A DNA stretch of 64,000 bases from Nitrososphaerota archaeon (GTDB lineage Archaea > Thermoproteota > Nitrososphaeria > Conexivisphaerales > DTJL01), in assembly GCA_021324115.1 (NCBI GenBank), contig JAJPJS010000008.1, positions 22,160-86,159 on the forward strand. Reading direction: 5' to 3'. This document shows positions 1 through 64,000 of the stretch, one piece after another (the stretch's first letter is position 1; each line of letters begins with the position of its first letter). Made by a program: the position numbers and the translations under genes. The notes under the pieces are model-generated. The model saw only the letters and a list, made by a program, of their open reading frames with translations, had not been told where the DNA came from and made no database searches.

Positions 1-675
1 CCGACGCTGATCGAGGCACTGGACAAGTTACAGGAACCACCCAAGCCAACCGACAAGCCACTGAGGATACCGATCCAGGACGTTTACACGGTTACCGGTG
101 CTGGTACAGTTCCTGTGGGAAGAGTTGAAACAGGTGTGTTGAAGGTTAATGACCCTGTTGTGGTTATGCCGGCTGGAGTCAAAGGCGAGGTCAAGTCAAT
201 AGAGACCCACCATGTAGCCATTCAGCAGGCTGGACCCGGTGATAACATAGGATTCAACCTGAGAGGGATAGCCAAGCAGGACATCAAGAGGGGAGACGTC
301 GTCGGTCCTGTGACCAGCCCACCTACGGTCTCCAAGGAGTTTGTTGCACAGATCATAGTGGTTTACCACCCCACGGCGATCGCAGCCGGGTACACGCCTG
401 TCCTGCATGCACACACCAGCCAGGTGGCCGCCACGATCAGCGAGCTGGTTTCAAAGATAGACCCGAGAAGTGGTCAGGTTACCGAAGATAAACCAAAGAG
501 CCTGAAGACGGGTGACGCGGCCATCGTGAAGATAAAGCCTGTCAAACCGATCTGCATAGAGACATACAAAGAGTTTCCAGAGCTTGGTAGGTTTGCACTG
601 CGAGATTCAGGAAGGACTGTGGCCGCCGGTATCGTGAAGGAGATATCAGTCAAGGCGGACATACAGGTAAAGTAA
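1..675 (+). CDS. tuf: Translation elongation factor 1-alpha (EF-1A), C-terminal part
   Basis: The frame is open from base 1 to a TAA at 673-675, so the gene is cut by the window edge and only the last 224 residues are seen. They cover the end of the G domain linker and beta-barrel domains II and III. Recognisable family segments are IPIQDVYTVTGAGTVPVGR at the start of domain II and GRFALRDSGRTVAAGIV near the end of domain III. EF-1A is the GTPase that delivers aminoacyl-tRNA to the ribosome. Nothing suggests degeneration. The GTP-binding motifs lie upstream of the window and cannot be checked. Confidence 0.97.
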   Translation, partial: PTLIEALDKLQEPPKPTDKPLRIPIQDVYTVTGAGTVPVGRVETGVLKVNDPVVVMPAGVKGEVKSIETHHVAIQQAGPGDNIGFNLRGIAKQDIKRGDVVGPVTSPPTVSKEFVAQIIVVYHPTAIAAGYTPVLHAHTSQVAATISELVSKIDPRSGQVTEDKPKSLKTGDAAIVKIKPVKPICIETYKEFPELGRFALRDSGRTVAAGIVKEISVKADIQVK

Positions 676-808
676 AGCAGAACGATACCATCGGCTTGCT
701 TGAGCTCTGTGTAGAAGAAGACTCAGCGCAGCGTCAGTCAACCGAAGCGAACTCTGGTTTTATCCTCATGTCTTGAAGAGATAAGATAAAGGCATGTACC
801 GTAGTTGA

Positions 809-1714
809 TCAACCTGCCTGCCCGTGTCCTCCCAAAAAGGTCTCCTCTATCCTCTTATGCTTGTATATCACAACAGAAACCAGCCAGGAAATCACAAAGA
901 CGGATACCACGCCAGCCCCCATCGTCTCGAAATTCAGATTTGATAACCAGTTCCAAAACGACCCATTGAATCCCAATTCCCCCGCGAGAACCTGAAGAAG
1001 CTCTACGCCTCCGATTAGGAAGGCGACTAGCACGGAGATTACAGTTATTGTCATGTTATAGTAAATCTTGCGTATCGGATTCAGAAAAGCCCAACCATAT
1101 GCGAATCTCATCGTCACCCCGTCCGTAGCATCCACCAGCACCATTCCACATGTGAACATGAATGGCAGAATGAGTATCATCCATACCGGGACCGAGGAGG
1201 AGATGCCGACACCCACACTGATTGCAATTAACGCAACTTCGCTGGCCGTATCGAACCCCAATCCAAACAGGACTCCCACCGGATACATGTCTCGAGGTTT
1301 AGAGATGACTTTGAACAGAGGAGATATTAGCCGGTTCATGAATCCGCGCTTGTTCAACGTCTCGTCGAGGTGGCCGGAGTCTATCTTTCCAGTTCTTAGC
1401 CCCTTGTAAATTTTGTAGATTTCCAGCACAACTGCCATATTGAGGAGTCCTATCAACCAAAGAAAGGTTCCGGATATAGCGGTCCCCATTACGGCCCCCA
1501 TACTCTGAAGATAGGGGATCGACTGTGCGATCATCCTGGTCGATGACACAAGTGCAACGATCAGCACAAAAACTATGGTGGAATGTCCCAGAGAGAACCA
1601 TGCACCAACGGTCACCGGTTTCTTGCCCTGCTGCATCAACTTTCGCGTGGTATTGTCGATCGCCGCAATATGGTCGGCGTCCAGTCCGTGTCTTAAACCG
1701 AAAACATATGCCAC
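809..1714 (-). CDS. NiCoT-family nickel/cobalt transporter, main body (frameshifted gene)
   Basis: This reading frame (301 residues from a GTG at 1714) encodes a multi-spanning membrane protein. The NiCoT signature RHGLDADHIAAIDN lies at residues 8-21, and further family segments include FSLGHSTIVF and GLGFDTASEVALI. The family imports Ni2+ or Co2+ with high affinity. In full-length members the signature is in the second membrane helix, so helix I is missing from this frame. It is encoded just upstream in another frame (1693-1872), joined by an apparent single-base loss. The restored protein would be about 350 residues, normal for the family. A nickel importer would suit the [NiFe] hydrogenase operon at the far end of the window. 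Whether the protein is made depends on whether the shift is real. Confidence 0.85.
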   Translation of the reverse strand: MAYVFGLRHGLDADHIAAIDNTTRKLMQQGKKPVTVGAWFSLGHSTIVFVLIVALVSSTRMIAQSIPYLQSMGAVMGTAISGTFLWLIGLLNMAVVLEIYKIYKGLRTGKIDSGHLDETLNKRGFMNRLISPLFKVISKPRDMYPVGVLFGLGFDTASEVALIAISVGVGISSSVPVWMILILPFMFTCGMVLVDATDGVTMRFAYGWAFLNPIRKIYYNMTITVISVLVAFLIGGVELLQVLAGELGFNGSFWNWLSNLNFETMGAGVVSVFVISWLVSVVIYKHKRIEETFLGGHGQAG

Positions 1715-1872
1715 GATGCCGAATCCACCAAGAACGACCGAAACCTGCCGACTAACACCGAGGCCGCTATGCCTAAGAGGGTGGCGACCAAGATAATAGA
1801 GTACATAGAGATGATCTGCAGCCTCTCCGTCACGGTCAGACTCCTAAGAAACCCCCTGATTGCAGTCATCAT
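1693..1872 (-). pseudogene. Detached N-terminal piece of the NiCoT transporter (helix I, other frame)
   Basis: On the minus strand an ATG-ATG start at 1872 opens a 59-residue frame ending at TAA 1693-1695. It has a basic start (MMTAIRGFLRS) and then a hydrophobic segment, IISMYSIILVATLLGIAASV, which is what a NiCoT protein should have before its HxDADH signature. The downstream frame continues the family from about VVLGGFGIVAYVFGLRHG. The two frames overlap between about 1715 and 1765, and the second lies one base earlier, consistent with loss of one base. This is either a real frameshift, programmed slippage or a sequencing error. No long homopolymer is present at the junction. Confidence 0.6.
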
Positions 1873-2238
1873 CTGCTAAACATCGAAGATTGAAGACCAC
1901 TCCATTAATAAAAGTCACGGATTCTGTTTAAGGGAATACTACAAGTGAATCTCCCAACCGTTGTCTTCGAATTTACACTCTGGTGCATGCAACCGAGCCT
2001 GCCTCTTGGGCACGGATAACTAAATTCATCTTTATCATTAGTTTTGAAGCCGATTGGGTGCGGGCATGGTGGACCTTGACACCGACTGTTGCCGGAACCC
2101 TCCTCTTCGCGATAGGTTTTGCAAACCAAATATGATCTGGATGAGTATAAACAACGGCTGTTTTAGCTGGCGCTGTTATTGCAGGGAGGAAGTGGCCAAA
2201 GAAAGCTAAATAAATCCTAGATAATATGATTAAAATGA
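1873..2238. other. Intergenic stretch with no convincing gene
   Basis: These 366 bases lie between the start of the nickel transporter on the minus strand and the next gene on the plus strand. Both promoters should be here, but no strong TATA box could be assigned. A short GTG frame from about 1983 to 2144 would encode roughly 50 partly hydrophobic residues, but it has no recognisable family and no clear start signal, so it is not called. Confidence 0.4.
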
Positions 2239-2841
2239 TTGCAACTGAGAGAACCAGGCGCAGGATTTGCTGTCTGCTTGATGATTATTTGTTCACTTAT
2301 CATTCTAACTCTTCCAACAAATACAATATTGAGAGCAGCGGAGGAAACTCCTATAGGAAGCTACTCAAACGTCAGGTCGCCTACTCTGCAGGTGCAGGAA
2401 GTCGCTATACTCAAGCCAGGAATTACTTCATACAGTTTCCAAGCGTTTGAGCCAAATCCTTTGACAACCTACATGCCGACGAATGAAATACGAACGGCTA
2501 GTGCACATTCCGACGTGCCCGCCGCTTCAAACACATACTTGCAATACACTTTGCTTAATTTCAGGTCGGCATTACTGATGGACAAGAAACGTACAAGGAT
2601 AGAAATATATTACAGGATAATGATGATCCTTGAGGGGTCGCTCCATACCACATACGAGGTGGCTTTCCTCTCACGCCTTAATCATTCGACGGCTAAGCGG
2701 TATCTCGATGAGTTGCTCGCTCAGGGATTTGTCTTGAAAACAGAGCAAAGAGGACGACTAATGTTCGGTCTAACCGTTTCTGGCGAGAGGAGTTTGATGC
2801 AGTTGGAGTATGCGGTACGCCTCCTGAGGGCGCTCAGCTGA
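2239..2841 (+). CDS. Winged-helix DNA-binding protein (archaeal HTH_45-like)
   Basis: The last 87 residues look like a compact archaeal winged-helix domain: DKKRTRIEIYYRIMMILEGS, then a recognition-helix region with SRLNHSTAKRYLDELLAQGF and a wing with LKTEQRGRLMFGLTVSGERS. Such proteins are local transcription regulators. The first 113 residues of the long frame (a hydrophobic stretch, then a polar region) do not resemble a regulator. An in-frame ATG at 2578 begins exactly at the domain, so the real protein may be only 87 residues. The gene lies just upstream of the secreted protein/ABC permease locus and could control it; that is inference from position only. Confidence 0.55.
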   Translation: MQLREPGAGFAVCLMIICSLIILTLPTNTILRAAEETPIGSYSNVRSPTLQVQEVAILKPGITSYSFQAFEPNPLTTYMPTNEIRTASAHSDVPAASNTYLQYTLLNFRSALLMDKKRTRIEIYYRIMMILEGSLHTTYEVAFLSRLNHSTAKRYLDELLAQGFVLKTEQRGRLMFGLTVSGERSLMQLEYAVRLLRALS

Positions 2842-3058
2842 CAAAGCATTTTCAGCCGGAGCGCGCAATGTGGCCGTGGTTCCAGTTGCAAAGAGCGTTG
2901 CTATATAGCCCGAGTCGACAATTAGAGAAGAATGCATCAAATAAGAACAACTGAAAGAGTAAAAACTGCATGTTGTTACAAATTAATAATTTTTGCGCAT
3001 CTCAGATACCCAGAGTTTTTATGTCTCGTAATCCTCAGTGATATTTTGGTTGATCAAT

Positions 3059-3520
3059 GTGTCCGAAAAGACGGAGATTGGTCAAGGTGGCCAAGCATAC
3101 AGAAGGCTGGCCATAGTATTAATTCCATCTGTTACACTAGTGACATCATCGCTTATGCTGAGTGAGGCATTTGCCGGCATAAAGAATGGTTCACAAAATG
3201 TCGGCTGTCTTAATGTGTCGTATGGTAACTACTGCGAATTCGAGTACCCCAACGTGTACTATTCGTTGAACCCCTATCTTAGTTCGACGAACCCGTCTGG
3301 ACAAATTGCCTGCGTGGGTTTCTATGACCCAAGTTCAGGCACCTTGCTGTGTCAAGACATTACTCCAGGGAACTACGGCGATGGTTGGTCCTGTTCGACA
3401 TGCCCAGGCACCGTATACAGCCATTATGAAAGCCATTCACTACAAACCGTAAACATCTACGGTACTGATTACTACACTTACTGCTCATCACAGCCCTGCC
3501 CGACAAACCCGTCCTCCTGA
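3059..3520 (+). CDS. Small secreted cysteine-rich protein of the ABC locus
   Basis: No family is recognised. The protein starts with a charged segment ending in RR, followed by a hydrophobic stretch (LAIVLIPSVTLVTSSLML) and a likely signal-peptidase site near SEAFA. The mature part of about 115 residues is rich in Tyr, Ser, Asn and Gly and contains eight cysteines, including SCSTC and a final CSSQPC, enough for four disulfides. GTG 3059 was chosen; GTG 3038 is in frame and adds seven residues. The two-base gap to the first permease frame suggests co-transcription with the permeases and ATPase. It could be a substrate of that transporter, a surface protein or a toxin-like peptide. Confidence 0.6.
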   Translation: MSEKTEIGQGGQAYRRLAIVLIPSVTLVTSSLMLSEAFAGIKNGSQNVGCLNVSYGNYCEFEYPNVYYSLNPYLSSTNPSGQIACVGFYDPSSGTLLCQDITPGNYGDGWSCSTCPGTVYSHYESHSLQTVNIYGTDYYTYCSSQPCPTNPSS

Positions 3521-3578
3521 TTTGTCTCCAGCCCGTCCTTGCGATCCCGTATATGATGACGTGGGAGAGGAAGTCTGG

Positions 3579-4922
3579 TTGGCTACGAATAATGTTTATC
3601 TTCTATCTGCTCGAAAATTGTATCGAGAATTCAAATCATCGATTCTACTAGTGCTTGTCGTCACCGCAGGCGCGGCTGGGTGGATTGTCATTCAGTCGAT
3701 AGATTCGAGCGCGTATCATGCCGAAGCAACTTTTGCAAACACGATCGGCCCATACGTAGTTGTATATGATACGGGCCAAAATCAGACATTGAAACTACAG
3801 TGCCTAGCGCTACACTATAGTGTATGTACCCAGAGACTCCCCGAATCTGTGGTAAGCCAATTGAGCGCTATACATGGAATTGAAGCGTTCTATCCGTTGG
3901 TTATTAATTATACGGGCTACCTTCGATATAATGTCACAGAACAGGGCCAGACCTGCATTGGTAACGTATGCACTCCCACCAATCAGACTATACCCAGGGT
4001 CATCACCACATGGGGTAGTGCCGTCCTGAACGACAGTGGTTTTCCTACTTCGTTATTGGTGATGACCAGCGGGCGGGTTCCGATGCAGGGCGAAGCTGGA
4101 TACATAATCAGCTCCTCGTCGATAGACCCTGCGCTGAACGCTACCAATCCGGCCTATCTGAATAAGACGTTCCTGTGGGAATTTACAGCCGGCAAGAAAG
4201 TCAATTCTCCAATCATACCCTTCAACGCTACCTTCGATGGGATATTCGCCCAAAGTCCGGTCATCGGCGGAAAGTTCTCAGGCATCGAAGTGTTGTGGAA
4301 TTCCCAATTCCTTGAGCACGTACTTGGGAGCACGTTATACAATGAAAGCTTTGGAGGGCCAGGCGCTAATTATATCATAATCAAGGCGGATAACCTGAGC
4401 GCCATACCAAGTGTAGTTCAACAAGTGAACTCCATCCTGAATAGTACTGGTTGGACGGAATTCCAACCTAGATACGATCAGGCATTCATCTCAAGCCTTC
4501 AAAATCTTCAATCTTCATCTTTGTCGCTAAGTTCGTTGGCCGGATACATTTCGCTTGCAAGCGGTCTTGTTGCTGAATTAGCTCTGGTGTATCTCACCAT
4601 GAAAAGGCGAGGATGGGAAAGCGGCTTGCTGGTTTCGCAGGGGTGGACATCTGGGTCGATATCTAGATTCTATTTCAGTTACTATCTGATGGTTGGTGTG
4701 ATTTCGTACGCACTCGCGGTTTTAGCTTCCTTGGTTGTCACACAATTCTACACATTCAGTGTGGACGCATTCGGCACCGTCTTGGCCATCAACGCGACAC
4801 CGGAATGGACTACTCTTGCATTGGCCTTTCCGCTTGTCACCTGCATCTCAATATTCGGCTCTGTGCCGATTCTTGTACGAACAAGATGGCGTCGGTTGGA
4901 TGCCCTACTTAGGGAGTACTGA
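3579..4922 (+). CDS. MacB/FtsX-like ABC transporter permease 1
   Basis: The layout is typical of MacB/LolCE-type permeases: one membrane helix near the N terminus (SSILLVLVVTAGAAGWIVI), an outside domain of about 280 residues, then three C-terminal helices. SARKLYRE before helix 1 and MKRRGWESGLLVSQGW in the first cytoplasmic loop are shared with the next gene, so the two are paralogues. The ectodomain has many N-glycosylation sequons (NQT, NYT, NVT, NDS, NKT, NES) and at least four cysteines. Alignment with the paralogue favours TTG 3579, with GGGAGAGG about ten bases upstream; TTG 3522 and GTG 3561 are in-frame alternatives. It probably forms a heterodimer with its neighbour. The substrate is unknown. 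Confidence 0.75.
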   Translation: MATNNVYLLSARKLYREFKSSILLVLVVTAGAAGWIVIQSIDSSAYHAEATFANTIGPYVVVYDTGQNQTLKLQCLALHYSVCTQRLPESVVSQLSAIHGIEAFYPLVINYTGYLRYNVTEQGQTCIGNVCTPTNQTIPRVITTWGSAVLNDSGFPTSLLVMTSGRVPMQGEAGYIISSSSIDPALNATNPAYLNKTFLWEFTAGKKVNSPIIPFNATFDGIFAQSPVIGGKFSGIEVLWNSQFLEHVLGSTLYNESFGGPGANYIIIKADNLSAIPSVVQQVNSILNSTGWTEFQPRYDQAFISSLQNLQSSSLSLSSLAGYISLASGLVAELALVYLTMKRRGWESGLLVSQGWTSGSISRFYFSYYLMVGVISYALAVLASLVVTQFYTFSVDAFGTVLAINATPEWTTLALAFPLVTCISIFGSVPILVRTRWRRLDALLREY

Positions 4923-4928
4923 CGAAAC

Positions 4929-6155
4929 ATGGTTTCGCTGGGAGTCCTATTTGTAGCCTCTGCCAGAAAAGTTTATCGAGAAAGAGGGTGGTCTACCGGT
5001 ATGATAGTGGTTTTCTCAATTAGCCTTGTTATCGGTATGGTCATTCCATCTATAGGTTACGGCTTGCAGCTCGGTTTACAAAGCTACATGAATACGGTAT
5101 TCACATATGTGGTTGTGGCCAATGCCGGAGGCTGCAATGAACCTGGTCTAGACTATTGCCTGAATATTACTACTTCATTGATAAACAACATATCATCTAT
5201 TCGCGATATCCAAAACGTGTATCCAGTGGCCGTGAACCAAACAGACATCATTCAGCTGATCGCATTCAACGGTTCAACGGTGAAGGACTATCATGACTTC
5301 GATAGCGTGGTAATGGGGGGTCCAAACGGCCTTCCTCCAGACATGGTGACTACACTATGCAGCAAAATAATCGGAAATTCTGGATTTCTACTAGATTCAG
5401 CGCTTATCAACCAACTTCCGCCATCAAATAACTCCTTGTATACGGTATGCATTAACTGTTATCCCACAGGAATGCAGCCTTTCAATGCTTCATTGGAGGG
5501 AACCTGTGCTGAAAGCTCTCTGCTTACAAACGTAGACCTGATTTGGAATGCCACGTTTCTTCAGAACGTTCTTGGCGGTGAATCCTATAGGTCATCATTT
5601 GATAACAGCGGATTCGTGCTGGTCAAGGTGGACAACGTTAGAAATGTCGAAGGGGTTGTAAAGACTCTTGCTGGATCTCTAGGACAATTTGGCCTTACCC
5701 CTATTTATGATCAGGCGAATCTGCTCAATGCACAGTCCCTTGAATCCAACCTAGCCCTGCCATACACGATTATCGGGGGTGCCGCTATTGCCGCCGGGGG
5801 ACTGCTCATGATACTCGTCTCTTACATTTCCACCGTGAGGCGTCGCTGGGAATCAGGCCTGCTAGAGACCCAAGGCTGGAGCCGAAAGGAAATTTTCAGA
5901 TTTCAAACCGTATATCTCCTCTTACTCTCTTGCGCATCTTTCACAATTTCAATGGCATTCTCATTTGTCGTCTTGCCGTTTCTGTCTACGAATCTGGCCA
6001 TTTACGGCCAAATAATCGCAATTAAGCCTTCAACAAATGATTTGTTCTATTTGATCGGCTTGATTTTTTCCGTTGCCGTTCCCTTCGCCTCATCATTTCT
6101 TTCATATTTGTCTGCGGGGAAGCACTCCCTGGATCAAACATTGAGGGAGAATTGA
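4929..6155 (+). CDS. MacB/FtsX-like ABC transporter permease 2
   Basis: A paralogue of the preceding gene: SARKVYRE near the start, helix 1 (TGMIVVFSISLVIGMVIPSI), a large outside domain, and three C-terminal helices. The cytoplasmic RRRWESGLLETQGWSRKEI matches the loop of permease 1. The ectodomain also carries sequons and paired cysteines (GGCNEPGLDYC, VCINC). The start is ATG 4929, six bases after the previous stop, and the end overlaps the ATPase gene by TGATG. Two unequal permeases with one ATPase suggest a heterodimeric mechanotransmission-type ABC complex rather than a 12-helix importer. The substrate is unknown; the adjacent secreted cysteine-rich protein is the obvious candidate. Confidence 0.75.
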   Translation: MVSLGVLFVASARKVYRERGWSTGMIVVFSISLVIGMVIPSIGYGLQLGLQSYMNTVFTYVVVANAGGCNEPGLDYCLNITTSLINNISSIRDIQNVYPVAVNQTDIIQLIAFNGSTVKDYHDFDSVVMGGPNGLPPDMVTTLCSKIIGNSGFLLDSALINQLPPSNNSLYTVCINCYPTGMQPFNASLEGTCAESSLLTNVDLIWNATFLQNVLGGESYRSSFDNSGFVLVKVDNVRNVEGVVKTLAGSLGQFGLTPIYDQANLLNAQSLESNLALPYTIIGGAAIAAGGLLMILVSYISTVRRRWESGLLETQGWSRKEIFRFQTVYLLLLSCASFTISMAFSFVVLPFLSTNLAIYGQIIAIKPSTNDLFYLIGLIFSVAVPFASSFLSYLSAGKHSLDQTLREN

Positions 6156-6796
6156 TGGATGGCATTAACCTAAAAGGCATTTTCAAAGCGTATGGTGCAA
6201 TCAGGGTCCTTGAAGACGTATCTGTTGACATCGACTCAGGCGAAGTTCTCTGCGTCGTGGGTCCGAGTGGTTGTGGTAAATCCACCTTTCTCAAAATTCT
6301 CGCCTTGATTACAATGCCGGATGCTGGATCGATGAAGATCGGCGGGACCGATGTAGCCAGCATGAACCAAAAGGAGCTGGAAAATTTCAGAAGGAAGAAG
6401 ATAGCTTATTCATTTCAGGAACCTCTATTGTTACCCTATCTTTCAGCCTTTGAAAACATAGCGTGCGTAGTAGGTGCCCCTAGAGATATTGTCGTTGATG
6501 TCATGAAACAGTTCAGATTGGGAAATAGAATGAACCATACACCCACTAAACTTAGCGTGGGTGAAAAGAAAAGGGTTGACATAGCTCGCGCACTTCTAAG
6601 GAATACCGATTTTCTGATTACCGATGAACCATTGTCTAATCTTGACCCCGGAACCAGCGAGGTCGTGATGATGAAGTTGATGGAATATGCAAGCAGAGGC
6701 AAGACTGTGGTATATTCCTCTGTCGAACCCGCTGAAGCAAGATATGCGGATAAGGTGTTGAACATGTTGACATCCCCCCACGGCCAAAGCCCGTGA
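6155..6796 (+). CDS. ABC transporter ATPase, LolD/MacB type, unusual H-loop
   Basis: About 213 residues, a single ABC domain. Walker A is GPSGCGKST, the Q-loop SFQEPLLL, the signature LSVGEKKRV (instead of LSGGQ), Walker B FLITDEP and the D-loop SNLDP. Where LolD-type ATPases have a histidine (usually VTHD), this protein reads VVYSSVEPAEA, so the switch histidine seems absent. The gene overlaps permease 2 by TGATG (TTG 6152 is an in-frame alternative), so the two are translationally coupled. It should power the two permeases. The altered signature and missing histidine raise the question of whether the ATPase is slow or works by a modified mechanism. Confidence 0.85.
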   Translation: MDGINLKGIFKAYGAIRVLEDVSVDIDSGEVLCVVGPSGCGKSTFLKILALITMPDAGSMKIGGTDVASMNQKELENFRRKKIAYSFQEPLLLPYLSAFENIACVVGAPRDIVVDVMKQFRLGNRMNHTPTKLSVGEKKRVDIARALLRNTDFLITDEPLSNLDPGTSEVVMMKLMEYASRGKTVVYSSVEPAEARYADKVLNMLTSPHGQSP

Positions 6797-7340
6797 GATT
6801 CCCCATCACCTCGGGGAGTCGCGGTTCTTGCTTCATGTATGTTTTGCACTCAATAGAGCTTCTGCTCTCCGGCTCCCACACGCATCCGTCCTGCGCCAAA
6901 AGCAAGGATTGCACCATCAGCTAGCTATTGCTAACCTTTGCAGTTATCGCGGCTACCTACGCTATTCTATTTGTTTTACTTTGTTTTTGCCTTGCTTAAT
7001 CTTCCAGAACCCCCATGCCTATCTAGAATAGGAGACTTATTTGGGGTCTCGTTTCGGACATCCCATCTACATCTTAGCTTGTATACCTGCTTTGATCCTG
7101 TTTTATTAAGCTCAGAACAAGTATTAAATTTGAACATTTAATGATGCGATTAATCTTGATAGCTTATGGCTGAGGCGTCTGGGCTTACGCTCGGTATCCA
7201 GTCATGCATCTGCTTCATCATCTGACCGTACTTCTGACGAGATGGTGAAACCTTCCTGAAGGAGTTGTTCATTCCTATCTACGGTCGTAGGGCAATTGTA
7301 TTTTATCATGTTCCGCGCTAGTTCAAGAACCGGTCGATTA
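6797..7340. other. AT-rich intergenic region between the ABC locus and tRNA-Lys
   Basis: No reading frame here has a recognisable family, a good start or coding-like composition on either strand. The stretch 7090-7160 is very AT-rich. The tRNA-Lys 3' end faces this region, which is where an integrated element would begin, but no integrase fragment and no second copy of the tRNA 3' sequence was seen. Confidence 0.4.
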
Positions 7341-7414
7341 CGGGCCTGGTGGGATTCGAACCCATGACCCGTCGGTTAAGAGCCGACTGCTCTACCTGGC
7401 TGAGCTACAGGCCC
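7341..7414 (-). tRNA. tRNA-Lys (anticodon CTT)
   Basis: On the minus strand the acceptor arms GGGCCTG and CAGGCCC pair over seven bases, with discriminator G. The D arm has GCTC/GAGC. The anticodon stem is GTCGG/CCGAC with loop CTCTTAA, giving anticodon CTT for lysine AAG codons. The T arm contains GTTCGAATCCC. There is no intron and CCA is not encoded. A TATA-like box lies about 25 bases upstream. Confidence 0.96.
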
Positions 7415-7438
7415 CGTTGTAGCGACGGCTCGAATAGC

Positions 7439-7446
7439 ATATTTAA
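7439..7446 (-). promoter_or_regulatory. TATA box of tRNA-Lys
   Basis: On the minus strand TTAAATAT sits 25 to 32 bases before the first base of the tRNA, the expected place of an archaeal box A for a transcript starting at or near the mature 5' end. Confidence 0.6.
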
Positions 7447-7659
7447 GCGTTAGAACCTAGTTTCAGTTGTATAAAATCAGTTGGTAGGTACATTACAGGC
7501 GTATCTATTCAAAACTGTTACGGCTTTCTGAACACATTTTACACATCTTCGCTAAATTTATGTCTGGGAGCAGCCGGGAACGGGATAAAAGACGTCAATA
7601 TTGATTCTTGTATCAGCTTTATAAACCGACTGAGACGAAAGGGTACATAACGAACGGAG

Positions 7660-8712
7660 TTGACACTGGCATTCGTAGGACTGGGGGTTCAGGGCGTTCT
7701 TGGCGCGCCGGTAGGCGGTATAAGGTACCTGAGGTCCTGCGATACGATCTACGCTGATATGTACACCAGTCCTTGGCAGGATGGCATGCTTGATGAGCTG
7801 CAAACAGAAGTTGGGAAACCCATTGTCAAGGCACCCAGAATTATGATCGAAGATGGAAGGAAGATTTTGCAAGAAGCCAAATTACAATGTGTGGGTTTCG
7901 TGACCGTAGGAGACCCCTTGCTTGCGACTACGCACATCATAATAAAGGAAAGGGCGAAGGAGATGGGAATACCGGTCAAGATATTTTACTCCTCCAGCAT
8001 AGTGAATGTAATATTTGGAGAAACCGGATTGCATATCTACAAACTTGGAAAGGTGATAACAGCGGTCAAAAACGACAGGTCCGTGGAGGATTCGCTGTAC
8101 CCCGAGGTCAAAGACAATCTGATAAGAAAGAGGCACACGCTCGTATTGCTGGAGTATGATCCTGACACCCAGGCACATATCAGACCGGATGAACTTCTAC
8201 AAAAATTCAAGCAGATGGAGATGAACTACAAACTCGGTGTGTTCGGTGAAGAGAGATTGATAATAGTTGCCTCAAGGCTGGGCTGGCCTAATCAGTCAAT
8301 AACGGTGGGATTCCTAAATGAATTAATGAACAAGGATTTCGGTCCACCCCCCCACAGTGTGATAATTCCATCTGAGTTGCACTATACAGAGGCTGATGCA
8401 CTCTCATCGCTCACGAACGTCAGAAAGGATATCCTTGAACGGGGCAACACCTCCTTGAATCCACCTGAAGCAACGCTTGTTAACAAAGCCGTACACAAGA
8501 CTCTGCTGGCCCTCGAGAAGGGTAGGGCTTATGCAAGGGAGAATGGGATAACAAATCTTGATGATATATTCGAAAACGTAGAATGCTATCTATCAGACGC
8601 TCAGCGTTTCCTTCTGGACAACAAACGCGAACTCGCGCTGATACAGGCAGGCTACGCAGAAGGTCTTCTGGACTCGCTGAGGTTCCAAGGCGTGCTTAAA
8701 TTTGATTGGTAG
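7660..8712 (+). CDS. dph5: Diphthine synthase (Dph5) fused to a DUF357 domain
   Basis: Residues 1 to about 260 are a tetrapyrrole-methylase-fold diphthine synthase, which trimethylates the modified histidine of EF-2 using SAM. The glycine-rich start FVGLGVQG and the GDPLLATTH motif (residues 84-92) are family hallmarks. Normal Dph5 ends near residue 260. Here about 85 more residues follow, including VECYLSDAQRFLLDNKRELA and IQAGYAEGLLDSLRF, resembling the archaeal DUF357 helical domain usually found alone. The start is TTG 7660. The 3' end overlaps the convergent truD gene by 17 bases. The role of DUF357 is unknown; the fusion hints at a link to translation factor modification. Confidence 0.9.
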   Translation: MTLAFVGLGVQGVLGAPVGGIRYLRSCDTIYADMYTSPWQDGMLDELQTEVGKPIVKAPRIMIEDGRKILQEAKLQCVGFVTVGDPLLATTHIIIKERAKEMGIPVKIFYSSSIVNVIFGETGLHIYKLGKVITAVKNDRSVEDSLYPEVKDNLIRKRHTLVLLEYDPDTQAHIRPDELLQKFKQMEMNYKLGVFGEERLIIVASRLGWPNQSITVGFLNELMNKDFGPPPHSVIIPSELHYTEADALSSLTNVRKDILERGNTSLNPPEATLVNKAVHKTLLALEKGRAYARENGITNLDDIFENVECYLSDAQRFLLDNKRELALIQAGYAEGLLDSLRFQGVLKFDW

Positions 8713-9820
8713 GGCCGTCCTTGATCAGCTCCCTGAGTAAAATTGTCGCAAATTCTCCCTTGTAAAGAATGAATCTGACCCTTGTTGAATCTTCAAGCCT
8801 CCAGCCTTTAAGCCACCCGATCATGGACGCAGGTCTTAACCCACCCTCGGCACTTACTTCTTGCAATTCCTTTACGAAAAAGTCCTTCGGGCTCACACCC
8901 TCCTCTTTCAGAACTTCCTCCATTGCCTTCCAGTAGAGATTCTCGCGGGAACGAAATGAATATCCAGGAACAGGGCACATTTGTACAAAGCATTTATCCT
9001 TAGAATTTGTGCCATGAGTTACAAAACTCGAACCAACTCTTGGTAGATTCCGGTCAAATTCCAAAAGCACTTCGTTCTCTGTATTCTGCGGAAGGCTGCC
9101 TTCGCTTAACAAGCGGCTCAGGCATCTGTTGAATAGGTACGACTGGTAGGCTGAAACGTACAGCCTTCTTACCTTCAGTGGAATCTGTCTGAGTGCTTTC
9201 AGAGGCTGATCAGAGGTATCGCTCACCAGTGCCGAAGCCTTTGCAAACTCCCTTTTTACGATGTATTTGCCCACGATATGATTTGGATGGACAGAACCAA
9301 ACCTCTGCATGCCAAAAAAATTCGGTATCCTTGAATTCTCCAGAGCATGCTTGGTCAGAACCAGAGCTTCATTATCAGACAGACAATCCGAAATCCTGAT
9401 GTCGAATGCATTTCCAAACAACTCCCTTCTAGTAAGTGGTCGGCTCGTATCCTTGCGGTGTACGACCTTCACACCGCCTCCTGACCAGTTATCACGCAGG
9501 GAGGTTCTTGATCTAGATGACACAAACTGGTGCGTGACGGCCCTCTTGTCTTTTAATCCCAGGATATTGACTTTAGACTTGACAGCCCCTTCGACTGTCT
9601 TTTTTGCTGAAAGAATATCTGTGTTCCATTTTGACATAACATAAAGAGGATAGCCTTCACCCCTTTTACGAATTAGCCTTCTCGCCTCTTCCGCCAGAAC
9701 TTCTGCAACAACGAAGTCTTCTGGTCTCTCTTTTATCCTACCTCCGATTCCCTTGAATTCCGTGCCATAGCCAGCAATTCCTATACCTAGAAAGCGATCT
9801 TCAACATGTGAATCTGACAT
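8696..9820 (-). CDS. truD: tRNA pseudouridine(13) synthase TruD
   Basis: 374 residues, normal for the archaeal TruD/Pus7 family that converts U13 of tRNAs to pseudouridine. The catalytic motif NILGLKDKRAVTHQF holds the expected aspartate at residue 91. Other family segments are IKERPEDFVVAE near the start and NFFGMQRFG in the middle. The start is ATG 9820. It is probably co-transcribed with the upstream peptidyl-tRNA hydrolase gene, which ends 16 bases before it, making a small translation-linked unit. Confidence 0.95.
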   Translation of the reverse strand: MSDSHVEDRFLGIGIAGYGTEFKGIGGRIKERPEDFVVAEVLAEEARRLIRKRGEGYPLYVMSKWNTDILSAKKTVEGAVKSKVNILGLKDKRAVTHQFVSSRSRTSLRDNWSGGGVKVVHRKDTSRPLTRRELFGNAFDIRISDCLSDNEALVLTKHALENSRIPNFFGMQRFGSVHPNHIVGKYIVKREFAKASALVSDTSDQPLKALRQIPLKVRRLYVSAYQSYLFNRCLSRLLSEGSLPQNTENEVLLEFDRNLPRVGSSFVTHGTNSKDKCFVQMCPVPGYSFRSRENLYWKAMEEVLKEEGVSPKDFFVKELQEVSAEGGLRPASMIGWLKGWRLEDSTRVRFILYKGEFATILLRELIKDGPTNQI

Positions 9821-9835
9821 TCTGTTTCTATTCCC

Positions 9836-10216
9836 TCAGAATAGTTTCAGATGTCCAGTGACCTTGTCCACCAGGTCCGAAGGTCCTGGACCGATACCCA
9901 GGCATGTAACGGTACCCGGCTCCAGTTGTGTAAGACCACGATCTGCAACCAAACACGCTGACAGCCCCAGCTCCTCTGCCATTCTCCTCAGCTCGTTTAA
10001 CTGGGCTTCCGAGTCGACTCTAACTACGATCTTTGCCTGGCCTTCCTCCCACCAGCCCCTGAACCATGAGGGATTGCTTCTCTCCGTGGCCCTGGCACAA
10101 CTGACAGCCGCATGAGCGACCTGGGCGGCCAACTTCCCCTTTCCCATCTTCAGGTCTGATCTTGCAACGATGACCTGTTTAAATGAAAAGTCCCTTTTCA
10201 CTCTCTTCCAACCCAT
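9836..10216 (-). CDS. pth2: Peptidyl-tRNA hydrolase, archaeal/eukaryotic type (Pth2)
   Basis: 126 residues, typical for Pth2, which recycles peptidyl-tRNAs that drop off ribosomes. The family core KQVIVARSDLKMGKGKLAAQ, with the conserved lysines, AHAAVSC, and the C-terminal DRGLTQLEPGTVTCLGIGPG are all present. The start is ATG 10216. The gene directly precedes truD on the same strand. Confidence 0.95.
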   Translation of the reverse strand: MGWKRVKRDFSFKQVIVARSDLKMGKGKLAAQVAHAAVSCARATERSNPSWFRGWWEEGQAKIVVRVDSEAQLNELRRMAEELGLSACLVADRGLTQLEPGTVTCLGIGPGPSDLVDKVTGHLKLF

Positions 10217-10260
10217 TAATCCACATGGTCTCTTAAAGTGGTTTTTGAATATAAATCGAG

Positions 10261-10884
10261 TCAGGGAGTGGTGCCTGCAGGTGGATAATAGTACTGTATA
10301 CCGCTCAGTATGAACTGTATTCCGATGGCTGCTATAAACACACCGACTACCTTTGCTACTACAAGCGAGCCTGTTCTTCCAAGTATGGCATAGATCCTGA
10401 ACGACCCGCGAAGGGTAACATATGTTACCCCCATCACTATAGCTATGGAAGCCAACGCAACCACAAGTCCTGATGACTGAATCGCTACGATCGTGGTCGT
10501 GATGGCACCGGGTCCAACCAGAAGGGGGAAGGCAAGTGGAACTGCCCCAAGGTCACTCTTATTTGTAAGTTTCAGGAGTCCCTCATTGCTGAAAATGATG
10601 TCGAGGGAAACAAGTAATACAAGAATTCCACCGGCGATCATAAAGCTGTGCAACGAAATTCCAAAAAATAGAAGTATAGTCTGTCCCAGTATCGCAAACA
10701 CCGCTAGAAGTGCAACGCTCACATAAAACGCCAGATTGAAGGTTCTCATGCGTTCCTTTTCATCCATTTCCTGGGTGACCCCAATTATCACAGGGATGGT
10801 GCCGAATGGATCTATGACGATGAGCAGGGTTATCGAAGCCTTTGCAAGGTCGTAAAGGAAGGTGTAGTCCATGCCAAGGAGCAC
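10261..10884 (-). CDS. MarC-family integral membrane protein
   Basis: 207 residues with about six hydrophobic helices. Family features are the early IDPFGTIPVIIGVT segment, the repeated PLAFPLLVGPGAITTTI and a final GVFIAAIGIQFILSGIQYY. MarC/UPF0056 proteins were once linked to multiple antibiotic resistance, but their transported substrate is not settled; some archaeal members have been proposed as amino acid carriers. The start is at 10884; the methionine at residue 5 is an alternative. No functional clue comes from the neighbours. Confidence 0.88.
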   Translation of the reverse strand: MLLGMDYTFLYDLAKASITLLIVIDPFGTIPVIIGVTQEMDEKERMRTFNLAFYVSVALLAVFAILGQTILLFFGISLHSFMIAGGILVLLVSLDIIFSNEGLLKLTNKSDLGAVPLAFPLLVGPGAITTTIVAIQSSGLVVALASIAIVMGVTYVTLRGSFRIYAILGRTGSLVVAKVVGVFIAAIGIQFILSGIQYYYPPAGTTP

Positions 10885-10986
10885 CGGGTATTCCTCGATA
10901 AATGCGTTGGCCGGACGATTCGTAGCTGCATCGCTGGACGGGATAAAAGCGGAACGCTTTTAGATTGTGTTCACCTGCGCGCTCCC

Positions 10987-12168
10987 GTGTCCTCCAGGCA
11001 AAGACTCAATTGTGATGTGATAGTGGCCGGCGGCAGTATTGCGGGCCTCTCGGCAGCTAGAGTGCTCGCTGAACATGGCATAGACGTTGTCGTGGTGGAG
11101 GAGGACATGGAAATTGGTACACCAGAGAAGTGCGGAGGGCTTGTGTCACACACAAGTCTTGCGGATTTGGCGATAGCACCGACGGGAAGAATAGTATCAC
11201 AACCGGTCGAATCAACCATAATTACATCGGCAGGCGGTAAAAAATTGGACATTGACGTAACAAAGGTAGGTATTTTCGCATTGAGGCGGCGAGAGCTGGA
11301 CAGAGCCGTCGCACTGGAGGCTTCACGCGCTGGAGCCCGTCTTGAACTCGGTAGCAGGGTGCAGAGCGTGGACGAAGGCGATGAAGGTGTTAGAGTTGAA
11401 ACATCAAGTGCAGAGTACAGGGCCAAATATCTTGTAGAGGCGAGGGGGATTTCGGTCTACAAGATGTACAAACCCCAGGGCGTCATCCAAACCGTTCAGT
11501 ACGAGTGCTATGTGCCGGATATGCGCAGGAGAACGGTCGAAGTGCACATCGACAAGGAAATTTCCAAAGAGTACTTCATGTGGTTGATTCCCATTGGGGA
11601 TGATACTGCCAGGGTGGGGATCGCAGGAAGAGGAGTGCTTGCCCCCATACTGGAAAGGCACCTTGAAGCCCGGAAGGCCAGGGTACTGAAGAAGATTTTC
11701 CACAGTCTGGCCGTCGGGGGACCCGTTGACCAGTTCGTCCAGGGGAAGCGTGTACTAGTAGGGGAAGCCGCGGGGCAGACTAAACCCACGACTGCAGGTG
11801 GAATATACACGGCCGGTATGGGAGGAAAGATCGCCGGAAAATACCTGGCTCGAGCTCTCAAAAATAATGATAAAGAGGAACTCAATGGTTATCAGAGAGA
11901 TTGGATGGAAGCCTATGGTTCAGATTTCAAACTGCAGCTGGCATTGCGCAGAATCTACGAAGACTTCACGAACGAAGATATCGAAGCATTGTTCGACCTG
12001 ATCTCTGAAAAGGATGTAGTAAGCATAATCTCGGAGGGAAACTTCGATTTTCATGGGAGAGACTTCCTCAAGCTGGTGGGGGTGTCTGGTTTTGCAAAAT
12101 CACTTATGCTTCTGGGAAAAAGTAGGGCCAGGCTGGCTGCACTCCTGCAGCTGGCAGCGACCAGGTAA
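10987..12168 (+). CDS. Geranylgeranyl reductase-family flavoprotein (archaeal lipid saturase)
   Basis: 393 residues with an N-terminal FAD-binding fold: CDVIVAGGSIAGLSAARVL (residues 9-27), then PEKCGGLVS with a cysteine at residue 49, the characteristic PxxCGG of this family. A second FAD site, GKRVLVGEAAGQTKPTTAGG, is followed by IYTAGMGGKIAG. Enzymes of this family saturate the isoprenoid chains of archaeal membrane lipids. The start is GTG 10987. The first glycine motif is GGSIAG rather than GxGxxG. With G1P dehydrogenase at 43.8 kb it makes two archaeal lipid genes in the window. Confidence 0.9.
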   Translation: MSSRQRLNCDVIVAGGSIAGLSAARVLAEHGIDVVVVEEDMEIGTPEKCGGLVSHTSLADLAIAPTGRIVSQPVESTIITSAGGKKLDIDVTKVGIFALRRRELDRAVALEASRAGARLELGSRVQSVDEGDEGVRVETSSAEYRAKYLVEARGISVYKMYKPQGVIQTVQYECYVPDMRRRTVEVHIDKEISKEYFMWLIPIGDDTARVGIAGRGVLAPILERHLEARKARVLKKIFHSLAVGGPVDQFVQGKRVLVGEAAGQTKPTTAGGIYTAGMGGKIAGKYLARALKNNDKEELNGYQRDWMEAYGSDFKLQLALRRIYEDFTNEDIEALFDLISEKDVVSIISEGNFDFHGRDFLKLVGVSGFAKSLMLLGKSRARLAALLQLAATR

Positions 12169-12219
12169 AAAAACAAAGAAGTAGTGAGCGTGTGCTCTAT
12201 CGGTTCCCCTTCAGCTTAC

Positions 12220-12372
12220 TTACTTACCGAGTATTCTGAAGAGTTTGGTGCCGCACTTAGGACAAGTGCCACTAAGGGCCTTCCGCCCGTTCTTCATCTT
12301 GACTTCCTTAGCGCCACTCATCGTTCGTTTAGCCCTACATTTTACGCAGTATGCTTCTGCCAACCTTTTCAC
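12220..12372 (-). CDS. Very small zinc-ribbon protein (DUF5679-like)
   Basis: A 50-residue frame starting at GTG 12372 (TTG 12363 is the alternative). It carries two CxxC pairs, YCVKC and TCPKCGTKLFRI, with KNGRKALSG between them, the pattern of the archaeal DUF5679 mini-protein related to topoisomerase zinc ribbons. A TATA-like TTATATAG lies at 12408-12415, about 26 bases before the expected transcript start. The gene is convergent with the lipid reductase gene. Function is unknown; nucleic-acid binding is the usual guess for such ribbons. Confidence 0.8.
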   Translation of the reverse strand: MKRLAEAYCVKCRAKRTMSGAKEVKMKNGRKALSGTCPKCGTKLFRILGK

Positions 12373-12540
12373 GCACCGCAAGGCTACCATAGGCACGCAA
12401 GCTATATAACCATATCCAATTTGGAGGCATTTTTCACCAACAACAAATCCTTTTTTACCAAAATGACCGGATTTTGCATGGGAATTGATGGGGGTCTACC
12501 GTGGGGGGTGATAGATTTTCCAGCGTAAATTTACGCACGG

Positions 12541-12555
12541 GTTCGAAAAACGAAC
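12541..12555. repeat. Perfect inverted repeat GTTCG-N5-CGAAC
   Basis: GTTCG and CGAAC are separated by five adenines. It could be a protein-binding palindrome or a short hairpin. No adjacent gene start explains it. Confidence 0.5.
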
Positions 12556-12978
12556 ATAATTGACCGGAGAATTATAAAATCGAAGAAGTCTATTCAGGCT
12601 AATCTATTAATCTAGTCTTGGTTGAGTTTGCAATATATTTCCATAGGTAAAGTCGTGTGAGATCTATCAAGTCCCCGAACAAAGACGAAGTGGGTTGGCT
12701 CCTACTAGAGTGGATGACTTGTTCACACAACCACTCATTCGACGTTTCTACATATTCCTGGTCTGTCTCTTGCTTCAAGTCAATTTGTTTTCCAGTTCGC
12801 TCGGTCCTTGAACAGGTCCGGTAGCACAAATAACTCTAATCGCACCTGGCCAGGCCATCTTCCTTCATTTTGGATACTGTTTTGGAAAAATTCATTGCCC
12901 AAGAATGGAATACATATCATGAAGACTTGTCTGGATGCCTCTCTTATGCTACCGATGCCTCATGAATGCACCAAATTA

Positions 12979-12985
12979 TTATATA
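12979..12985 (+). promoter_or_regulatory. TATA box of the zinc-ribbon/EF-1 beta operon
   Basis: TTATATA centred near 12982 predicts a transcript start around 13008, about 17 bases before the GTG at 13026. This fits the short leaders of archaeal mRNAs. Confidence 0.5.
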
Positions 12986-13025
12986 CGTACCGTTGGGGGG
13001 TCTGTGAGAAGCTCACTTGCCTTTA

Positions 13026-13193
13026 GTGAAACCGCCAATCTGTTCATCCTGCAACAAGGCAATCGACCCCAGAGAGAAAGCTGTGAAGTTCTACTGTCCA
13101 GACTGTGGAAAGGTACTCATATGGAGATGCGAAAGATGCAGAAGGCTGGCCAGGCCCTACAAATGCGAAAACTGCGGTTTTGAAGGGCCGTAG
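13026..13193 (+). CDS. Small zinc-finger protein (HVO_2753-like)
   Basis: 55 residues from GTG 13026 to TAG. Four zinc-knuckle pairs are visible: CSSC, CPDC, CERC and CENC, in a protein ending GFEGP. This double zinc-ribbon mini-protein is widespread in archaea and, as here, lies directly upstream of the EF-1 beta gene. A haloarchaeal relative is known to affect swarming and biofilm formation, but the molecular role is unknown; RNA or ribosome association is plausible. It is four bases from the next start, so the two are co-expressed. Confidence 0.85.
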
Positions 13194-13197
13194 GTGG

Positions 13198-13485
13198 TTG
13201 GAAAGTTTGGGCAACATAATAGTTCGGGTCAAAATATTGCCGGAGTCTATCGAAACAAAGCCGGAGGAGCTTCTGAACAAGGTTGAAAAATCAATCACGA
13301 AAGTGGCTTCCGTTCAACGTCACGCTGTAGAACCGATAGCCTTCGGTCTCAACGCCCTGATTGTGGACTTCAGAATCGAGGATGCCGAGGGGGGTACCGA
13401 TCCGCTCGAGGAGGCCATATCGAAGGTCGAAGGGGTTGGTTCAATGGAAGTGCTGGGCGTAAGCCGAGCATCCACCAAACTCTGA
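13198..13485 (+). CDS. ef1b: Elongation factor 1-beta (aEF-1 beta)
   Basis: 95 residues from TTG 13198, the usual size. Family segments are NIIVRVKILPES at the start, HAVEPIAFGLNALIVDFRI in the middle and EEAISKVEGVGSMEVL at the end. It is the nucleotide exchange factor of EF-1A. TTG 13207 is a possible slightly later start. The upstream mini zinc-finger gene forms a conserved archaeal pair with it. Confidence 0.93.
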   Translation: MESLGNIIVRVKILPESIETKPEELLNKVEKSITKVASVQRHAVEPIAFGLNALIVDFRIEDAEGGTDPLEEAISKVEGVGSMEVLGVSRASTKL

Positions 13486-13540
13486 TAATCATCAAAGCTA
13501 ATAGGGAAGCGTTTAACGGGCATTTATACGGTGACTGGTC

Positions 13541-15709
13541 TTGCCTGAGAAGCTGAAGCTGAAGGTAATGGAAAGCCTGCCTCGAGACATAGGCAAGGCA
13601 AGGGCAAGATTATCCATGAGCTCGATGACCAGAATAGGCTTGAAGCCAGGCGACGCCCTTCTTATCAGGGGTAAACGTGAAGCAGCTGCGACCGCCTGGC
13701 CATCCGACTCGGATGAAACGCCGGCCGAAGCAATACGTCTTGATGGGTCTCTCAGGCGGAATCTTGGCGCAGCCTTGAATGATATTGTAGAAGTTTCTCG
13801 AAGTGTCGTAAAGCCCGCTACGAGCATCGTTCTAGCTACTGTGACAACATCGGTGAATATAGACCCAGAGTTTGAAACATTCGTTAAGAACAGAATCAAG
13901 GGAATGCCACTTGTCGAAGGGAATACCATCTCGATCGTGGTCCTGGGAAACCCGATGAGCTTCCTCGTCCTCAGGGCCTCCCCGCGTGGCGTGGTTTCTG
14001 TGACCGACTCGACCGCCCTCCATGTGAAAACCGGAGCCGCTGAAGCAGCAACAGACCTCAAGATCACCTATGATGACGTTGGAGGCCTGAAGCCACAGTT
14101 GAGAAAGCTGAGGGAAATAGTGGAGCTACCGCTGCGGCTACCTGAGCTATTCAGCAGGCTGGGCATAGAACCACCCCGAGGCGTGCTGCTCTATGGCCCC
14201 CCCGGTTGCGGCAAAACAATGATAGCCAAGGCCCTCGCCACAGAATCACAGGCAAAGTTCTATGCGATCAATGGACCCGAAATAATGAGCAAGTACTATG
14301 GAGAGACGGAGGCCAAGCTTCGGGATATTTTCAAGGAGGCCAAGGAGAATGCACCCAGTATAATATTCATCGATGAAATAGATGCGATCGCACCAAAGAG
14401 GGAAGAGGTGTTCGGCGAAGTGGAGAAAAGGGTGGTCGCTCAGATGCTATCTTTGATGGATGGACTCAGTGAAAGAGGCAATGTTGTCATAATCGGAGCC
14501 ACGAACAGAATCGATGATGTTGACCTTGCGCTCAGAAGGCCCGGTCGCTTCGACAGAGAAGTCGAGATCGGGGTCCCCAACACGGCTGGCAGACTGGAGA
14601 TACTTACCATACATACGAGAGGCATGCCATTGGACCCCGACGTCGACATCAAGAGGCTGAGCGAGATAACTCACGGATACACGGGGGCCGATCTGAAGGC
14701 GCTTTGCCGGGAAGCTGCACTAAATGCTCTTAGGCGTGTTGTACCCGAAGTGGACAGCTTTTCAAAGGTGCCGGCCTCGACACTGGAGAAGCTGAAAGTA
14801 AGCTCCAATGATTTCATGGTGGCCTACAGAGATATCGTTCCAACGGCGATGAGAGAGTTTTATGTCGAAATGCCTAACGTGAGATGGGAGGATATTGGTG
14901 GACTGGATGATATCAAGGAAACACTTTCAGACAATATCTCTCATGCAATAAAGAGACCACAGGATTTCAAGAAGATGGGGATAGAACCACCCCGAGGCGT
15001 GCTGCTCTACGGCCCCCCCGGGTGCGGCAAAACAATGATAGCCAAAGCCCTAGCCACCGAGTCGCGGGCCACGATCATTGTAATCCGTGGTCCGGAGATT
15101 CTCAGCAAGTGGGTAGGGGAATCTGAAAAGGGTATCCGGGAAATATTCAGGAAGGCCAAGGCATCTGCTCCCTGCATAGTTCTGTTCGACGAAATAGACT
15201 CCCTGGGGAAGGCTCGAAATGAATATTCTGAGGGATGGACGGGTGAAACAGTTCTCAGTCAACTCCTTACCGAAATAGATTCGCTCTATTCAGGTGAGGG
15301 TGTTTTTGTCGTGGGGGCAACCAACAGACCTGACATGCTGGATGCCGCTTTGCTTCGGCCAGGCAGGCTCGGTATTCTCGTGTATGTCCCCCCTCCTGAT
15401 GAACTATCGCGTCTAAAGATCCTCAAAATTAAGACTGCCACCATGCCACTCGATTCTCAGGTGGACCTCGAAAAGCTCGCAAAATTCTCTACCAATTTCA
15501 CTGGTGCTGACCTCGAAGCAGTTTGCAGACAGGCCGCGCTCTACTGCATGAAAAGAGGGGGCGAAAGGATAACTCAGAAGGATTTCGAAAAGGCTTTCTC
15601 AGGGGTGAGACCGACCTTCACAGAGGAAATGCACGCCTGGTACAAGGAAATCGAGAAGAAGCTTACCGCCAGCATGATGAAGCCCAACGCCCCACCTCCT
15701 TATACCTGA
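13541..15709 (+). CDS. cdc48: Cdc48/VAT AAA+ ATPase
   Basis: 722 residues with an N-terminal double-psi-barrel domain (about 1-180) and two AAA modules. Walker A GPPGCGKT is at residues 219-226 (D1) and 491-498 (D2); the Walker B pairs are D278/E279 and D550/E551. Arginine-finger regions RRPGRFDRE and LRPGRLG are present. The enzyme unfolds proteins for the 20S proteasome or remodels complexes. The protein ends PPYT; a penultimate tyrosine resembles the HbYX motif used to open proteasome gates, though proline is a poor hydrophobic residue there. The start is TTG 13541. The D1 and D2 Walker A regions are nearly identical at DNA level. Confidence 0.96.
14165..14248 (+). repeat. Internal repeat copy 1 (Cdc48 D1 Walker A region)
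   Basis: These 84 bases match 14981-15064 with only seven differences, all synonymous, and the first 29 bases are identical. Flanking D1 and D2 sequence is far more diverged. Confidence 0.85.
14981..15064 (+). repeat. Internal repeat copy 2 (Cdc48 D2 Walker A region)
   Basis: Second copy of the 84-base tract, 816 bases (272 codons) after the first. Protein sequence is identical across it ([18 protein letters not shown] and the following ten residues). Confidence 0.85.
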
Positions 15710-15770
15710 GACACCCGAACTCCGCACTATACTTATAAATCACATATATTCCAGTCGACATGCTTCAGAT

Positions 15771-16010
15771 TTGGTGGACATTTTTGCCATGGAAGTGGCA
15801 CGTAAAATAAAAGATATGAAGGTCACCACAGACTCTGACCTTCTTTCTGAACTGAGGAAAACCACCGAGATCTCAATGCCACAGTTGAACAATCTTCTTC
15901 TCAGACTGGAGATTCTTGGTCTGATAAATGTGTCCTGGATGGATAAGGACAGACGAAGAATAGAGTACAGAGAACCCACGGCGGAGCAAGTGCAAGAGGA
16001 AACTCAATAA
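15771..16010 (+). CDS. Small winged-helix protein upstream of FEN-1
   Basis: 79 residues from TTG 15771 (ATG 15789 is an alternative). The content is helical with a winged-helix pattern: DSDLLSELRKTTEISMPQLN, then LLLRLEILGLINVSWMDKDR as recognition helix and wing, and an acidic tail. ACTTATAAAT at 15731-15740 is a good TATA box for a transcript starting about six bases before the TTG. It is 24 bases upstream of the FEN-1 gene and probably in the same operon. Function unknown; possibly a DNA-binding accessory of repair or a regulator. Confidence 0.7.
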   Translation: MVDIFAMEVARKIKDMKVTTDSDLLSELRKTTEISMPQLNNLLLRLEILGLINVSWMDKDRRRIEYREPTAEQVQEETQ

Positions 16011-16034
16011 AGTAATTCGGGCCAATCCCGGGTC

Positions 16035-17060
16035 ATGGGCGTAGACCTGGGCCCGCTTGCAAAGCAGCGCACTAGAATTTCGCTTGACCAGATAGATGGT
16101 CTGATTGTTGCCATAGATGCATACAACGCCCTCTATCAGTTTCTTGCCATTATCAGAGGAGAGGGGGGCGAATTGCTGATGGATTCACATGGAAACGTAA
16201 CCAGTCACCTGAGCGGTCTCTTCTACAGGACGATCAACATACTTGAAAGTGGTGGGAAACCACTTTACGTCTTTGACGGGCGGCCGCCCGACCTGAAGAT
16301 GAGAGAAGTAATGAGGCGCAGTGAGATCAAGAGAAATGCAGAAGCAGAATACAAGGTCGCACTTGAAAGCGGTGACATAGCGGCAGCAAAGAAGTATGCT
16401 GCCATGACCTCGAGGCTCACGAGCAGTATGGTGCAGGATGCAAAGTCGCTTCTCACCTTGATGGGTGTTCCCTGGGTTCAGGCTCCATCGGAGGGAGAGG
16501 CCGAAGCATCATACCTCACAATGAAAGGTATTGCTTGGGCAACGGTATCACAGGACTACGATTCTCTTCTGTTTGGTTCTCCGACACTTCTGAGGAACCT
16601 GACCGTCTCTGGCAGAAGGAAACTTCCTGGGAAGGGGGTTTACATAGACGTCTATCCAGAAATAATAAGACTTCGAGACGTGCTGAGTGCAACGGGCCTC
16701 GTTCGCGAACAGCTCATCGATGTAGGAATCCTGCTTGGGACGGATTTCAACCCGGATGGTTTCGAAAAGGTGGGTCCTGCCACCGCACTCAAGTACATAA
16801 GGAAATATGGGAAACTGGAAAACATACCTGAATTAAGGGAGGAGCTCTCAAAGCTGGATTATAACGCCATCAGAGAAATCTTTCTCCATCCTGACGTCAG
16901 GGACATAGAACCCCCCCAGTGGAGACCTTTGGAGAAGGAGGGAGTGACAAGATTTCTGTGCGACCAGCATGATTTTTCCCCGTCAAGGGTGGCCTCCGCG
17001 TTGGGACGAATCTCCAATTTCAAGCCAACCCAATCCTCCACCCTAGAAAAGTGGTTTTGA
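16035..17060 (+). CDS. fen: Flap endonuclease 1 (FEN-1)
   Basis: 341 residues, full length. Metal-binding acids of the N and I regions are present: D28 in VAIDAYN, D81 in FDGRPP, E153 and E155 in PSEGEAEASY, D174 and D176 in SQDYDSLLFG. A helix-hairpin-helix region follows around GTDFNPDGFEKVG. The C terminus QSSTLEKWF is a PCNA-interacting PIP box. The enzyme removes 5' flaps in Okazaki fragment processing and repair. Pcm starts four bases downstream. Confidence 0.96.
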   Translation: MGVDLGPLAKQRTRISLDQIDGLIVAIDAYNALYQFLAIIRGEGGELLMDSHGNVTSHLSGLFYRTINILESGGKPLYVFDGRPPDLKMREVMRRSEIKRNAEAEYKVALESGDIAAAKKYAAMTSRLTSSMVQDAKSLLTLMGVPWVQAPSEGEAEASYLTMKGIAWATVSQDYDSLLFGSPTLLRNLTVSGRRKLPGKGVYIDVYPEIIRLRDVLSATGLVREQLIDVGILLGTDFNPDGFEKVGPATALKYIRKYGKLENIPELREELSKLDYNAIREIFLHPDVRDIEPPQWRPLEKEGVTRFLCDQHDFSPSRVASALGRISNFKPTQSSTLEKWF

Positions 17061-17064
17061 TCAG

Positions 17065-17724
17065 ATGGATTTTGAAGAGCAAAGGCGAAACCTTGTAGCC
17101 CGCCTGAAAGCAGAAGGGATAATCATTTCACCATCGGTTGAAAAGGCGATGCTAACCGTCCCTCGTGAAGAATTCGTCTGGGCGGGACTGGAATCACAGG
17201 CTTACGTCGACGCTCCGCTGCCAATTTCCGATACGGCCCAGACGATATCTGCCCCACATATGGTTGCAATAATGCTCGAAAAATTGGACATAAAACCAGG
17301 CATGACTGTGCTGGAGGTCGGCACAGGAAGCGGATACAATGCTGCACTTATCGCGGAGCTGGTGGGGTTGGAGGGAAAAGTGGTCAGCATTGAACTCATC
17401 CCCAAACTGGCCGAGTTCGCGACTTCAAACCTTTCAAAGACTGGGTATGGTCAGAGGGTACAGGTCATCCATGCTGATGGCTCATTCGGTTATCCTCGCG
17501 GACAGGAAGCCGTTTACGACAGGATATGCGTAACAGCTGCTTCCGCTTCAATACCTAATGAGCTTGTGAATCAACTAAAACCTGGTGGCATAATGCTCCT
17601 ACCGGTGGGGGGACCTTTTGCGCAGAGATTGGTGAGAATATTCAAGGATGACAGGGGGGAGGTCTTTCGGGAAACACTTGATTGGGTCAGCTTTGTACCT
17701 CTACGCAGGGGTGACGTGAAGTAA
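17065..17724 (+). CDS. pcm: Protein-L-isoaspartate O-methyltransferase
   Basis: 219 residues, a SAM-dependent methyltransferase that starts repair of isoaspartyl residues in damaged proteins. The family signature is VPREEFVWAGLESQAYVDAP, then SAPHMVAIMLE, the SAM motif VLEVGTGSGYNAAL, and GGIMLLPVGGP near the end. The start is ATG 17065, four bases after fen, so the two are co-transcribed. The next reading frame (DUF371) begins just after the stop. Confidence 0.95.
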   Translation: MDFEEQRRNLVARLKAEGIIISPSVEKAMLTVPREEFVWAGLESQAYVDAPLPISDTAQTISAPHMVAIMLEKLDIKPGMTVLEVGTGSGYNAALIAELVGLEGKVVSIELIPKLAEFATSNLSKTGYGQRVQVIHADGSFGYPRGQEAVYDRICVTAASASIPNELVNQLKPGGIMLLPVGGPFAQRLVRIFKDDRGEVFRETLDWVSFVPLRRGDVK

Positions 17725-17753
17725 AAACAGAGAAGCTTAGGCTACTTGACAGT

Positions 17754-18170
17754 ATAACATTCACCGGTCATCAGAACATTCTTGGTACAAACAGATCCAC
17801 GCTAGAAATAACAACAGAGGATTTCTTGACATTGAAGGGTGACTGTATAATCGGCATCAACGCAAGCAAATCCTGCGCTGATTTGTCATCCGAGGCAAAA
17901 AACTGGTTGCAGGGAGAGGGTAACCCTTCTTTGATAAGGTTTGAGGTGGCAGGGAAAACTTTTGACATACTTGCAAGAGGTTCGAGCAGACTGACGCATA
18001 CAAACGAAATCAGTATGGTTATCAGGAGAAGTGATTATGCGTGCGCCCGAACACTGGCGATCAGAGCAACCGCCTCCGCGATTGACTTGCCCCGTAGCAT
18101 GATAATGGAACTGAAGAATGAGGCGAAGGGATCGATGAAAATATACTCCGTAAACGAATTCTTCCGGTAA
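17754..18170 (+). CDS. DUF371 family protein with no canonical start codon
   Basis: The frame matches the archaeal DUF371 family: TFTGHQNILGTNRSTLEITT, then EDFLTLKGDCIIGINASKS, and further on FEVAGKTFDILARGSSRL. The first in-frame ATG/GTG/TTG is TTG 17826, which would delete the conserved GH-N-T-TLEIT segment. Between the in-frame stop at 17712 and 17826 there is no ATG, GTG or TTG. ATA 17754 lies exactly where family members begin, so it is used here as the provisional start. Options are a rare start codon, a base error, or a shortened protein. Function of the family is unknown. Confidence 0.75.
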   Translation: MTFTGHQNILGTNRSTLEITTEDFLTLKGDCIIGINASKSCADLSSEAKNWLQGEGNPSLIRFEVAGKTFDILARGSSRLTHTNEISMVIRRSDYACARTLAIRATASAIDLPRSMIMELKNEAKGSMKIYSVNEFFR

Positions 18171-18210
18171 ACATTTTTTACATAGTCCGGCCAAACTGAC
18201 CAACATTCAA

Positions 18211-18624
18211 TTGGATAAGACAGACCAAAGGCTCCTTGAATTGATGCGCCAGAACTCCAGGGCATCCTTTGTCGAACTGGGTGCCAAGCTTGGCCTTTCC
18301 GAGGCAGCCGTACGCCGAAGAGTGGGAAATCTCGAGAAGGCGGGCATCATCAAGAGGTTTACGGTGGATGTGGAGGCAAGTCAGATAGCCAGCGCGCTCA
18401 CCCTGGTCGGCGTCAGCCCCGGTTCTCCGACGCCTGAAGTCGCGAACAGCATTCGAAAGCTTCCCAACGTCAGAAAAGTACTCGAGATTACCGGACAGTA
18501 CGACATAGCCATTATGATCGAGGGCTACAACATGGGGGAGGTGAACTCCACGATAGACCAAATTAGAAAGATGAGCGGCGTCTCGAGTACCAATACGATG
18601 GTGATCTTGCGAGAAGTGGATTGA
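18211..18624 (+). CDS. Lrp/AsnC-family transcription regulator
   Basis: 137 residues from TTG 18211. An N-terminal helix-turn-helix (DKTDQRLLELMRQNSRASFV then LGLSEAAVRRRVGNLEKAG) is followed by the alpha-beta ligand-sensing RAM domain (VRKVLEITGQYDIAIMIEG). Proteins of this type bind DNA as dimers or octamers and respond to amino acids. It sits between DUF371 and acylphosphatase genes on the same strand; no operator was identified. The target genes are unknown. Confidence 0.92.
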   Translation: MDKTDQRLLELMRQNSRASFVELGAKLGLSEAAVRRRVGNLEKAGIIKRFTVDVEASQIASALTLVGVSPGSPTPEVANSIRKLPNVRKVLEITGQYDIAIMIEGYNMGEVNSTIDQIRKMSGVSSTNTMVILREVD

Positions 18625-18712
18625 GCGGTGAAAAGGGAGAATTGCGCAAGACTAAACATCAGACGATCCACACAAAAGACCGGGAAAACAGAAGGATGCA
18701 TCACACAACACG

Positions 18713-18994
18713 GTGCATGAGAAAATGTCGGTGACCCGGATCAAAGTCTATGGCATGGTGCAGGGGGTCGGGTTCAGGTTCTTCGTCAGGCAGCAAGCGG
18801 TCGCACTGGGAGTCTCGGGTCTTGCCAGAAATCTTTCCGATGGCAGCGTCGAAGTTATTTTAGAGGGACCAGATGATGCGATTCAGATGGTCATAGAGGC
18901 ATGCAAGGTTGGTCCACCGAATGCATCTGTAAGCAAAATCACGCTGGAAAAGCTCCAGAACATCGGTGGCTTCAAAGGTTTTCGCATAGAGTGA
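18713..18994 (+). CDS. acyP: Acylphosphatase
   Basis: 93 residues. The catalytic pattern VYGMVQGVGFRFFVRQQA holds the arginine that binds phosphate, and GLARNLSDGSVEVILEG supplies the active asparagine. The enzyme hydrolyses acyl phosphates such as carbamoyl phosphate or 1,3-bisphosphoglycerate. GTG 18713 or ATG 18725 may be the start; the second gives the more usual length. Confidence 0.93.
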   Translation: MHEKMSVTRIKVYGMVQGVGFRFFVRQQAVALGVSGLARNLSDGSVEVILEGPDDAIQMVIEACKVGPPNASVSKITLEKLQNIGGFKGFRIE

Positions 18995-19100
18995 GCGAAT
19001 GAATCGGTCAGCGTAGCGATGCGTTGTATAGTCGAAACCTATTTTTGGTCAGTTCGTCGCGAGGTCTTCAATGCCAGGAAGGCTCAGACTGGGACGGCGT

Positions 19101-19427
19101 TCACTTCATTCCACGTTTTGTTGATAGCCCCATCTCTTTAAGCCTTGCTCTGAGACCCTTGACAGAACCAGATGTGGCCACACATTGCATGTAGCTGCCG
19201 TTTTGACCCACCAGCGACAACGCAAATGGTAATAGCCTTCCGCTTCTTCCATTTGCAGCTCTAAGTCTGAGTATCAAGCCCCAATCTTCTTCCTGGAGAA
19301 GGAAAAGCTGGATATCCACCATTCCTGCGCCTCCCCAAATGTTGAAAACAGTCTTCTCGACCGCCGCCGTTGCCTCCTTCCCCCTCTGACTTGTGATCAC
19401 GGCCAGGTATCTTCTGAATCTCTTCAA
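19101..19427 (-). CDS. rnp2: RNase P protein component 2 (Pop5/Rnp2)
   Basis: 108 residues resembling the Pop5/Rpp14 family: MKRFRRYLAVI at the start, an AVEKTVFNIWGGAGM segment and a C-terminal VATSGSVKGLRARLKEMGL typical of the family. Pop5 pairs with Rpp30 and activates the catalytic RNA of RNase P for tRNA 5' maturation. Its start overlaps the end of the upstream Rpp30-like gene by four bases, the common archaeal arrangement. The protein is divergent, so the call leans partly on context. Confidence 0.8.
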   Translation of the reverse strand: MKRFRRYLAVITSQRGKEATAAVEKTVFNIWGGAGMVDIQLFLLQEEDWGLILRLRAANGRSGRLLPFALSLVGQNGSYMQCVATSGSVKGLRARLKEMGLSTKRGMK

Positions 19428-19969
19428 TATTGGGTCAATGCCTCCAGCCTTTCATAGGCATTCTTTACTGCGGAAATCGAAAGTGGTTCTGGTCTGGAAT
19501 ACAGTACCGATAAGATTCCCTCCATGGCCAGTGGAGTTACAAGTTCGCCCTTTGCTCTCGCTTCAGAGCTCGGAATAAACGGGACACCTATTCCCAGGAA
19601 ACTGCTTTTCACAAAGGACAAGGTCTTGAAGAGCAGTTTAGGGTCGGCTTCGTATAGATTTCTAACCTCCCTAAAACTTATCATGATTGCATCCAGTGTG
19701 TTCTTTTCCCTCAGAACATACTTACGGATAAGCCTGAAGTCCGCTGAAAGAGGCACAAATAGCGCTCGAAAACCATAATTCTTATCGCCGGTTTCAAGAA
19801 GATCGCAGCCGGCGCCAGCGCGGTCAAGCTTCCTGACATTCCAGGGTACGTATCCTGCGCCCTTTTGCTTCGCAGAGCGTATTATTTGCTCTGAATAATG
19901 CCCCGATTCGACCCCAAAGCTCCTGTAGCCGAGCAAGAGAAGTCTCTCGACCATCTCATCAGGCTGCAA
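19424..19969 (-). CDS. rnp3: RNase P protein component 3 (Rpp30/Rnp3)
   Basis: 181 residues as drawn from TTG 19969. The C-terminal part resembles Rpp30: a DAIMISFREVRNLYEADPKL region, then VPFIPSSEARAKGELVTPLA and a final helix. Rpp30 has a TIM-barrel-like fold and binds Pop5. The frame is open further upstream (YLIRFDGKIGES) without a better start, so the true N terminus may be longer and overlap the preceding gene. Order COG1325-Rpp30-Pop5 is a conserved archaeal RNA-processing cluster, which supports the call. Confidence 0.75.
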   Translation of the reverse strand: MQPDEMVERLLLLGYRSFGVESGHYSEQIIRSAKQKGAGYVPWNVRKLDRAGAGCDLLETGDKNYGFRALFVPLSADFRLIRKYVLREKNTLDAIMISFREVRNLYEADPKLLFKTLSFVKSSFLGIGVPFIPSSEARAKGELVTPLAMEGILSVLYSRPEPLSISAVKNAYERLEALTQY

Positions 19970-19998
19970 TGATTCTCCGATCTTACCGTCAAACCTGA

Positions 19999-20421
19999 TC
20001 AGGTAAGCATCACCCTGAAAGAATCTAATTCGAGCGGCGGCGTCTTGGGGAACCTGAACCTCAATTTTATCGGGTCCGACTCCCCCAGTTCTATACGGCC
20101 GAGTACCAGCTTCTGCTTGTCCAGCCTCAGGTACAGAAATATGTTTCTTTCAACTCTTCCTTCAAAGGATGCGAGGAGTTCATGCTTGTCAATCTGTGGA
20201 AGGGATTTTACCACCAGTTCGAAAAGACCTTGTGCTTGCATACCTTCCAGCTGCGCAGTGTACGAGGCTATTTCATTACCAAAATGCCCCTCCAGCTTCT
20301 GGATGTTGAATGCAGCCTGCTGAACGCCAAGTATCTTTTCAATCGACTTCATCACCTTCTCCGGATCTTCGGTTGCATGCAGGTGGAAGGATATCAAGGC
20401 AGACTCGACACGAAGGGCCAT
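19999..20421 (-). CDS. COG1325 exosome-associated RNA-binding protein
   Basis: 140 residues. Family traits are an early ISFHLHATEDPEKVMKSIEK, then EGHFGNEIASYTAQLEG and IFLYLRLDKQKLVLGRIEL. This predicted RNA-binding protein is encoded in the archaeal exosome/RNase P superoperon. The gene is the first of the minus-strand trio with Rpp30 and Pop5 and is divergent from Kae1. The start is ATG 20421. Biochemical function has not been defined as far as I know. Confidence 0.85.
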   Translation of the reverse strand: MALRVESALISFHLHATEDPEKVMKSIEKILGVQQAAFNIQKLEGHFGNEIASYTAQLEGMQAQGLFELVVKSLPQIDKHELLASFEGRVERNIFLYLRLDKQKLVLGRIELGESDPIKLRFRFPKTPPLELDSFRVMLT

Positions 20422-20485
20422 GAAGGCATGGGTTCATAAACAAAAGATAAATCTTATCGTTAGCCGGGTTGCGATTGGTCATACC

Positions 20486-21457
20486 TTGGCGACCCTGGCC
20501 CTCGGAATAGAAAGCACGGCTCATACGTTCGGAGCCTCAGTCATGTCTTCCAGCGGGAAGATTCTCTCTGACGTCAGGGAAGTGTACAGAGGGCCGGAGG
20601 GTTCAGGAATTCATCCCCGGGAAGCTTCACGACACCATTCTGAAGTGGCTCCTGGTGTACTCGGCCGCTCGTTGAGAGAAGCCAAAGTCAAGGTGAGTGA
20701 CTTGGGACTGGTGGCCTATTCTGCAGGACCCGGTCTCGGCCCATGCCTGAGGGTGGGTGCGGTTGTTGCGAGGAGCATCTCTGAATACTATTCAAAACCA
20801 ATCGTTCCGGTGCACCACGCTATAGGACACATCGAACTGGGATGCCTTTTGACCGGAGCACGTGACCCGGTCTGTTTACTTATATCGGGTGGACATACAG
20901 CAATTCTGGCTGAAAAGTCTGGAAGGTGGAGATTCTTCGGTGAAACACTTGACATCACTATCGGTCAACTTCTCGATCAGTTTGGCAGATTCCTTGGCTT
21001 TGGAAGTCCTTGCGGACCTCGAATAGAGGAGCTGGCCAACAGAGGAAAAAAATACATAAGGATGCCATATACAGTGAAGGGGAACGACCTTTCCTTTTCG
21101 GGCATTCTCACATTTTCTAAGAACCTGACGAAGTCAGAGCGAGTTGAGGATGTCGCATATTCCCTTCAAGAGACCGCATTTGCAATGCTTTGCGAAGCTA
21201 CCGAAAGAGCACTAGCATTCACGGAAAAGAAGGAGCTTCTTGTCACGGGCGGTGTCGCGGCCAATGGGAGACTCGGGGCGATGTTGGATGAGGTATGCAC
21301 AAGACAGGGTGTGGAGCTGAAGGTTACTCCACAAAGATATGCGGGAGATTGTGGGACCCAGATAGCCTGGGCTGGATTGGTCGCCAAGAAGTCGGTTACA
21401 CCGGAGAACGCCTTCGTGAGGCAATCCTGGCGTTTGGATCAGGTTGAAATCGCATGA
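20486..21457 (+). CDS. kae1: KEOPS complex protein Kae1 (tRNA t6A synthase)
   Basis: 323 residues from TTG 20486, beginning LATLALGIESTAHTFG where other Kae1 proteins begin; earlier in-frame starts (from 20420) would overlap the divergent gene's start. The metal ligands HHAIGH (H111, H115), the ISGGHTAIL phosphate loop and TGGVAANGRL are present. Kae1 transfers threonylcarbamoyl to A37 of ANN-decoding tRNAs. It overlaps the Bud32 gene by four bases (ATGA), so kinase and Kae1 are separate proteins here, whereas they are fused in some archaea. Confidence 0.95.
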   Translation: MATLALGIESTAHTFGASVMSSSGKILSDVREVYRGPEGSGIHPREASRHHSEVAPGVLGRSLREAKVKVSDLGLVAYSAGPGLGPCLRVGAVVARSISEYYSKPIVPVHHAIGHIELGCLLTGARDPVCLLISGGHTAILAEKSGRWRFFGETLDITIGQLLDQFGRFLGFGSPCGPRIEELANRGKKYIRMPYTVKGNDLSFSGILTFSKNLTKSERVEDVAYSLQETAFAMLCEATERALAFTEKKELLVTGGVAANGRLGAMLDEVCTRQGVELKVTPQRYAGDCGTQIAWAGLVAKKSVTPENAFVRQSWRLDQVEIA

Positions 21458-22083
21458 CACGACTCATCAAAAGGGGCGCCGAGGCAGACATATTGTTAGG
21501 TAAATGGCGGGACATCCAGGCCATCTTCAAGGTGAGAAAGTCGAGGAAGTATATGCATCCAGAGCTGGATGATTTGCTGAGGTCTCAGAGAACATTGAGA
21601 GAAGCGGAGCTGATCAAAGAAGCCAAGGATAATGGTGTACGCTGTCCCAGACTCTACTTTGTGAATCTGGAAGATTCAACTATAATAATGGAATATGTGA
21701 AAGGACCACGCCTCAAGGATGTATCAGATGAAGGGAACACAAACCTGTTCGGAATAATGGGAAACATGCTCGGCAAACTTCACAGATCTGGTATAATTCA
21801 TGGCGACCCCACCACCAGCAACTTCATCCTATATGGTGATGAATTGGTGGTACTGGACTTCGGCCTTTCATTCAGGTCGAATACGATTGAAGACAGAGCG
21901 GTGGACCTTCATCTTGTGAAAGAGGTGCTATCCGGGGATGACCCGCTTGAATTCAGGCGAAAATATGCGAAGTTTCTGGAGGGCTACAAAGTGGGTTTTG
22001 GAACAGCGTCCGATGAGACCATAGGTCGTGTAAAACAGATAGAGAAAAGGGGAAGGTATGCTCGTTCCAGCTGGGGAGAGTGA
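21454..22083 (+). CDS. bud32: KEOPS kinase/ATPase Bud32
   Basis: 209 residues of a reduced protein-kinase fold: RGAEADILLG as the nucleotide loop, FKVRKSRKYMHPELD with the lysine, MEYVKGPRLKD hinge, HGDPTTSNFIL catalytic loop and LDFGLSF as DFG. Bud32 is an ATPase that regulates Kae1 turnover. The ATG overlaps the kae1 stop (ATGA). The RdgB-like gene follows after 15 bases, so the three may be one transcript. Confidence 0.95.
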   Translation: MTRLIKRGAEADILLGKWRDIQAIFKVRKSRKYMHPELDDLLRSQRTLREAELIKEAKDNGVRCPRLYFVNLEDSTIIMEYVKGPRLKDVSDEGNTNLFGIMGNMLGKLHRSGIIHGDPTTSNFILYGDELVVLDFGLSFRSNTIEDRAVDLHLVKEVLSGDDPLEFRRKYAKFLEGYKVGFGTASDETIGRVKQIEKRGRYARSSWGE

Positions 22084-22098
22084 TCGGATCTGAAACTC

Positions 22099-22653
22099 AT
22101 GTTCGCAACCAGCAACGGGCACAAGGTCCAGGAGGCCCAAATGATCCTGGCACCCTTCGGTATCGAGCTGGGGACCTATCCTCACAAAGGAGTGGAAATT
22201 CAGGATGAAGATGTGATCAGAGTGGTCGAATACGCAGCCGAATCACTTTCATCACCAAACGGGATTGGCGTGTTTATCGAGGATTCCGGGCTCTATGTGA
22301 ACGGCCTGAACGGGTTCCCCGCAGCGTATTCTTCATATGTGCTGAAGTCAATAGGATTGCAATCGATTCTTAACCTGCTCGCAGAATCAGATGATAGGAC
22401 CGCGCACTTCGATTCCGCAGTTGCCCTAAAATCAGAAGATGAAATCAAGGTATTCACCGGAAGGCTGTACGGAACCATTTCGTTAACGCCCAAAGGCAAA
22501 CATGGGTTTGGTTTTGACCCGATCTTCATTCCGGAGGGTGAAACCAGAACCCTGGGAGAGATATCGATGGAAGAAAAGTGTAAAATGTCACACAGGGCTC
22601 TTGCTCTAAGAAGAATGGCTGCCTGGCTCGGGGTAAAGGCGACACACGAATAA
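22099..22653 (+). CDS. rdgB: XTP/dITP diphosphatase (RdgB/HAM1)
   Basis: 184 residues. FATSNGHKVQEAQ at the start, IEDSGLYVNGLNGFPAAYS as substrate-binding region, and HGFGFDPIFIPEG are family hallmarks. The enzyme removes deaminated purine nucleotides (ITP, XTP) from the pool. ATG 22099 was taken; most relatives have two or three residues more, which a CTG at 22090 would supply. It follows bud32 closely, an arrangement seen in other archaea. Confidence 0.94.
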   Translation: MFATSNGHKVQEAQMILAPFGIELGTYPHKGVEIQDEDVIRVVEYAAESLSSPNGIGVFIEDSGLYVNGLNGFPAAYSSYVLKSIGLQSILNLLAESDDRTAHFDSAVALKSEDEIKVFTGRLYGTISLTPKGKHGFGFDPIFIPEGETRTLGEISMEEKCKMSHRALALRRMAAWLGVKATHE

Positions 22654-22846
22654 GGTAGATTCTCAAAACCAGTAATATAAGCAGGATTCGGGCTGGAGTC
22701 GAGCTAAATTCAGAAGATCCTGTCTGGATGGTAAATACGGAGGTCTTGGGCTTTTTTGCTGGCCGAAACATCTGTTGGTAAATCAAAGCGATGCCATTTG
22801 GTCCCTAATACGTTTATTAACTGGCTTCGAACAGCCCAAAAAGGAC

Positions 22847-23296
22847 ATGGCTAGAATACACAGTCACCGCCATGGCAAATCACACTCCAGCAGGCCGCCT
22901 TCCCTGATATCTACCCAGTGGATCAACTATGGTCAGGACACAATCGAATCCACCATAGCGAAGATGGCCAAGGAGGGCAGTACGCCCAGCGTCATAGGTG
23001 TAAGGCTCAGGGACGAATTCGGGCTACCGTTAACAAAAAAGCTGATCAACAAGCCTGTAACCAGGGTTCTGAAGGAAGCCAAGGCCGCGCCGCAGGTCCC
23101 GGAAGACTTGGCTAACCTGCTCACAAAGGCAAGAGGGTTGCAGGCTCATCTGAAGGTGCACAAGGCGGACAGGAAGAACGTACATTCACTTGAGTTGCTT
23201 GAGGCAAAAATACACAGACTGTCAAAATACTACAAACGGAAGGGAATCTTACCGCAAAACTGGAAGTACTCAACCGTGGTAGCTCAACTAGCCTAA
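22847..23296 (+). CDS. rps15: Ribosomal protein uS15
   Basis: 150 residues from ATG 22847, beginning MARIHSHRHGKSHSSRPP, the archaeal uS15 N terminus. Later segments DEFGLPLTKKLINKPVTRVL and HKADRKNVHSLELLEAKIHR agree. It binds 16S rRNA in the small subunit. A longer frame from 22775 exists, but those residues are not conserved. The GAN-like gene follows 14 bases later, the classical archaeal S15-RecJ pair. Confidence 0.96.
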   Translation: MARIHSHRHGKSHSSRPPSLISTQWINYGQDTIESTIAKMAKEGSTPSVIGVRLRDEFGLPLTKKLINKPVTRVLKEAKAAPQVPEDLANLLTKARGLQAHLKVHKADRKNVHSLELLEAKIHRLSKYYKRKGILPQNWKYSTVVAQLA

Positions 23297-23309
23297 GCTG
23301 GCTCGGGCT

Positions 23310-24713
23310 GTGGGGGCTATGGCCGACATCGAGGGTTTAAGGAAGGCCGCCTCCGCTATTGCGCGTAATCTTAGGAAAAATGCAGTTGAAAAATCCAATG
23401 TCTTTCTGGCAGGACCTCCGGATTGTGACGGCATAGCTTCGATCGCCATACTCTGCAAGAGCATCTTTGCCAATGGTGGATTGTTCAATGCTAGGTTTTA
23501 CAACTTTCTCTCGACCCAGGAAATTGAAAACATTGCAGATGATGCGTACGACAGCTATGTATTCGTCGACCTAGCCGAAGCACGCGAAAAGGAAATCTAT
23601 GAAGCGCTGAAGGAGAAGGCCATCTTCATAGGCCATCACGATATTCAAGGAGAAGATGGGGAATACACCTCCCTGAACGCGAGCAAATTTGGTTTTGATG
23701 GCTCAAAGGAGATATCCGGTTCTGGTCTAGCCTATCTTGTTTCTAAGGAGCTGCTGCCCAATCCAAACTCGGCTGCGTGGCTGGCCGTGGTTGGCGCTCT
23801 GGGTGACAGGCAGGATATCGGCCCCAAACGATCACTCGTAGGCCTCAACGAGCTGTTTGTGCAGGATGCGATCGATACGGCCCAGGTCGAAGTTAGAGAG
23901 GACCTCATGCTGTTTGGTAGGGAGGTGAAGCCTATTCATGAGGCGATATCCTACACATACGATCCATTCATCCAGGGTTTAACGGGAAATAAAGACGTTT
24001 GCATGTCCGCCCTTGCTTCTTCAAAGATAGAGCTCAAGAATGCTTCAAAATGGAGAGTTTCTTCGGATCTTTCGAAGGAGGAACGGGACAAGCTTCTTCT
24101 GACGCTCACCTCTTATCTCGAAGTTTCTGGCGACAACATTTCCAGTCTACTTGGGAACACATACCTGCTGAGAAGAGAAGACGAACATTCATACCTTAAA
24201 GATTGCCGAGATTTTGCGAGCCTGCTCGATGCCTGCGGAAGACTCGGCGAGCCGGGAGTCGGGCTGAGCGTTTGTCTCGGTGACAGGGGTAGGGCCTTGT
24301 CAGAATCTGAGAGGCTGCTGATTGAATACAGGAAGTCAATACTCAGGTCTGTAAATTTGCTTCTATCGAACGAAGACAGGGTACTGTTCAATGATTCTCT
24401 TGTGACCGTCACGGCAGATGGCATCATATCAGAAAGCATGGCAGGAGCTCTGGCCAGTTCGCTCGCCGCCATCCCCAAGATCAGGGAAAGAGTGTTGATG
24501 TTGAGGGTCCCGGTCGAAGATAGCCTGATCCAGTTTTCCGTGAGAAAGGGTAACTGGTGCAGTGCAGAGGTAGATGTAGGTCAATCCGTCCGCAAAATAG
24601 CACAGTCCATGGAATGCCACGGAGGGGGGCACAGGGTGATGGCCACCGCCAGGGTCTCTGCCCTTAAGGCGTCCGAGTTCGCCGAAAGGCTGAGAAAAGA
24701 GCTGAAGTCATGA
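23310..24713 (+). CDS. DHH-family RecJ/GAN-like protein (Cdc45-related), altered DHH motif
   Basis: 467 residues. Motif I is PPDCDGIAS (D38, D40), motif II VFVDLAE (D87), motif III FIGHHDI (residues 106-112) where the first aspartate of DHH is glycine, and motif IV VGALGDRQD. The C-terminal DHHA1-like domain has CHGGGHRVMATAR. The family includes archaeal GINS-associated nuclease GAN and eukaryotic Cdc45, part of the replicative helicase. Loss of the DHH aspartate may weaken or abolish nuclease activity. ATG 23319 is an alternative start to GTG 23310. It is coupled to the Pcc1 gene, one base downstream. Confidence 0.88.
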   Translation: MGAMADIEGLRKAASAIARNLRKNAVEKSNVFLAGPPDCDGIASIAILCKSIFANGGLFNARFYNFLSTQEIENIADDAYDSYVFVDLAEAREKEIYEALKEKAIFIGHHDIQGEDGEYTSLNASKFGFDGSKEISGSGLAYLVSKELLPNPNSAAWLAVVGALGDRQDIGPKRSLVGLNELFVQDAIDTAQVEVREDLMLFGREVKPIHEAISYTYDPFIQGLTGNKDVCMSALASSKIELKNASKWRVSSDLSKEERDKLLLTLTSYLEVSGDNISSLLGNTYLLRREDEHSYLKDCRDFASLLDACGRLGEPGVGLSVCLGDRGRALSESERLLIEYRKSILRSVNLLLSNEDRVLFNDSLVTVTADGIISESMAGALASSLAAIPKIRERVLMLRVPVEDSLIQFSVRKGNWCSAEVDVGQSVRKIAQSMECHGGGHRVMATARVSALKASEFAERLRKELKS

Positions 24714-24714
24714 A

Positions 24715-24966
24715 TTGAAAGCAGAGATATTGTTGACACTGGACTTCCCGAGTGAGAAGCTATCCCAGTCAACATACTCGGCGCTGGTGCCCGACAATGT
24801 GGGCATACCTGAGTGCATGAAACTCGACTCGAAAATCCTTAAGAAATCGATCAGGGTCCGCATCATATCTGATTGCCCCGAGGATACGCTTATTTCTACC
24901 GCCGAAGACATTTTGAAGTCATGCGAGCTTTCGCTCCGAACAGTAGCCTCTTTGGGTGATTCCTGA
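24715..24966 (+). CDS. pcc1: KEOPS dimerisation subunit Pcc1
   Basis: 83 residues from TTG 24715, immediately after the RecJ-like gene. The pattern LTLDFPSEKLSQSTYSALVP followed by RVRIISDCPEDTLISTAEDI and an ending helix matches the Pcc1/CTAG family, which bridges two Kae1 molecules in KEOPS. The stop overlaps the SerRS start by one base. Kae1 and Bud32 lie only 3 kb upstream, so three of the four core KEOPS genes are in this stretch. Confidence 0.85.
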   Translation: MKAEILLTLDFPSEKLSQSTYSALVPDNVGIPECMKLDSKILKKSIRVRIISDCPEDTLISTAEDILKSCELSLRTVASLGDS

Positions 24967-26237
24967 TGCTTGATTATAAATTCATCAGGGAAAATCAGGG
25001 GATGGTCAGGGAATGGCTACGGAAGCGCAGAGCCGACTTCCCTCTGGACAGACTGCTCGAGCTGGATGAAAGACGCAGGGCTATAATTGTCGAAGTACAA
25101 GCTCTCAGACACACGCGCAACACTGTCACCGAACTTGTTGCTACGCTGAAGCGTGAGGGGAAGGACACATCCAAGCAGGTGGCGGAAATGAGGGAGGTTG
25201 GCCAGAGAATCTCTGCCCTCGAAGATGAACTATCCAGAGTCGAAGAGGAACTGAGACTCCTTGATTCCCGGATGCCAAACTCGGTTCATGATTCCGTTCC
25301 AGACGGCGTTGGTGACGAAGGAAACGTGGAGGTGAAAAGGTGGGGGGAAGCAAAGACTTCGAAAACATTCCACGATCACATCGAAATTGGCCTGCACCAG
25401 GGACTGATCGATGTCGAAAAAGCAGCATTGGTGGCCGGGTCCCGCTTTTACTACCTGAAGTCAGACCTAGTCAGGCTCAATCATGCACTCATTCAATATG
25501 GACTTGACTTTTGCAAAAGTAAAGGTCTCGAACCTCTTCAACCACCCTACATGCTCAAGGGAGATGTAATGAGGGGCGCCGTGGACCTGGCGGCCTTCGA
25601 AGACTCCATATACAAGGTGGAGAACGAGGACCTTTATCTGATCACGACTTCTGAGCATGCCATACTCGCATTCCACATGCAGGAAATACTGGATGGCAAG
25701 AGGCTTCCTCTCAGGTACTGCGGTGTATCCCCATGCTTTCGGAGGGAAGCGGGCGCGCATGGCAGGGATACCAAGGGTATTTTCAGGGTGCACCAGTTTG
25801 AAAAGGTTGAACAGTTCGTGTTCTGTAAACCCGACGATTCCTGGAAGGAGCACGAAAGGCTGATAGGCAATGCGGAGGAATTCTTTCAGAGCCTGGGCAT
25901 CCCATACAGGGTTGTGAACATATGCTCGGGGGAGCTCGGTGCGCCAGCAGCCAAAAAGTATGACCTAGAAGCCTGGCTGCCTGGCCAGGGGAAGTTCAGA
26001 GAAATGGTTTCGGCCTCAAACTGCACAGATTGGCAATCAAGAAGACTCGGAATCAAGTACAGGGATAAGATGGGGGACGAACCTGTGTATGTTCACACAT
26101 TGAATTCGACACTCGTGGCGACCGAGCGTACGATGATTTCACTTATGGAGAATCACCAGAGAGACGATTTCAGTTTCGAGATACCTAAGGTTCTGCAAAA
26201 GTACATGGACGGGCAGGAGACCATCCCATCCAAGTGA
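24966..26237 (+). CDS. serS: Seryl-tRNA synthetase
   Basis: 423 residues of class II synthetase. The N-terminal coiled-coil arm (about 25-110, rich in Glu/Arg) contacts the tRNA long variable arm. Motif 2 FRREAGAHGRDTKGIFRVHQ and motif 3 NSTLVATERTMISLMENHQ are intact, along with the TSEHAILAFH serine-site region. It is the common bacterial/eukaryotic-like SerRS, not the rare methanogenic type. The start is ATG 24966, coupled to pcc1. Confidence 0.97.
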   Translation: MLDYKFIRENQGMVREWLRKRRADFPLDRLLELDERRRAIIVEVQALRHTRNTVTELVATLKREGKDTSKQVAEMREVGQRISALEDELSRVEEELRLLDSRMPNSVHDSVPDGVGDEGNVEVKRWGEAKTSKTFHDHIEIGLHQGLIDVEKAALVAGSRFYYLKSDLVRLNHALIQYGLDFCKSKGLEPLQPPYMLKGDVMRGAVDLAAFEDSIYKVENEDLYLITTSEHAILAFHMQEILDGKRLPLRYCGVSPCFRREAGAHGRDTKGIFRVHQFEKVEQFVFCKPDDSWKEHERLIGNAEEFFQSLGIPYRVVNICSGELGAPAAKKYDLEAWLPGQGKFREMVSASNCTDWQSRRLGIKYRDKMGDEPVYVHTLNSTLVATERTMISLMENHQRDDFSFEIPKVLQKYMDGQETIPSK

Positions 26238-26327
26238 GCGCAAGCCCACACCCGATGAATCATTTCCAGAAGTGCGCATATCCAGAACTGTTTATATGTT
26301 GGGCTCTTTCGGGCATCTTGCACATAT

Positions 26328-26957
26328 ATGCCGAAAAGAAGCACAAAGGTCAAGGACAAATGGCGGGAAAAGACTTGGATCACTATACTGACTCCAAAGT
26401 CCTTCGGAAACAAGCCAATTGCAAGTATTCCCGTAACTGATGTAGAACACGCGATGAACCGAACGGTTGAAACCACGCTTTTCGACCTTCTTCAACAAGA
26501 CCCGGCACACTACAACATCAAACTCTTCTTCAAAATCGCCGAGGTGGAAGGTGAAACTGCCTACACAATCTTCAAGGGTCATGAATATTCAAGAGAATTC
26601 ATCAAGAGTCTGGTGAGGCGCGGAAGTTCGATGATCAACTTCATTTCAGATTACAGGACGAGAGACGGATACGTGGTGAGGGTTTACGTCTCCGCATTCA
26701 CACAGGGGAGGGTGAACAGCTCCAAGAAGAGTTCGATGAGGAAGGCGGCCGACTCGGTTCTTAAGGAAAAGGCTGCTTCATTGCCTTATGACCAGTTCAT
26801 TCAGGAAGTGGTCCTGGGTAAGCTTGGGGCCGATGTTTTCGGCGAAGCGAAGAAGGTGGCTGCCTTGAGACACATGGATATCAGAAAGACCAAGCTGATA
26901 TCGATGCCTGAAGAGACACGCAAGAAGAAAGAAGAGATACCTGCTACGCCCGCCTAG
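26328..26957 (+). CDS. rps3ae: Ribosomal protein eS1 (S3Ae)
   Basis: 209 residues. The N-terminal KVKDKWREKTWITILTPKSF and LVRRGSSMINFISDYRTRDG segments identify eS1, present only in archaea and eukaryotes. A basic C-terminal region ends in a charged tail. The start is ATG 26328. The final 14 bases overlap the convergent YchF gene. Confidence 0.96.
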   Translation: MPKRSTKVKDKWREKTWITILTPKSFGNKPIASIPVTDVEHAMNRTVETTLFDLLQQDPAHYNIKLFFKIAEVEGETAYTIFKGHEYSREFIKSLVRRGSSMINFISDYRTRDGYVVRVYVSAFTQGRVNSSKKSSMRKAADSVLKEKAASLPYDQFIQEVVLGKLGADVFGEAKKVAALRHMDIRKTKLISMPEETRKKKEEIPATPA

Positions 26958-28143
26958 ATGTGGACACTATTTTAATTACGTCATCTTCCTTCAGGATGTG
27001 GTCTGCGCCGAGCCTCTGCTTGCGTTTTGCATCGATTGCGTACAGGAATCCTTCGCCAAGCTCGGTGTGTATTTTGAAGGCCAGGTCCCGTGCAGTAGAG
27101 CCCCTAGGCACGATGTAGGCGTCGGGAAGAACATTTCCATTTTTGTCAGAGTACCTGTTCTCGTCCTCCACGGGATATACCACCACCCCACCCAGAAGTT
27201 TGAAGTACGCATCGTTCAGCGCCTGCTGCACACCCGTGTTTCCCCACTTTTTCAGTACGCTTTCCTCGACAAACCTGAGGGCACGTTCTTGCTCGGCGCT
27301 CAGCTGAATCCCCTCCTTTACCTTGAAGGTGGATGAACCCGGCACATACTCAATCACTCCTTTCTGAGCCGCCTTTCTGAGTATCATCTCGGCTGCCGCC
27401 GAAACGGGTATGACCAGCCTTCCCGTTTTATTCAACCTCTCAATATTGGCCCTTGATGCGGGAAGGTCGCACTTGTTTGCCGCAATCAGTATAGGTTTGG
27501 CGCTCTTTCTGAGCTCGGAGGAGAATCCAAAAATATCATCATCGCTCCAGTCCTGAATCTTCTTTTGAGTCAACCCCGCCTTCCGTATGGCCTCCCCGAA
27601 GTCTGCCGCGGTCATGCCGAGGCCTGCTAATTTTTCTACAATCACGTCCCTCACTTTTGACTGGTCTTGTATATGGGATATCTTATCCCAGTCCTTCTTT
27701 AAAATCCCAGCAATCCACGCATCATACTCCTTTTCAATGAACGCCACATCTTCAAGCGGATCATGACTTCCGGGTTCCACCACCCTGCCCTCCTTGTCCG
27801 TCGACCCGGAAGCATCGACGACATGAATAAGTGCATCCGCCCGACGCAAATCATCCAAGAATTTGTTCCCGAGCCCCAGCCCCTTTGATGCATCCGGTAT
27901 CAGCCCTGCTACATCGACGAGCTTAACAGGGATGTACCTGATCCCATTCACGCATAAGGAGTTCCTCGGGTTGTCGGTTACGCCGAGCTCCTGGTGCACA
28001 CATTTCGTGACAATATATGCTACGCCGACGTTGGGCTGGATTGTCGTGAAAGGATAGTTCGCCACGGGGACATCCAGCAGGGTCGCGGCATTGAAGAAAC
28101 TCGATTTTCCGGTGTTCGGCTTACCGATGAGCCCCACAAGCAT
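26944..28143 (-). CDS. ychF: YchF/Obg-family GTPase
   Basis: 399 residues. G1 is GKPNTGKSSFF, G3 VDVAGLIPDASKGLGLGNKF, G4 is NKCD, and a C-terminal TGS domain (about 310-399) holds YIVPRGSTARDLAFKIHTEL. Archaeal YchF-like GTPases associate with ribosomes, but their cellular task is not clear. The start is ATG 28143. The 3' end overlaps eS1 from the opposite strand. Confidence 0.95.
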   Translation of the reverse strand: MLVGLIGKPNTGKSSFFNAATLLDVPVANYPFTTIQPNVGVAYIVTKCVHQELGVTDNPRNSLCVNGIRYIPVKLVDVAGLIPDASKGLGLGNKFLDDLRRADALIHVVDASGSTDKEGRVVEPGSHDPLEDVAFIEKEYDAWIAGILKKDWDKISHIQDQSKVRDVIVEKLAGLGMTAADFGEAIRKAGLTQKKIQDWSDDDIFGFSSELRKSAKPILIAANKCDLPASRANIERLNKTGRLVIPVSAAAEMILRKAAQKGVIEYVPGSSTFKVKEGIQLSAEQERALRFVEESVLKKWGNTGVQQALNDAYFKLLGGVVVYPVEDENRYSDKNGNVLPDAYIVPRGSTARDLAFKIHTELGEGFLYAIDAKRKQRLGADHILKEDDVIKIVSTSRRA

Positions 28144-28175
28144 CTTTTTAGCTTCTCCTTCTCCTTTGTGGCGGC

Positions 28176-29519
28176 ATGGAGGGGAAAAGAGTCGTTATTG
28201 TGGGTTGCGGATTGGCCGGCGTTACAGCCGCCGAAGCTGTACGTTCTGTTTCAGAGAATGCCGCAATAACCATGGTAGATGAATCTGTCCAGGTCGCATA
28301 CGCAAGATCCGGCCTGACTTATGTGGCTTCAGGGAAAATAAGCTCCGAAGACCTTCAATTGAAGAGTAATGAATACCTGACGAAGAACCTGAAAGCAAGG
28401 CTAGTCACCGGAAGAAAAGTGTCAACATTGGACGTTGAAAAATCCAGGGTGATTTATGACGGGTCGGGTGGTCTCGAAGGCGAAGACTACGATTCACTGA
28501 TTCTGGCCACCGGTTCCCAGCCCGCTCCCTTGGATATACCCGGGTCCGAAAAACCCGGGATCTTCAGATTATGGTCCATAAGAGACGCGGAATCTATTCG
28601 GAATTCATCCCAGACCTCCAAAACAGCTTTGGTGCTGGGCGCATCTCCACTCGCGCTCGAACTATCTGAAGCATTTAATTCGCGCAAGATTGAGACAACC
28701 GTCGTAACAGAAGAAAACGAAGTGTTATCGGGATACCTCGACCCTGCCGCGGGAGCACTTGTGAGAGCAGTTCTGGAGGAGGAGGGTATCAGGTTCATGT
28801 GTGGGCGTCGTATAGAGAGGGTTGTGGGGTTCGAGCGAGCACAGGGGATCGTATCAGGTGGCGAAGTCATTACCGCGGACCTGATTGTCGCAACCGGGGC
28901 CATGCTTCCGAACTCCGCCCTAGCTCAGACGGCAGGTTTGAAGATCGGGCGAAGTGGAGGAATCCTGGTGGACAGGAGGTGTGCATCCAGTGTGGAAAAC
29001 ATCTATGCTGCAGGGGACTGTGCCGAAGTAATCACAGATCTGTTCAGGGGTCCACAACCCTCAAGGCTGGCCAGCACGGCGGTAAGGATGGGATTGGTTG
29101 CCGGTTCCAATGCAGCAGGTGGCTCAGCCGAGTCGCAGGATCTGGTCAGGAACTCATCCTTCAGATTAGACGGTATAGACATATGCACGGTGGGACTGAC
29201 CGCCACCGAGGCCAGATCAATAGGCATTCAGTTCATAGAGTCCGAGTCATCGGAATATCAATTTGCCTTCTACTATCCCGGCGGGAGAAATCTGTACTGC
29301 AAGCTTATCTTGACTACCTCAGGCGTTTTGATCGGTGCACAATTCGTAGGACCATCTTCATCTGTATGGGGTAATATTGCGGCAATGATGATATCCCACT
29401 CGCTACCGATTTCCTACCTTTCGAACCTGGAAACCAGCTTTTCGACCCTGACACAACCTTACTGGCCATCCCCTATTCTAGCGGCAAGACGTGCAGAGGA
29501 AATTTTGCATCTTGGGTAA
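28176..29519 (+). CDS. FAD/NAD(P)-dependent pyridine nucleotide-disulfide oxidoreductase
   Basis: 447 residues with two dinucleotide-binding folds: VVIVGCGLAGVTAAEAV at the start (FAD) and ALVLGASPLALELSEAF at about 150 (NAD(P)H). SVENIYAAGDCAEV binds FAD and the C-terminal dimerisation domain is present. The nearest relatives are CoA-disulfide reductase and NADH oxidase. Their redox cysteine follows the FAD site in a YSPCGLPY-like segment; here it reads YARSGLTYVASGKI, so that cysteine is replaced. Substrate is therefore open; an NAD(P)H oxidase or ferredoxin/rubredoxin reductase is possible. Confidence 0.85.
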   Translation: MEGKRVVIVGCGLAGVTAAEAVRSVSENAAITMVDESVQVAYARSGLTYVASGKISSEDLQLKSNEYLTKNLKARLVTGRKVSTLDVEKSRVIYDGSGGLEGEDYDSLILATGSQPAPLDIPGSEKPGIFRLWSIRDAESIRNSSQTSKTALVLGASPLALELSEAFNSRKIETTVVTEENEVLSGYLDPAAGALVRAVLEEEGIRFMCGRRIERVVGFERAQGIVSGGEVITADLIVATGAMLPNSALAQTAGLKIGRSGGILVDRRCASSVENIYAAGDCAEVITDLFRGPQPSRLASTAVRMGLVAGSNAAGGSAESQDLVRNSSFRLDGIDICTVGLTATEARSIGIQFIESESSEYQFAFYYPGGRNLYCKLILTTSGVLIGAQFVGPSSSVWGNIAAMMISHSLPISYLSNLETSFSTLTQPYWPSPILAARRAEEILHLG

Positions 29520-29559
29520 GGCATTTAAGCTATTCTCATCTGACCCACCATGAAACACA

Positions 29560-30471
29560 ATGGGGAAAATACTGGTTTGCGACAGCATAGCCCAAGAAGC
29601 CGTTGAGATGCTAAAATCATCGGGTCATACCCTTCTTTATGAGCCCAAGATCACACCAGAAGAACTTCTGCAAAGGGTGGTTGACGTGGATGCGGTTATT
29701 GTAAGAAGCAGAACCCACGTGACTAAAGAAGTTGTAAACGCCGGGGTGAGATTGAAAGTGATCGCTCGCGCCGGCGTAGGCCTCGACAATGTAGATACGG
29801 AGGCAGCGAAGGCTCGAGGTATTCAGGTAATCAACTCACCAGATTCACTGACCAACGCCGTGGCCGAGCATGCATTAGCCCTCTTTCTGAACGTTGCAAG
29901 GCAGATTTCTTACGCAAACAGAAGGATGATCGAGGGAGAGTGGCCCAAATCTGCCTTGATGGGCGAGGAGCTGACCGGAAAGACGATGGGGATCGTGGGA
30001 TTCGGCAGGATTGGTAGAAGACTTGCGCAGTTGTGCAGGCCGTTCAACATGACCATTCTGGCCTATGATGTGATACCGCCCCCGGAGGAACTTATCAAGA
30101 CCACCGGCGCAAAAATGGTGAGTCTTGATGAATTGCTCAAGGCGTCGGACTTCATTTCGATACATGTTCCGGCAACGCCGGAGACAGAAAAGATGATAGG
30201 GGAACGGGAGCTCTCTATAATGAAACCCAATGCAATAATTGTCAACACGTCACGTGGAAACGTGATAGACGAACCTACCCTTGTTGCCTATCTTAAATCA
30301 CATAAGATCAAAGGGGCCGGCCTGGATGTGTTCGCCGAGGAACCACCCAAGGGTGAAATTTTGACTCTCGATAATATAGTGCTTACGCCTCACATAGCCG
30401 GTCAGACGCTCGAGGCACAGACGTCTGCCGGAACTAGCGTCGCCAAGCGCGTGTTGGAATTACTTTCCTGA
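29560..30471 (+). CDS. serA: D-2-hydroxyacid dehydrogenase, probably 3-phosphoglycerate dehydrogenase
   Basis: 303 residues. [20 protein letters not shown] is the NAD-binding loop; catalytic Arg lies in [14 protein letters not shown] and the Glu/His pair in DVFAEEPP and LTPHIAGQT. This short form lacks the ACT regulatory domain, as in many archaea. It probably makes 3-phosphohydroxypyruvate for serine synthesis; glyoxylate or hydroxypyruvate reductase are alternatives. A TATA-like CATTTAAGC at 29522-29530 precedes ATG 29560. The class V aminotransferase at 38.7 kb could act in the same pathway. Confidence 0.85.
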
Positions 30472-30521
30472 ACCTTTCTTGGGGAACGATTGAACCATGC
30501 AGATACCTATTGCCTCACACA

Positions 30522-31427
30522 TCATTTCTTGCTGGAAAGTCCCTTGATGCAGTCTTCGATGGTCACGTAGAGAGATGTTCTGACAGGTTCTTCAAGGTCC
30601 CCCCGGCATGTCGCTTGCACAAGAAGAAGATAGTAGTCGGGCATTATGTTTTGGACGTACACCTTAACACCTTCAGGGTCGGTCACCCACTTATCCTCGG
30701 ACACTGCACGCCTTACGGCATCAAGCAATTCTCTGAGGTCTGTTACCTTTGGAGCCTGATATCTGACGCTTACGCTTCGTTCCTTTACGCCGTGGCTCAC
30801 GACAGCCGACTGAATCAGCACACCGTTTGGGATCTTGATCACGGGTCCCTCGTCCAAAGATAGCTTTGAATAGATCAGCCCAATGTCTCTGACGATTCCT
30901 GTGTAACCTGGTATGAGCCGATCATCCGAGAAGAACTTGGGAGGGTAAGAAGGAATGACAAGACCGTACTGCCAGGTTGTCAGAGTCACCCTGTCCCCGA
31001 CTTCGAATGGTCTGCTGATCAAGAGCAGCATGCCTGCGAAAATATTTGAAAGGACGGTTTGACCTGCCAATCCTATGACAAGACCTGCAAACGTCCCGCC
31101 AACCAACAGGGAAGTGCCGTTTACACCTGCGAGCGCTAGTATCACCAGGGCAAGCACGATATAAGCAAAGTACTTGAAAGCCGAGCTGATGGCGCCTCCC
31201 TTTCTCTCGCCAAAGAGCTCGATTCCGACAATACGTATCTCACGTACAAGAAATGTTATCGCAACTACTCCGACCACTCCTGCAAGAATTACATTGAATA
31301 CCACTTCAAATCTGACAGGAATATACTTCAGTACAAAAAATAGAAGATAGGTGAATACTGCTAGGACCGCGATAATGATTACTACGACACTTGCGTAAAA
31401 AGTGAGTTTTCGACCATTCTTTTTCAT
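30522..31427 (-). CDS. MscS-family mechanosensitive channel
   Basis: 301 residues. Two to three N-terminal helices are followed by the pore-lining helix (SLLVGGTFAGLVIGLAGQTV) with the Gly/Ala packing typical of MscS TM3, then the beta domain starting LISRPFEVGDRVTL. The protein releases solutes under osmotic downshock. The start is ATG 31427. There is no obvious link to the neighbours. Confidence 0.92.
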   Translation of the reverse strand: MKKNGRKLTFYASVVVIIIAVLAVFTYLLFFVLKYIPVRFEVVFNVILAGVVGVVAITFLVREIRIVGIELFGERKGGAISSAFKYFAYIVLALVILALAGVNGTSLLVGGTFAGLVIGLAGQTVLSNIFAGMLLLISRPFEVGDRVTLTTWQYGLVIPSYPPKFFSDDRLIPGYTGIVRDIGLIYSKLSLDEGPVIKIPNGVLIQSAVVSHGVKERSVSVRYQAPKVTDLRELLDAVRRAVSEDKWVTDPEGVKVYVQNIMPDYYLLLVQATCRGDLEEPVRTSLYVTIEDCIKGLSSKK

Positions 31428-31588
31428 GGACGTTCAGACCATCCACTCGTATTAATCTCCTTCGCCGCGAAACTAGTTTTAGCCTACTTTTCGCGATGGA
31501 TTGTTTGACTTGACCTAGTTACACATACCAATCTTTCGAGCTAACTTGGTCAACTATACAGCACGGGTTCACCTCCATTCGGACCAAA

Positions 31589-31597
31589 CATTTAAAT
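31589..31597 (+). promoter_or_regulatory. TATA box of the eL15 gene
   Basis: CATTTAAAT predicts transcription from about 31620, ten bases before the TTG at 31630. This supports the shorter start of eL15 over the upstream in-frame codons. Confidence 0.5.
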
Positions 31598-31629
31598 CCC
31601 GTGTTGGTGCCGCGGAGCCCAGACCCGTC

Positions 31630-32079
31630 TTGTACAGACATATTTCACAAACATGGCAGGATGAACTCAAAAGTTCCGCACCAGAACTGAAACAAAGGAT
31701 AATCCACTGGCGTCGCGGCCCCCGAGTGGTCAGAGTCGAGCGACCAACAAGATTGGACCGAGCTAGGGCGCTCGGCTATAAAGCCAAGCAGGGTGTTGTG
31801 GTGGTCAGAGTAAGGCTTTCACGAGGAGGCATGAGAATGAAGAGGCCCGTGGCCGGAAGAAGACCAAAACATCTTGGCACGATAAAGATAAAGGGTAATC
31901 TTTCAGAATCTCAGGTTGCCATTCAAAGGGCATCAAGGCGCTTTCCCAATCTAACTGTACTCGGAGCCTACCCTCTCTCCAGTGACGGACGGTACAGCTG
32001 GCTTGAAGTTGTAATGGTCGACGGCTCACATCCCAGCATACGGGCAGATACGGAATTCGCCAGTCGCCTGCCCGCATAA
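31630..32079 (+). CDS. rpl15e: Ribosomal protein eL15
   Basis: 149 residues from TTG 31630, which gives YRHISQTWQ, where eL15 proteins start. Basic family segments are IIHWRRGPRVVRVERPTRLD, ALGYKAKQGVVVVRVRLSRG and SSDGRYSWLEVVMVDGSHP. The protein is shorter than the roughly 190-residue form of many euryarchaea, missing the last part. The frame is open to 31546, but the extra 28 residues look non-conserved and lie upstream of the TATA box. The cytidylyltransferase fusion gene follows 10 bases later. Confidence 0.94.
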   Translation: MYRHISQTWQDELKSSAPELKQRIIHWRRGPRVVRVERPTRLDRARALGYKAKQGVVVVRVRLSRGGMRMKRPVAGRRPKHLGTIKIKGNLSESQVAIQRASRRFPNLTVLGAYPLSSDGRYSWLEVVMVDGSHPSIRADTEFASRLPA

Positions 32080-32089
32080 TTTAAGCACG

Positions 32090-32773
32090 GTGTCATTCTT
32101 GTCAAATCGCAAAGATGGCACCCCAGCAGACAGCGGATCACTCATCCGGGACTCTATTTTGATGAAGAGAGCCCTCTCAAGCATTTTTGCTCAATCCCTG
32201 ACACATTCGCCCACTGCGACCTCACTTTCTTCTGTCCTGGGTCTGGAACCATCAACGGTCGAAAGACTGCTTCACTCACTTTCATTATTGAGTTTGGTCC
32301 ATGTTTCCGCAAATGGAACGGCAAGGCTCACTCCATCGGGAAGAGGGAAATTGAGGGTGGTTTTGACCGGCGGCGTATTTGACATTATTCATTCTGGTCA
32401 CGTGTACACACTGATGAAGGCCAAAGCTTTGGGAGACGTTCTTGTCGTCTCTGTGGCCAGAGATGCGACCGTATTGTCGCTCCGCGGGAAACCATCTATT
32501 AACAACGAGAATGAAAGGGCGACACTCGTGGGGAGTGTAAGATATGTTGATGCGGCTGTACTTGGCAGCACAACCGACCCGCTTGGATCCCTCTGGGATG
32601 TAAAACCGGATATAGTTGCGATAGGGTATGACCAGAAATATGATGAGAAGGATCTGATTCAGAAAGCTTCTTCGAGGGGGCTTGCCATTACAGTAAAGAG
32701 GTTGGATTCGCCCATTCCCGATATCAAAAGTTCTGACATCAAGAAGAACCACGGGATCATGAGCCACTTCTGA
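32090..32773 (+). CDS. ribL: Winged-helix domain fused to a cytidylyltransferase (FAD synthetase RibL-like)
   Basis: 227 residues. The first 85 or so form a winged-helix-like domain (TSLSSVLGLEPSTVERLLHS). Residues about 88-227 are a nucleotidyltransferase: VVLTGGVFDIIHSGHVYTL with the HxGH active site and RGKPSINNENERATLVGSVR. Archaeal RibL makes FAD from FMN, and CTP:glycerol-3-phosphate-type enzymes share the fold. The N-terminal DNA-binding-like part suggests autoregulation or sensing. GTG 32090 was used; ATG 32162 would still keep most of the helix-turn-helix. Flavin enzymes are abundant in this window. Confidence 0.85.
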   Translation: MSFLSNRKDGTPADSGSLIRDSILMKRALSSIFAQSLTHSPTATSLSSVLGLEPSTVERLLHSLSLLSLVHVSANGTARLTPSGRGKLRVVLTGGVFDIIHSGHVYTLMKAKALGDVLVVSVARDATVLSLRGKPSINNENERATLVGSVRYVDAAVLGSTTDPLGSLWDVKPDIVAIGYDQKYDEKDLIQKASSRGLAITVKRLDSPIPDIKSSDIKKNHGIMSHF

Positions 32774-33410
32774 ACTTCTTTGTTTCTAGGTCCACTAGCC
32801 TAAGCTCTTCCGGGTATTCATATCCTCTCCTCTTGAGGAACCTAAGCGATTCCTCGAGCGAAATCATATTTCCCTGGCTAACATAGTATGACATTTTATT
32901 CATATCGATCCGATAGCCCAAAAGCTCTCCGTCCAGTGTGACTGGTGACAGCCCTTTCCTTTTCTCCACAGAGCCAACGAGCAGTGACTTTGCTATGCCA
33001 ATTGTGGGTTTTTTCATTAGTATTCCCACAACAGTTGCGAGCCCTGCACGGCGCGGATGAAGTCTTCCGTGAGCATCTATCAAAAGCAGGTCATAATCCG
33101 TGTCGACTCTTGAAAGTAACTTGATGATTGGAGGTGCCTCCCTCATAAAGAGATAGCCAGGTATGTAAGGGAAGTACACTTCTGTCTTCATTTTCCATTT
33201 TCTGATAATCTGACCAGACCTGATATCATACATCAATGCACAGGTAAAAGCATACTTGTCAACATAAGAAGCGTCGACCGCAAGGGTGACTCTTATGTTC
33301 CTTGCTTCCGCACCACTATCCACGAAAAGGTCGCGCAACCGGAGTTGTAACTGTCGTGCGAACGGAATTAGCGGTGAAGGTCTGCCTTCCACAACATCTA
33401 TTGATTTCAT
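32757..33410 (-). CDS. nfi: Endonuclease V
   Basis: 217 residues. The three metal-binding acids of the family are present: D46 in LAVDASY, E91 in YIPGYLFMRE and D112 in LLIDAHGRLHPRRAG; TIGIAKSLLVG follows. The enzyme nicks DNA (or RNA) near deoxyinosine. Together with RdgB at 22 kb the organism can both prevent and remove inosine. The 3' end overlaps the convergent cytidylyltransferase gene by 17 bases. Confidence 0.93.
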   Translation of the reverse strand: MKSIDVVEGRPSPLIPFARQLQLRLRDLFVDSGAEARNIRVTLAVDASYVDKYAFTCALMYDIRSGQIIRKWKMKTEVYFPYIPGYLFMREAPPIIKLLSRVDTDYDLLLIDAHGRLHPRRAGLATVVGILMKKPTIGIAKSLLVGSVEKRKGLSPVTLDGELLGYRIDMNKMSYYVSQGNMISLEESLRFLKRRGYEYPEELRLVDLETKKFRSGS

Positions 33411-33559
33411 GCAAAGATATACATCTTGCTATCAGACACGCCAACAGGCCAGAGGGCTTCTCTGGGAAAGCCACATTTGAAAGACTTTGGTCATAATTTT
33501 CAATGTACTTTGTATGTACATAACGGATTTTTGCTTGATGCTACACAATGGTCTGGAAC

Positions 33560-34231
33560 TCATTTTGTAAAAGATATTTTTCCCTGACCAAGCTTTCTTT
33601 CCACCCTGTTCAGCGAGTCGAGGAGTCTGTTTCGTCTTACCTCTTCTGTCATTAATCCTCTCATGTCTTCAAGCAGCATGCGATCCACATCGAGCTTTCT
33701 TCTCATGCCAGGAATGAGGTTATCGAATATCGCGAGTGGCTTGATCGTGAGATAGATGGATTCTGCATATTCAAAAAGCCTAGAAGCTTCTCGCTGCTTG
33801 TCCACCCTCACATAGTCGAACACTTTTCTTTTGAGTTCTCCCACCACGTCAAGAAGCCCCAGTACGTAAGACGAAGGCTTCACGCCTATTTCTTCAAGTC
33901 CAGGAATCTCCCTGTTGTTTAGTAATGCCAAGAACACGGTTGCTTCAACGTACTCCATTTCAGAAGATTGAATGTATCTGTCGAGATCGGATGCCGCGGC
34001 CACTCTGAGTTTCTTCAGCCCTTCCGAGGCATTTTCTATATTCATCTTGGCAACGCGGAAGTCTCCTATATGTGACGCCACGATTGCCTTCGAACAGAAA
34101 GAAATAACATCCCTTGAATCCTTTATGAGTAACTCTCTCCTCTTTTCGTCTGATTCAAATTTTCTGACCGCTTCATGAATTGACCGGTCGAACTTCGAAG
34201 GTCGCCGTCCTTTTTTCAACAGACTCAACAC
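33560..34231 (-). CDS. Translin-family RNA/DNA-binding protein
   Basis: 223 residues, all helical. RRELLIKDSRDVISFCSKAI, then ASHIGDFRVAKMNIENASEG and the acidic MEYVEATVFLAL segment match archaeal translin proteins (COG2178). In eukaryotes the TRAX relative is an RNase in RISC activation, and MEYVEA holds the equivalent of the catalytic glutamates. The archaeal function is unclear, with RNA or tRNA processing suggested. The start (34231) is directly next to the stop of the inactive proteasome beta gene, so both are one transcript. Confidence 0.85.
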   Translation of the reverse strand: MLSLLKKGRRPSKFDRSIHEAVRKFESDEKRRELLIKDSRDVISFCSKAIVASHIGDFRVAKMNIENASEGLKKLRVAAASDLDRYIQSSEMEYVEATVFLALLNNREIPGLEEIGVKPSSYVLGLLDVVGELKRKVFDYVRVDKQREASRLFEYAESIYLTIKPLAIFDNLIPGMRRKLDVDRMLLEDMRGLMTEEVRRNRLLDSLNRVERKLGQGKISFTK

Positions 34232-34834
34232 TTAAAGTACGATGCTTTCTTCACGGCCACCCTGCTTGGTGATCACCAGCATATCGACCCCGTCTCCGCT
34301 CGCAGAATCCCGCTGAGATGAGGCTTTGATAGCCTTCAGAGCCAGCTCTTTTGCGGCCTTTTCATCCATGTCTTCCTTGTATTCTGACTCAATTACACCG
34401 ATGGCGATTTCTGAGCCTGATCCAATCACAGCATATTTGTCGGGGATAACCGAGCCCAGTGGATCAAGAACATATATGCTTGCTTCGTCACCTACGCCAC
34501 CCAGAATCACCTGGGTCAGAAGAGGATACATCCTCCTTTCGAACATTATTACTGACATCAGCTTGGTTACAGAATTGGGTTTGATCGGTCGATGGAGCTC
34601 CATCTCCCTCATTTTGATTATGGCCTGCACATTCCTTACCAAAACCTGCATATCAGCAATCATTCCGGCGCATGCTGCACCCGTGTATTCGGTTATTGGG
34701 AAGACCTTCTTCGCACCCTTACTCATAATAAAGTTACCCAACGCGAGCCTTTTTTCAGCCGCCAGCACCACGCCATCCTTGAATACAACACCGACCGCTG
34801 TGGCGCCTGGTATGTACTGCTCTATGCCGGACAT
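34232..34834 (-). CDS. psmB: Proteasome beta subunit lacking the catalytic threonine
   Basis: 200 residues of 20S proteasome beta fold. The mature start of active subunits is TTTxG; here it is PGATAVGVVFKDGVVLAAEK, so position 1 is alanine and position 17 glutamate, while R19, K33 (KGAKKVF) and the SQRDSASGDG segment remain. Such subunits are structural members of mixed beta rings in some TACK archaea. The active partner is at 45.0-45.7 kb. Only about ten residues precede position 1, and without Thr1 they would not be cleaved. It is co-transcribed with translin. Confidence 0.93.
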   Translation of the reverse strand: MSGIEQYIPGATAVGVVFKDGVVLAAEKRLALGNFIMSKGAKKVFPITEYTGAACAGMIADMQVLVRNVQAIIKMREMELHRPIKPNSVTKLMSVIMFERRMYPLLTQVILGGVGDEASIYVLDPLGSVIPDKYAVIGSGSEIAIGVIESEYKEDMDEKAAKELALKAIKASSQRDSASGDGVDMLVITKQGGREESIVL

Positions 34835-34927
34835 GTTTTCAACCCTTCCTTCAACTTGGTTAAAAGGATTTGCGACGATTCATTTCCGTATCCGATGAAG
34901 TCCCGATGTAACAGGCGCGCCCAAAAT

Positions 34928-35977
34928 TCATAAACTACTGGTTATCGTTCTCAGTACTTCTATTCCACCGTCTTTTTCACGTACAAACCTCTTCCCGAAG
35001 AACAATTCTGTGACGTAGATGTTGCTCTCTATATGTCCGGTCATCTCAGTGAATCCAATTTCAGATTCGCCTCTGGCGAGACACATGAGTGGGACTGCCA
35101 TGTCGGCGCAGTGAACGTCCAGAGCCGCACCAGATTCATAGCACGAAAGGAAATGGTGTGCCGATTTCTCACCCACCTCCTCTGCCTTCACCCCTCTTTC
35201 ACCCACCGCATCTCCCCCAATAAAGACAGGCCTGTCGACTCCTTCGGCGTAGACACAGATTGCCGAGCCCGGTGATATCGCAGGCTCCTCGACCGCAGAA
35301 GATTTCGTCACTTTTATTCCATGCCCTTCCAAGAGACGTTCCGCAGAACGAGCCTGCCTTTCTGCGACGTGTTTTGGCAGGTTAGAACAGACACTCTTTA
35401 CCATAACATTGACACTTCCACGTCTGACACAATTCAGCGGGTTGACTGTTGAGCCGTGATGAACCTCTATCAATACTTCTCCACCGCCTGCAGGGTAGTA
35501 TCCTCTACGAATCTCATGCAGTGAGAAATTAACACCGAACGACCTGAACAGCGGACCCGCAACCTCATGGAAGTAGTCTAACGTGGGACTCCATTTCGTG
35601 TCCGTTCCTCCCCTTATCCTGATCGTCATATCCCTACCCGTCAGGGACAGGGCAGGGACAAGCGCGGATAGAATCAGCGTGATGCTTCCTGCCGTTCCAA
35701 CATCCACGGTGACTTCGCCACTCTTTGAATCGCCCGGAATGAACCTGACAGCCGTACTTCCGACCTCTGCTCCAGCTAGCTGTCCAGACGTAACAATCGC
35801 AAACACCTTCAACGCGGCCAGATGTTGAGGTCTCAGCCCCGGATTTGGTCTCTTGGTTCTTATGTTGTCCATCACGATACCTCTCCCGGTGAGTGTGGAC
35901 AGCATCATCGCTGTTCGTAGTATCTGTCCTCCTCCCTCTCCAACCGATCCATCGATGCGTACAATACTGGAATCCAT
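34928..35977 (-). CDS. rtcA: RNA 3'-terminal phosphate cyclase
   Basis: 349 residues. Family motifs are VRIDGSVGEGGGQILRTAMM at the start, RGYYPAGGGEVLIEV in the middle, and the C-terminal CARGESEIGFTEMTGHIESN with the catalytic-histidine region. RtcA makes 2',3'-cyclic phosphate ends on RNA using ATP. The start is ATG 35977. It is divergent from the NMNAT gene with a 68-base gap. Confidence 0.96.
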   Translation of the reverse strand: MDSSIVRIDGSVGEGGGQILRTAMMLSTLTGRGIVMDNIRTKRPNPGLRPQHLAALKVFAIVTSGQLAGAEVGSTAVRFIPGDSKSGEVTVDVGTAGSITLILSALVPALSLTGRDMTIRIRGGTDTKWSPTLDYFHEVAGPLFRSFGVNFSLHEIRRGYYPAGGGEVLIEVHHGSTVNPLNCVRRGSVNVMVKSVCSNLPKHVAERQARSAERLLEGHGIKVTKSSAVEEPAISPGSAICVYAEGVDRPVFIGGDAVGERGVKAEEVGEKSAHHFLSCYESGAALDVHCADMAVPLMCLARGESEIGFTEMTGHIESNIYVTELFFGKRFVREKDGGIEVLRTITSSL

Positions 35978-36045
35978 AGCAGAAACTACCGCAAGAAGGT
36001 AAACTTCTTTATTATTGTCTTTTCCGTATTCAGCGCTGAAGCAAT

Positions 36046-36588
36046 TTGCGTAGCGCCCTTTTCATAGGCAGATTTCAACCACTACACCTCGGGCACGTGG
36101 CCGCGATCGAGTATGCCTTGAAGAATGCAGACAGACTCATAATCGCCGTGGGTAGTGCGGAGAAGAGCTATGAGCCGAGAAACCCGTTCACCGCCGGTCA
36201 ACGGGTGGACATGCTTCATGCGGTCCTTGTCTCAAAGAATCTGGCTTCCAGGGTGATCACGATAACCGTCCCGGACGTTGATAATCATGAGCTTTGGGTT
36301 CCCCTTGTGAAATCCCTGTCGCCAGATTTCGATGTGGTTTACTCCAACGACTATCTTACCATTTATCTCTTCAGAAGAGGAGGATACAAGGTGTCGGAGG
36401 TCCCTCTTTACCGCAGAGAGGAACTCATGGCAACAGAGGTCAGAAGGAGGATGGCCGAGGGAAAGGAGTGGAAGAAACTTGTGCCGCCCGAGGTCTACAA
36501 ATTCATCAAGAGTATGAATGGAGATAAATTGGTCAAAGAACTAATAAACCATCAACCTAACAACAGCAATCATCCTTCCAAGAAATGA
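36046..36588 (+). CDS. Nicotinamide-nucleotide adenylyltransferase
   Basis: 180 residues from TTG 36046. GRFQPLHLGH (residues 8-17) and NPFTAGQRVDMLHAVL, then NDYLTIYLFRRGGYKVSEVP, mark the archaeal NMNAT that makes NAD from NMN and ATP. A Lys/Asn-rich tail of about 25 residues extends past the usual end. The divergent rtcA gene has a promoter in the same gap. Confidence 0.94.
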   Translation: MRSALFIGRFQPLHLGHVAAIEYALKNADRLIIAVGSAEKSYEPRNPFTAGQRVDMLHAVLVSKNLASRVITITVPDVDNHELWVPLVKSLSPDFDVVYSNDYLTIYLFRRGGYKVSEVPLYRREELMATEVRRRMAEGKEWKKLVPPEVYKFIKSMNGDKLVKELINHQPNNSNHPSKK

Positions 36589-36633
36589 AATACTCAAGAG
36601 GGTTTATTTTCAGGGATTTCTCCCGCCCCCTGC

Positions 36634-38676
36634 ATGCTGACCGACAGCTTTGTTGAGCACGTCATCGGTAAGGGAAGATTCGTTGATGACCTCGTACTGC
36701 CAGGAATGTTGCACCTTCATGTAGTGAGGAGCAGGTACGCAAGAGCCAGGATAACTAACGTCTCAGGAGGAATCACAAATGCCGAACTTCCGGCTACTGT
36801 TACTGCCGTTGGGGAGGGTGCGGCCGGGCGTCCTGAATCGATAGCATATCCGGTGCTTGCGAAAGATTATGTTAACTACGAAGGGCAACCGGTCGCGGCT
36901 GTACTAGGCAGAGACAGGTACGAAGCGGAAGACATCGCGGATTCGGTTCAAGTGGAGTATGAACCACTCGCACCCGTGATGGACCCCCTCAAAGCTATGA
37001 ATTCACCTCCCATACACCCTGGAACAACCTCGAACATTGGTGTCGACGTACAGGTCGGCCAGGATTTCGAACTTCAAGACGCGCCTGTCGTCATAACAAG
37101 AAAGATCGATATCGCACGGGTGTCGCCCAACCCGATGGAGCCCCGTTCTATCCTGGTGGATTTCGATGGTCATAGGCTAACCGTGTATGCCTCGACACAA
37201 TCCATTCATTCCTGGAGACGGGGATTGGCTTCATCCCTGCATCTCGACCCAAACATGATCAGGGTAGTTCAAATGGACACGGGAGGAGCTTTCGGAAGCA
37301 AGAGTGCTGTTTACCCGGAGTACATAATTGCGGCTTATGCGGCAATGAAATACAGAAAACCTGTCAAGTGGGTCGAGTCACGGTCTGAACACCTGAGGGC
37401 GACCAACCAGGGAAGAGGGGTCAGGGCCGAGATGACCATTTATGCTGACCGGTCAGCTACGATTCTCGGAATAAAGGGTTCTTTGGTAGTGGACACAGGC
37501 GCATATATGGCTGGTCAGGGGACCTTTGCTCCAAGATGGATTGCCATGCAGATTTGCGGACCCTACGCAATAAAGAATGCGAGCGTCAGGGCAAGGGCCG
37601 TACTCACAAACAAGGTACCGCTTGGCCCGTACAGGGGGGCCGGACGACCGGAGGCGGGATTCATAATGGAGCGCATGATAGATTCACTTGCGGATGAACT
37701 GAAGATGGATCCTCTGGAAGTCAGATTGCGGAATGCAACCACACAGAATTTCACTTCCCCCTTGGGCCTGACTATCGGACCGATGAAACAATTTCTCGAA
37801 TCAGCTTCAAAGGAGCTGGATTATTCTTCGAAATCCAGGTTGGCCCCAACGGGTATTTCGTTCTTTATCCTCTGGTCTGCTGTGCAGCCAGGCGAATCAG
37901 CTATGTTGAAGGTAAAGGGAGGAAGGGTGAAAGTAATGCTGGGAGGCAGCTCAACTGGTCAGGGTCATGAAATAATGGCTAGGAAGGTACTCAACCAAGA
38001 ACTCGGCATACCAGAATCTGTTGTCGATTTCGAGCAGGGTGACACAGAACAGCTCGACGAAGGGGTGGGTAGCTGGGGAAGCCGGACCGCAATTGTGGCA
38101 GGAGGAGCCCTTGTTATGGCAGCCAACAAGCTGAAGGAAGAAGTAGCAAAGAAGGGGTGGAGATATTCACCCGAAGAGCTCCTGAAGGGAGAGTATGAGG
38201 TGAAAGTCAATTTTAATGCCGAGGTTCCGGTCTATTCACCCGGATTCAACCTGGTCAGTGTAATGCCCGACCCGCATCATGGCGTCTCAATCACAGAGTG
38301 TTCAGCGTACTATGATGTTGGACGGGTGCTCAACCCTGACATGGTTTACAGCCAGGTCGCAGGCGGTTCCACCCAAGCCATAGGCGAAGTGCTTTATGAA
38401 GAGGCAAGATACTCCGAGGATGGAGCGCTGCTCGTGGGTACTTTGGTCGACGCTGGCCTTCTTTACGCTTCAGAGGTTCCGAACTTCATCACGAAGCTGG
38501 GCGGTGCTCCGTCTCCGCTTCCGCCAGGCGCCAAGGGTGTTGGAGAAAGTCCAACGATAGGAGTTCCCCCCGCATTCGTAAAGGCGCTGGAAGCTGCTTC
38601 CGGGTCGCGGATTGATAAGCTGCCTGTGCCTCAAGATATCATGTCCCGCTTGATCGAAAAGGCAAACCATAAGTAA
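36634..38676 (+). CDS. Molybdopterin hydroxylase large subunit (xanthine dehydrogenase/CO dehydrogenase family), standalone
   Basis: 680 residues, about 90 shorter than most CoxL/XdhA proteins. The N-terminal Ald_Xan_dh domain starts GKGRFVDDLVLPGMLHLHVV. Mo-cofactor binding motifs are GGAFGSKSAVYPEY and GPYRGAGRPEAGF, followed by STGQGHE and the C-terminal GVGESPTIG with the catalytic glutamate. The Fe-S and FAD subunits are not adjacent, though they normally flank it. The shortened region lies around residues 390-420. Substrate unknown; purine, aldehyde or CO oxidation are possible. The following aminotransferase gene may be in the same unit. Confidence 0.85.
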   Translation: MLTDSFVEHVIGKGRFVDDLVLPGMLHLHVVRSRYARARITNVSGGITNAELPATVTAVGEGAAGRPESIAYPVLAKDYVNYEGQPVAAVLGRDRYEAEDIADSVQVEYEPLAPVMDPLKAMNSPPIHPGTTSNIGVDVQVGQDFELQDAPVVITRKIDIARVSPNPMEPRSILVDFDGHRLTVYASTQSIHSWRRGLASSLHLDPNMIRVVQMDTGGAFGSKSAVYPEYIIAAYAAMKYRKPVKWVESRSEHLRATNQGRGVRAEMTIYADRSATILGIKGSLVVDTGAYMAGQGTFAPRWIAMQICGPYAIKNASVRARAVLTNKVPLGPYRGAGRPEAGFIMERMIDSLADELKMDPLEVRLRNATTQNFTSPLGLTIGPMKQFLESASKELDYSSKSRLAPTGISFFILWSAVQPGESAMLKVKGGRVKVMLGGSSTGQGHEIMARKVLNQELGIPESVVDFEQGDTEQLDEGVGSWGSRTAIVAGGALVMAANKLKEEVAKKGWRYSPEELLKGEYEVKVNFNAEVPVYSPGFNLVSVMPDPHHGVSITECSAYYDVGRVLNPDMVYSQVAGGSTQAIGEVLYEEARYSEDGALLVGTLVDAGLLYASEVPNFITKLGGAPSPLPPGAKGVGESPTIGVPPAFVKALEAASGSRIDKLPVPQDIMSRLIEKANHK

Positions 38677-38724
38677 AGAAATGTTTAGTTATCCCGTATG
38701 ACTACGTGAGTCGGGTTAGCGAGA

Positions 38725-39912
38725 ATGAGTTACTATCCAAGACGAAAACTCGTGATGTTGCCCGGACCGACCAATGTGCCCGACAGGGTAACAAATGCGA
38801 TGCTGAAGGCCATTGTAAATCACAGGGGCCCCGACTTCCGTCCGCTACTCAATTCCATCAAGGGCAAACTGCAGAGCACTCTCGAAACTACGGGCGACGT
38901 AGTGGTGTTATCATCTTCGGGTACGGGTGGGGTCGAAGCATCGGTGAAAAACATAGTAAAACGGGGCGATAACATAATCGTTCCTGTATTTGGGGAATTC
39001 AGCGGGAGGCTGGCAGAGCAGATCAAGGAGGAGGGGGGGAATGTTACGAAGGTGGAGACCCAGCCGGGTACCGCGCCGACGCCTGACATGATCGATGATG
39101 CCGCAAAGAGGATCGGCCAGGTAAAGGCGATCTATGTGGTGTATAACGACACATCTCCCGGGACCACCTACAGGTGGTTGAAAGAAGTTGGGGATATTGC
39201 TCACGCCCATGGAGGTTTTGTTATCGCAGACTCAATTTCAATTGTGGGGGGTGATGAACTTCCTCAGGACAAATGGGGGGTGGACATGGTCGTAGGCGCT
39301 TCCCAGAAATGCATCGGCGCCCCGCCCGGCATAGCATTTATCACAATGAGTCAAGCAATGTCGAAATATGTGACTTCCAACGTACCCACAACGACTTACT
39401 TTAACCTCTCCAAGTATTTGGAATTCATGCAGCACGGAGAAACACCATTCACACCCGCGCTTCCGCTTTTCTATGCATTTGACGAAGCGCTCACAATGGT
39501 TCAGGAGGAAGGCATGCCGAAGAGAATAGAAAGGCACAGGACTACAGCTTCTGCCTTTTACGATGCGCTGACCTACGGTGGACTTCATCCATTCGTTGAA
39601 CCGAAGGTTCGTTCAAACGTGGTGGTGACCGTAAAGTTGCCCGACGGCGTAGACGACACCACATTCAGGGGCACGGTTGAGGACAAATTCAACGTAATTC
39701 TAGCAGGTGGGTTTGGCCCGCTGAAAGGCAAAATCTTCAGGATAGGGAACATGGGCGATGTCAACAGATACCACGTGATAGTTACCCTGAACGCGATCGG
39801 GAGTGCCCTCGGACTCATGGGAAGGCAGGTCGATGTCACTGGAATGGTAAGGTTAGCAGAAGAAAGGCTGAAACAGCTCGCGCCGGTTCCGAATCCATCA
39901 ATTCCAGCGTAG
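38725..39912 (+). CDS. Class V PLP aminotransferase (alanine/serine-glyoxylate type)
   Basis: 395 residues. MLPGPTNVPDRVTNAMLKAI, the HRGPDF segment, ADSISIVGGDELPQDKW with D169, and SQKCIGAPPGIAFI with PLP lysine K195 are typical. Members use alanine or serine as amino donor to glyoxylate or pyruvate; relatives act in serine/glycine metabolism, photorespiration or ureidoglycine breakdown. It follows the molybdenum hydroxylase gene by 48 bases. With the D-2-hydroxyacid dehydrogenase it could complete a serine route; pairing with a purine-type hydroxylase would also be logical. Substrate is not determined by sequence. Confidence 0.9.
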   Translation: MSYYPRRKLVMLPGPTNVPDRVTNAMLKAIVNHRGPDFRPLLNSIKGKLQSTLETTGDVVVLSSSGTGGVEASVKNIVKRGDNIIVPVFGEFSGRLAEQIKEEGGNVTKVETQPGTAPTPDMIDDAAKRIGQVKAIYVVYNDTSPGTTYRWLKEVGDIAHAHGGFVIADSISIVGGDELPQDKWGVDMVVGASQKCIGAPPGIAFITMSQAMSKYVTSNVPTTTYFNLSKYLEFMQHGETPFTPALPLFYAFDEALTMVQEEGMPKRIERHRTTASAFYDALTYGGLHPFVEPKVRSNVVVTVKLPDGVDDTTFRGTVEDKFNVILAGGFGPLKGKIFRIGNMGDVNRYHVIVTLNAIGSALGLMGRQVDVTGMVRLAEERLKQLAPVPNPSIPA

Positions 39913-39914
39913 CC

Positions 39915-40022
39915 TTATCCGCAGCATGAATTTTTCGTATCCGCACCCGAATCAGAAACAGCAGAGCTATCATCGTTGCAACAGCAACAGCAACAGCAGG
40001 TTCCACAGTCGTTCTTTGCCAA
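39915..40022 (-). CDS. Putative 35-residue poly-cysteine peptide
   Basis: A short minus-strand frame from TTG 40022 to TAA 39915-39917, starting MAKNDCGT, then seven consecutive cysteines, an acidic Asp/Ser middle and a final SCCG: ten cysteines in 35 residues. GGAGGTG lies six bases before the TTG, a strong ribosome binding site. The stop is directly after the convergent aminotransferase stop, as expected of a real gene. The cysteine run is coded by alternating TGC/TGT, made from three CAACAG hexamers, so a chance repeat is the main alternative. No family is known to me; binding of soft metal ions is a reasonable guess. It follows a cysteine-containing winged-helix gene. Confidence 0.5.
   Translation of the reverse strand: MAKNDCGTCCCCCCCNDDSSAVSDSGADTKNSCCG
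39979..39996 (+). repeat. CAACAG hexanucleotide microrepeat (3 copies)
   Basis: Three perfect CAACAG units, followed by a partial CAG. On the minus strand it encodes part of the cysteine run (TGC/TGT). Confidence 0.7.
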
Positions 40023-40059
40023 GTTAGCCACCTCCAGCACGTATGGGTCAGAGCAGTAA

Positions 40060-40293
40060 TTATTGACTTGCGCAAGCAGCGCTATAGCCATCTCTGGACT
40101 TCCTGATCAACCTGTGTGCGGTCAATCTGCGAAGTATCCTTGAAAGTACTTCCTGGTGCAGCGCGGTCTCACTTCTTATGTCGGTAAATGTAACGTTCGA
40201 CCTATTTCTATACACTATATTACAGACGAGAAACTCCCTTTCCGTCAGCTCCACGCACTCCCCGGGCCCCTCAGTCGAACAGCAAAACGGCAC
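40060..40293 (-). CDS. Small cysteine-containing winged-helix protein
   Basis: 77 residues from GTG 40293. MPFCCSTEGPGEC precedes a winged helix: LTEREFLVCNIVYRNRSNV, then TALHQEVLSRILRRLTAHRL and wing IRKSRDGYSAACAS. Five cysteines (C4, C5, C13, C24, C74) suggest metal or redox sensing. ATAAATAT at 40316-40323 is a TATA box whose expected transcript start is close to 40293, so translation would be leaderless; ATG 40314 would lie inside the promoter, and GTG 40254 is the shorter option. The poly-cysteine peptide gene starts 38 bases after its stop, so both could be one metal-responsive unit. This functional reading is inference. Confidence 0.6.
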   Translation of the reverse strand: MPFCCSTEGPGECVELTEREFLVCNIVYRNRSNVTFTDIRSETALHQEVLSRILRRLTAHRLIRKSRDGYSAACASQ

Positions 40294-40315
40294 GATCGGA
40301 TTGGCAGACCACACA

Positions 40316-40323
40316 TATTTATT
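40316..40323 (-). promoter_or_regulatory. TATA box of the winged-helix/poly-cysteine unit
   Basis: On the minus strand ATAAATAT is placed for a transcript start near 40293. It lies in the divergent gap shared with the FKBP gene. Confidence 0.5.
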
Positions 40324-40407
40324 GACTTGTTTGGTGGAAACTGGGCATTCTTTCGCGACAACTTTTAAAACTCGTCAAAGTTGGGTCATTCCATCTGGGT
40401 GAAATGC

Positions 40408-41244
40408 TTGGAACAGGGAACATTAGCGCTCATAGACTATGTCGCAAAGGTCAAGGACACCAGTGAAGTACTTGAAGCAACAAGGGAGCAGGATGCCAAG
40501 ACTCTGTCTGTCTTTGACCCTGGCGTAAAATACGAGCCTAAACTCGTTGCCGTCGGCGAACAGTGGGTAATGAAGGGACTGGACGAAGCTTTGCTGAAGG
40601 CAGAACCCGGCGGAAAGCAAACCGTGGAGATACCACCGGAGAAGGGTTTTGGATTGAGAGACCCTTCGAAGGTCAGGTTGATACCTCTGAGAAGATTCGG
40701 CGATAACGCCTCAAAATTGAAGGTGGGTGAACAGATTGAAGTGGATAACAGGGTGGGGACCGTGCGTTTCATCGGGTCCGGGCGGGTTCAGGTGGACTTC
40801 AATCACCGACTCGCCGGCAAAACGATCATATATGATTTTGAAGTTCTGAGGAAGCTGTCCGAACCAAAGGAAATCATTCTTGCGCTGATCCACCGCAGAG
40901 TTCCTGTTGATGTATCGAAGATTAAGCTCGACCTGTCCCAGGATTCCGTCAGCATTGAGCTACCACAGGATGTATTCTTCATGGATGGTCTTCAGTACAC
41001 CAAGAGGGCAATTTCGGATGAGATATTCAAATTTGTGAAGGGAATGGCTCACGTAACCTTTGCTGAACGTTTCGAGAACCCGGAAGCAATCAAAGCCGCA
41101 CAGGAAGCGGAAGCCAAAAAGGCTGAAGCGGAACAGGCCCAACAGCCAAAGGAAGAGGGGCAAGCTGCACCAGAAGAAGCGAAAGCAAAGCCAGCCCCCA
41201 AGCGCGCTCCAAGAAAGAGGACCAAGGCCTCAAAGGGCGACTAG
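40408..41244 (+). CDS. FKBP-type peptidyl-prolyl isomerase (SlyD-like) with Lys/Ala/Glu tail
   Basis: 278 residues from TTG 40408 (GTG 40399 or TTG 40381 are alternatives). LALIDYVAKVKDT begins the FKBP fold, with VMKGLDEALLKAEPGGKQTV and EIPPEKGFGLRDPSKVRLI as active-site strands and an inserted flap domain. A second domain of about 110 residues follows, then a low-complexity Ala/Glu/Lys/Pro tail (about 230-278). The family speeds proline isomerisation and acts as a chaperone. A TATA-like CTTTTAAAAC at 40362-40371 supports a start at 40399 or 40408. The divergent gene is the winged-helix protein. Confidence 0.9.
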   Translation: MEQGTLALIDYVAKVKDTSEVLEATREQDAKTLSVFDPGVKYEPKLVAVGEQWVMKGLDEALLKAEPGGKQTVEIPPEKGFGLRDPSKVRLIPLRRFGDNASKLKVGEQIEVDNRVGTVRFIGSGRVQVDFNHRLAGKTIIYDFEVLRKLSEPKEIILALIHRRVPVDVSKIKLDLSQDSVSIELPQDVFFMDGLQYTKRAISDEIFKFVKGMAHVTFAERFENPEAIKAAQEAEAKKAEAEQAQQPKEEGQAAPEEAKAKPAPKRAPRKRTKASKGD

Positions 41245-41246
41245 GT

Positions 41247-41684
41247 CTACGCCTGGGGGGCGGACCTCCACGCCTTGATGGCTTCATACCAGAAGACGGC
41301 GGCACCAAGTATGACCAACGCCGTAGGCCACAAAAGGAGTGGCTCCGAAAAGTAAAGTCTGATGGAAAGGATACCGAAATAAACAGCAAAAACTGTGAAA
41401 AATGCTCCATAAAATACAAATCTTGGGACCATCAGATTCCCTACCCGAAGAAATTCTTTCATAACATCCACCTTTACTTCGTTTGATACTTCATACTCCC
41501 CTGCTGTTTCCTTGAGAAGACCCATCTCCTGAAGTTTATTCAGATGATACTGCGCGAGTGAAGGGTTGGACATCCTAAGGGCTCGCTGTACTTCTCGTAC
41601 ACCAATCTTTCTCTTTTTCAGTGCGTACACGTAAACTCGAAGAGTGTTTCCTTTGAGCTGTGATTCGATCACATCTTTGTCCAA
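41247..41684 (-). CDS. Membrane-anchored winged-helix regulator
   Basis: 145 residues. An N-terminal winged helix (LKGNTLRVYVYALKKRKIGV, then RMSNPSLAQYHLNKLQEMGL and wing LKETAGEYEVS) is followed by two membrane helices (FVFYGAFFTVFAVYFGILSI and LWPTALVILGAAVFWYEAI). Proteins of this layout are common in archaea and thought to be one-component regulators sensing at the membrane. The start is ATG 41684. It diverges from a DUF4382 secreted-protein gene, and the gap has two perfect palindromes that are likely operators. Confidence 0.8.
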   Translation of the reverse strand: MDKDVIESQLKGNTLRVYVYALKKRKIGVREVQRALRMSNPSLAQYHLNKLQEMGLLKETAGEYEVSNEVKVDVMKEFLRVGNLMVPRFVFYGAFFTVFAVYFGILSIRLYFSEPLLLWPTALVILGAAVFWYEAIKAWRSAPQA

Positions 41685-41738
41685 GGTGCACTCTCCGCCA
41701 ATCCAGTCATGGCATACATCAAGACTAAAACGATTCCG

Positions 41739-41758
41739 CCGTTCAAATTATAGAACGG
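41739..41758. promoter_or_regulatory. Palindrome CCGTTC-N8-GAACGG over a TATA-like box
   Basis: Perfect six-base arms separated by eight bases that contain AAATTATA. It lies in the divergent gap, so a bound regulator would block TBP. The half-site GTTCAA recurs at 41772 and 41782. Confidence 0.55.
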
Positions 41759-41768
41759 TTCCTACGCT

Positions 41769-41781
41769 GGTGTTCAACACC
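41769..41781. promoter_or_regulatory. Palindrome GGTGTTCAACACC
   Basis: Perfect inverted repeat with six-base arms and a single central C, 10 bases after the first palindrome and sharing the GTTCAA core. Probably a second operator of the divergent pair. Confidence 0.5.
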
Positions 41782-41827
41782 GTTCAAAACAGTTGGTTCA
41801 TATTATGCAGGAAGTATATCCAAGGGT

Positions 41828-43045
41828 ATGAGCAGCAGGAAGAGGTTGATTCTCTCCGGCACAGCCGCCCTCGCGCTTGCGCTAGTAATACTTGCTTCGG
41901 GTATACTCAGCGGGTCTCTTCCATTGAACCAAATCCCGGGTAGCTCTTCTCCGACCGGAGGTACACAGCCGGGCTCCAATTCTGCCTCAGGTTTTGGAAC
42001 TTTATCGGTTTTACTGACCGACCCTCCCAGAATTCCATCGGGGATTTCGGCCGTCTACGTGTCCTATTCTGGCATCTCTCTACACCAGTTCGGCTCTGGA
42101 TCGCCTGGAACGTGGGTCAACCTCTCTTCTTCGGGCACGGTCGAAGTGCTTTCTCTTGTGAACAAAAGCGTAACGATATCGGTTCAAAGGGTTCCATCAG
42201 GGTCGTACGACCAAGTTTCATTGATGATAACGATGGTCAGGGCTACATACTCGGGCGTGAACCTCACTTTATTTTCCGGCTCTCAGCAAGTAATAGCGCA
42301 GATTCCTGGTGGAATTAATGTGTACATGACGGCGAAGGCCGCACTTCTGTTCGACCTTCAATCTTCTATACTAAATCTAAACAGTGATTCTTCACCCAAA
42401 TTCGTATTCAATGCGGCTGCATGGTCGGCCCAACTCCCTGTGGATGTACAGAAATCCCTGAACGAAGGTGAGGGACAGGTCATCAATCTGTCATCCGAAG
42501 CGTGGTGGTCAGAGCTAGAGAGTACGTTTGCCTCGAGGATAGCAATAGTGGGGGCAACCCTCACGAGCGATTCCCTCTCAGTAACCGTGAAGAATACGGG
42601 TAACGAGATGGTTCTTCTTGATTTCGTAACCGTTACCCCTCTCCAGCAACCACAACCAAATCCAATCGTGAAAATTCCCGACCTGATCGGGATTCCGATA
42701 GGCAACTCAAGCAATCTTACAGTAGACTTCGAGAACATGCCTGCCTTCAGTGGAGCGTCTGTGTTCGCAGTGCTGTCAAATGGCTCCCTGGTTCCAATAT
42801 CGTCCGCGAATATTGCTTCCGCAGTTGCAGGCACATCGATCGAACCCTATTCGTCACTCAACCCTCACTTTTACCCACTTCGGCCGGGTGACGAAGTCAC
42901 ACTCTCGTATACCGGTCCCGTGTATGTATTCACCGGATACCAGGGCGGGGTTACAACCGAGCCCATCACTTCGCTGGCCAACTCTTTCATAATCACTGTA
43001 ATTGGTAACACTGCAGTTGCGGCGACGCTCGTAAATTCAGGCTAA
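41828..43045 (+). CDS. DUF4382-domain secreted or membrane-anchored protein
   Basis: 405 residues. KRLILSGTAALALALVILAS is a signal peptide or N-terminal anchor, followed by a Ser/Pro/Gly linker and a DUF4382 domain beginning GFGTLSVLLTDPPRIPSGIS with VYVSYSGISLH. The rest is beta-rich with sequons NLS, NKS, NLT, NSS and NGS. It should lie on the outer cell surface; family function is unknown, and a carbohydrate- or surface-binding role has been supposed. It is divergent from the membrane winged-helix gene across two palindromes, so likely under its control. The start is ATG 41828. Confidence 0.8.
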   Translation: MSSRKRLILSGTAALALALVILASGILSGSLPLNQIPGSSSPTGGTQPGSNSASGFGTLSVLLTDPPRIPSGISAVYVSYSGISLHQFGSGSPGTWVNLSSSGTVEVLSLVNKSVTISVQRVPSGSYDQVSLMITMVRATYSGVNLTLFSGSQQVIAQIPGGINVYMTAKAALLFDLQSSILNLNSDSSPKFVFNAAAWSAQLPVDVQKSLNEGEGQVINLSSEAWWSELESTFASRIAIVGATLTSDSLSVTVKNTGNEMVLLDFVTVTPLQQPQPNPIVKIPDLIGIPIGNSSNLTVDFENMPAFSGASVFAVLSNGSLVPISSANIASAVAGTSIEPYSSLNPHFYPLRPGDEVTLSYTGPVYVFTGYQGGVTTEPITSLANSFIITVIGNTAVAATLVNSG

Positions 43046-43110
43046 ACCAAAACTGGTCGATCGACTGATCTGAACGGCTATTGTAATAAAATTCCCCATT
43101 CCCTGGAGCA

Positions 43111-43707
43111 TTAAAGAGTGACTACGCCCTTTCCGAAGTATGCTTTGACATGGGGCCTGAAGAGATAGTAGAGTATCAGAACATTGATGAGCAGACTCAC
43201 CAAAGAACCCACGCCCAATACCCCCGCTACTCCCAGGGAGACGAGGTCCCCCACGACCCCCAGTATCAGGAATATGATACCGACGGTCCACGCCCATCCC
43301 TTACCGCTCCAGAAGCCCCAAGCCAGGAACACGCCAACCAGGCCGAATATGATCAATACTCCGCCTAATGCACCGGCTATGGCAAGTACGAATGGAGGTA
43401 TGTTGACCGCACCTTGCGGGAAACCGTTGGCTCCCCCCGGAAGGGTACCCGATTTCAGGAGACCAGCCAGCCCAATTAACGCCAATCCTCCAATTATGAT
43501 GAAAATGGATCCTATTGCCTCAAGGACTGCTATGATTGTCACGCCCAGAGGTCTTTGACGTCCAATCGCAGGCTGAGCTCCGCTCATGGGTGGCATCGAG
43601 GGCGGTGGCGGTGGAGTGGCAGGAATGGACTGCACTGGCGCTCCGCAATATGGACAGTAAGCCACGCCGTTCGGAACTTCCTTGCCGCAACTTGCACAGA
43701 ATGGCAA
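43111..43707 (-). CDS. Zinc-ribbon membrane protein
   Basis: 198 residues. An N-terminal double zinc ribbon (PFCASCGKEV and YCPYCGAPV) is followed by a Pro-rich linker and about four hydrophobic helices, from VTIIAVLEAIGSIFIIIGGL to a final VSLLINVLILYYLFRPHVKA. Such zinc-ribbon/TM proteins are frequent in archaea with no known function. The start is at 43707. The gene is convergent with the DUF4382 gene, and the gap is 65 bases. Confidence 0.8.
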   Translation of the reverse strand: MPFCASCGKEVPNGVAYCPYCGAPVQSIPATPPPPPSMPPMSGAQPAIGRQRPLGVTIIAVLEAIGSIFIIIGGLALIGLAGLLKSGTLPGGANGFPQGAVNIPPFVLAIAGALGGVLIIFGLVGVFLAWGFWSGKGWAWTVGIIFLILGVVGDLVSLGVAGVLGVGSLVSLLINVLILYYLFRPHVKAYFGKGVVTL

Positions 43708-43765
43708 ATCCTTTCGCCTTTCATCTCATTTACAACATATTAAGTCTTACTCGTAGTCCAGGTAT

Positions 43766-44860
43766 TCATTCTGAGGCCATCGGACCAACAACTTCAGTAT
43801 GTCTGACCAGATTCCGTGCTTCCGCCTCCTCCATTTGAAGCTTATGCAGTATCGTGTAACGTTCGGGCCTGAGAGAAGGCGCCATGACTATCGCCTTGAT
43901 GACATCTTCTTCCGTTATCCCAATTTCTTGGAAATTTGTCGGACAGCCTGCCATCTTGAGTGAATGTTTGACCCGAATCCAGTCGAGCCCATGCAGTTCA
44001 GCCATAATGACGGTGGCTAACCCAGTCTTCTCACCATGAAGCCCCTTTCCAGGGGCTATCAGCTCAAGCGCATGGCTTATCAGATGTTCGGAGCCGGAAC
44101 ACGGCCGGCTGCTTCCGGCTATCCCCGCGGCCACGCCGGACGAGATCAGCGCTTCAACGAGTGCGCGTATACCATCCGGGATTCTGTCTCCTATCTGTTG
44201 CGCCCTTTCCATGACATGCTGAGCACTCATCTTCGCGAGATTAGCAGAGTAATCCCCGAAGTACTCCCCTCTTTCATCCCTTCCCAACTCCCAATCCTTC
44301 ACGGCCGTCAGCTTCGCTATCATGTCTCCGAATCCACCCTTCATCAGACGGGACGGGGCCTCTGCGATAATACCCAAATCAACCGCGATCATGGCCGGGG
44401 GCAGTGTTACCCTGGAGTAAGGTCGACCGGAATCTCTCAATGAAGCGAAAGGGGAAGATATACCATCATGAGATGCACTCGTGGGGACGCTCACCATGGG
44501 AATGTTTACATTCATGGATGCTACCTTCGCCACATCTATCGTTTTGCCCCCTCCAAACGCAACTACCGTCTTTGCGTTTGTTTCCTTCACCCGCTTCTCC
44601 ACGGATCGAGCCGCCTCTTCCGAAGGGGCGAAAACGTCCACCCATGACATTTCAAACGTCTTCAATCCTGCCGCAAGACGATCACCCATCATTCGCCTAA
44701 CGTTCGGGCCGGACGCAATGCATACAGGACCCTCAAAATTTTCCCTTACGAGCAGTTCGCCAAGCCTGTCGATGGTATCCCCTCCAACGTACACGACTCT
44801 TGGTAACCTCATCAGGTGTCCTGACCGAGATTCGGCTCTTTCGATCTGAGATTCCGGCAA
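43766..44860 (-). CDS. egsA: sn-Glycerol-1-phosphate dehydrogenase
   Basis: 364 residues. VVAFGGGKTIDVAK is the NAD(P) loop, VPTSASHDGISSPFASL the substrate region, and conserved histidines in SEHLISHAL and LHGEKTGLATVI bind Zn2+. It makes the G1P backbone specific to archaeal lipids and is diagnostic for Archaea. The start is ATG 44860. The upstream gap contains the promoter of the active proteasome beta. Confidence 0.96.
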   Translation of the reverse strand: MPESQIERAESRSGHLMRLPRVVYVGGDTIDRLGELLVRENFEGPVCIASGPNVRRMMGDRLAAGLKTFEMSWVDVFAPSEEAARSVEKRVKETNAKTVVAFGGGKTIDVAKVASMNVNIPMVSVPTSASHDGISSPFASLRDSGRPYSRVTLPPAMIAVDLGIIAEAPSRLMKGGFGDMIAKLTAVKDWELGRDERGEYFGDYSANLAKMSAQHVMERAQQIGDRIPDGIRALVEALISSGVAAGIAGSSRPCSGSEHLISHALELIAPGKGLHGEKTGLATVIMAELHGLDWIRVKHSLKMAGCPTNFQEIGITEEDVIKAIVMAPSLRPERYTILHKLQMEEAEARNLVRHTEVVGPMASE

Positions 44861-45048
44861 GCAGCAAATCTGTAATCACACGGCCTAATAAACGGTCTTC
44901 GAGAATGTTCTGTGCACTGTTAGGCGGAATTCATGAACGTCAGGTGCAGATTTTCATTCAGCGCCAAAAGGGAGACAACCCTTATCTACCTGTACCTTGC
45001 AGCCAGCATTCAGCACTTATATTGCGAAGACTGGATGGAGTGAATGGC

Positions 45049-45693
45049 GTGTCATACAATAATAGAGAAGTACCGGGCTTGAAACACACTGGGACTACTA
45101 CCCTAGGTATCGTATGCAAGGATGCCGTGGTCCTAGCCACCGACTCCAGGGTTACCATGGCGAATTACATAGCACACAGGAAGGGTAAGAAGCTGTTCAA
45201 GATCGATGAGCACATGGGAATGACCATAGCGGGCGTGGTGGCCGATGCACAAAACATGATAGACGTGATAAGATACTATGCCAGAACTTACAGAATTGAA
45301 CATCAGAGACCCATGCCGATAGCTTCTGCCGCAAGAGTGGCCGCGAATGTCTTCTTCGCCCAGAGGTATTACCCATACATCGTACAATCACTTATGGGAG
45401 GTTACGATAGTTCAGGGCCTGGCCTTTTCAATGTGGACCTTTTCGGTACAATGACTGGCGAACAGTTCGCCTCCACCGGAAGCGGTTCACCGATAGTCTA
45501 TGGGATACTGGAATCAGGGTACCGTGAAAACATGTCAGTCGATGATGCTATAAAGCTGGCCGCGAAGGGTGTGTCCTACGCCATGAAAAGAGACTCCGCG
45601 TCTGGTGATAACCTTGATGTTGCAATCATAGACGCGAATGGTTTTAGAGAGCTTAGCCTTGATGTCAAGCAGGCTCTCATCAAGACGATTTAA
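45049..45693 (+). CDS. psmB: Proteasome beta subunit, catalytic
   Basis: 214 residues from GTG 45049. A 15-residue propeptide ends HTG, and TTTLGIVCKDAVVLATDSR begins the mature enzyme: T1, D17, R19 and K33 (KGKKLF) are all present, as is the SGD segment. This is the active beta of the 20S core; the other beta gene (34.2 kb) lacks T1. A TATA-like ACTTATATT at 45015-45023 predicts a start around 45044, favouring GTG 45049 over 45040. The gene is followed after 11 bases by aCPSF1, a pairing seen in many archaea. Confidence 0.95.
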   Translation: MSYNNREVPGLKHTGTTTLGIVCKDAVVLATDSRVTMANYIAHRKGKKLFKIDEHMGMTIAGVVADAQNMIDVIRYYARTYRIEHQRPMPIASAARVAANVFFAQRYYPYIVQSLMGGYDSSGPGLFNVDLFGTMTGEQFASTGSGSPIVYGILESGYRENMSVDDAIKLAAKGVSYAMKRDSASGDNLDVAIIDANGFRELSLDVKQALIKTI

Positions 45694-45704
45694 GAAATTC
45701 AAGT

Positions 45705-47624
45705 TTGTCGAATAGAAGAGAAAACCACAGGGGACCAAGATCCCCAGGGATAGTGGAGGTAATACTGAAGAATATACCTCCCGAAGCAGGGGTTGTCAGG
45801 GTCGAATATGAAGGACCAAGGATCGCCCTCTATTCCAAGAGCCCTCAGTATTTTGACCAAAACACATTTGTGATTCCTGAGATAGTGAACAGCCTGAAAA
45901 AGCGGGTTGTTGTAAGAGTCGACGATTCGGTCAGAAAGGTTGAGGATGAAGCAAGGGAGCTTCTCGCCAAGTTGGTCCCAAAGGAGGCAGGAATAGAAAA
46001 CATGTTCTTCGACGAAGTTACAGGCGAAGTGACGCTGGACTGCAAGGTTCCAAAACTCATCAACCCGGAGCTCCTGAAGAGCTTCGACAGCATGGGGTGG
46101 AGGCTCAAAATCAAGAAGGCTCCATCCATGGGAAGCACGACCGTGCAGCAGATAATGCATACACTCAAGTCCACTTCAAGTGAACGCGTCGCGTTCCTCA
46201 GGGAATCCGGTGAGAGGATATTCAGGGAGAGATTACTCGAAATAAATGAAGTGCGTCTCACCGCGCTGGGTGGTTTCAAAGAAGTGGGCAGGTCATCGAT
46301 GCTGCTCGAGACCGATGATAGCAAAATACTTCTGGACTGTGGCATTCATCCCGGTGGAAGAGAACCCCCTCACTGTTACCCCAGACTGGACTGGCTGAAG
46401 GCGGATCTTGATGATATTGACGCTATAGTGTTAAGTCATGGTCACATGGACCATGCTGGCTTTTTACCAATACTCTACAAATATGGTTACAAGGGACCTC
46501 TTTATTGCACTGAGCCAACCCTCGCACTGATAACCCTGCTCCTCTCCGACGCCCTGAAGATATCCACGATGGAAGGGAAACAGTATTCATACGACATGAA
46601 GGACATACGCACGATGATCAGTCACGCGGTTCCAATACCCTACGGTTCTGTTACGGACATATCTCCCGACATCAAACTGGTCCTGTACAACGCCGGTCAT
46701 ATACTCGGTTCTTCTGCAGTCCACCTGCATGTGGGAGAGGGCGCCCATAACGTCGTCTACACCGGTGACTTCAAATTTGCACGGAGTCTCCTTCTTGAAG
46801 CAGCCTCAAGCAACTTTCCCAGAGTAGAAACTCTGATAATGGAGAGCACGTATGGTAACAAATCCGATGTGGTACCTCCAAGAGAGGAGGTGGACCTTGC
46901 ATTCGTCAAGAGTATAAATGACACATTGAACCAAGGCGGAAAGGTCCTGATTCCTGTCCCGGCGGTAGGGCGTGCGCAGGAAATCATGCTGGTACTGGAC
47001 ATGTATATGAGGCAGAAGATCCTTGCCGAGACGACAATATTCATTGAAGGAATGATCAGGGAAGCTACGGCCATACACCTCTACTACCCTGAGTTTCTCA
47101 ACAGAGAACTCAGAGACAGAATAATCGAGAACGGCGAAAACCCATTCATAACTGAATATTTCTCCATAGTTGAACATCCCAATAATCGGGATGAAGCTTT
47201 GAGCTCCGGCCCGGCAATAATTCTGGCCACGTCCGGAATGCTTGAAGGTGGTCCGTCTGTCCAGTATTTCAGAGAGCTCGCTGGTGACCAGAGGAACAAG
47301 CTGCTCTTTGTGTCATACCAGGTCCAGGGGACTCTCGGGAGGCGCGCTCTTGACGGTTCAAAACAGGTAAGTCTGATGGAGGATGGAGGGCGAATGAAGA
47401 TAATCGATATCAACTGCCAGGTTGAAAAGGTAGAAGGCTTCAGCGGACACAGCGACTACAACCAGCTGCTCAGATATGTGGGGCGGCTGAGACCAAAGCT
47501 CCAGAGGGTAATCGTAGACCATGGGGAGAGGAGAAAGATTGAAAATCTGAGTTCAAGCATAGAAAGAATATTCCGTCTGCCGGTGTATCAACCGGCGGTG
47601 CTGGACAGCATAAAGCTGTACTAG
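45705..47624 (+). CDS. fttA: Archaeal CPSF1 (KH-domain beta-CASP ribonuclease, FttA)
   Basis: 639 residues from TTG 45705. Two KH-like domains (about 10-160) precede a metallo-beta-lactamase core with LSHGHMDHAGFLP and CGIHPGG, and the beta-CASP motifs ESTYGN, LATSGMLEGGPSVQYF and FSGHSDYNQLL. The enzyme cleaves nascent RNA and acts as the archaeal transcription termination factor. The gene is directly downstream of the active proteasome beta. Confidence 0.97.
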   Translation: MSNRRENHRGPRSPGIVEVILKNIPPEAGVVRVEYEGPRIALYSKSPQYFDQNTFVIPEIVNSLKKRVVVRVDDSVRKVEDEARELLAKLVPKEAGIENMFFDEVTGEVTLDCKVPKLINPELLKSFDSMGWRLKIKKAPSMGSTTVQQIMHTLKSTSSERVAFLRESGERIFRERLLEINEVRLTALGGFKEVGRSSMLLETDDSKILLDCGIHPGGREPPHCYPRLDWLKADLDDIDAIVLSHGHMDHAGFLPILYKYGYKGPLYCTEPTLALITLLLSDALKISTMEGKQYSYDMKDIRTMISHAVPIPYGSVTDISPDIKLVLYNAGHILGSSAVHLHVGEGAHNVVYTGDFKFARSLLLEAASSNFPRVETLIMESTYGNKSDVVPPREEVDLAFVKSINDTLNQGGKVLIPVPAVGRAQEIMLVLDMYMRQKILAETTIFIEGMIREATAIHLYYPEFLNRELRDRIIENGENPFITEYFSIVEHPNNRDEALSSGPAIILATSGMLEGGPSVQYFRELAGDQRNKLLFVSYQVQGTLGRRALDGSKQVSLMEDGGRMKIIDINCQVEKVEGFSGHSDYNQLLRYVGRLRPKLQRVIVDHGERRKIENLSSSIERIFRLPVYQPAVLDSIKLY

Positions 47625-47635
47625 GTTGATGAGTC

Positions 47636-48739
47636 CTAGCCCTGCGTGAGTTTTTTCAGTTCCGGACCCAGGCCACCATACGAAACATTCCAGTTTCGCT
47701 CGAACATATCGTACGGCACGGTGAACTGGGCCACATCCTGTGATTTAACAAAGCTTGTGTCGATTTTGTCTACCAGCTGTGGGAGTTCACCATTGAGATA
47801 GTCGAAGATGTTTATCATTTCATCGACAGGAACAACGAGTGTTGCAATGAACATGTTCCTGTTTGTGAAGTGCTCGGTCCAGCTGAAGGGGAGCCTGATG
47901 AAACCATTGTGAACCTGCTGCAGCTCCTTTTGCTTTACATCGGCAATCCTTATCCGGACCGTGGTGGCCGTCTGACCAACTTTCTTCTTCGCCGCCTCCG
48001 GCATCCATCTCACCATGTAGGTGTCTACGAGCCCGTACTTCTGTAGGTGAGTTCTGTAATGGTATCCAAGCACCGGTGTCGCTGCCTTGGACCTCCTTGC
48101 AATGTCCGTTGTATGCTGCAGCGCGTCTGCCTGAAACTCCTTCAGAAGCAGGAGGTCGTATTTGTCAAACGACACGATCTGTGTAGCCTTGATTCTGGAC
48201 TGGGAAGGTTCTTCCGCCTTCACATTAGACCAGTCCACCTCCCACCTCTTAGAACGGAAATTAAAATAGCGCGGGTTAAGGGAATGATATTGAACATGCG
48301 TTACCTCATCGAGTTGATAATCAGAAAGGATTTTGTTTTTTACCAGGTAATCCAGGTTCGATGTGCACTCATTCAGTGTTCCCGAAGGTAAGGCAAAATT
48401 AGCGGAATACCTGCCATTTGGCAGTTCACGCGAGTAATAAACCAGATACCCCTTCTCGCCCAGATAGTTGAGAACTCTGGCTGAAAGTTGGGTATCCTGT
48501 CTGGCAAACCTCAACGTCGCCCAGTATACAGAGAGCCCAAGCTTTCCGTAGCTGGGTTGTGCATGTATGCTGAAGCCCATCTTCGGAAGCTGTCTCTTCA
48601 GTTTGTACCTGACAGTCTCGACAGGTATATTTGTCATACTGGAAACCTTTGACATGTTACGGGGACCGATCTGCTTGATCGCTTCAATCATTCTGGCTTC
48701 AGAAGGCAGGCTAGGCTTCTTGGAGGATTGAGAATTCAC
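47636..48739 (-). CDS. Tandem helix-turn-helix regulator (Lrp-like), unknown role
   Basis: 367 residues. An N-terminal helix-turn-helix is seen at about 17-55 (MIEAIKQIGPRNMSKVSSMT then IPVETVRYKLKRQLPKMGF), and a second likely one at about 205-250 (YDLLLLKEFQADALQHTTDI then HYRTHLQKYG). Between and after them lie beta-rich segments similar in type to ligand domains, each followed by a domain with conserved Trp and Tyr. Thus it looks like a duplicated Lrp-type regulator. No family name could be assigned. It is convergent with fttA and has its own AT-rich promoter at 48760-48840. Confidence 0.65.
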   Translation of the reverse strand: MNSQSSKKPSLPSEARMIEAIKQIGPRNMSKVSSMTNIPVETVRYKLKRQLPKMGFSIHAQPSYGKLGLSVYWATLRFARQDTQLSARVLNYLGEKGYLVYYSRELPNGRYSANFALPSGTLNECTSNLDYLVKNKILSDYQLDEVTHVQYHSLNPRYFNFRSKRWEVDWSNVKAEEPSQSRIKATQIVSFDKYDLLLLKEFQADALQHTTDIARRSKAATPVLGYHYRTHLQKYGLVDTYMVRWMPEAAKKKVGQTATTVRIRIADVKQKELQQVHNGFIRLPFSWTEHFTNRNMFIATLVVPVDEMINIFDYLNGELPQLVDKIDTSFVKSQDVAQFTVPYDMFERNWNVSYGGLGPELKKLTQG

Positions 48740-48863
48740 AATTCTTCATGATCCATGCAGTGTGGCACATTTAAAAACTTTGACCGAAATTTACCGGAAT
48801 GCCACATTTATTGATGATTAATTAAAATACATTCAAATAATTCATGTATAAGTTTGTGATAAA

Positions 48864-49157
48864 TTACTGGCTAATCGAACGCCAGATCTTCACACTCGGC
48901 GGGGTTATTACTATTCTTTCCTCCCCCAGCCGGGCTATATCACCGCCCATACCTTCCGCATATTCATAAAGCTCTTCAACCGCTTTTTTCAGCTCGTCAA
49001 TGCTCCTCTGCGCAAGGGGGGTGATCCTTAGTATAACGATTGAATGGTTTCTCAGGTCTTCCTTGATCTTTGCTAATTCGTCTATGCTCTTCATTGGATA
49101 GGCCTTCAGGTATATGGATGACTGTTTCTCCTTCGACCCCAGTACTTCTTGACCCAA
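48864..49157 (-). CDS. sepF: SepF-family cell-division protein
   Basis: 97 residues from TTG 49157. YLKAYPMKSIDELAKIKEDL, then NHSIVILRITPLAQRSID and the C-terminal GGDIARLGEERIVITP are the SepF core. SepF anchors FtsZ to the membrane; here the first 15 residues are short and only weakly amphipathic. The presence of SepF implies FtsZ-based division in this organism, although FtsZ is not in the window. The upstream gap is about 300 bases. Confidence 0.82.
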   Translation of the reverse strand: MGQEVLGSKEKQSSIYLKAYPMKSIDELAKIKEDLRNHSIVILRITPLAQRSIDELKKAVEELYEYAEGMGGDIARLGEERIVITPPSVKIWRSISQ

Positions 49158-49466
49158 CGTATATCACTGGCCTCGGTACACTATTACCATTTTCTCAATT
49201 AACGAGGTGTGTAAAAAAGGTTTAGCCTTATTGTAGATTTGTTTCACACTTAAAATGATGTTGCTTGATAACCGTCCACCATTCACCTAGGAAAACGGAT
49301 GCGGGGGACGCAAACAGACAGGAGAACCTCTAACAAGGTTGATTGTCGAAGTCCCAGGCGCCAAGGCCGATCTGGGGGATTTCTTCACGGCTGTTTCAGC
49401 GTACATTAATACCGAGCATCCTGCCAGAAACATTAATGGATTACGCTTCTTACGGCAGTTCCAGCC
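49158..49466. other. Divergent intergenic region of sepF and the HD-domain gene
   Basis: These 309 bases hold no coding frame with a credible start or known family. The promoter of sepF on the minus strand and of the HD gene on the plus strand must be here, but no TATA box stands out. Near 49190-49220 there is an AT-rich block with AAAAAAGG. Confidence 0.4.
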
Positions 49467-50009
49467 ATGTCAAAATCGCAATCCGGCGTATACGAGGTTG
49501 TGCAGGCTGCAGAGCAGCTCAAAGCCGTTCCGCGACTGGGATGGATTATTTCGGCACGAATCAGAAATCCGGAGTCTGTGGCGGACCACAGCTATGCAGT
49601 GGCAGTGACCTCCATGGTTATTGCCGATTATTATGGCTTGGATTCGTGCAGGATGATGAAGATGGCTCTGCTGCATGACCTGTGCGAAAGCATTACGGGT
49701 GATATGCAGCCTGGGGACACTACAGAGTCAAGGAAGCATCAGATTGAACGAAAAGCACTGGCCGCAATCCTATCAAAACTTCCAGCGAAGGTCCGGAATT
49801 CATATCTGGAGATATTCGATGAATTTAACGATTCGAAGACTTTCGAAGCCGAGCTGGTGCATCAAATCGATAAGCTCGAGATGGCAGCCCAGGCCGTTGT
49901 TTACAAGAAACAGGGATACAGCAGCCTCGAGCAGTTCTTCGATACAGCAGAGAGCAAAGTTACTTCTACGAAACTCAGGCCGATCATGAGAAGGCTGAGG
50001 TTAAAGTGA
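49467..50009 (+). CDS. HD-domain phosphohydrolase (HDDC2/YfbR-like)
   Basis: 180 residues from ATG 49467. Metal-binding residues appear in ESVADHSYAVAVTS and MALLHDLCESITGD, followed by a second D in VHQIDKLEMAAQA. Related enzymes dephosphorylate 5'-deoxynucleotides. The 3' end overlaps the convergent PUA gene by nine bases. Confidence 0.9.
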   Translation: MSKSQSGVYEVVQAAEQLKAVPRLGWIISARIRNPESVADHSYAVAVTSMVIADYYGLDSCRMMKMALLHDLCESITGDMQPGDTTESRKHQIERKALAAILSKLPAKVRNSYLEIFDEFNDSKTFEAELVHQIDKLEMAAQAVVYKKQGYSSLEQFFDTAESKVTSTKLRPIMRRLRLK

Positions 50010-50486
50010 AGGGGCGAGCTGTTTGTAGACATTCCAAAATTTATCCCCCACATATGAGAGGTTCTTCAGCACTACACCTTTGTCAAGGATTTCAGCTTCT
50101 TTCTTACCGACCGAAGCTTCGCACACCGCAATTGTTTTGCCGAACTTCTCATCCTTAACAATCACGATATCCCCGGCTTCAAAATCGTTGGGAAATGACT
50201 TGATCCCCGGTCGCATTACGTTGGCACCGTTTGTGATGAATCTGAGCGCCCCCATGTCCACTGTCACACCGGGGAAGTAGGCGCACAATTTCTCATCGCC
50301 TATGAATGGGGCGATAGTCTTCCCCTCCATTACAAGTGTAAAATCACCGAGCACTATCCATCTTTCATCGTCAACCTCCACCTTTCTGACCGGATTCACA
50401 TCAGGCACATTGAATCTGGACCACTTTTCCCTTAATTTTTGATTCATTTCTCTGGCTTCCTTGTTGGAAAAGAAAAGTACCTTCAA
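50001..50486 (-). CDS. PUA-domain RNA-binding protein (MCT-1/Tma20-like)
   Basis: 161 residues. An N-terminal pre-PUA part (about 1-75, FSNKEAREMNQKLREKWSRF) and a C-terminal PUA domain (MRPGIKSFPNDFEAGDIVIV). Eukaryotic homologues (MCT-1, Tma20) bind the ribosome and affect initiation and recycling. The start is ATG 50486. It is divergent from the LSm-eL37 operon, again a translation context. Confidence 0.88.
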   Translation of the reverse strand: MKVLFFSNKEAREMNQKLREKWSRFNVPDVNPVRKVEVDDERWIVLGDFTLVMEGKTIAPFIGDEKLCAYFPGVTVDMGALRFITNGANVMRPGIKSFPNDFEAGDIVIVKDEKFGKTIAVCEASVGKKEAEILDKGVVLKNLSYVGDKFWNVYKQLAPSL

Positions 50487-50571
50487 GCTTGAAAAGGTTA
50501 GAATGACGCAGATTTAAATAGATGCATCCGGATGACGGTTAGGACCGAAGAGGTTCAATCTGAGTTAGAGT

Positions 50572-50829
50572 GTGCTGAAATTGGCAGCGGATATGACATT
50601 TAAGGTTCTGAATGACAGCGTGGGCAAAGTAGTCCTCATAAAGCTAAAGGGAAACAAGGTGATAAGAGGAAGCCTGCAGGGATTCGACCAGCACATGAAC
50701 CTCATCCTCGAATCTTCTGAAGAGATGCTGCCAGATGGCAAGGTAAATCCGCTTGGTACCATCATCGTTCGTGGGGACAATGTGGTTCTCATATCCCCCC
50801 CTCCACCAAAGGAAGGTAGCAAACAATGA
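50572..50829 (+). CDS. LSm (Sm-like archaeal) RNA-binding protein
   Basis: 85 residues from GTG 50572 (ATG 50593 would be a shorter start). Sm1 is seen as [20 protein letters not shown] with QHMNLIL, and Sm2 as [15 protein letters not shown]. It forms hexameric or heptameric rings that bind U-rich RNA. The stop overlaps the eL37 start (ATGA); this LSm-eL37e pair is widespread in archaea. Confidence 0.95.
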
Positions 50830-50990
50830 AGGGGACGCCATCCTTTGGAAAAAGAAGCGCTCACAAGAGCCACATGATATGCAGGAGGTGTGGCCGCAGA
50901 GCCTTCAACATCAGGACCAAGGTTTGCGCATCATGTGGCTTCGGAGCATCGCCGAAGCTCCGGAAGTATGCGTGGGCTAGACATCCGTGA
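50826..50990 (+). CDS. rpl37e: Ribosomal protein eL37
   Basis: 54 residues from ATG 50826. [20 protein letters not shown] then [19 protein letters not shown], with two CxxC pairs binding zinc, and an ending RKYAWARHP. It is a small zinc protein of the large subunit, overlapping lsm by four bases. Confidence 0.95.
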
Positions 50991-51071
50991 TTTGCGGTCT
51001 ACAATTTTTGATTTGATGGACAACAGTGGGACTAACGCTTAATTATACCTCGAGCCGCTGGAGTGTGACAT

Positions 51072-51725
51072 ATGATTTTGCTCGGTCTGGATGTTACCAG
51101 TCTGGTTGTTGGGCTGGTCATCGGCGCGGCTATCGTAGCTGTGGGGCTCTACTTTGGGGCCGTCAGAAGGAGAAGCAACATACCAGAAACAAAGCAGGTC
51201 AACCTGGATTTCTCTTCGTCGCCGATGCCGAAGCTTGTCAGCAAGGCGGATATAGATGCAGCAAAAAGGGAGCTTCGACTTCTTAAAATGGACAAGGAAT
51301 ATCTCAGCACTGCCCTTGCACGCATATACGAGGCCGAGGCGAGAGGGATGATCAACAAGGAGGAAAGGGTAACACTCTCTCAGAAATACAGGATACAGCT
51401 CAAGGAAGTGGAAGAAAAGATAGCAAAGGCCCAGATGACCGTCGATGTTTCTGACCTTGAAGATGCCAGGTCCGAGTTGCTCTCCTTGGTTAATCAGAAG
51501 ATCACGCAGATAGATACCAGGCTCAGCGAACTGAAACAGAAGATAGCTCCCATGCTTCCTCCGCCGGAAATATCTATTCCTCCCGAAGCGGTGGTAAAGG
51601 AAAAGAAAGAAAGAGTGGAAGAACAGCCCAAGAAGCCAGAGATAATGGATGATAGACTGAAGAAGGTTGTGCAGGATGTCAACGAGGTCATGGCCAAGCT
51701 AGAACAGATGGACCTCGAAGAATGA
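51072..51725 (+). CDS. Single-pass membrane protein with coiled-coil domain, unknown
   Basis: 217 residues from ATG 51072. One membrane helix (DVTSLVVGLVIGAAIVAVGL) is followed by a basic segment, then a long helical region rich in Lys, Glu and Leu (about 60-165) of coiled-coil type, a Pro-rich part and a final amphipathic helix (DVNEVMAKLEQMDLEE). No family is recognised. The coiled coil should be on one side of the membrane, most likely cytoplasmic given the RRR after the helix. It could organise the envelope or DNA. The rpiA gene starts 10 bases downstream. Confidence 0.7.
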   Translation: MILLGLDVTSLVVGLVIGAAIVAVGLYFGAVRRRSNIPETKQVNLDFSSSPMPKLVSKADIDAAKRELRLLKMDKEYLSTALARIYEAEARGMINKEERVTLSQKYRIQLKEVEEKIAKAQMTVDVSDLEDARSELLSLVNQKITQIDTRLSELKQKIAPMLPPPEISIPPEAVVKEKKERVEEQPKKPEIMDDRLKKVVQDVNEVMAKLEQMDLEE

Positions 51726-51735
51726 TGAATCAGGC

Positions 51736-52431
51736 TTGAAGTTCGATTTCGCATCCATGCCGGAAATTCGCACCACCTTCAAAGGTGCTGCGAGGATAGG
51801 ACTCGGAAGTGGAAGAACGGTAGCCGGTTTTCTTGAAGCCGCGAGCGAATCCAGATTCATCAATAAAAAAGCAGTATACTATGCTTCGTCTTCGCAGATA
51901 GCCGAAGTGGCGGAGAGGCTTGGGCTGACGCTCGGCGATCCATCACACATACACAGACTGCAGGTGATGGTGGATGGCGCGGATCAGTTGCTGCCCGGCG
52001 GCTGGTTCGTGAAGGGTGGTGGAGGAGCACTTTTCAGGGAAAAACTGCTCTGGAAGCAGTCCGATGTCATCATTGTTATGGCATCCAAAGACAAGAAATC
52101 AGATCAAATCAGTGTGCCTGTTCCAATCGAAGTCCATCCCTGGGGGGTGAAAATACTCACCTCCTATATCGGCAAGAATGGTGGGTCTGCAGAGCTGAGA
52201 AGACTCGATAGAAACATCCCCTTTGTAACAGAGAACGGCAATTTCATTGTCGATGCCACTCTCAGGCATCTAAGACCGGAGCTGTATTCAGCTACGGCAG
52301 ATACAATAAAGGGCCTGACAGGTGTGGTGGAGGTTGGTCTCTTTCATGATGAGAAGGCGATAGTCTACCATCCATACGGCCCCGCCAACGGTCAAACTGA
52401 GGATTCAACAGAATGGAGTTCTAATCGGTAA
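51736..52431 (+). CDS. rpiA: Ribose-5-phosphate isomerase A
   Basis: 231 residues from TTG 51736. IGLGSGRTVAGFLEA is the phosphate loop; VDGADQLLPGGWFVKGGGGA holds the catalytic aspartates, and REKLLWKQSDVIIVMASKDK the glutamate/lysine. It interconverts ribose-5-phosphate and ribulose-5-phosphate. It is close to the preceding coiled-coil gene and the following sugar nucleotide gene, so the three may be one operon. Confidence 0.93.
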   Translation: MKFDFASMPEIRTTFKGAARIGLGSGRTVAGFLEAASESRFINKKAVYYASSSQIAEVAERLGLTLGDPSHIHRLQVMVDGADQLLPGGWFVKGGGGALFREKLLWKQSDVIIVMASKDKKSDQISVPVPIEVHPWGVKILTSYIGKNGGSAELRRLDRNIPFVTENGNFIVDATLRHLRPELYSATADTIKGLTGVVEVGLFHDEKAIVYHPYGPANGQTEDSTEWSSNR

Positions 52432-52463
52432 CCATTATATAATTAGACATTTCCGAGCGGCAT

Positions 52464-53483
52464 GTGGAGCCTCCAACCGGAATAATACTGGCAGGGGGGT
52501 ACGGCAAGAGACTAAAACCGATAACCGATACTACTCCGAAGCCTCTTATCGAAATCAAAGACGGCTACTGCGTGATGGATAAGCAGCTGAACGACTTGAG
52601 ATTCGCCGGAGTCAAGAGGGTGGTGCTTCTGACGGGTCACCTCCACGAGCTTGTAAAGAAAAAGTACGGGAGCAGTTGGAAAGGGCTCGAAATTTCTCAT
52701 TCAGAGGAAGAGAAGCCCCTTGGAACGTGGGGGGCGATCAAAAAGGCAATACTCGACCTTGGTCTCGATGGACCGTTGGCCATAATGAACGGGGACATAA
52801 TAACAGACGTGGACCTGGCCTCGATGTTTTCAAACGGCAGCCATCCTGTAACGATCCTGGGCGTTCAGATGAGGAGCCCTTACGGCACGATGGAAATAAG
52901 TGGTACCTCCATCGTGAGTTTCAGGGAGAAGCCCATTCTTCCCTACTACATCAACGGCGGCGTATATCATGTTGTAGACGCCCATGAGCTTCTGAAGTTA
53001 AGCGGAGATGTTCAGGCGCCAAGCAGCATTGAAAATGATGTGTTTCCAAAACTTGCTAAATCAGGAAAACTTGGTGTTTACGTGGAGACAGATCCTGACG
53101 TGCTCTGGAAATCTCTTGACAGCGTCAAGGACCTGGAGGAGACAAGAAGTCTGTACTCCAACAGAATAGACAAACCATGGGGGTATGAATTGGTGGTGGC
53201 TCTGACGAACAGCTACCTTCAAAAGAAGCTTTACATCAAAGAGGGTTATCGCACGAGCATGCATTACCACGAAAAGAAGATGGAAACCCTTTACGTGGTC
53301 AAAGGTAAGGTCAGGCTGGAGTATCAGGATCAGCCTCCCCTACAGCTCGAAGAGGGGCAGAGACAGACGATAGAACCGCGGACGGTTCACAGCATAGTTG
53401 CCCTTCGCAACACATTGATCGATGAAGCTTCTTCACCCCATCCAGAGGACACCATCAGGGTCAAGGATTATTACTTAAGGTAA
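52464..53483 (+). CDS. Sugar-phosphate nucleotidyltransferase fused to a cupin domain
   Basis: 339 residues from GTG 52464. The first 230 are a RmlA/ManC-like domain: GIILAGGYGKRLKPITDTTP, PLAIMNGDIITDVDLASMF and FREKPILPYYINGGVYHV. The last 105 are a cupin: KPWGYELVV then TSMHYHEKKMETLYVVKGK and a second histidine near RTVHSIVALRN. In type II phosphomannose isomerase/GMP (ManC) proteins the same order is found, so mannose-1-phosphate guanylyltransferase is a candidate, but this protein is clearly shorter than ManC. Role is probably surface glycan precursor synthesis. Confidence 0.83.
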   Translation: MEPPTGIILAGGYGKRLKPITDTTPKPLIEIKDGYCVMDKQLNDLRFAGVKRVVLLTGHLHELVKKKYGSSWKGLEISHSEEEKPLGTWGAIKKAILDLGLDGPLAIMNGDIITDVDLASMFSNGSHPVTILGVQMRSPYGTMEISGTSIVSFREKPILPYYINGGVYHVVDAHELLKLSGDVQAPSSIENDVFPKLAKSGKLGVYVETDPDVLWKSLDSVKDLEETRSLYSNRIDKPWGYELVVALTNSYLQKKLYIKEGYRTSMHYHEKKMETLYVVKGKVRLEYQDQPPLQLEEGQRQTIEPRTVHSIVALRNTLIDEASSPHPEDTIRVKDYYLR

Positions 53484-53523
53484 GATGGGGAAGCCAACCT
53501 TCCCTTTATGCTTCTTTTGGATG

Positions 53524-54411
53524 TTATGATCTCTCGGCCCTGCTCTCTTTCGGTACCCGTCGAATCCTCGATCCTGTGATTATATTTGAGCTAAATCGCT
53601 CGGCAAAGAATACTCCAACGAGAGAATAGATTCCTCCGGCCAACAGGTCCACCGTAAAATGCTGGCCAAGGTATACGGTGGATAGAAGAACCAAGAAAAC
53701 CACGGGGATGGCCAGGACACCATAAAGCCTTCTTGCGGACCACATCCCATACAGGAAAAGAAGGGCGAGTCCGGCGTGCAGGCTCGGAAAGGCTGCCAGA
53801 GGGTCAGATTCTACAATGGAGCTCAGTGTCGAGTACAGAGATTTACTTGCCCCGTTTGAGGCAAGTAAATTGAGTGCTTGGCCGCTGTACCAGGGTGGTG
53901 CGGATGGGAGAGACAGAAAGGTGAAAAGTGAAAGAAATACCACAAGGCTGATTGAATAAAGATATTTTCTGTACGCTCTTCGATTTACGTACCAAAGGAA
54001 GAAGGCTGAAAACACCACGAGAGGAAGGTGGAGCGCGTAGACATCAGTCATGAAAGAAGTAAAGGATTTCGACATGAGTGTAGTCTGAACCGCACCCGTC
54101 ATGTTGAATCCCCACAGGGCGTGGTCAAGCCGGTAAACCTCGAACACCCCTCTTGTCGATTCGGCCGCTCTGTATATTCCTCCCAGTGCTTCGTAAGAGA
54201 ATATGATAGTCAGAAAAGGTATCCAATTCCTCAACCATGAATTATTGGACACAAGAGAAAGTCCGCATAACAGCACGCCAATCGCAGCTACCGCCGCTCC
54301 GGCGGTGGTGATAAGATTACCATATACTGCATAGAAGAAAACAAGCATCACAGCATAAACCAAGGCCATCAGAAATAATCGGTTGCTCAGAACTTTCAAT
54401 CTCTGGACCAC
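53524..54411 (-). CDS. PAP2-superfamily membrane phosphatase (AUR1-like)
   Basis: 295 residues with six or so helices. The C2 motif AFPSLHAGLALLFLYG and C3 motif LGQHFTVDLLAGG carry the catalytic histidines and aspartate of membrane PAP2 enzymes; SAPPWYSGQALNL precedes them as in inositol phosphotransferases. It may be a lipid phosphatase or polar head-group transferase. The end is in a basic tail. ATG 54411 lies only nine bases after the YgjP gene's stop. Confidence 0.8.
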   Translation of the reverse strand: MVQRLKVLSNRLFLMALVYAVMLVFFYAVYGNLITTAGAAVAAIGVLLCGLSLVSNNSWLRNWIPFLTIIFSYEALGGIYRAAESTRGVFEVYRLDHALWGFNMTGAVQTTLMSKSFTSFMTDVYALHLPLVVFSAFFLWYVNRRAYRKYLYSISLVVFLSLFTFLSLPSAPPWYSGQALNLLASNGASKSLYSTLSSIVESDPLAAFPSLHAGLALLFLYGMWSARRLYGVLAIPVVFLVLLSTVYLGQHFTVDLLAGGIYSLVGVFFAERFSSNIITGSRIRRVPKESRAERS

Positions 54412-54419
54412 CTTTCCAA

Positions 54420-54923
54420 CTAAACATCGTAATCGGAGTGTCTTATCTGATCCAAGGTTGGCGTAGGTATCCGGAGTAACCTGGCGTTATAACGAAGCCA
54501 TTTCTGTCTCTCTTTGTAGTTGGGACAGAACCTCCCGACCTCAGACCAGAATGCCTTGGAATGGTTCTTGATCTTTGTATGCACGAGCTCATGAATTACC
54601 ACATATTCCATCACTTCAGGCGGGGCCATTCCTATCCTGAAGTTAAAGTTGAGATTCCCGTAATGAGAACAGCTTCCCCACCTGCTCTGCTGATCTCTTA
54701 TGGAGATTCTACCAGGCTGCACCCCCATGGACCTGCTGTTCCTCCAGACACTTTGCCTTATTGAAAGTGATGCTTTTTTCCTAGTCCATTCATAAAGCAG
54801 GGGCGCTGCATCTCTAATTCTATTCACCCTTACGATTATTACAGAGTCCTTTTTGGAGACGCTCGGTTTGACCGCCCGATCCTCCAAGAACTCAACCTTC
54901 ATCTCCACGCCACCGAGCAGCAT
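54420..54923 (-). CDS. YgjP/SprT-like metalloprotease (DUF45)
   Basis: 167 residues. Hallmarks are IRDQQSRWGSCSHYGNLNFN, then YVVIHELVHTKIKNHSKAFW with HExxH-like HELVH and a third histidine, and NYKERQKWL. The family has a zincin-like fold; substrates are not known. The start is at 54923 with methionine at residue 8 as an alternative. It overlaps no other gene and shares an operon with PAP2. Confidence 0.85.
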   Translation of the reverse strand: MLLGGVEMKVEFLEDRAVKPSVSKKDSVIIVRVNRIRDAAPLLYEWTRKKASLSIRQSVWRNSRSMGVQPGRISIRDQQSRWGSCSHYGNLNFNFRIGMAPPEVMEYVVIHELVHTKIKNHSKAFWSEVGRFCPNYKERQKWLRYNARLLRIPTPTLDQIRHSDYDV

Positions 54924-55071
54924 CCGGCGGAGTTCGAAATAATCCGTTATATATTTCTGGCTGACTCGTCAGCATATCACGCCGTTATTTTTGCAGGCTG
55001 CAAATGCTTTTTGAATAGACTACATTTATATATAAACTCGGTCGACCCGGTGCAAAGAGGTAATATTTCCT

Positions 55072-55542
55072 GTGAATAAGGACCAGACTCTAGGAGTTGT
55101 GATCCTGATTGCAAGTGTCGTGGGGATCCTGATTTATGGCGGTCTCCTGTTTTTCGCGGGCAGGATTGTAGCCGTGATTGTGCTTGAAATTACAGCATTC
55201 GTCGCGGTTGCAGGCGTCCTGGCTATCTTGGCCTGGATCGGTTACACTCTGGCAACTACGCCGCCGCCTCAGCCAATAGAGGAGATTGAGAAGGAAATAC
55301 AGATGTCTACAGGCGCTTCTCAGGCCCCTGCGGCGACTCAATCCCAAGCTCCAGCATCCACTCCAGCTACTCCGCAGTCTTCTCAGAGTGGACCAGCAGC
55401 CGCAGCAGGCGGTACGGCACAAACACAGACGTCGACTACAGCAACCGAACAGGCGCCCGCTTCCGGTCCGCAGCAATCCGGTTCCGACTCGACGGAACAG
55501 AAGCCTAAAGCCAAGCCGAAGAGCAAGAAAAGCGAAAACTGA
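55072..55542 (+). CDS. Two-helix membrane protein with Gln/Ala/Ser/Pro-rich tail
   Basis: 156 residues from GTG 55072. Two hydrophobic helices (TLGVVILIASVVGILIYGGL and IVAVIVLEITAFVAVAGVLA) are followed by a short PPPQPIEEIEKEI segment and a low-complexity tail of about 65 residues ending in a basic KPKAKPKSKKSEN. No domain family is recognised. ATATATAAACT at 55028 is a TATA box giving a short leader. The basic tail is probably cytoplasmic, possibly binding nucleic acid or acidic lipids. Confidence 0.65.
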   Translation: MNKDQTLGVVILIASVVGILIYGGLLFFAGRIVAVIVLEITAFVAVAGVLAILAWIGYTLATTPPPQPIEEIEKEIQMSTGASQAPAATQSQAPASTPATPQSSQSGPAAAAGGTAQTQTSTTATEQAPASGPQQSGSDSTEQKPKAKPKSKKSEN

Positions 55543-55835
55543 CCGGCTGGCTTGTAAGACCTGATTTAGCCAGTCAGGTTCTTGAAAGTGTGAGGCCAAG
55601 ATCAAGTAAGAATTCTTCATCCTTTGCCCGGTGATCCCTTGCATCGCTCTTGCACGGGATTAGATTCTTCTTCAAAAAATCTTCATGGGATAAATTTTCC
55701 CCGCATCCTTGAATATATTTATCGATGGTAGTTGGTTTGACTTGGATGTAAAGTGATTGTTTGACAAGAAGTATTTGAAATGTGCCACAAAGTCTAATAT
55801 GCGCGTGAACAATACCAAAATCGGGGGCCCGGTCT

Positions 55836-56363
55836 TTGCAAAACGGTGTACCCGACGATGCAAGTCGTCTCCGGCCTCCTTGGCGTGTTGCCTTCAAGCA
55901 GTTTCTTGTTGGTGTTCCGTGCGAACTCTTCGGAATCGGGAATCCGATAAAGGGAGATGACTCGGCTGGACTATACATAATTAAACAGTTGCGGAGAATG
56001 AACGGTAAAAGACCGAGAAAGAATATCATAATTCATGGTGCAATAACTGCTCCTGAAATTACCCCCCCTAGGTCTTTTTTCAAAGAATCGAGAATTATAA
56101 TATTTGACTCTGCAGAGTTGAACTTGAAACCTGGTAGCATTGCCCTGGCAAATATATCGGACACCAGATATGGATTCTTTTCCACACACAACATTCCGCT
56201 AAAGCTGGTTTCTTCATTTTCTTCGAACCCATCAAGGGTTTGGATACTCGGCATTCAGCCCGAGGATGTATCCGTAAGCGAAAGACTATCTGATACAGTC
56301 AGGCAATCGGCAGATGAGGTAATTACTTTTGTCGGAGAAATCCTAAGAGGTGAAGAAGAATGA
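55836..56363 (+). CDS. hycI: [NiFe]-hydrogenase maturation endopeptidase (HycI family)
   Basis: 175 residues. The family signature GIGNPIKGDDSAGLYIIKQL lies near residue 33, with the Asp that binds nickel; a later acid (FDSAELNLKPGS) and histidine (FSTHNIPLKLVS) complete the metal site. The protease removes the C-terminal tail of the hydrogenase large subunit after Ni insertion. TTG 55836 is provisional; CTAATAT at 55794-55800 could be its TATA box. It overlaps the next gene by four bases, making it the first gene of the operon and indicating that the complex downstream is a true hydrogenase rather than complex I. Confidence 0.9.
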   Translation: MQNGVPDDASRLRPPWRVAFKQFLVGVPCELFGIGNPIKGDDSAGLYIIKQLRRMNGKRPRKNIIIHGAITAPEITPPRSFFKESRIIIFDSAELNLKPGSIALANISDTRYGFFSTHNIPLKLVSSFSSNPSRVWILGIQPEDVSVSERLSDTVRQSADEVITFVGEILRGEEE

Positions 56364-56704
56364 GCACAGTAGATGTCATTCTTGCGCCTCTTCTGGTTAT
56401 CCTGGTTGACGTAGTTGTATTCTACCTTTTCGGCAGAATGGGCAAGAAGAGTTCTGGCGAGGGAACCAAGTACGAACCCTTCACAGGGGGCGAAAGGGAC
56501 GTTCCCACGCGAGGGCTTTATCAGTCAAACCTGTTCGTCTTTGCTGCCCTGTTTCTGGTCGTCGAAGTATTCGCACTGATCCTCGCCGGTTCATACCTCG
56601 CTCCGGGCCCCTACTACCCACTTCTGTTTTTGCTTGGAGGAAGTGGAGCTATTCTGCTTGTTGTTTGGTGGCTTATAATCATCGGAGGCGTTAGATTCAC
56701 TTGA
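56360..56704 (+). CDS. NuoA-like membrane subunit
   Basis: 114 residues with three hydrophobic helices. KYEPFTGGERDVPTRGLYQS followed by NLFVFAALFLVVEVFALILA corresponds to the conserved loop and helix of complex I subunit A (normally YECGF and an FDVE motif). Such a subunit is usual in complex I but rare in group 4 hydrogenases, so its presence is notable. It is coupled to the preceding maturation protease (4-base overlap) and to the small subunit gene. Confidence 0.75.
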   Translation: MSTVDVILAPLLVILVDVVVFYLFGRMGKKSSGEGTKYEPFTGGERDVPTRGLYQSNLFVFAALFLVVEVFALILAGSYLAPGPYYPLLFLLGGSGAILLVVWWLIIIGGVRFT

Positions 56705-57138
56705 CCCTAAAGGATTGGGCCAGGAAAAAATCAATATGGGTCTTTGATGTCAATGCCGCGTCTTGTAACGGTTGCGATATAGAAATACTCGATGCATTCA
56801 CACCTCGCTATGATGTGGAAAGAATTGGTGTTGTACTGGTACCAAGCCCAAGGCATGCAGATGTGCTTCTTGTGACAGGCACTGTCAACGCCATGATGAA
56901 GGATAGACTCAAAACCATTTACGAACAGATGTCGGAGCCCAAGTACGTGGTTGCAGTTGGCGCCTGTGCCCTTGGAGGAGGAGTGTACAAGGGCTGTTAC
57001 AACGTGGGGCACGGGGTTGACAAGGTTATACCCGTGAACCTCTACATCCCGGGCTGTCCTCCAAGACCCGAGGCGATAATCTTTGGTATATTGAAGCTTG
57101 TTACTGGTGAGCCGCCTGACCCCAAGGAGGAAGAGTAG
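56701..57138 (+). CDS. Group 4 [NiFe]-hydrogenase small subunit (NuoB/HycG-like)
   Basis: 145 residues from TTG 56701. SCNGCDIEILDAFTPRYDVE has the single-spaced CxxC of hydrogenases, not the CC pair of NuoB; GACALGGGVYKGCYN and NLYIPGCPPRPEAI complete four cysteine ligands for the proximal [4Fe-4S] cluster. It passes electrons from or to the NiFe site. It overlaps the A-like gene by four bases and touches the C-like gene at 57139. Confidence 0.93.
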   Translation: MTLKDWARKKSIWVFDVNAASCNGCDIEILDAFTPRYDVERIGVVLVPSPRHADVLLVTGTVNAMMKDRLKTIYEQMSEPKYVVAVGACALGGGVYKGCYNVGHGVDKVIPVNLYIPGCPPRPEAIIFGILKLVTGEPPDPKEEE

Positions 57139-57597
57139 ATGATAGAGGAGGAGCTCTCGGCAATGGCAGCCGAGCTATCGGGCAAGCTCTCCAGGGTTAG
57201 GAAGTCTTTCGTGTTGCAGGTGAGTCCGGAAAAGGTCAAAGACGCCTGTCAACACGTTTCACAACTGGACGGGTATTACCACCTTTCGACGGTAACAGGC
57301 GCGGATATGGGAGACAAAATCTCGGTAATGTATCATTTCTGGAAGGGAAAGGAATTCGTAACGGTTGAGGCTGACGTTCCGAAGTCAGATAGACATTTAC
57401 CCAGCATCTCTTCAGAACTTCCGTCCGCTCTACTCTACGAGGCAGAAGTGAAGGACCTGCTCGGTGTTGTATTCGACGGTAACCCCCTCATGGGTACGAG
57501 GCTCCTTCTTCCCGATATCTATCCCGAAGACGCACCCCCACCTTTGACCAAGGAAGCGGATCCTGAAAAAATCAGGAAGATGATGGAGCTTGAGTGA
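57139..57597 (+). CDS. NuoC-like subunit (30-kDa subunit domain)
   Basis: 152 residues from ATG 57139. HLSTVTGADMGDKISVMYHF, LLYEAEVKDLLGVVFDGNPL and RLLLPDIYPEDAPPPLTKEA match the HycE N-terminal/NuoC family, a soluble subunit that contacts the large subunit. Its last eight bases overlap the large subunit gene, so the two are separate proteins, unlike the fused HycE. Confidence 0.9.
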   Translation: MIEEELSAMAAELSGKLSRVRKSFVLQVSPEKVKDACQHVSQLDGYYHLSTVTGADMGDKISVMYHFWKGKEFVTVEADVPKSDRHLPSISSELPSALLYEAEVKDLLGVVFDGNPLMGTRLLLPDIYPEDAPPPLTKEADPEKIRKMMELE

Positions 57598-58828
57598 AGA
57601 AGAAAAGGAAAGGAGGGAGGTTGGAGCCGGGCTGATGGAGTATTCGCCCGAAAATCTTGTACCCTTTGGTCCTGTGCATCCATCCTTGAAGGAGCCGGAA
57701 TATTTCAAACTCATTCTAGAAGGAGAAAAGATAGTCGAAGTTCATCCTAGAATAGGCTATGTGCACAGAGGGATCGAGAGGGCCGCTCAGGACAGGACAT
57801 GGGTCAAAAACATCTACCTGTTTGAGAGAATATGTGGGATATGCAGCTTTGCACACAGCCTAGCCTATACGGAGGGAACAGAATCATTGACCGAATTCCA
57901 GATACCGGTGAGGGCAAAATATCTGAGGGTGTTAATCGCCGAACTTGAGAGAATCCACAGTCATCTTCTCTGGCTAGGACTCGTTGGCTACTGGACAGGC
58001 TTTGATACACTCTTCATGTGGATATGGAAGGATAGGGAGCATGTTCTAGACCTGCTCGAAGCTATAACAGGCAACAGAGTCCACAAGTCATTTTCGACCC
58101 TCGGTGGTGTGAGAAAGGACCTGACACCGGCGCTGGTATCAAAATTGGAGGAGGAGACAAAATTTATAACAGAAAGGGTGAAGTATTACGAAACACTGGT
58201 ACACTCGGAAGAAACACTTGTTAGCAGGACAAGAGGCGTTGGCAGGCTGACCAAGGAAATAGCTGAAAGATTGTGTCCTGTAGGTCCGCTTCTCCGTTGC
58301 TCAGGTATTGACAGAGATGTCAGGAAGGAGGACCCGTACGCTGCTTATGAATTCATTCAACCCGAAGTCAAGACTTCAAACGCCGGGGATATAGAATCCC
58401 TTCTTTCTATAAGACTGGCGGAGGTCACAGATTCGTGCAGAATGATTTCTGAAGCTCTTGACCGCTTGCCTGAAGGTCCGGTAAGGGTACCTTTCCCAAG
58501 AATAATCCCCCGGGGGGATGCATTCTTCCACGTCGAAGCTCCAAGGGGCGAACTCTTTTATTTCATAAGGTCCAACGGGACACCCAAACCCGAGAGGGTC
58601 AAAATAAGGACTCCAACATTAGCCAACCTGCTTACAGCGGCGGAAATGCTCAAAGGAAGACCCCTTGCAGACGTTCCGGTCGTTCTGACTGGGATAGACC
58701 CCTGCTTCGGCTGCATGGATAGGGTCACTGTGATAGACGTGGACAAGAGTAAGAAGTGGTCTGTCAGCGGCGAAGAGCTGAGGGTGTATGGCATAGAGTA
58801 CTACAGAAGGGGGGCGGGCAAGAGGTGA
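57590..58828 (+). CDS. Group 4 [NiFe]-hydrogenase large catalytic subunit
   Basis: 412 residues from TTG 57590. The L1 motif ERICGICSFAH gives C82 and C85; L2 is DPCFGCMDR, giving C372 and C375. These four cysteines bind the NiFe site and are lost in complex I NuoD. After R378 there are 34 residues (VTVIDVDKSKKW onward), a tail of the kind removed by HycI in HycE-type enzymes, matching the protease gene at the start of the operon. GFDTLFMWIWKDRE and IPRGDAFFHVEAPRGELFYF are also family segments. It catalyses H2 formation or oxidation, probably with ferredoxin. It overlaps the H gene by GTGA. Confidence 0.94.
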   Translation: MSEEEKERREVGAGLMEYSPENLVPFGPVHPSLKEPEYFKLILEGEKIVEVHPRIGYVHRGIERAAQDRTWVKNIYLFERICGICSFAHSLAYTEGTESLTEFQIPVRAKYLRVLIAELERIHSHLLWLGLVGYWTGFDTLFMWIWKDREHVLDLLEAITGNRVHKSFSTLGGVRKDLTPALVSKLEEETKFITERVKYYETLVHSEETLVSRTRGVGRLTKEIAERLCPVGPLLRCSGIDRDVRKEDPYAAYEFIQPEVKTSNAGDIESLLSIRLAEVTDSCRMISEALDRLPEGPVRVPFPRIIPRGDAFFHVEAPRGELFYFIRSNGTPKPERVKIRTPTLANLLTAAEMLKGRPLADVPVVLTGIDPCFGCMDRVTVIDVDKSKKWSVSGEELRVYGIEYYRRGAGKR

Positions 58829-59793
58829 CTCCGATGCAGCTCCTTCAGTTGCTTGTCTTTCCTGGCCTCACCTTCTTTGTATGGATAGCATTCGCGTTTG
58901 AATGGCTCGAGAGGAAGACAGCTGCAAGAATGCAGGGCAGAGTCGGTCCGATGATTGCCGGTCCGTTTGGCCTTTTGCAACCGGTCGCAGACTTTCTGAA
59001 GCTGGCATCTAAGGAGCAGATCATACCGAAGCACTCAGAGAAGTTCGTTCTTACATGGGGCCCTCCCCTGTATTTCGCTGCACCAGCCATCGGGATCATC
59101 TTCATCCCTGTGATCGGTAACGAGTCGATAATCGGCCACCCCCTTGACCTTCTCTTTGTCCTCTTTGTCCTCGCCTTTTCGACCCTCATGGCTTCCCTCC
59201 TTGGTTATTCCGCCGCAGGGAGGTACTCAACTATTGCAGTAGGCAGGCTGGTCGTACAGTACACCAGCTACGAGATACCGCTGATCCTCTCCGTTATCTC
59301 ACCTGCTATTCTTGCGGGGAATCTTTCTCTCGGTGGTATAGTTTCCGCACAGTCAAATTATTGGTTCATATTGTCTGCCCCCATTGGGTTTGCCGTCTTC
59401 ATAATTGCTTCTCTTGCGGAGTTGGAAAAGCCGCCCTTTGACATCCCCAGTGCGAAGACAGAGATAGTCGGTGGCTGGATGACTGATTTTTCAGGGAATG
59501 CCTTGGCGTATGTAAAGCTGACGAAGAACCTTAGCTATGTATTTCTCTCTGCTCTCGCCGTAACTCTTTTTCTTGGAGGACCAAACGGACCCGTCCTCTT
59601 TCATCAAATAATTCTGCAATATGTAATGAACACCATTTATTTCATGGTCAAGCTATTCTCTGTGGGTTTTCTTATCTTCGTGGTCAAGACGGCGCTGGCA
59701 AGAATAAGGATTGACCAAGCCGCAGAGCTTTTCTGGACGATTCTAACTCCATTAAGCCTTGCGCAGCTGGGCCTGGTCATACTTCTGAGGTGA
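58825..59793 (+). CDS. NuoH/HycD-like membrane subunit
   Basis: 322 residues from GTG 58825; ATG 58834 is an alternative. Eight or so helices; FAFEWLERKTAARMQGRVGP is the conserved ERK-RxGP loop and LEKPPFDIPSAKTEIVGGW the family's loop 5. This subunit connects the catalytic arm with the proton/sodium channels and lies near the quinone- or ferredoxin-side entry. It overlaps the large subunit and the ferredoxin subunit by four bases each. Confidence 0.93.
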   Translation: MTPMQLLQLLVFPGLTFFVWIAFAFEWLERKTAARMQGRVGPMIAGPFGLLQPVADFLKLASKEQIIPKHSEKFVLTWGPPLYFAAPAIGIIFIPVIGNESIIGHPLDLLFVLFVLAFSTLMASLLGYSAAGRYSTIAVGRLVVQYTSYEIPLILSVISPAILAGNLSLGGIVSAQSNYWFILSAPIGFAVFIIASLAELEKPPFDIPSAKTEIVGGWMTDFSGNALAYVKLTKNLSYVFLSALAVTLFLGGPNGPVLFHQIILQYVMNTIYFMVKLFSVGFLIFVVKTALARIRIDQAAELFWTILTPLSLAQLGLVILLR

Positions 59794-60194
59794 TTCACTT
59801 GTCCAAGAAAAGAATAGGCAAGGCACTGGGTGAAATGTTCAAGACCGCCATGGAGGAACCTGTAACCGTAAAGTATCCCTTTGGTGCTGTAATCGTCGCT
59901 GAGCGTTTCAGAGGGAAGCTCGATGTTGACCCCATCAGGTGCACGGGCTGCGGGGTGTGCGAGATAGTTTGCCCGGCCGGCGTTATAACGATGGTGCCTG
60001 TAGGAAAAAGAAGCATAGGGCAAAGGGAAATAGAAGTAAAAAAGCCTGTATTCGACCTCTATACATGCATCTCATGCGGCCAGTGTGTTGAAGATTGTAG
60101 GTTCGGCGCGCTCGCCTTGACAAACAAATTTGAATTGGCTGTATTCGACAAAGGCTCCCTCATTATGAAGAAGGCGTTAAAAGTTGTACAGTGA
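59790..60194 (+). CDS. NuoI/HycF-like 2[4Fe-4S] ferredoxin subunit
   Basis: 134 residues from GTG 59790. CTGCGVCEIVCPAG and CISCGQCVEDCRFGA bind two [4Fe-4S] clusters, separated by about 45 residues. The N-terminal RIGKALGEMFKTAME helix attaches to the membrane arm. It is the electron entry or exit chain of the complex. It overlaps the J gene by 11 bases. Confidence 0.94.
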   Translation: MIHLSKKRIGKALGEMFKTAMEEPVTVKYPFGAVIVAERFRGKLDVDPIRCTGCGVCEIVCPAGVITMVPVGKRSIGQREIEVKKPVFDLYTCISCGQCVEDCRFGALALTNKFELAVFDKGSLIMKKALKVVQ

Positions 60195-60666
60195 ACTGAT
60201 CAGTCTTATTCTCTGTGTAGGTCTTATTGTTGCATCTTTCCTGGGACTATCATCAAAAAGAGTATCGGCTTCATTGATATTTCTTTTTTATTCCAGCGTC
60301 TTCCTTGGAATGATTTTTACAGTCTTTGGAGACTCGCTTCTAGGTTTACTTCACATGGTGACATATGCGGGAGCATTATCGGTAATGCTGCTTTCGGTTA
60401 TTCTCATGACAGGTCAGTCGGACCTTTCTATGCACTCAAAAAATCTTTCTAAAATTGTTGGGGTCATCACCATAGCGGTTGCAGCTTTCGCGGCTCTGTT
60501 CATCTTCACCCACTCTGCTGGAAATTCTCAGATTTTTTCGCAGGATATCTCCCTTCAGCTGCTTTCTTTCATGTGGCAATTCAGGCCGTGGGACCTGCTC
60601 ATAATCGTGATGGTATTCATGTCTTCGATGCTCGTCTTGGCTAATCTGTTCTCCAGGGGCGAATGA
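60184..60666 (+). CDS. NuoJ-like membrane subunit
   Basis: 160 residues from TTG 60184, five hydrophobic helices. LGLLHMVTYAGALSVMLLSVILM corresponds to the conserved TM3 of complex I subunit J with its pi-bulge region. Overlap with the ferredoxin and K genes on both sides indicates translational coupling. Confidence 0.85.
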   Translation: MYSELISLILCVGLIVASFLGLSSKRVSASLIFLFYSSVFLGMIFTVFGDSLLGLLHMVTYAGALSVMLLSVILMTGQSDLSMHSKNLSKIVGVITIAVAAFAALFIFTHSAGNSQIFSQDISLQLLSFMWQFRPWDLLIIVMVFMSSMLVLANLFSRGE

Positions 60667-60983
60667 ATTTGATAACAGAACAAATTATACTTTTGATTAC
60701 GGGTATGGTTCTGCTCCTGATGGGCATCTATTCGGTCTTTACTGCGAAGAATCTGCTAAAAAGCGTGATGTCTTACCAGGTTGCCGTCTTCGGTGTTAAT
60801 CTCACCTTATTCTCTTCAAGTCTTTCCTTTATTGGGATGCAGAGGCTGCTCGGCGATACTTTCGTGTTCATCTCAATAGTCGTGGGAGCTGCGGTCGAAG
60901 TTGTTGGCTTGGCCATAGTCGTGGCTGTTTTCAGAAAATTCGGGACACTTAATCCAGCAGAGATCAGGAGGCTGATCCATTGA
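60663..60983 (+). CDS. NuoK-like membrane subunit
   Basis: 106 residues and three helices, the length of NuoK/MrpC. LLMGIYSVFTAKNLLKSVMS and the later VGAAVEVVGLAIVVAVFRKF carry the glutamate (AAVEVVGLA) used in proton transfer. It overlaps the L gene by four bases. Confidence 0.92.
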   Translation: MNLITEQIILLITGMVLLLMGIYSVFTAKNLLKSVMSYQVAVFGVNLTLFSSSLSFIGMQRLLGDTFVFISIVVGAAVEVVGLAIVVAVFRKFGTLNPAEIRRLIH

Positions 60984-62704
60984 ACCAAATTCTTTCATTT
61001 CTTCCTTGGTCCTTTTGGCTGCTCCCTCTCTTTTCTGTTCCGTTTGCTCCATTGGTGGCCAGGGGTGGGCACAAGGCTGTCTGGAGTTACAGCATGGCCG
61101 TGGCAACGACTTCACTCCTTTTTTCTGCTTTCAGTGCATACACATTCGAATCAGCCAATAACCAAGTACTGACAGAATGGGTTCGATTCCTCTCCGTTCC
61201 ATTGGAGATAACCATTGATGGTCTTTCGCTCCTTGTATCCGTTGTTGTCTCATTCCTTGTCATGCTGGTAGTAATATATTCCCTAGCATACATCAAAGGT
61301 GGTTACGGTCGATACTACTCGCTTATCCTTCTTTTTGCAGGATCCATGCTGGGCCTCGTAATGGCAGGGAACTTGATTCAATTCTACTTCTTCTGGGAGC
61401 TGGTTGGTATATGCTCTGCTCTACTCATAGCCTTCTGGCACGACAGGGAAGCAGCAAGAAAGGCTGGAATGAAGGCTTTTGTTGTTACCAGGATTGGTGA
61501 CGCCTCTCTTCTTGTGGCGATATTCATCGCCTACTCCGTACTTGGCGTAACCAGCTTCACAGGCCTTCTGAATGGCCTCAATAAATTTTCAAGCAATTAT
61601 CTTATGATATTTGGAACACTTGTGTTCATAGGCGCTATGGGCAAGTCTGCCCAGGTGCCTTTGCATGGATGGCTTCCAGATGCGATGGAGGGTCCGACAA
61701 CGGTATCTGCACTGATTCATGCGGCCACAATGGTCAATGCAGGAGTTTACCTCATCATAAGGCTCGCTCCTCTGTACGGGTCCAGTGTCTTCCTGTCATA
61801 CCTGGTTCTTTCAATAGGCCTTCTTAGCGTATTCGTGGGAGGGCTCGGAGCACTCGGAGCGGATGACATAAAGAGAGTCCTCGCTTATTCGACCATAAGT
61901 CAACTGGGTCTTATGTTTACTGCAATCGGCCTGGGGTCAGCGTCATCCGCAACTTATCATTTACTTTCACAGGGTCTCTTCAAGGCACTTGGCTTTCTCT
62001 CCGCAGGCGCGATAATAGAGACCTTGGGAACAAGGAACATGAATGCTATGGGCGGGCTTTGGAAATCCATGAAGTTGACATATTTAGGTTTCCTTTTGTC
62101 TGTCCTCGCAATGTCCGGCCTGCCTCCTCTCGTCGGATTCTGGAGTAAGGAATCGATCCTATCCGCTGCGGGCGGAGGGGTTATCTCATATGTAATTATT
62201 CTATCATCGGTCCTGACATCTCTATATTCGTTCCGAGCACTGATCAAGGTTTTTCATGGCAAACCAAATTTCTCCTCTACTCCTCACGACCCTCATCTCA
62301 GCATGGCTCTACCGATACTCATTTTAGCCATATCTGTTGTGATTGGTTCAGCATTTCTATCCTCCCAGCATTTGGTCAATTTTGTCTCTTTTCTGCCTTA
62401 CACAGCCTACATCATTTCATTTGGAATAGTGGTCTTGGGCATCCTACCCGACTGGTTGGCCTTTCAACTGTATCCGTTACGATTTGCTAGTGCAGTTACG
62501 AACAATTCGGTACTGAAATCATTCAAGAACTTTCTGCTGGGAGGACTGGGTTTTGATGGTATTTACAGGTCAATCGGCAATGCTTTCAACTCATTTTCAA
62601 ACCTTGTTGCTAGAATTCAAACTGGAATTCTTGGATACAATGTCGGTCTCCTCTTTGCCGCCCTGTTGTTAATACTTCTGCTGACTGCGGTGGGAGTGCT
62701 TTGA
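60980..62704 (+). CDS. NuoL-like antiporter subunit
   Basis: 574 residues with 14-16 helices. The Mrp-antiporter core includes FFWELVGICSALLIAFWHDR with its glutamate, GKSAQVPLHGWLPDAMEGPT and VSALIHAATMVNAGVY, and LAYSTISQLGLM with key lysine regions upstream. It pumps ions as part of the distal membrane arm. It ends in a short hydrophobic tail, shorter than the lateral-helix extension of E. coli NuoL. It overlaps the next gene by four bases. Confidence 0.94.
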   Translation: MNQILSFLPWSFWLLPLFSVPFAPLVARGGHKAVWSYSMAVATTSLLFSAFSAYTFESANNQVLTEWVRFLSVPLEITIDGLSLLVSVVVSFLVMLVVIYSLAYIKGGYGRYYSLILLFAGSMLGLVMAGNLIQFYFFWELVGICSALLIAFWHDREAARKAGMKAFVVTRIGDASLLVAIFIAYSVLGVTSFTGLLNGLNKFSSNYLMIFGTLVFIGAMGKSAQVPLHGWLPDAMEGPTTVSALIHAATMVNAGVYLIIRLAPLYGSSVFLSYLVLSIGLLSVFVGGLGALGADDIKRVLAYSTISQLGLMFTAIGLGSASSATYHLLSQGLFKALGFLSAGAIIETLGTRNMNAMGGLWKSMKLTYLGFLLSVLAMSGLPPLVGFWSKESILSAAGGGVISYVIILSSVLTSLYSFRALIKVFHGKPNFSSTPHDPHLSMALPILILAISVVIGSAFLSSQHLVNFVSFLPYTAYIISFGIVVLGILPDWLAFQLYPLRFASAVTNNSVLKSFKNFLLGGLGFDGIYRSIGNAFNSFSNLVARIQTGILGYNVGLLFAALLLILLLTAVGVL

Positions 62705-64000
62705 CCATCTTCGTTGTCACCCTGACGGAGATACTCTTCACTTCCTCGGCATTATGTCTCGCCGCGGACTTTCTAGCGAAGAAGGTCGGAATATACAGGC
62801 AGTACCTTGTAGGCCTCATTGCTTCACTGGGGGTCATGATCTCCCTGGTTACGATGCTCTCAAACTGGAAGGATTATTTAGGAAGGTCGATGATATCTCA
62901 GCCCGTTTCATCCCCTTTTTCTAGCCTCTATATCTCCAATAATTTTACACTTTTCGTTATCTTTCTTGTTCTCGTGATATCTTTCACGGTTTCTATCTAT
63001 TCGACCTTCTGGCTCAGGTCTGACAGTAACGTAGGACCATTTTATGCACTCTTGCTTCTGCTCACATGCTCTCTAGTTGGAGTAGCCTCCGCTGGAGACT
63101 TTCTGACACTTTTTCTTTTCTGGGAAGGCATGAGCCTCTCTTCCTATGGTCTAGTGAGCTTCAGAAAATCATTCGACATAACGCTTGAGGCGTCGTTGAA
63201 ATACTTCTTTATCGTGGGGCTAGGAAGCCTCATAGCGCTCTTCGGAATATCTCTAATGTATTCTCTTGTGGGCAGTCTAGAGCTCGACTCTCTGAAAAAT
63301 CTCCCGCTGGGGGATCCTATAGCCATATTGGGTCTCACGATGACATTTCTGGGATTCGGTGCGGAGGCGGCATTGGCTCCACTCCACACCTGGCTTCCTG
63401 ATGTCTACTCTGCTGCCTCTACTCCCGTGGCTGCGATGATATCAGGCGCAGTAACAGGCATGGGTGTCTTTGGGCCGATCAAAATCCTTCAACCGATAAT
63501 TTCATCGGACGCATCAGGTGTGCCAGTTAACTTCAAGCTGCTCCTTGCTATCATCGGACTAGCTACAATGTTGATAGGTAATCTGGGGGGACTTTACCAG
63601 ACAAATCTAAGGAGAATGCTCGGTTACAGTACGATCGCTCAAACGGGATATTTTGTTTCTGCGCTGTCCACGTTCAGTTTATTGGGTCTGGTTGCTGCGG
63701 TTTTCGCAATTTGGAACCATGGTATACTGAAATCTAACTTCTTCGCACTCACAGGCTCCGTGGAGGAAGGCTATGAGGGTGGAGAGCTCAACAGGTTGAG
63801 AGGAGCAGGGAGGAAGAACAAGGGTCTAGGTGTTCTATTCGTACTCTCCTCGCTTGGGATGATGGGTTCTCCTCCTTTTGGTCTGTTCTGGAGTGAGATT
63901 CTCATAGTGGAATCGCTTGTTATGGCTGGTGGTTTGTTCATAGCACTCGGAGCAGCTGTAGCCTTCAATATGGTGATATCGATCGGCTATTACTACAGAG
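62701..64000 (+). CDS. NuoN/NuoM-like antiporter subunit, cut by the window end
   Basis: Frame open from TTG 62701 to the end of the window, 433 residues seen. Helices include LFLFWEGMSLSSYGLVSF with the channel glutamate and GAEAALAPLHTWLPDVYSAA with STPVAAMISGAVTGMGVF. LRRMLGYSTIAQTGYF and SPPFGLFWSEILIVES follow. It is another Mrp-type antiporter subunit, closer to the NuoN type (PDVYSAASTPV). The end, and whether an M or another subunit follows, is outside the window. Confidence 0.9.
   Translation, partial: MTIFVVTLTEILFTSSALCLAADFLAKKVGIYRQYLVGLIASLGVMISLVTMLSNWKDYLGRSMISQPVSSPFSSLYISNNFTLFVIFLVLVISFTVSIYSTFWLRSDSNVGPFYALLLLLTCSLVGVASAGDFLTLFLFWEGMSLSSYGLVSFRKSFDITLEASLKYFFIVGLGSLIALFGISLMYSLVGSLELDSLKNLPLGDPIAILGLTMTFLGFGAEAALAPLHTWLPDVYSAASTPVAAMISGAVTGMGVFGPIKILQPIISSDASGVPVNFKLLLAIIGLATMLIGNLGGLYQTNLRRMLGYSTIAQTGYFVSALSTFSLLGLVAAVFAIWNHGILKSNFFALTGSVEEGYEGGELNRLRGAGRKNKGLGVLFVLSSLGMMGSPPFGLFWSEILIVESLVMAGGLFIALGAAVAFNMVISIGYYYR

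Follow-up and report, generated by a model that had tools for sequence, protein, structure and literature searches.

Several described systems resemble the locus reported here. In the sections of the reports on which we draw, SmtB/SmtA of Synechococcus and AzuR/NmtA of Anabaena each consist of a small winged-helix repressor of the ArsR family and a small cysteine-rich metal-binding protein, a metallothionein (PMC4353254, PMC8790569). Among ArsR repressors that respond to As(III), types with Cys32/34/37, Cys95/96/102 and Cys15/16/55 were distinguished in the cited part of PMC11868830, where the position of these three-cysteine sites at different spots of the ArsR fold was interpreted as independent evolution on several occasions. 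According to the relevant passages of PMC6205960, channels of the AqpS type that are paired with ArsC are established arsenic genes, as is arsM.

In the window, i.e., the whole stretch of 64,000 nucleotides of archaeal DNA that was analyzed, a regulator gene is followed by a gene for a cysteine-rich micro-peptide (Table 1). By analogy, the principle of a sensor combined with a metal-binding peptide is already known from SmtB/SmtA. Compared with SmtB/SmtA and AzuR/NmtA as presented in the sections cited above, the regulator here lies outside the ArsR/SmtB profile, the peptides have no Pfam match, are 15-38 aa long and carry up to ten adjacent cysteines, and the regulon includes arsM.

Table 1. 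Coordinates of the two-gene unit and its control elements in the window.
Feature	Position	Strand	Remarks
Box 1, GTCAATAAATA	40316..40326	-	TATA-like promoter element, proposed operator of the regulator gene
Winged-helix regulator	40060..40293	-	77 aa, five Cys (C4 C5 C13 C24 C74); leaderless GTG start; 26-row alignment
Box 2, GTCAATAATTA	40057..40067	-	Proposed promoter/operator of the peptide gene; includes the regulator stop codon (TAA)
Shine-Dalgarno motif GGAGGTG	40029..40035	-	Contains in-frame GTG (40031), an alternative start
Cys-rich micro-peptide gene	39915..40022	-	TTG start at 40022; 35 aa, ten Cys, seven consecutive

The peptide and the regulator in the window were confirmed by direct reading of the genes, the boxes and the motif. 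The peptide sequence, LAKNDCGTCCCCCCCNDDSSAVSDSGADTKNSCCG, contains the ten cysteines in 35 residues, with seven in a row, that the original prediction had reported, and its stop ends at 39915. The strong Shine-Dalgarno motif described at the same time is present six bases before the TTG; the in-frame GTG inside it is also a possible start and would give 38 aa. The cysteine run is encoded by a near-perfect 6-nt repeat. An aminotransferase class V gene (38725-39912; Pfam Aminotran_5, E 2e-17) is convergent to the peptide gene and ends two bases beyond the peptide stop, in agreement with the tight fit noted earlier. The longest ORF of the regulator (84 aa) starts from an upstream GTG just 12 nt off box 1. 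Because both the comparison with relatives and the box spacing support GTG 40293, the shorter leaderless version was favored as the probable one. With this start, the five cysteines previously ascribed to the regulator hold, and GTCAATAAATA lies 33 nt before the GTG, as in relatives, which bears out the TATA box placed for a leaderless start.

The distribution of the unit was studied. The window protein alone, used as a query over the named genomes, gave no match; a scan with a 3-row alignment gave three loci. Two of the three other genomes of the same family have the regulator (41-45% identity), in each case followed by a small cysteine-rich ORF in another frame (MCICICPCTCCETDEEKNTA and MKEACCNTCSCCCETNEKNEPGKQ). 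When the three-row regulator profile was run over 400 genomes of the class, 26 strong matches (E<1e-17) to small proteins were obtained in 25 genomes belonging to three families (3/4 genomes in f1, 18/34 in f11 and 4/5 in f19). Weaker matches were domains in larger proteins and were excluded from the regulator count. The 26-row profile, run over 398 genomes of the phylum, revealed one further small cysteine-bearing regulator outside the class (G467); the loci of larger-protein matches (L156-L162) had no box. In G467, the exact box stands 34 nt upstream of the regulator, and a second GTCAATAA is found at +245, followed by GGAGGTGA and MDHCCPDCCPYCCPP. The 44 genomes of this second class contained three more regulator loci (G499, G598 and G608). 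All three have a second box as well as a cysteine peptide (VDYHCPSCCPFCCCPP, MDCPCCGLCPCCDPPF and MGCPCCDVCPCCGPPRAVNTFS, respectively); the first box of G608 has one change (GTCAACAAATA). All four second-class loci were found by regulator similarity alone, and all four carry a cysteine peptide. At the G499 locus (L168), the regulator frame is broken mid-gene, by sequencing error or decay, while the boxes and the peptide are intact.

A separate cysteine-rich peptide follows the regulator at 20 of the 26 in-class loci and, over both classes, at 24 of 30. The peptides are about 15-38 aa long, with cysteine runs of up to ten residues in mixed TGC/TGT codons; ten adjacent cysteines occur in G351 (VKIETLALDCCGSGCCCCCCCCCCESASSKETTKSE) and eight in G095. 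A short head precedes the run, one more CC pair often follows, and most in-class members have a hydrophilic tail. Most peptide genes of relatives have a GAGGTG-type motif a few nt 5' of an ATG, TTG or GTG. The six in-class loci with no separate peptide are those of G213, G295, G348, G350, G370 and G397. In G213, G350 and G370, a boxed arsenic-type gene (arsM or a MIP channel) occupies the place where the peptide would stand, and G348 has an ArsC-like gene in convergent orientation, which carries a box of its own. In G295 (L024, G295:C50:19623), a poly-cysteine tail (SLCLCCCC) is fused to the regulator. On comparative grounds, the cysteine peptide and the winged-helix gene are a conserved pair and neither an artefact nor an accident.

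The regulator family was then compared with known ones. In the AlphaFold2 model of the window protein (pLDDT 86.1), a winged helix stands behind an N-terminal beta-hairpin that bears the CC and C13 cysteines. The model matched MecI, ArsR, CadC and MarR types with Z scores of about 9-11 and no preference, the values for ArsR 6j05 (9.4) and CadC (9.2) being tied with those of MecI, MarR and many others. Because of these ties, the fold does not single out the ArsR/SmtB family. The ArsR/HTH_5 Pfam model was matched by none of the 26 members at E<=0.01, and the window regulator scored 17.1 bits with NCBIfam NF033788, for which the cut-off is 55. Membership in the ArsR/SmtB family, which the fold would fit, was therefore rejected as unsupported by sequence. 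Nor did the 26-row profile match any PDB sequence at E<=0.01. Six cysteine columns of the alignment were kept in 21, 24, 17, 22, 24 and 24 of the 26 members, as counted from sequence only; at column 36, where one of the most conserved cysteines stands in relatives, the window regulator has Tyr. The second-class regulators have cysteines placed at the C-terminus. Like the As(III)-responsive ArsR proteins, the regulator is a winged-helix protein at arsenic genes, and its N-terminal vicinal cysteines recall the Cys15-Cys16 site of CgArsR; unlike them, as far as the cited part of PMC11868830 describes them, it has different cysteine placements and no ArsR Pfam match among its 26 members. By analogy, this family would be another independent case of an As(III) site, on another branch.

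Each of the 26 in-class regulators has the exact 11-mer GTCAATAAATA in front of it, in a TATA-like position and usually with A or G 5' of the 11-mer, whose flanks are not conserved. The box collections were assembled by motif search, and the invariance of the searched letters within them is therefore by construction; the informative result is the presence of the exact 11-mer at every one of the 26 regulators. At the 23 loci where it was measured, the distance from box to regulator start was 33-45 nt, the start nearest 36 nt from the box being taken where several were possible. Such spacing would be expected if the box is a TATA element and the message is leaderless. A GTCAATAA was found 3' of the winged-helix gene at 21 of the 26 in-class loci and at all four second-class loci. 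The second box lies 5' of 19 of the 20 in-class peptides, and the cysteine run begins 42-68 nt downstream of it. The regulators commonly end in SQ or GQ because box 2 dictates it: at the 26 in-class loci, AGT-CAA-TAA serves as last codons plus stop and as part of the peptide promoter. A third copy of the 8-mer GTCAATAA lies in the window at 8295 on the + strand.

Exact boxes in the 25 regulator-bearing genomes amount to 39, of which 26 precede a regulator, 9 arsM and 1 a MIP channel. Of the remaining three, two lie inside ORFs (G000:C4 and G350:C25), and one (G302:C146) is some 180 nt upstream of an ORF that looks unrelated. Of the 16 f11 genomes that have no regulator, 15 also lack an exact box. 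In genome G342, from which the regulator is likewise absent, a single box lies close to an unrelated ORF; in G387 (82% complete), in which no regulator was detected, the one box copy stands before arsM. The original prediction contained neither the shared box nor the link to arsenic and named no metal.

The genes behind the box were examined. The regions upstream of arsM were checked by tblastn, and the box was found before 11 of the 12 arsM copies of these families, 34-55 nt before the start, the exception being a second copy in G348; the boxed arsM of G308 is merely 45% identical to the query. Of 24 other ArsM/methyltransferase matches, none had the box within 60 nt (Fisher P 2e-8, kinship being ignored). 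For the four arsM copies scanned, the best NCBIfam model was NF008823 (arsenite methyltransferase) with 245-270 bits; the copy of G387 passed the curated cut-off of 263, and the other three were just below it. The nearest PDB sequences to the boxed arsM products were arsenite methyltransferases. MIP-channel genes, whose identity was confirmed by Pfam, likewise stand behind a box or a box variant in G213, G348 and G370, as does an ArsC-like gene of G348. The box and the channel gene of G370 are separated by a small three-cysteine ORF. The ArsC-like proteins are low-molecular-weight phosphatases by match, far below the curated cut-offs. ACR3-type transporters were found near the boxed arsM in G319 and G308. 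As in the AqpS-ArsC and ArsM systems, the box of relatives thus precedes a MIP channel with an ArsC-like protein, and arsM; unlike those systems in the passages cited, the unit has a different regulator plus a poly-cysteine peptide (PMC6205960). Dispersed chromosomal arsenic genes under one regulator, as proposed here, were also reported for TtSmtB of Thermus thermophilus, which, unlike the present regulator, belongs to the ArsR/SmtB family and for which the cited part of the paper mentions no cysteine peptide (PMC5658604).

In the window genome itself (2.14 Mb), only the regulator and the peptide are boxed. One exact copy of GTCAATAAATA was found beyond box 1, inside an ORF on C4, and represents a chance site. 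No ArsM was found at E<=1e-25. A canonical arsR-acr3-arsC operon with its own ArsR and no box lies on contig C8 (L150, G000:C8, 1074-3042), i.e., the two-gene unit is not part of the classical ars operon of this organism but exists alongside it. Arsenic genes under the same control element, the mark of an ars regulon, were found in relatives and not in the window genome. Because the window genome has no boxed arsenic gene, the arsenic assignment of its unit rests on relatives.

Considered together, these comparisons suggest that the two-gene unit is probably a response system for arsenic, as a thiophilic metalloid. The original prediction of a sensor with a cysteine-rich buffer or scavenger is supported by the occurrence of the pair in two classes under a common box that also stands at arsM, MIP-channel and ArsC-like genes. 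Alternatively, the same architecture could have a different soft metal (Cu(I), Zn, Cd or Hg) as its primary ligand, arsenic genes having been recruited into the regulon in certain lineages only. Poly-cysteine peptides are good ligands for Cu(I), Zn and Cd. In addition, neither the f1 nor the second-class members have a boxed arsenic gene, and no recognizable arsenic gene was found beside the unit at either same-family locus or at any of the four loci of the second class. In G350, an unboxed heavy-metal P-type ATPase gene and a gene for a DUF1326 protein lie upstream of the regulator (L082, 1003-4215). However, all recognizable boxed detoxification genes are of arsenic types (arsM, MIP, ArsC-like), and no P-type ATPase or cation-efflux gene stands behind a box in the stretches read; primary binding of another metal is therefore considered unlikely.

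From the genes, the box, their conservation and the set of boxed genes, all of which are established, we infer repression rather than activation, As(III) as the ligand and chelation by the peptide. Most likely, the regulator is an autoregulated sensor of a thiophilic metalloid, As(III), that does not belong to the ArsR family and drives an arsenite-binding micro-peptide. The 77-aa winged-helix protein would bind GTCAATAAATA, which overlaps the TATA position, in both its own promoter and that of the peptide, and would thereby block transcription. Since the box sits at the TATA position, a repressor that competes with the basal transcription machinery is suggested, activation also being possible. 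Binding of As(III) by the regulator cysteines (N-terminal CC, C13, C24 of helix 1 and the C-terminal Cys) would release the protein from DNA, giving a leaderless regulator mRNA and a short peptide mRNA led by the Shine-Dalgarno motif. The shape of the 35-residue peptide, a thiolate run with a hydrophilic tail, appears to suit three-thiolate binding, and one peptide may chelate up to three As(III), each in three-coordinate As-S3 form. Such chelation would buffer As(III), protect other thiols and reset the switch. In relatives, the regulator would additionally control a metalloid channel as well as the methylation of arsenite and the reduction of arsenate.

Instead of serving as a buffer, the peptide could play a regulatory or chaperone role, handing As(III) to ArsM or a pump in the manner of ArsD, or stripping the metalloid from the regulator to end the response. 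It is encoded beside the regulator under the same box, and the CCCC tail of G295 is fused to the regulator itself, as might be expected for such a role. However, the peptide is also present in G001, where neither ArsM nor ACR3 was found, and therefore has no fixed client. The role of a chaperone or regulatory partner seems quite improbable, and arsenite chelation by the peptide is retained as the preferred reading.

The frequency of cysteine-rich short ORFs was determined in the neighborhood DNA, comprising 334,483 nt in 33 fetched stretches with the window locus excluded. Twenty-three short ORFs with >=6 Cys and >=18% Cys were found; 18 of them follow a GTCAATAA box at a distance of up to 70 nt, and another directly follows a winged-helix gene. 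The 70-nt stretches behind boxes make up 0.6% of strand-nt, which gives a binomial P of 7.5e-36, a value that overstates independence because the loci are related. The 19 loci with long cysteine runs use 95 TGC and 65 TGT codons. The 6-nt repeat in the window would also fit a microsatellite accident with no product. This reading was rejected as hardly credible because the cysteine-rich frame is kept at the same place, behind a Shine-Dalgarno motif and in mixed codons, at 24 of 30 loci; the check on relatives proposed in the original prediction showed the frame open at all 24 peptide loci, with run lengths differing by whole codons. Finally, poly-cysteine leader ORFs with an attenuator role have reportedly been published for mycobacteria, but a cysteine-responsive, ribosome-stalling leader peptide was dismissed as having almost no probability here because the next gene in the window is convergent rather than a co-directional target, and among the 19 other loci the neighbor is not conserved, several having a convergent gene 4-21 nt downstream.

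Ten of the 24 peptides were scanned against Pfam and matched no family at E<=0.1, hence no metallothionein profile; the metallothionein trait of being small and rich in cysteine is seen in the window (10/35 residues) and at 24 loci with such peptides. The statement in the original prediction that no such family had been described stands in that neither component reaches a curated Pfam or NCBIfam family and no description of the regulator/peptide pair was found in the open-licence full texts searched. On balance, it appears rather likely that these genes represent a new class of gene-encoded arsenic-binding micro-peptides of 15-38 residues with up to ten adjacent cysteines, occurring in at least two classes of one archaeal phylum under new non-ArsR metalloid sensors, by way of an almost invariant 11-base TATA-replacing operator that also governs arsM, metalloid-channel and ArsC-like genes. 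Phytochelatins are non-ribosomal, and unlike them the peptide here is gene-encoded. In the passages of PMC3838358 considered, phytochelatins are short cysteine-rich arsenic chelators, as is proposed for the peptide. If the proposal is true, archaea use ribosomally made poly-cysteine micro-peptides where plants use phytochelatins, the peptides rank with the smallest gene products that bind metal and have a length that gene finders commonly overlook, and the regulator is a new scaffold for As(III) sensing. Given how exact the proposed operator is, the regulon can be deduced from genome sequences, and the arsenic biology of uncultured Nitrososphaeria-type archaea is therefore directly testable.

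Some minor features of individual loci were also observed. A 26-residue match to the regulator alignment was found on a contig binned as Microcella (L048, JAOASR010000043.1), possibly mis-binned or matching by chance. In G331 (L095, 6278-7891), a gene resembling TnpB/IS605 by eye lies between the regulator and the peptide, both of which keep their boxes. A number of f11 loci (L085, L087, L088, L092 and L096-L100) share downstream synteny, with genes that resemble, by eye, those for an aminotransferase of 450 aa and for a protein of the Alba type, which do not always occur together. At some of these loci, a convergent cyclophilin-like gene, likewise assigned by eye, lies in between.

Follow-up and report, generated by a model that had tools for sequence, protein, structure and literature searches.

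Results

An eleven-gene operon lies at the end of the window

The window, by which we mean the whole 64,000-nucleotide stretch of DNA analysed here, ends in an operon with the gene order protease-A-B-C-D-H-I-J-K-L-N (55836-64143, + strand; Table 1). Eight of its ten junctions overlap by 4-11 bases, B and C abut, and D and H are separated by a gap of 5 bases. The H ORF is open from 58756, with the ATG at 58834 matching the family start. The final 143 bases of the N gene (480 aa at full length; locus coordinates L003:7860-9302) lie past the window end. NuoM, NuoE, NuoF and NuoG were found neither in the operon nor in the next 10.7 kb, which contain a 105-aa ORF, DUF6390, a HypC-like ORF, an MFS transporter and HypA. 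A preliminary description of this DNA had reported the gene order with near-universal overlaps and the lack of NuoE, NuoF and NuoG; both were borne out, the latter also beyond position 64000.

Table 1. Operon genes and sites within D, in window coordinates
Feature	Position	Strand	Evidence
Hydrogenase maturation protease, HycI type	55836..56363	+	PF01750 1.2e-6 (over cut-off), TIGR00142 6e-21, TIGR00072 (over cut-off)
A, NuoA/ND3 homologue	56360..56704	+	profile of 34 relatives vs PDB
B, small subunit, NuoB/MbhJ type	56701..57138	+	PF01058 1.5e-33
C, NuoC-like subunit	57139..57597	+	PF00329 6.2e-20
D, group 4 [NiFe]-hydrogenase large subunit	57590..58828	+	PF00346 + PF00374, tree
D first-motif CxxC (C82, C85), two Ni/Fe ligands	57833..57844	+	sequence
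D DPCxxC-motif CxxC (C372, C375), two Ni/Fe ligands	58703..58714	+	sequence
D C-terminal extension, 34 residues after R378	58724..58825	+	HycE alignment, to residue 404
H, NuoH/MbhM membrane anchor	58834..59793	+	PF00146 4.1e-83, H tree
I, ferredoxin-like subunit, two [4Fe-4S] sites, 8 cysteines	59790..60194	+	TIGR01971 6e-24
J, NuoJ-like membrane subunit	60184..60666	+	PF00499 7.2e-6 (below curated cut-off), iterative profile over relatives
K, NuoK/MrpC-like membrane subunit	60663..60983	+	PF00420 1.4e-16
L, full-length NuoL	60980..62704	+	TIGR01974 (over cut-off), NuoL clade 99*
N, second antiporter-like subunit, NuoN/MbhH-type clade	62701..64000 in window, to 64143 in genome	+	tree

The 11 genes recurred in identical order, with a homologue of the 105-aa ORF after them, at three loci in other genomes (L035, L046 and L047), indicating that the operon reflects neither chance nor misassembly. 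At L046, HypA is inserted between the protease and A. D identity across the genomes carrying the operon was 89-65%. The host genome itself looks respiratory, with COX1 and a separate complex I whose genes lie in two places: B-I-C-D on contig C27, and A, H, J, K and four antiporters on C26. The idea that this complex I is incomplete, consisting of B-I-C-D alone, was rejected on account of the C26 genes.

The catalytic subunits carry hydrogenase-type ligands

The nearest solved relatives of D were HycE (3.5e-83) and MbhL (7e-81). Both the four NiFe cysteines of D and the CNGC in the small subunit instead of CC, claimed previously, were found exactly as described: B reads SCNGC, and its C22, C25, C89 and C119 form the CxxC...C...C ligand set of one [4Fe-4S] cluster. 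The CC pair of cluster N2 is thus absent from the operon B and present in the host's own NuoB. The first 26 residues of the C-terminal extension of D align with the HycE extension, and the extension was found in all four members of the window lineage. This tail is predicted to be removed by the operon's protease, in which GDDSAG, FDSAE and STHN correspond to the D, D and H motifs of its family.

We considered whether the operon might instead encode a complex I of the quinone or F420H2 type (Fpo/11-subunit) whose D carries the cysteines by coincidence, since Nuo models were the best NCBIfam matches of all three subunits B, D and H, those for D and H lying below their cut-offs. However, the four ligands lie in exact hydrogenase motifs, D has a cleavable tail and the operon a protease for it, and the region of D matching the quinone-site Tyr segment of NuoD reads RICGICS. 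In addition, the large-subunit tree split hydrogenases from complex I (100/100), HycE and MbhL falling with the hydrogenases; D lay among the group 4 hydrogenases and outside NuoD, contrary to the placement inside NuoD/FpoD that would have refuted the preliminary description. Given these motifs, the tail and protease, and the tree position of D, a quinone-type complex appears scarcely credible on sequence grounds, and we rejected it.

The membrane arm includes a NuoA-type subunit

A has three transmembrane helices (residues 3-27, 56-78 and 86-107) and the loop motif YEPFTGGE. The window A alone gave no significant Pfam or NCBIfam match, PF00507 included, whereas PF00507 was matched in 27 of the 34 A family members, and a profile of these relatives searched against the PDB retrieved NuoA/ND3 chains (best 1.4e-11), with MbhI at only 0.21. 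An AlphaFold2 model of A (pLDDT 78) gave nothing significant in a Foldseek search against the PDB. Since a three-helix membrane protein carries little fold signal, the assignment rests on the profiles, the gene position and the motif; by these criteria, A is a NuoA homologue, in line with the A-like label of the preliminary description, and it aligns far less well with the hydrogenase subunit MbhI.

The A-, J- and K-like membrane subunits described previously were therefore all recovered, A by the NuoA profile match, J by PF00499 (below cut-off) and K by PF00420. According to the alignment, Gln replaces the first conserved Glu of NuoK in K. The antiporter-like subunits are L and N only, versus L, M and N in respiratory complex I. 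Between TM15 and TM16, L is predicted to form a lateral helix (about residues 499-548), and the AlphaFold2 model of L (pLDDT 84) had complex I NuoL as its best folds (TM 0.84). The MbhI-type lateral helix is absent from the three-helix A; the lateral helix sits on L.

The subunits share one history, and the arrangement is widespread

The gene order resembles that of complex I, and the genome also holds complex I genes at two sites; this could mean that a hydrogenase core was recently fused to the membrane arm of a complex I. In trees, however, the operon H joined hydrogenase H (99*), apart from the host's NuoH, and L and N clustered with the operon's own relatives (L046/L047/L174), not with the host complex I. 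The histories of H, B, D and I were congruent; membrane and catalytic subunits thus share one history, which disfavours a recent splice. Together with the conservation of the operon across genomes, these results make a recent chimaera highly improbable, and it was rejected. A reading of "hybrid" as a spliced operon found no support.

Nor is the operon a one-off: among 80 named relative loci from many phyla, A lies near D in 72 and both NiFe cysteine pairs are present in 79. The NuoA-bearing relatives include the cultured Longilinea arvoryzae (L062) and Halorhabdus salina (L111). Three of these relatives (L106, L053 and L061) come from lineages that others assign to HydDB group 4g, a group to which the hydrogenases of Endomicrobia (PMC11257099) and Omnitrophota (PMC8542988) have been assigned and which is called polyphyletic in PMC11291895. 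This gene arrangement is that of a large, uncharacterised clade which overlaps HydDB 4g, the link being made via lineages classed by others. The membrane arm of 4g enzymes is described as Mrp-linked (PMC8542988), unlike that of the window operon. The occurrence of NuoA in hydrogenases of many phyla suggests that this label, used for some 4g enzymes, misfits many of them. The earlier statement that most known group 4 hydrogenases lack NuoA holds for the characterised Hyc and Hyf, but not for the uncharacterised relatives.

NuoA-bearing hydrogenases may be intermediate between complex I and the Mbh/Hyc types

The preliminary description had also seen an intermediate between hydrogenases and complex I in this gene set. 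Quick H and concatenated D+B+H+I trees favoured this part of the description, giving the order complex I, NuoA-bearing hydrogenases, NuoA-less hydrogenases; the concatenated tree required one change of the NuoA trait. Forcing all NuoA-bearing hydrogenases together, a constraint under which complex I would attach to the NuoA-less types, cost 31.5 lnL in the AU test (p-AU 0.049). In a careful tree, however, the deep hydrogenase backbone was not settled and two NuoA-less groups appeared, and the single change in the quick tree was therefore not taken as proof. The AU test did not reject NuoA-less hydrogenases as one group (p 0.216).

One possible, tentative reading of these trees is that the NuoA-bearing hydrogenases represent the stem of respiratory complex I, the complete membrane arm having been assembled on a hydrogenase before protons gave way to quinone. 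The sharing of L/M/N-type antiporters with complex I, as well as the placement, the single trait change and the AU cost given above, are in line with this reading; the open backbone with its two NuoA-less groups and the outcome for NuoA-less monophyly weigh against it. Since the trees are unrooted, loss of NuoA in the Mbh/Hyc types fits equally well. The stem reading is compatible with the enzyme mechanism proposed below.

HypD, HypE and HypF were not found in the window lineage

The cofactor's Fe(CN)2CO half is held to require HypD, HypE and HypF (PMC12134894). None of them was found in the host genome (G000, 95% complete), its nearest relative (G001, 99%) or the genome with L046 (G236), whereas all three were detected in G237, G156 and G020, and HypD with HypE in G023, G029, G032 and G238. 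HypA, the HypC-like protein and the protease are retained in the lineage without HypD/E/F. DUF6390 was rejected as a HypDEF stand-in, because Sulfobacillus and Mycobacterium plasmids have it next to HypC, D, E and F.

This distribution could mean that the complex of the window lineage lacks the standard Ni-Fe(CN)2CO site, its cysteines holding another metal centre or none, and that it carries out other redox chemistry or is decaying. We consider this unlikely: all three genomes keep the cysteines, the tail, the protease, HypA and the HypC-like gene, which points to Ni insertion and processing still going on; D identity is 89% between genera; and the Hyp genes could lie on an unbinned element. 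It also seems distinctly unlikely that a four-cysteine hydrogenase with a NuoA-bearing arm is matured without HypD/E/F, by an unknown iron-ligand route or different iron chemistry. The absence, if real, would reopen the question of how the Ni-Fe cofactor is made.

Discussion

We propose that the operon probably encodes one enzyme, an energy-converting [NiFe]-hydrogenase of group 4 seated on a membrane arm of the complex I type. At the level of sequence, the subunit identities, the Ni/Fe and Fe-S ligands, the cleavable tail with its protease, the NuoA homology and the NuoL lateral helix are established; assembly into a single complex, the ferredoxin partner, the direction of the reaction, the ion species and pumping are what we infer. 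The peripheral arm (B, C, D and I) would dock via H and the NuoA-type subunit onto a membrane arm (A, H, J, K, N and L) holding two antiporter-like pumps. Electrons from reduced ferredoxin, the likely partner given the absence of NuoE/F/G near the operon, would pass through the two clusters of I and the cluster in B to the Ni-Fe site of D. There, protons would be reduced to H2, or the reverse reaction would run. This redox step may shift the loops that lie between D, B, H and A's TM1-TM2 loop. A charge signal would then run along J, K, N and L, which the lateral helix of L links to one another, and ions would be pumped outwards.

Four POR-type matches found in the host genome were counted in favour of this proposal. 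A respiratory-looking genome is an unusual setting for ferredoxin-driven H2 evolution, and we counted this against the proposed enzyme, as we did the missing HypD/E/F and the null fold search with A.

NuoA fixes the peripheral arm to the membrane arm at the complex I end (PMC7684303), and it has been treated as having no detected relatives outside complex I (PMC13399641). Its occurrence in four-cysteine hydrogenases across many phyla provides living enzymes to compare for the question of whether and how complex I arose from hydrogenases: the same kind of membrane arm, with protons instead of quinone.

The sense that this kind of enzyme is new was too strong, given HydDB group 4g and the complex-I-like group 4 hydrogenase already published from Asgard archaea, for which PMC11291895 advanced the same evolutionary idea. 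The Freyarchaeia/Atabeyarchaeia systems described there likewise have a group 4 large subunit, several antiporter subunits and a NuoL-like subunit with a full lateral helix; their loci also include HdrABC, a group 3 hydrogenase and ATP synthase, and, comparing by description, a NuoA homologue is not named in the passages compared. Pyrococcus MBH (group 4d, PDB 6CFW) shares the NiFe core, the CxxC small subunit and the H-like anchor, and its MbhI shares a TM1-loop element with NuoA. However, MBH has MbhI in place of the three-helix NuoA, one pump and an Mrp Na+ module, and its arm docks at the opposite end (PMC7684303). E. coli Hyc (group 4a) provides the best solved match for D (HycE), with a homologous C-terminal tail and protease, but both Hyc and Hyf lack a NuoA-like subunit and a full complex I arm, and formate hydrogenlyase has a formate dehydrogenase partner, unlike the window operon. 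The 11-subunit complex I and Fpo likewise comprise A, B, C, D, H, I, J, K, L and N and have no NADH module, but they lack the Ni/Fe cysteines, carry the CC pair in B and a quinone-type site, and have M. Finally, the NiFe cysteines are lost in Ehr complexes, whereas the window D keeps all four.

Catalytic core and organization of the operon

Judged by sequence, the catalytic core of the operon is that of a hydrogenase. As the preliminary description had it, the large subunit D carries all four NiFe cysteines (C82/C85 in ERICGICS and C372/C375 in DPCFGCMDR), and the small subunit B has CxxC where complex I has a CC pair. Among solved structures, D matched HycE (3.5e-83) and MbhL (7e-81) best, with NuoD behind at 7.5e-69; its tail, 34 residues beyond R378, could be aligned with the HycE tail, and its Glu35 with MbhL Glu21, which has been described as key to proton reduction (PMC7684303). 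The eight cysteines of I correspond to two clusters.

The gene set was likewise as described: all genes lie on a single strand, the HycI-type protease gene comes first, the order after it is A, B, C, D, H, I, J, K, L, N, and 8 of the 10 junctions overlap. N, the last gene, extends 143 bases beyond the window end and is followed by a 105-aa ORF. Next are DUF6390 and a HypC-like protein, both on the opposite strand, and further on an MFS transporter and HypA. This downstream stretch has no M, E, F, or G gene, in keeping with the lack of E/F/G noted for the window. Three other genomes have the identical 11-gene order and a homologue of the 105-aa ORF (D identity 89, 73, and 65%); in L046, a Thaumarchaeota MAG locus and the closest named relative in a scan of named genomes, HypA is inserted between the protease and A. 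The 105-aa ORF was present in 4/4 members of the window lineage and 0 of the remaining loci fetched.

Features located in the window operon and related loci
Feature	Location	Strand	Remark
Short NuoA-like TM1-loop protein	L092:2446-2775		
Short NuoA-like TM1-loop protein	L103:1737-2066		
Short NuoA-like TM1-loop protein	L182		
Large subunit, Hadarchaeum	L092:3624-4775		
K	window 60663-60983		
105-aa ORF	L003:9353-9670		after N
105-aa ORF homologue	L035:14304-14642		after N
105-aa ORF homologue	L046:13352-13663		after N
105-aa ORF homologue	L047:15617-15922		after N
DUF6390, weak HypC-like C-terminus	L003:9675-10394	-	just past window end
HypC-like ORF	L003:10418-10696	-	beside DUF6390

Membrane arm

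The membrane arm is of the complex I type. Window A on its own gave no family match, and PF00507 was matched by 27 of the 34 relatives in its family (best, 2.9e-9). The resemblance to NuoA noted earlier was borne out by a profile of these relatives, which matched NuoA/ND3 chains in the PDB (23 at E <1e-4; best, 1.4e-11); MbhI (0.21, residues 8-52) was the sole chain of another type among the matches listed. The profile also matched the NuoA of E. coli and that of the host's complex I, but found no match in Hyc, Hyf, or most of the Thermoproteota loci whose gene order resembles Mbh or Hyc. The TM1–TM2 loop reads Y-x-C-G-E in many relatives and YEPFTGGE in the window; NuoA of the host's own complex I has YESGQ. 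An AlphaFold2 model of A had three helices, and a fold search with it was uninformative.

Short proteins in L092, L103, and L182 consist of a NuoA-like TM1-loop (motif YACGE/FACGE) and then a lateral-helix-like stretch; that of L103 matched MbhI best (0.01) and NuoA second (0.12) among solved structures. They are apparently go-betweens of NuoA and MbhI, which fits the structural argument that NuoA, MbhI, and MbsH' have in common a single element made up of Loop 1 and the helix before it (PMC7684303).

In trees, L fell in the NuoL clade (99*) and N in the NuoN/MbhH-type clade (96*). The closest folds to the L model were complex I NuoL chains (TM 0.84), and its helices at 499-548, between TM15 and TM16, form a predicted lateral helix of moderate model confidence (block pLDDT about 54-83). 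K has a glutamine in place of NuoK's first conserved membrane glutamate in the window, L035, L046, L047, L174, and L056, that is, in the window lineage and an Anaerolineae relative; this may change the proton path.

Distribution and origin

The scan yielded 578 or more relatives, and 80 of them were retained. Their loci come from Chloroflexota, Omnitrophota, Elusimicrobiota, Spirochaetota, Planctomycetota, Bacillota, haloarchaea, Bathyarchaeota, Asgard groups, and others. By pattern, both D cysteine pairs occur in 79 of the 80; the exception, Hadarchaeum L092, has the first CxxC pair and no DPCxxC, which may reflect either true variation or an error in the sequence. A match to A lay within 2.5 kb of D in 72 loci, including L092 and L103, where the matching protein is MbhI-like, and in several of the other 8 the contig ends near D. 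In L041 (nearest relative's genome, G001) and L045 (G048), the large subunits are Ehr-like: they resemble NuoD, lack the NiFe cysteines, and are encoded in clusters that hold several antiporters.

A 54-taxon tree of D, B, H, and I separated complex I from hydrogenases at 100/100 and placed the window among the latter, which agrees with the true hydrogenase D claimed beforehand. The window grouped with L035, L046, and L047 (100/100), adjoining the Thermofilaceae-type L078 and L174 (100/100).

The suggestion of an intermediate between hydrogenases and complex I fared less well. Earlier quick trees (H; concatenated) gave the order complex I, NuoA-bearing hydrogenases, NuoA-less hydrogenases, with one change only of the NuoA trait in the concatenated tree. 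The 54-taxon tree, however, left the hydrogenase backbone open, with two NuoA-less groups; uniting the NuoA-less hydrogenases was not rejected (p 0.216), and uniting the NuoA-bearing ones was borderline rejected (p 0.049). The idea of an intermediate is therefore still viable but modestly supported, and NuoA loss in the Mbh/Hyc types would fit these unrooted trees equally well.

The genes for the host's own complex I are in two places distant from each other, C26 (L139; A, H, J, K, four antiporters) and C27 (L004; B, I, C, D). None of the operon's H, D, B, I, L, and N grouped with it in trees, and a chimaeric operon was therefore rejected.

Maturation genes

The Fe(CN)2CO moiety is held to require HypD, HypE, and HypF (PMC12134894). 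None was found in the archaeal host genome (2.14 Mb, 27 contigs, 95% complete), G001 (99%), or the L046 genome, G236. Outside these three genomes, HypD was clearly detected in 9 genomes with related operons and in the expected control genomes, and HypE and HypF exceeded the cut-off only in genomes having HypD. The L047 genome has HypD, HypE, and HypF. The three genomes without HypDEF all retain HypA, a HypC-like protein starting M(M)C, DUF6390, and the protease. The missing genes may be located on an unbinned element. DUF6390 is no obvious substitute, since elsewhere it accompanies complete hyp operons (Sulfobacillus and Mycobacterium plasmids); owing to that location, it is probably an accessory of hydrogenase maturation.

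Comparison with known systems

Complex-I-like group 4 hydrogenases have already been published from Asgard archaea (PMC11291895). In HydDB, group 4g is a loosely defined class without known function (PMC5037454), described in Omnitrophota as Mrp-linked (PMC8542988). In a 2026 analysis, NuoA had no relatives that could be found (PMC13399641), and in our search of the open-access literature no paper was found to state that NuoA occurs in group 4 hydrogenases.

With the subunits, ligands, and homologies of the complex established, we infer its assembly, electron partner, direction, and pumping. The reverse working, H2-driven ferredoxin reduction, is also possible, given that two haem-copper oxidase genes occur in the genome along with four POR-type matches that may represent ferredoxin reducers. 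Most likely, the complex would couple ferredoxin:proton oxidoreduction to ion pumping as MBH does, but it would differ from MBH in that the arm used for pumping is of the complex I type and has two pumps.
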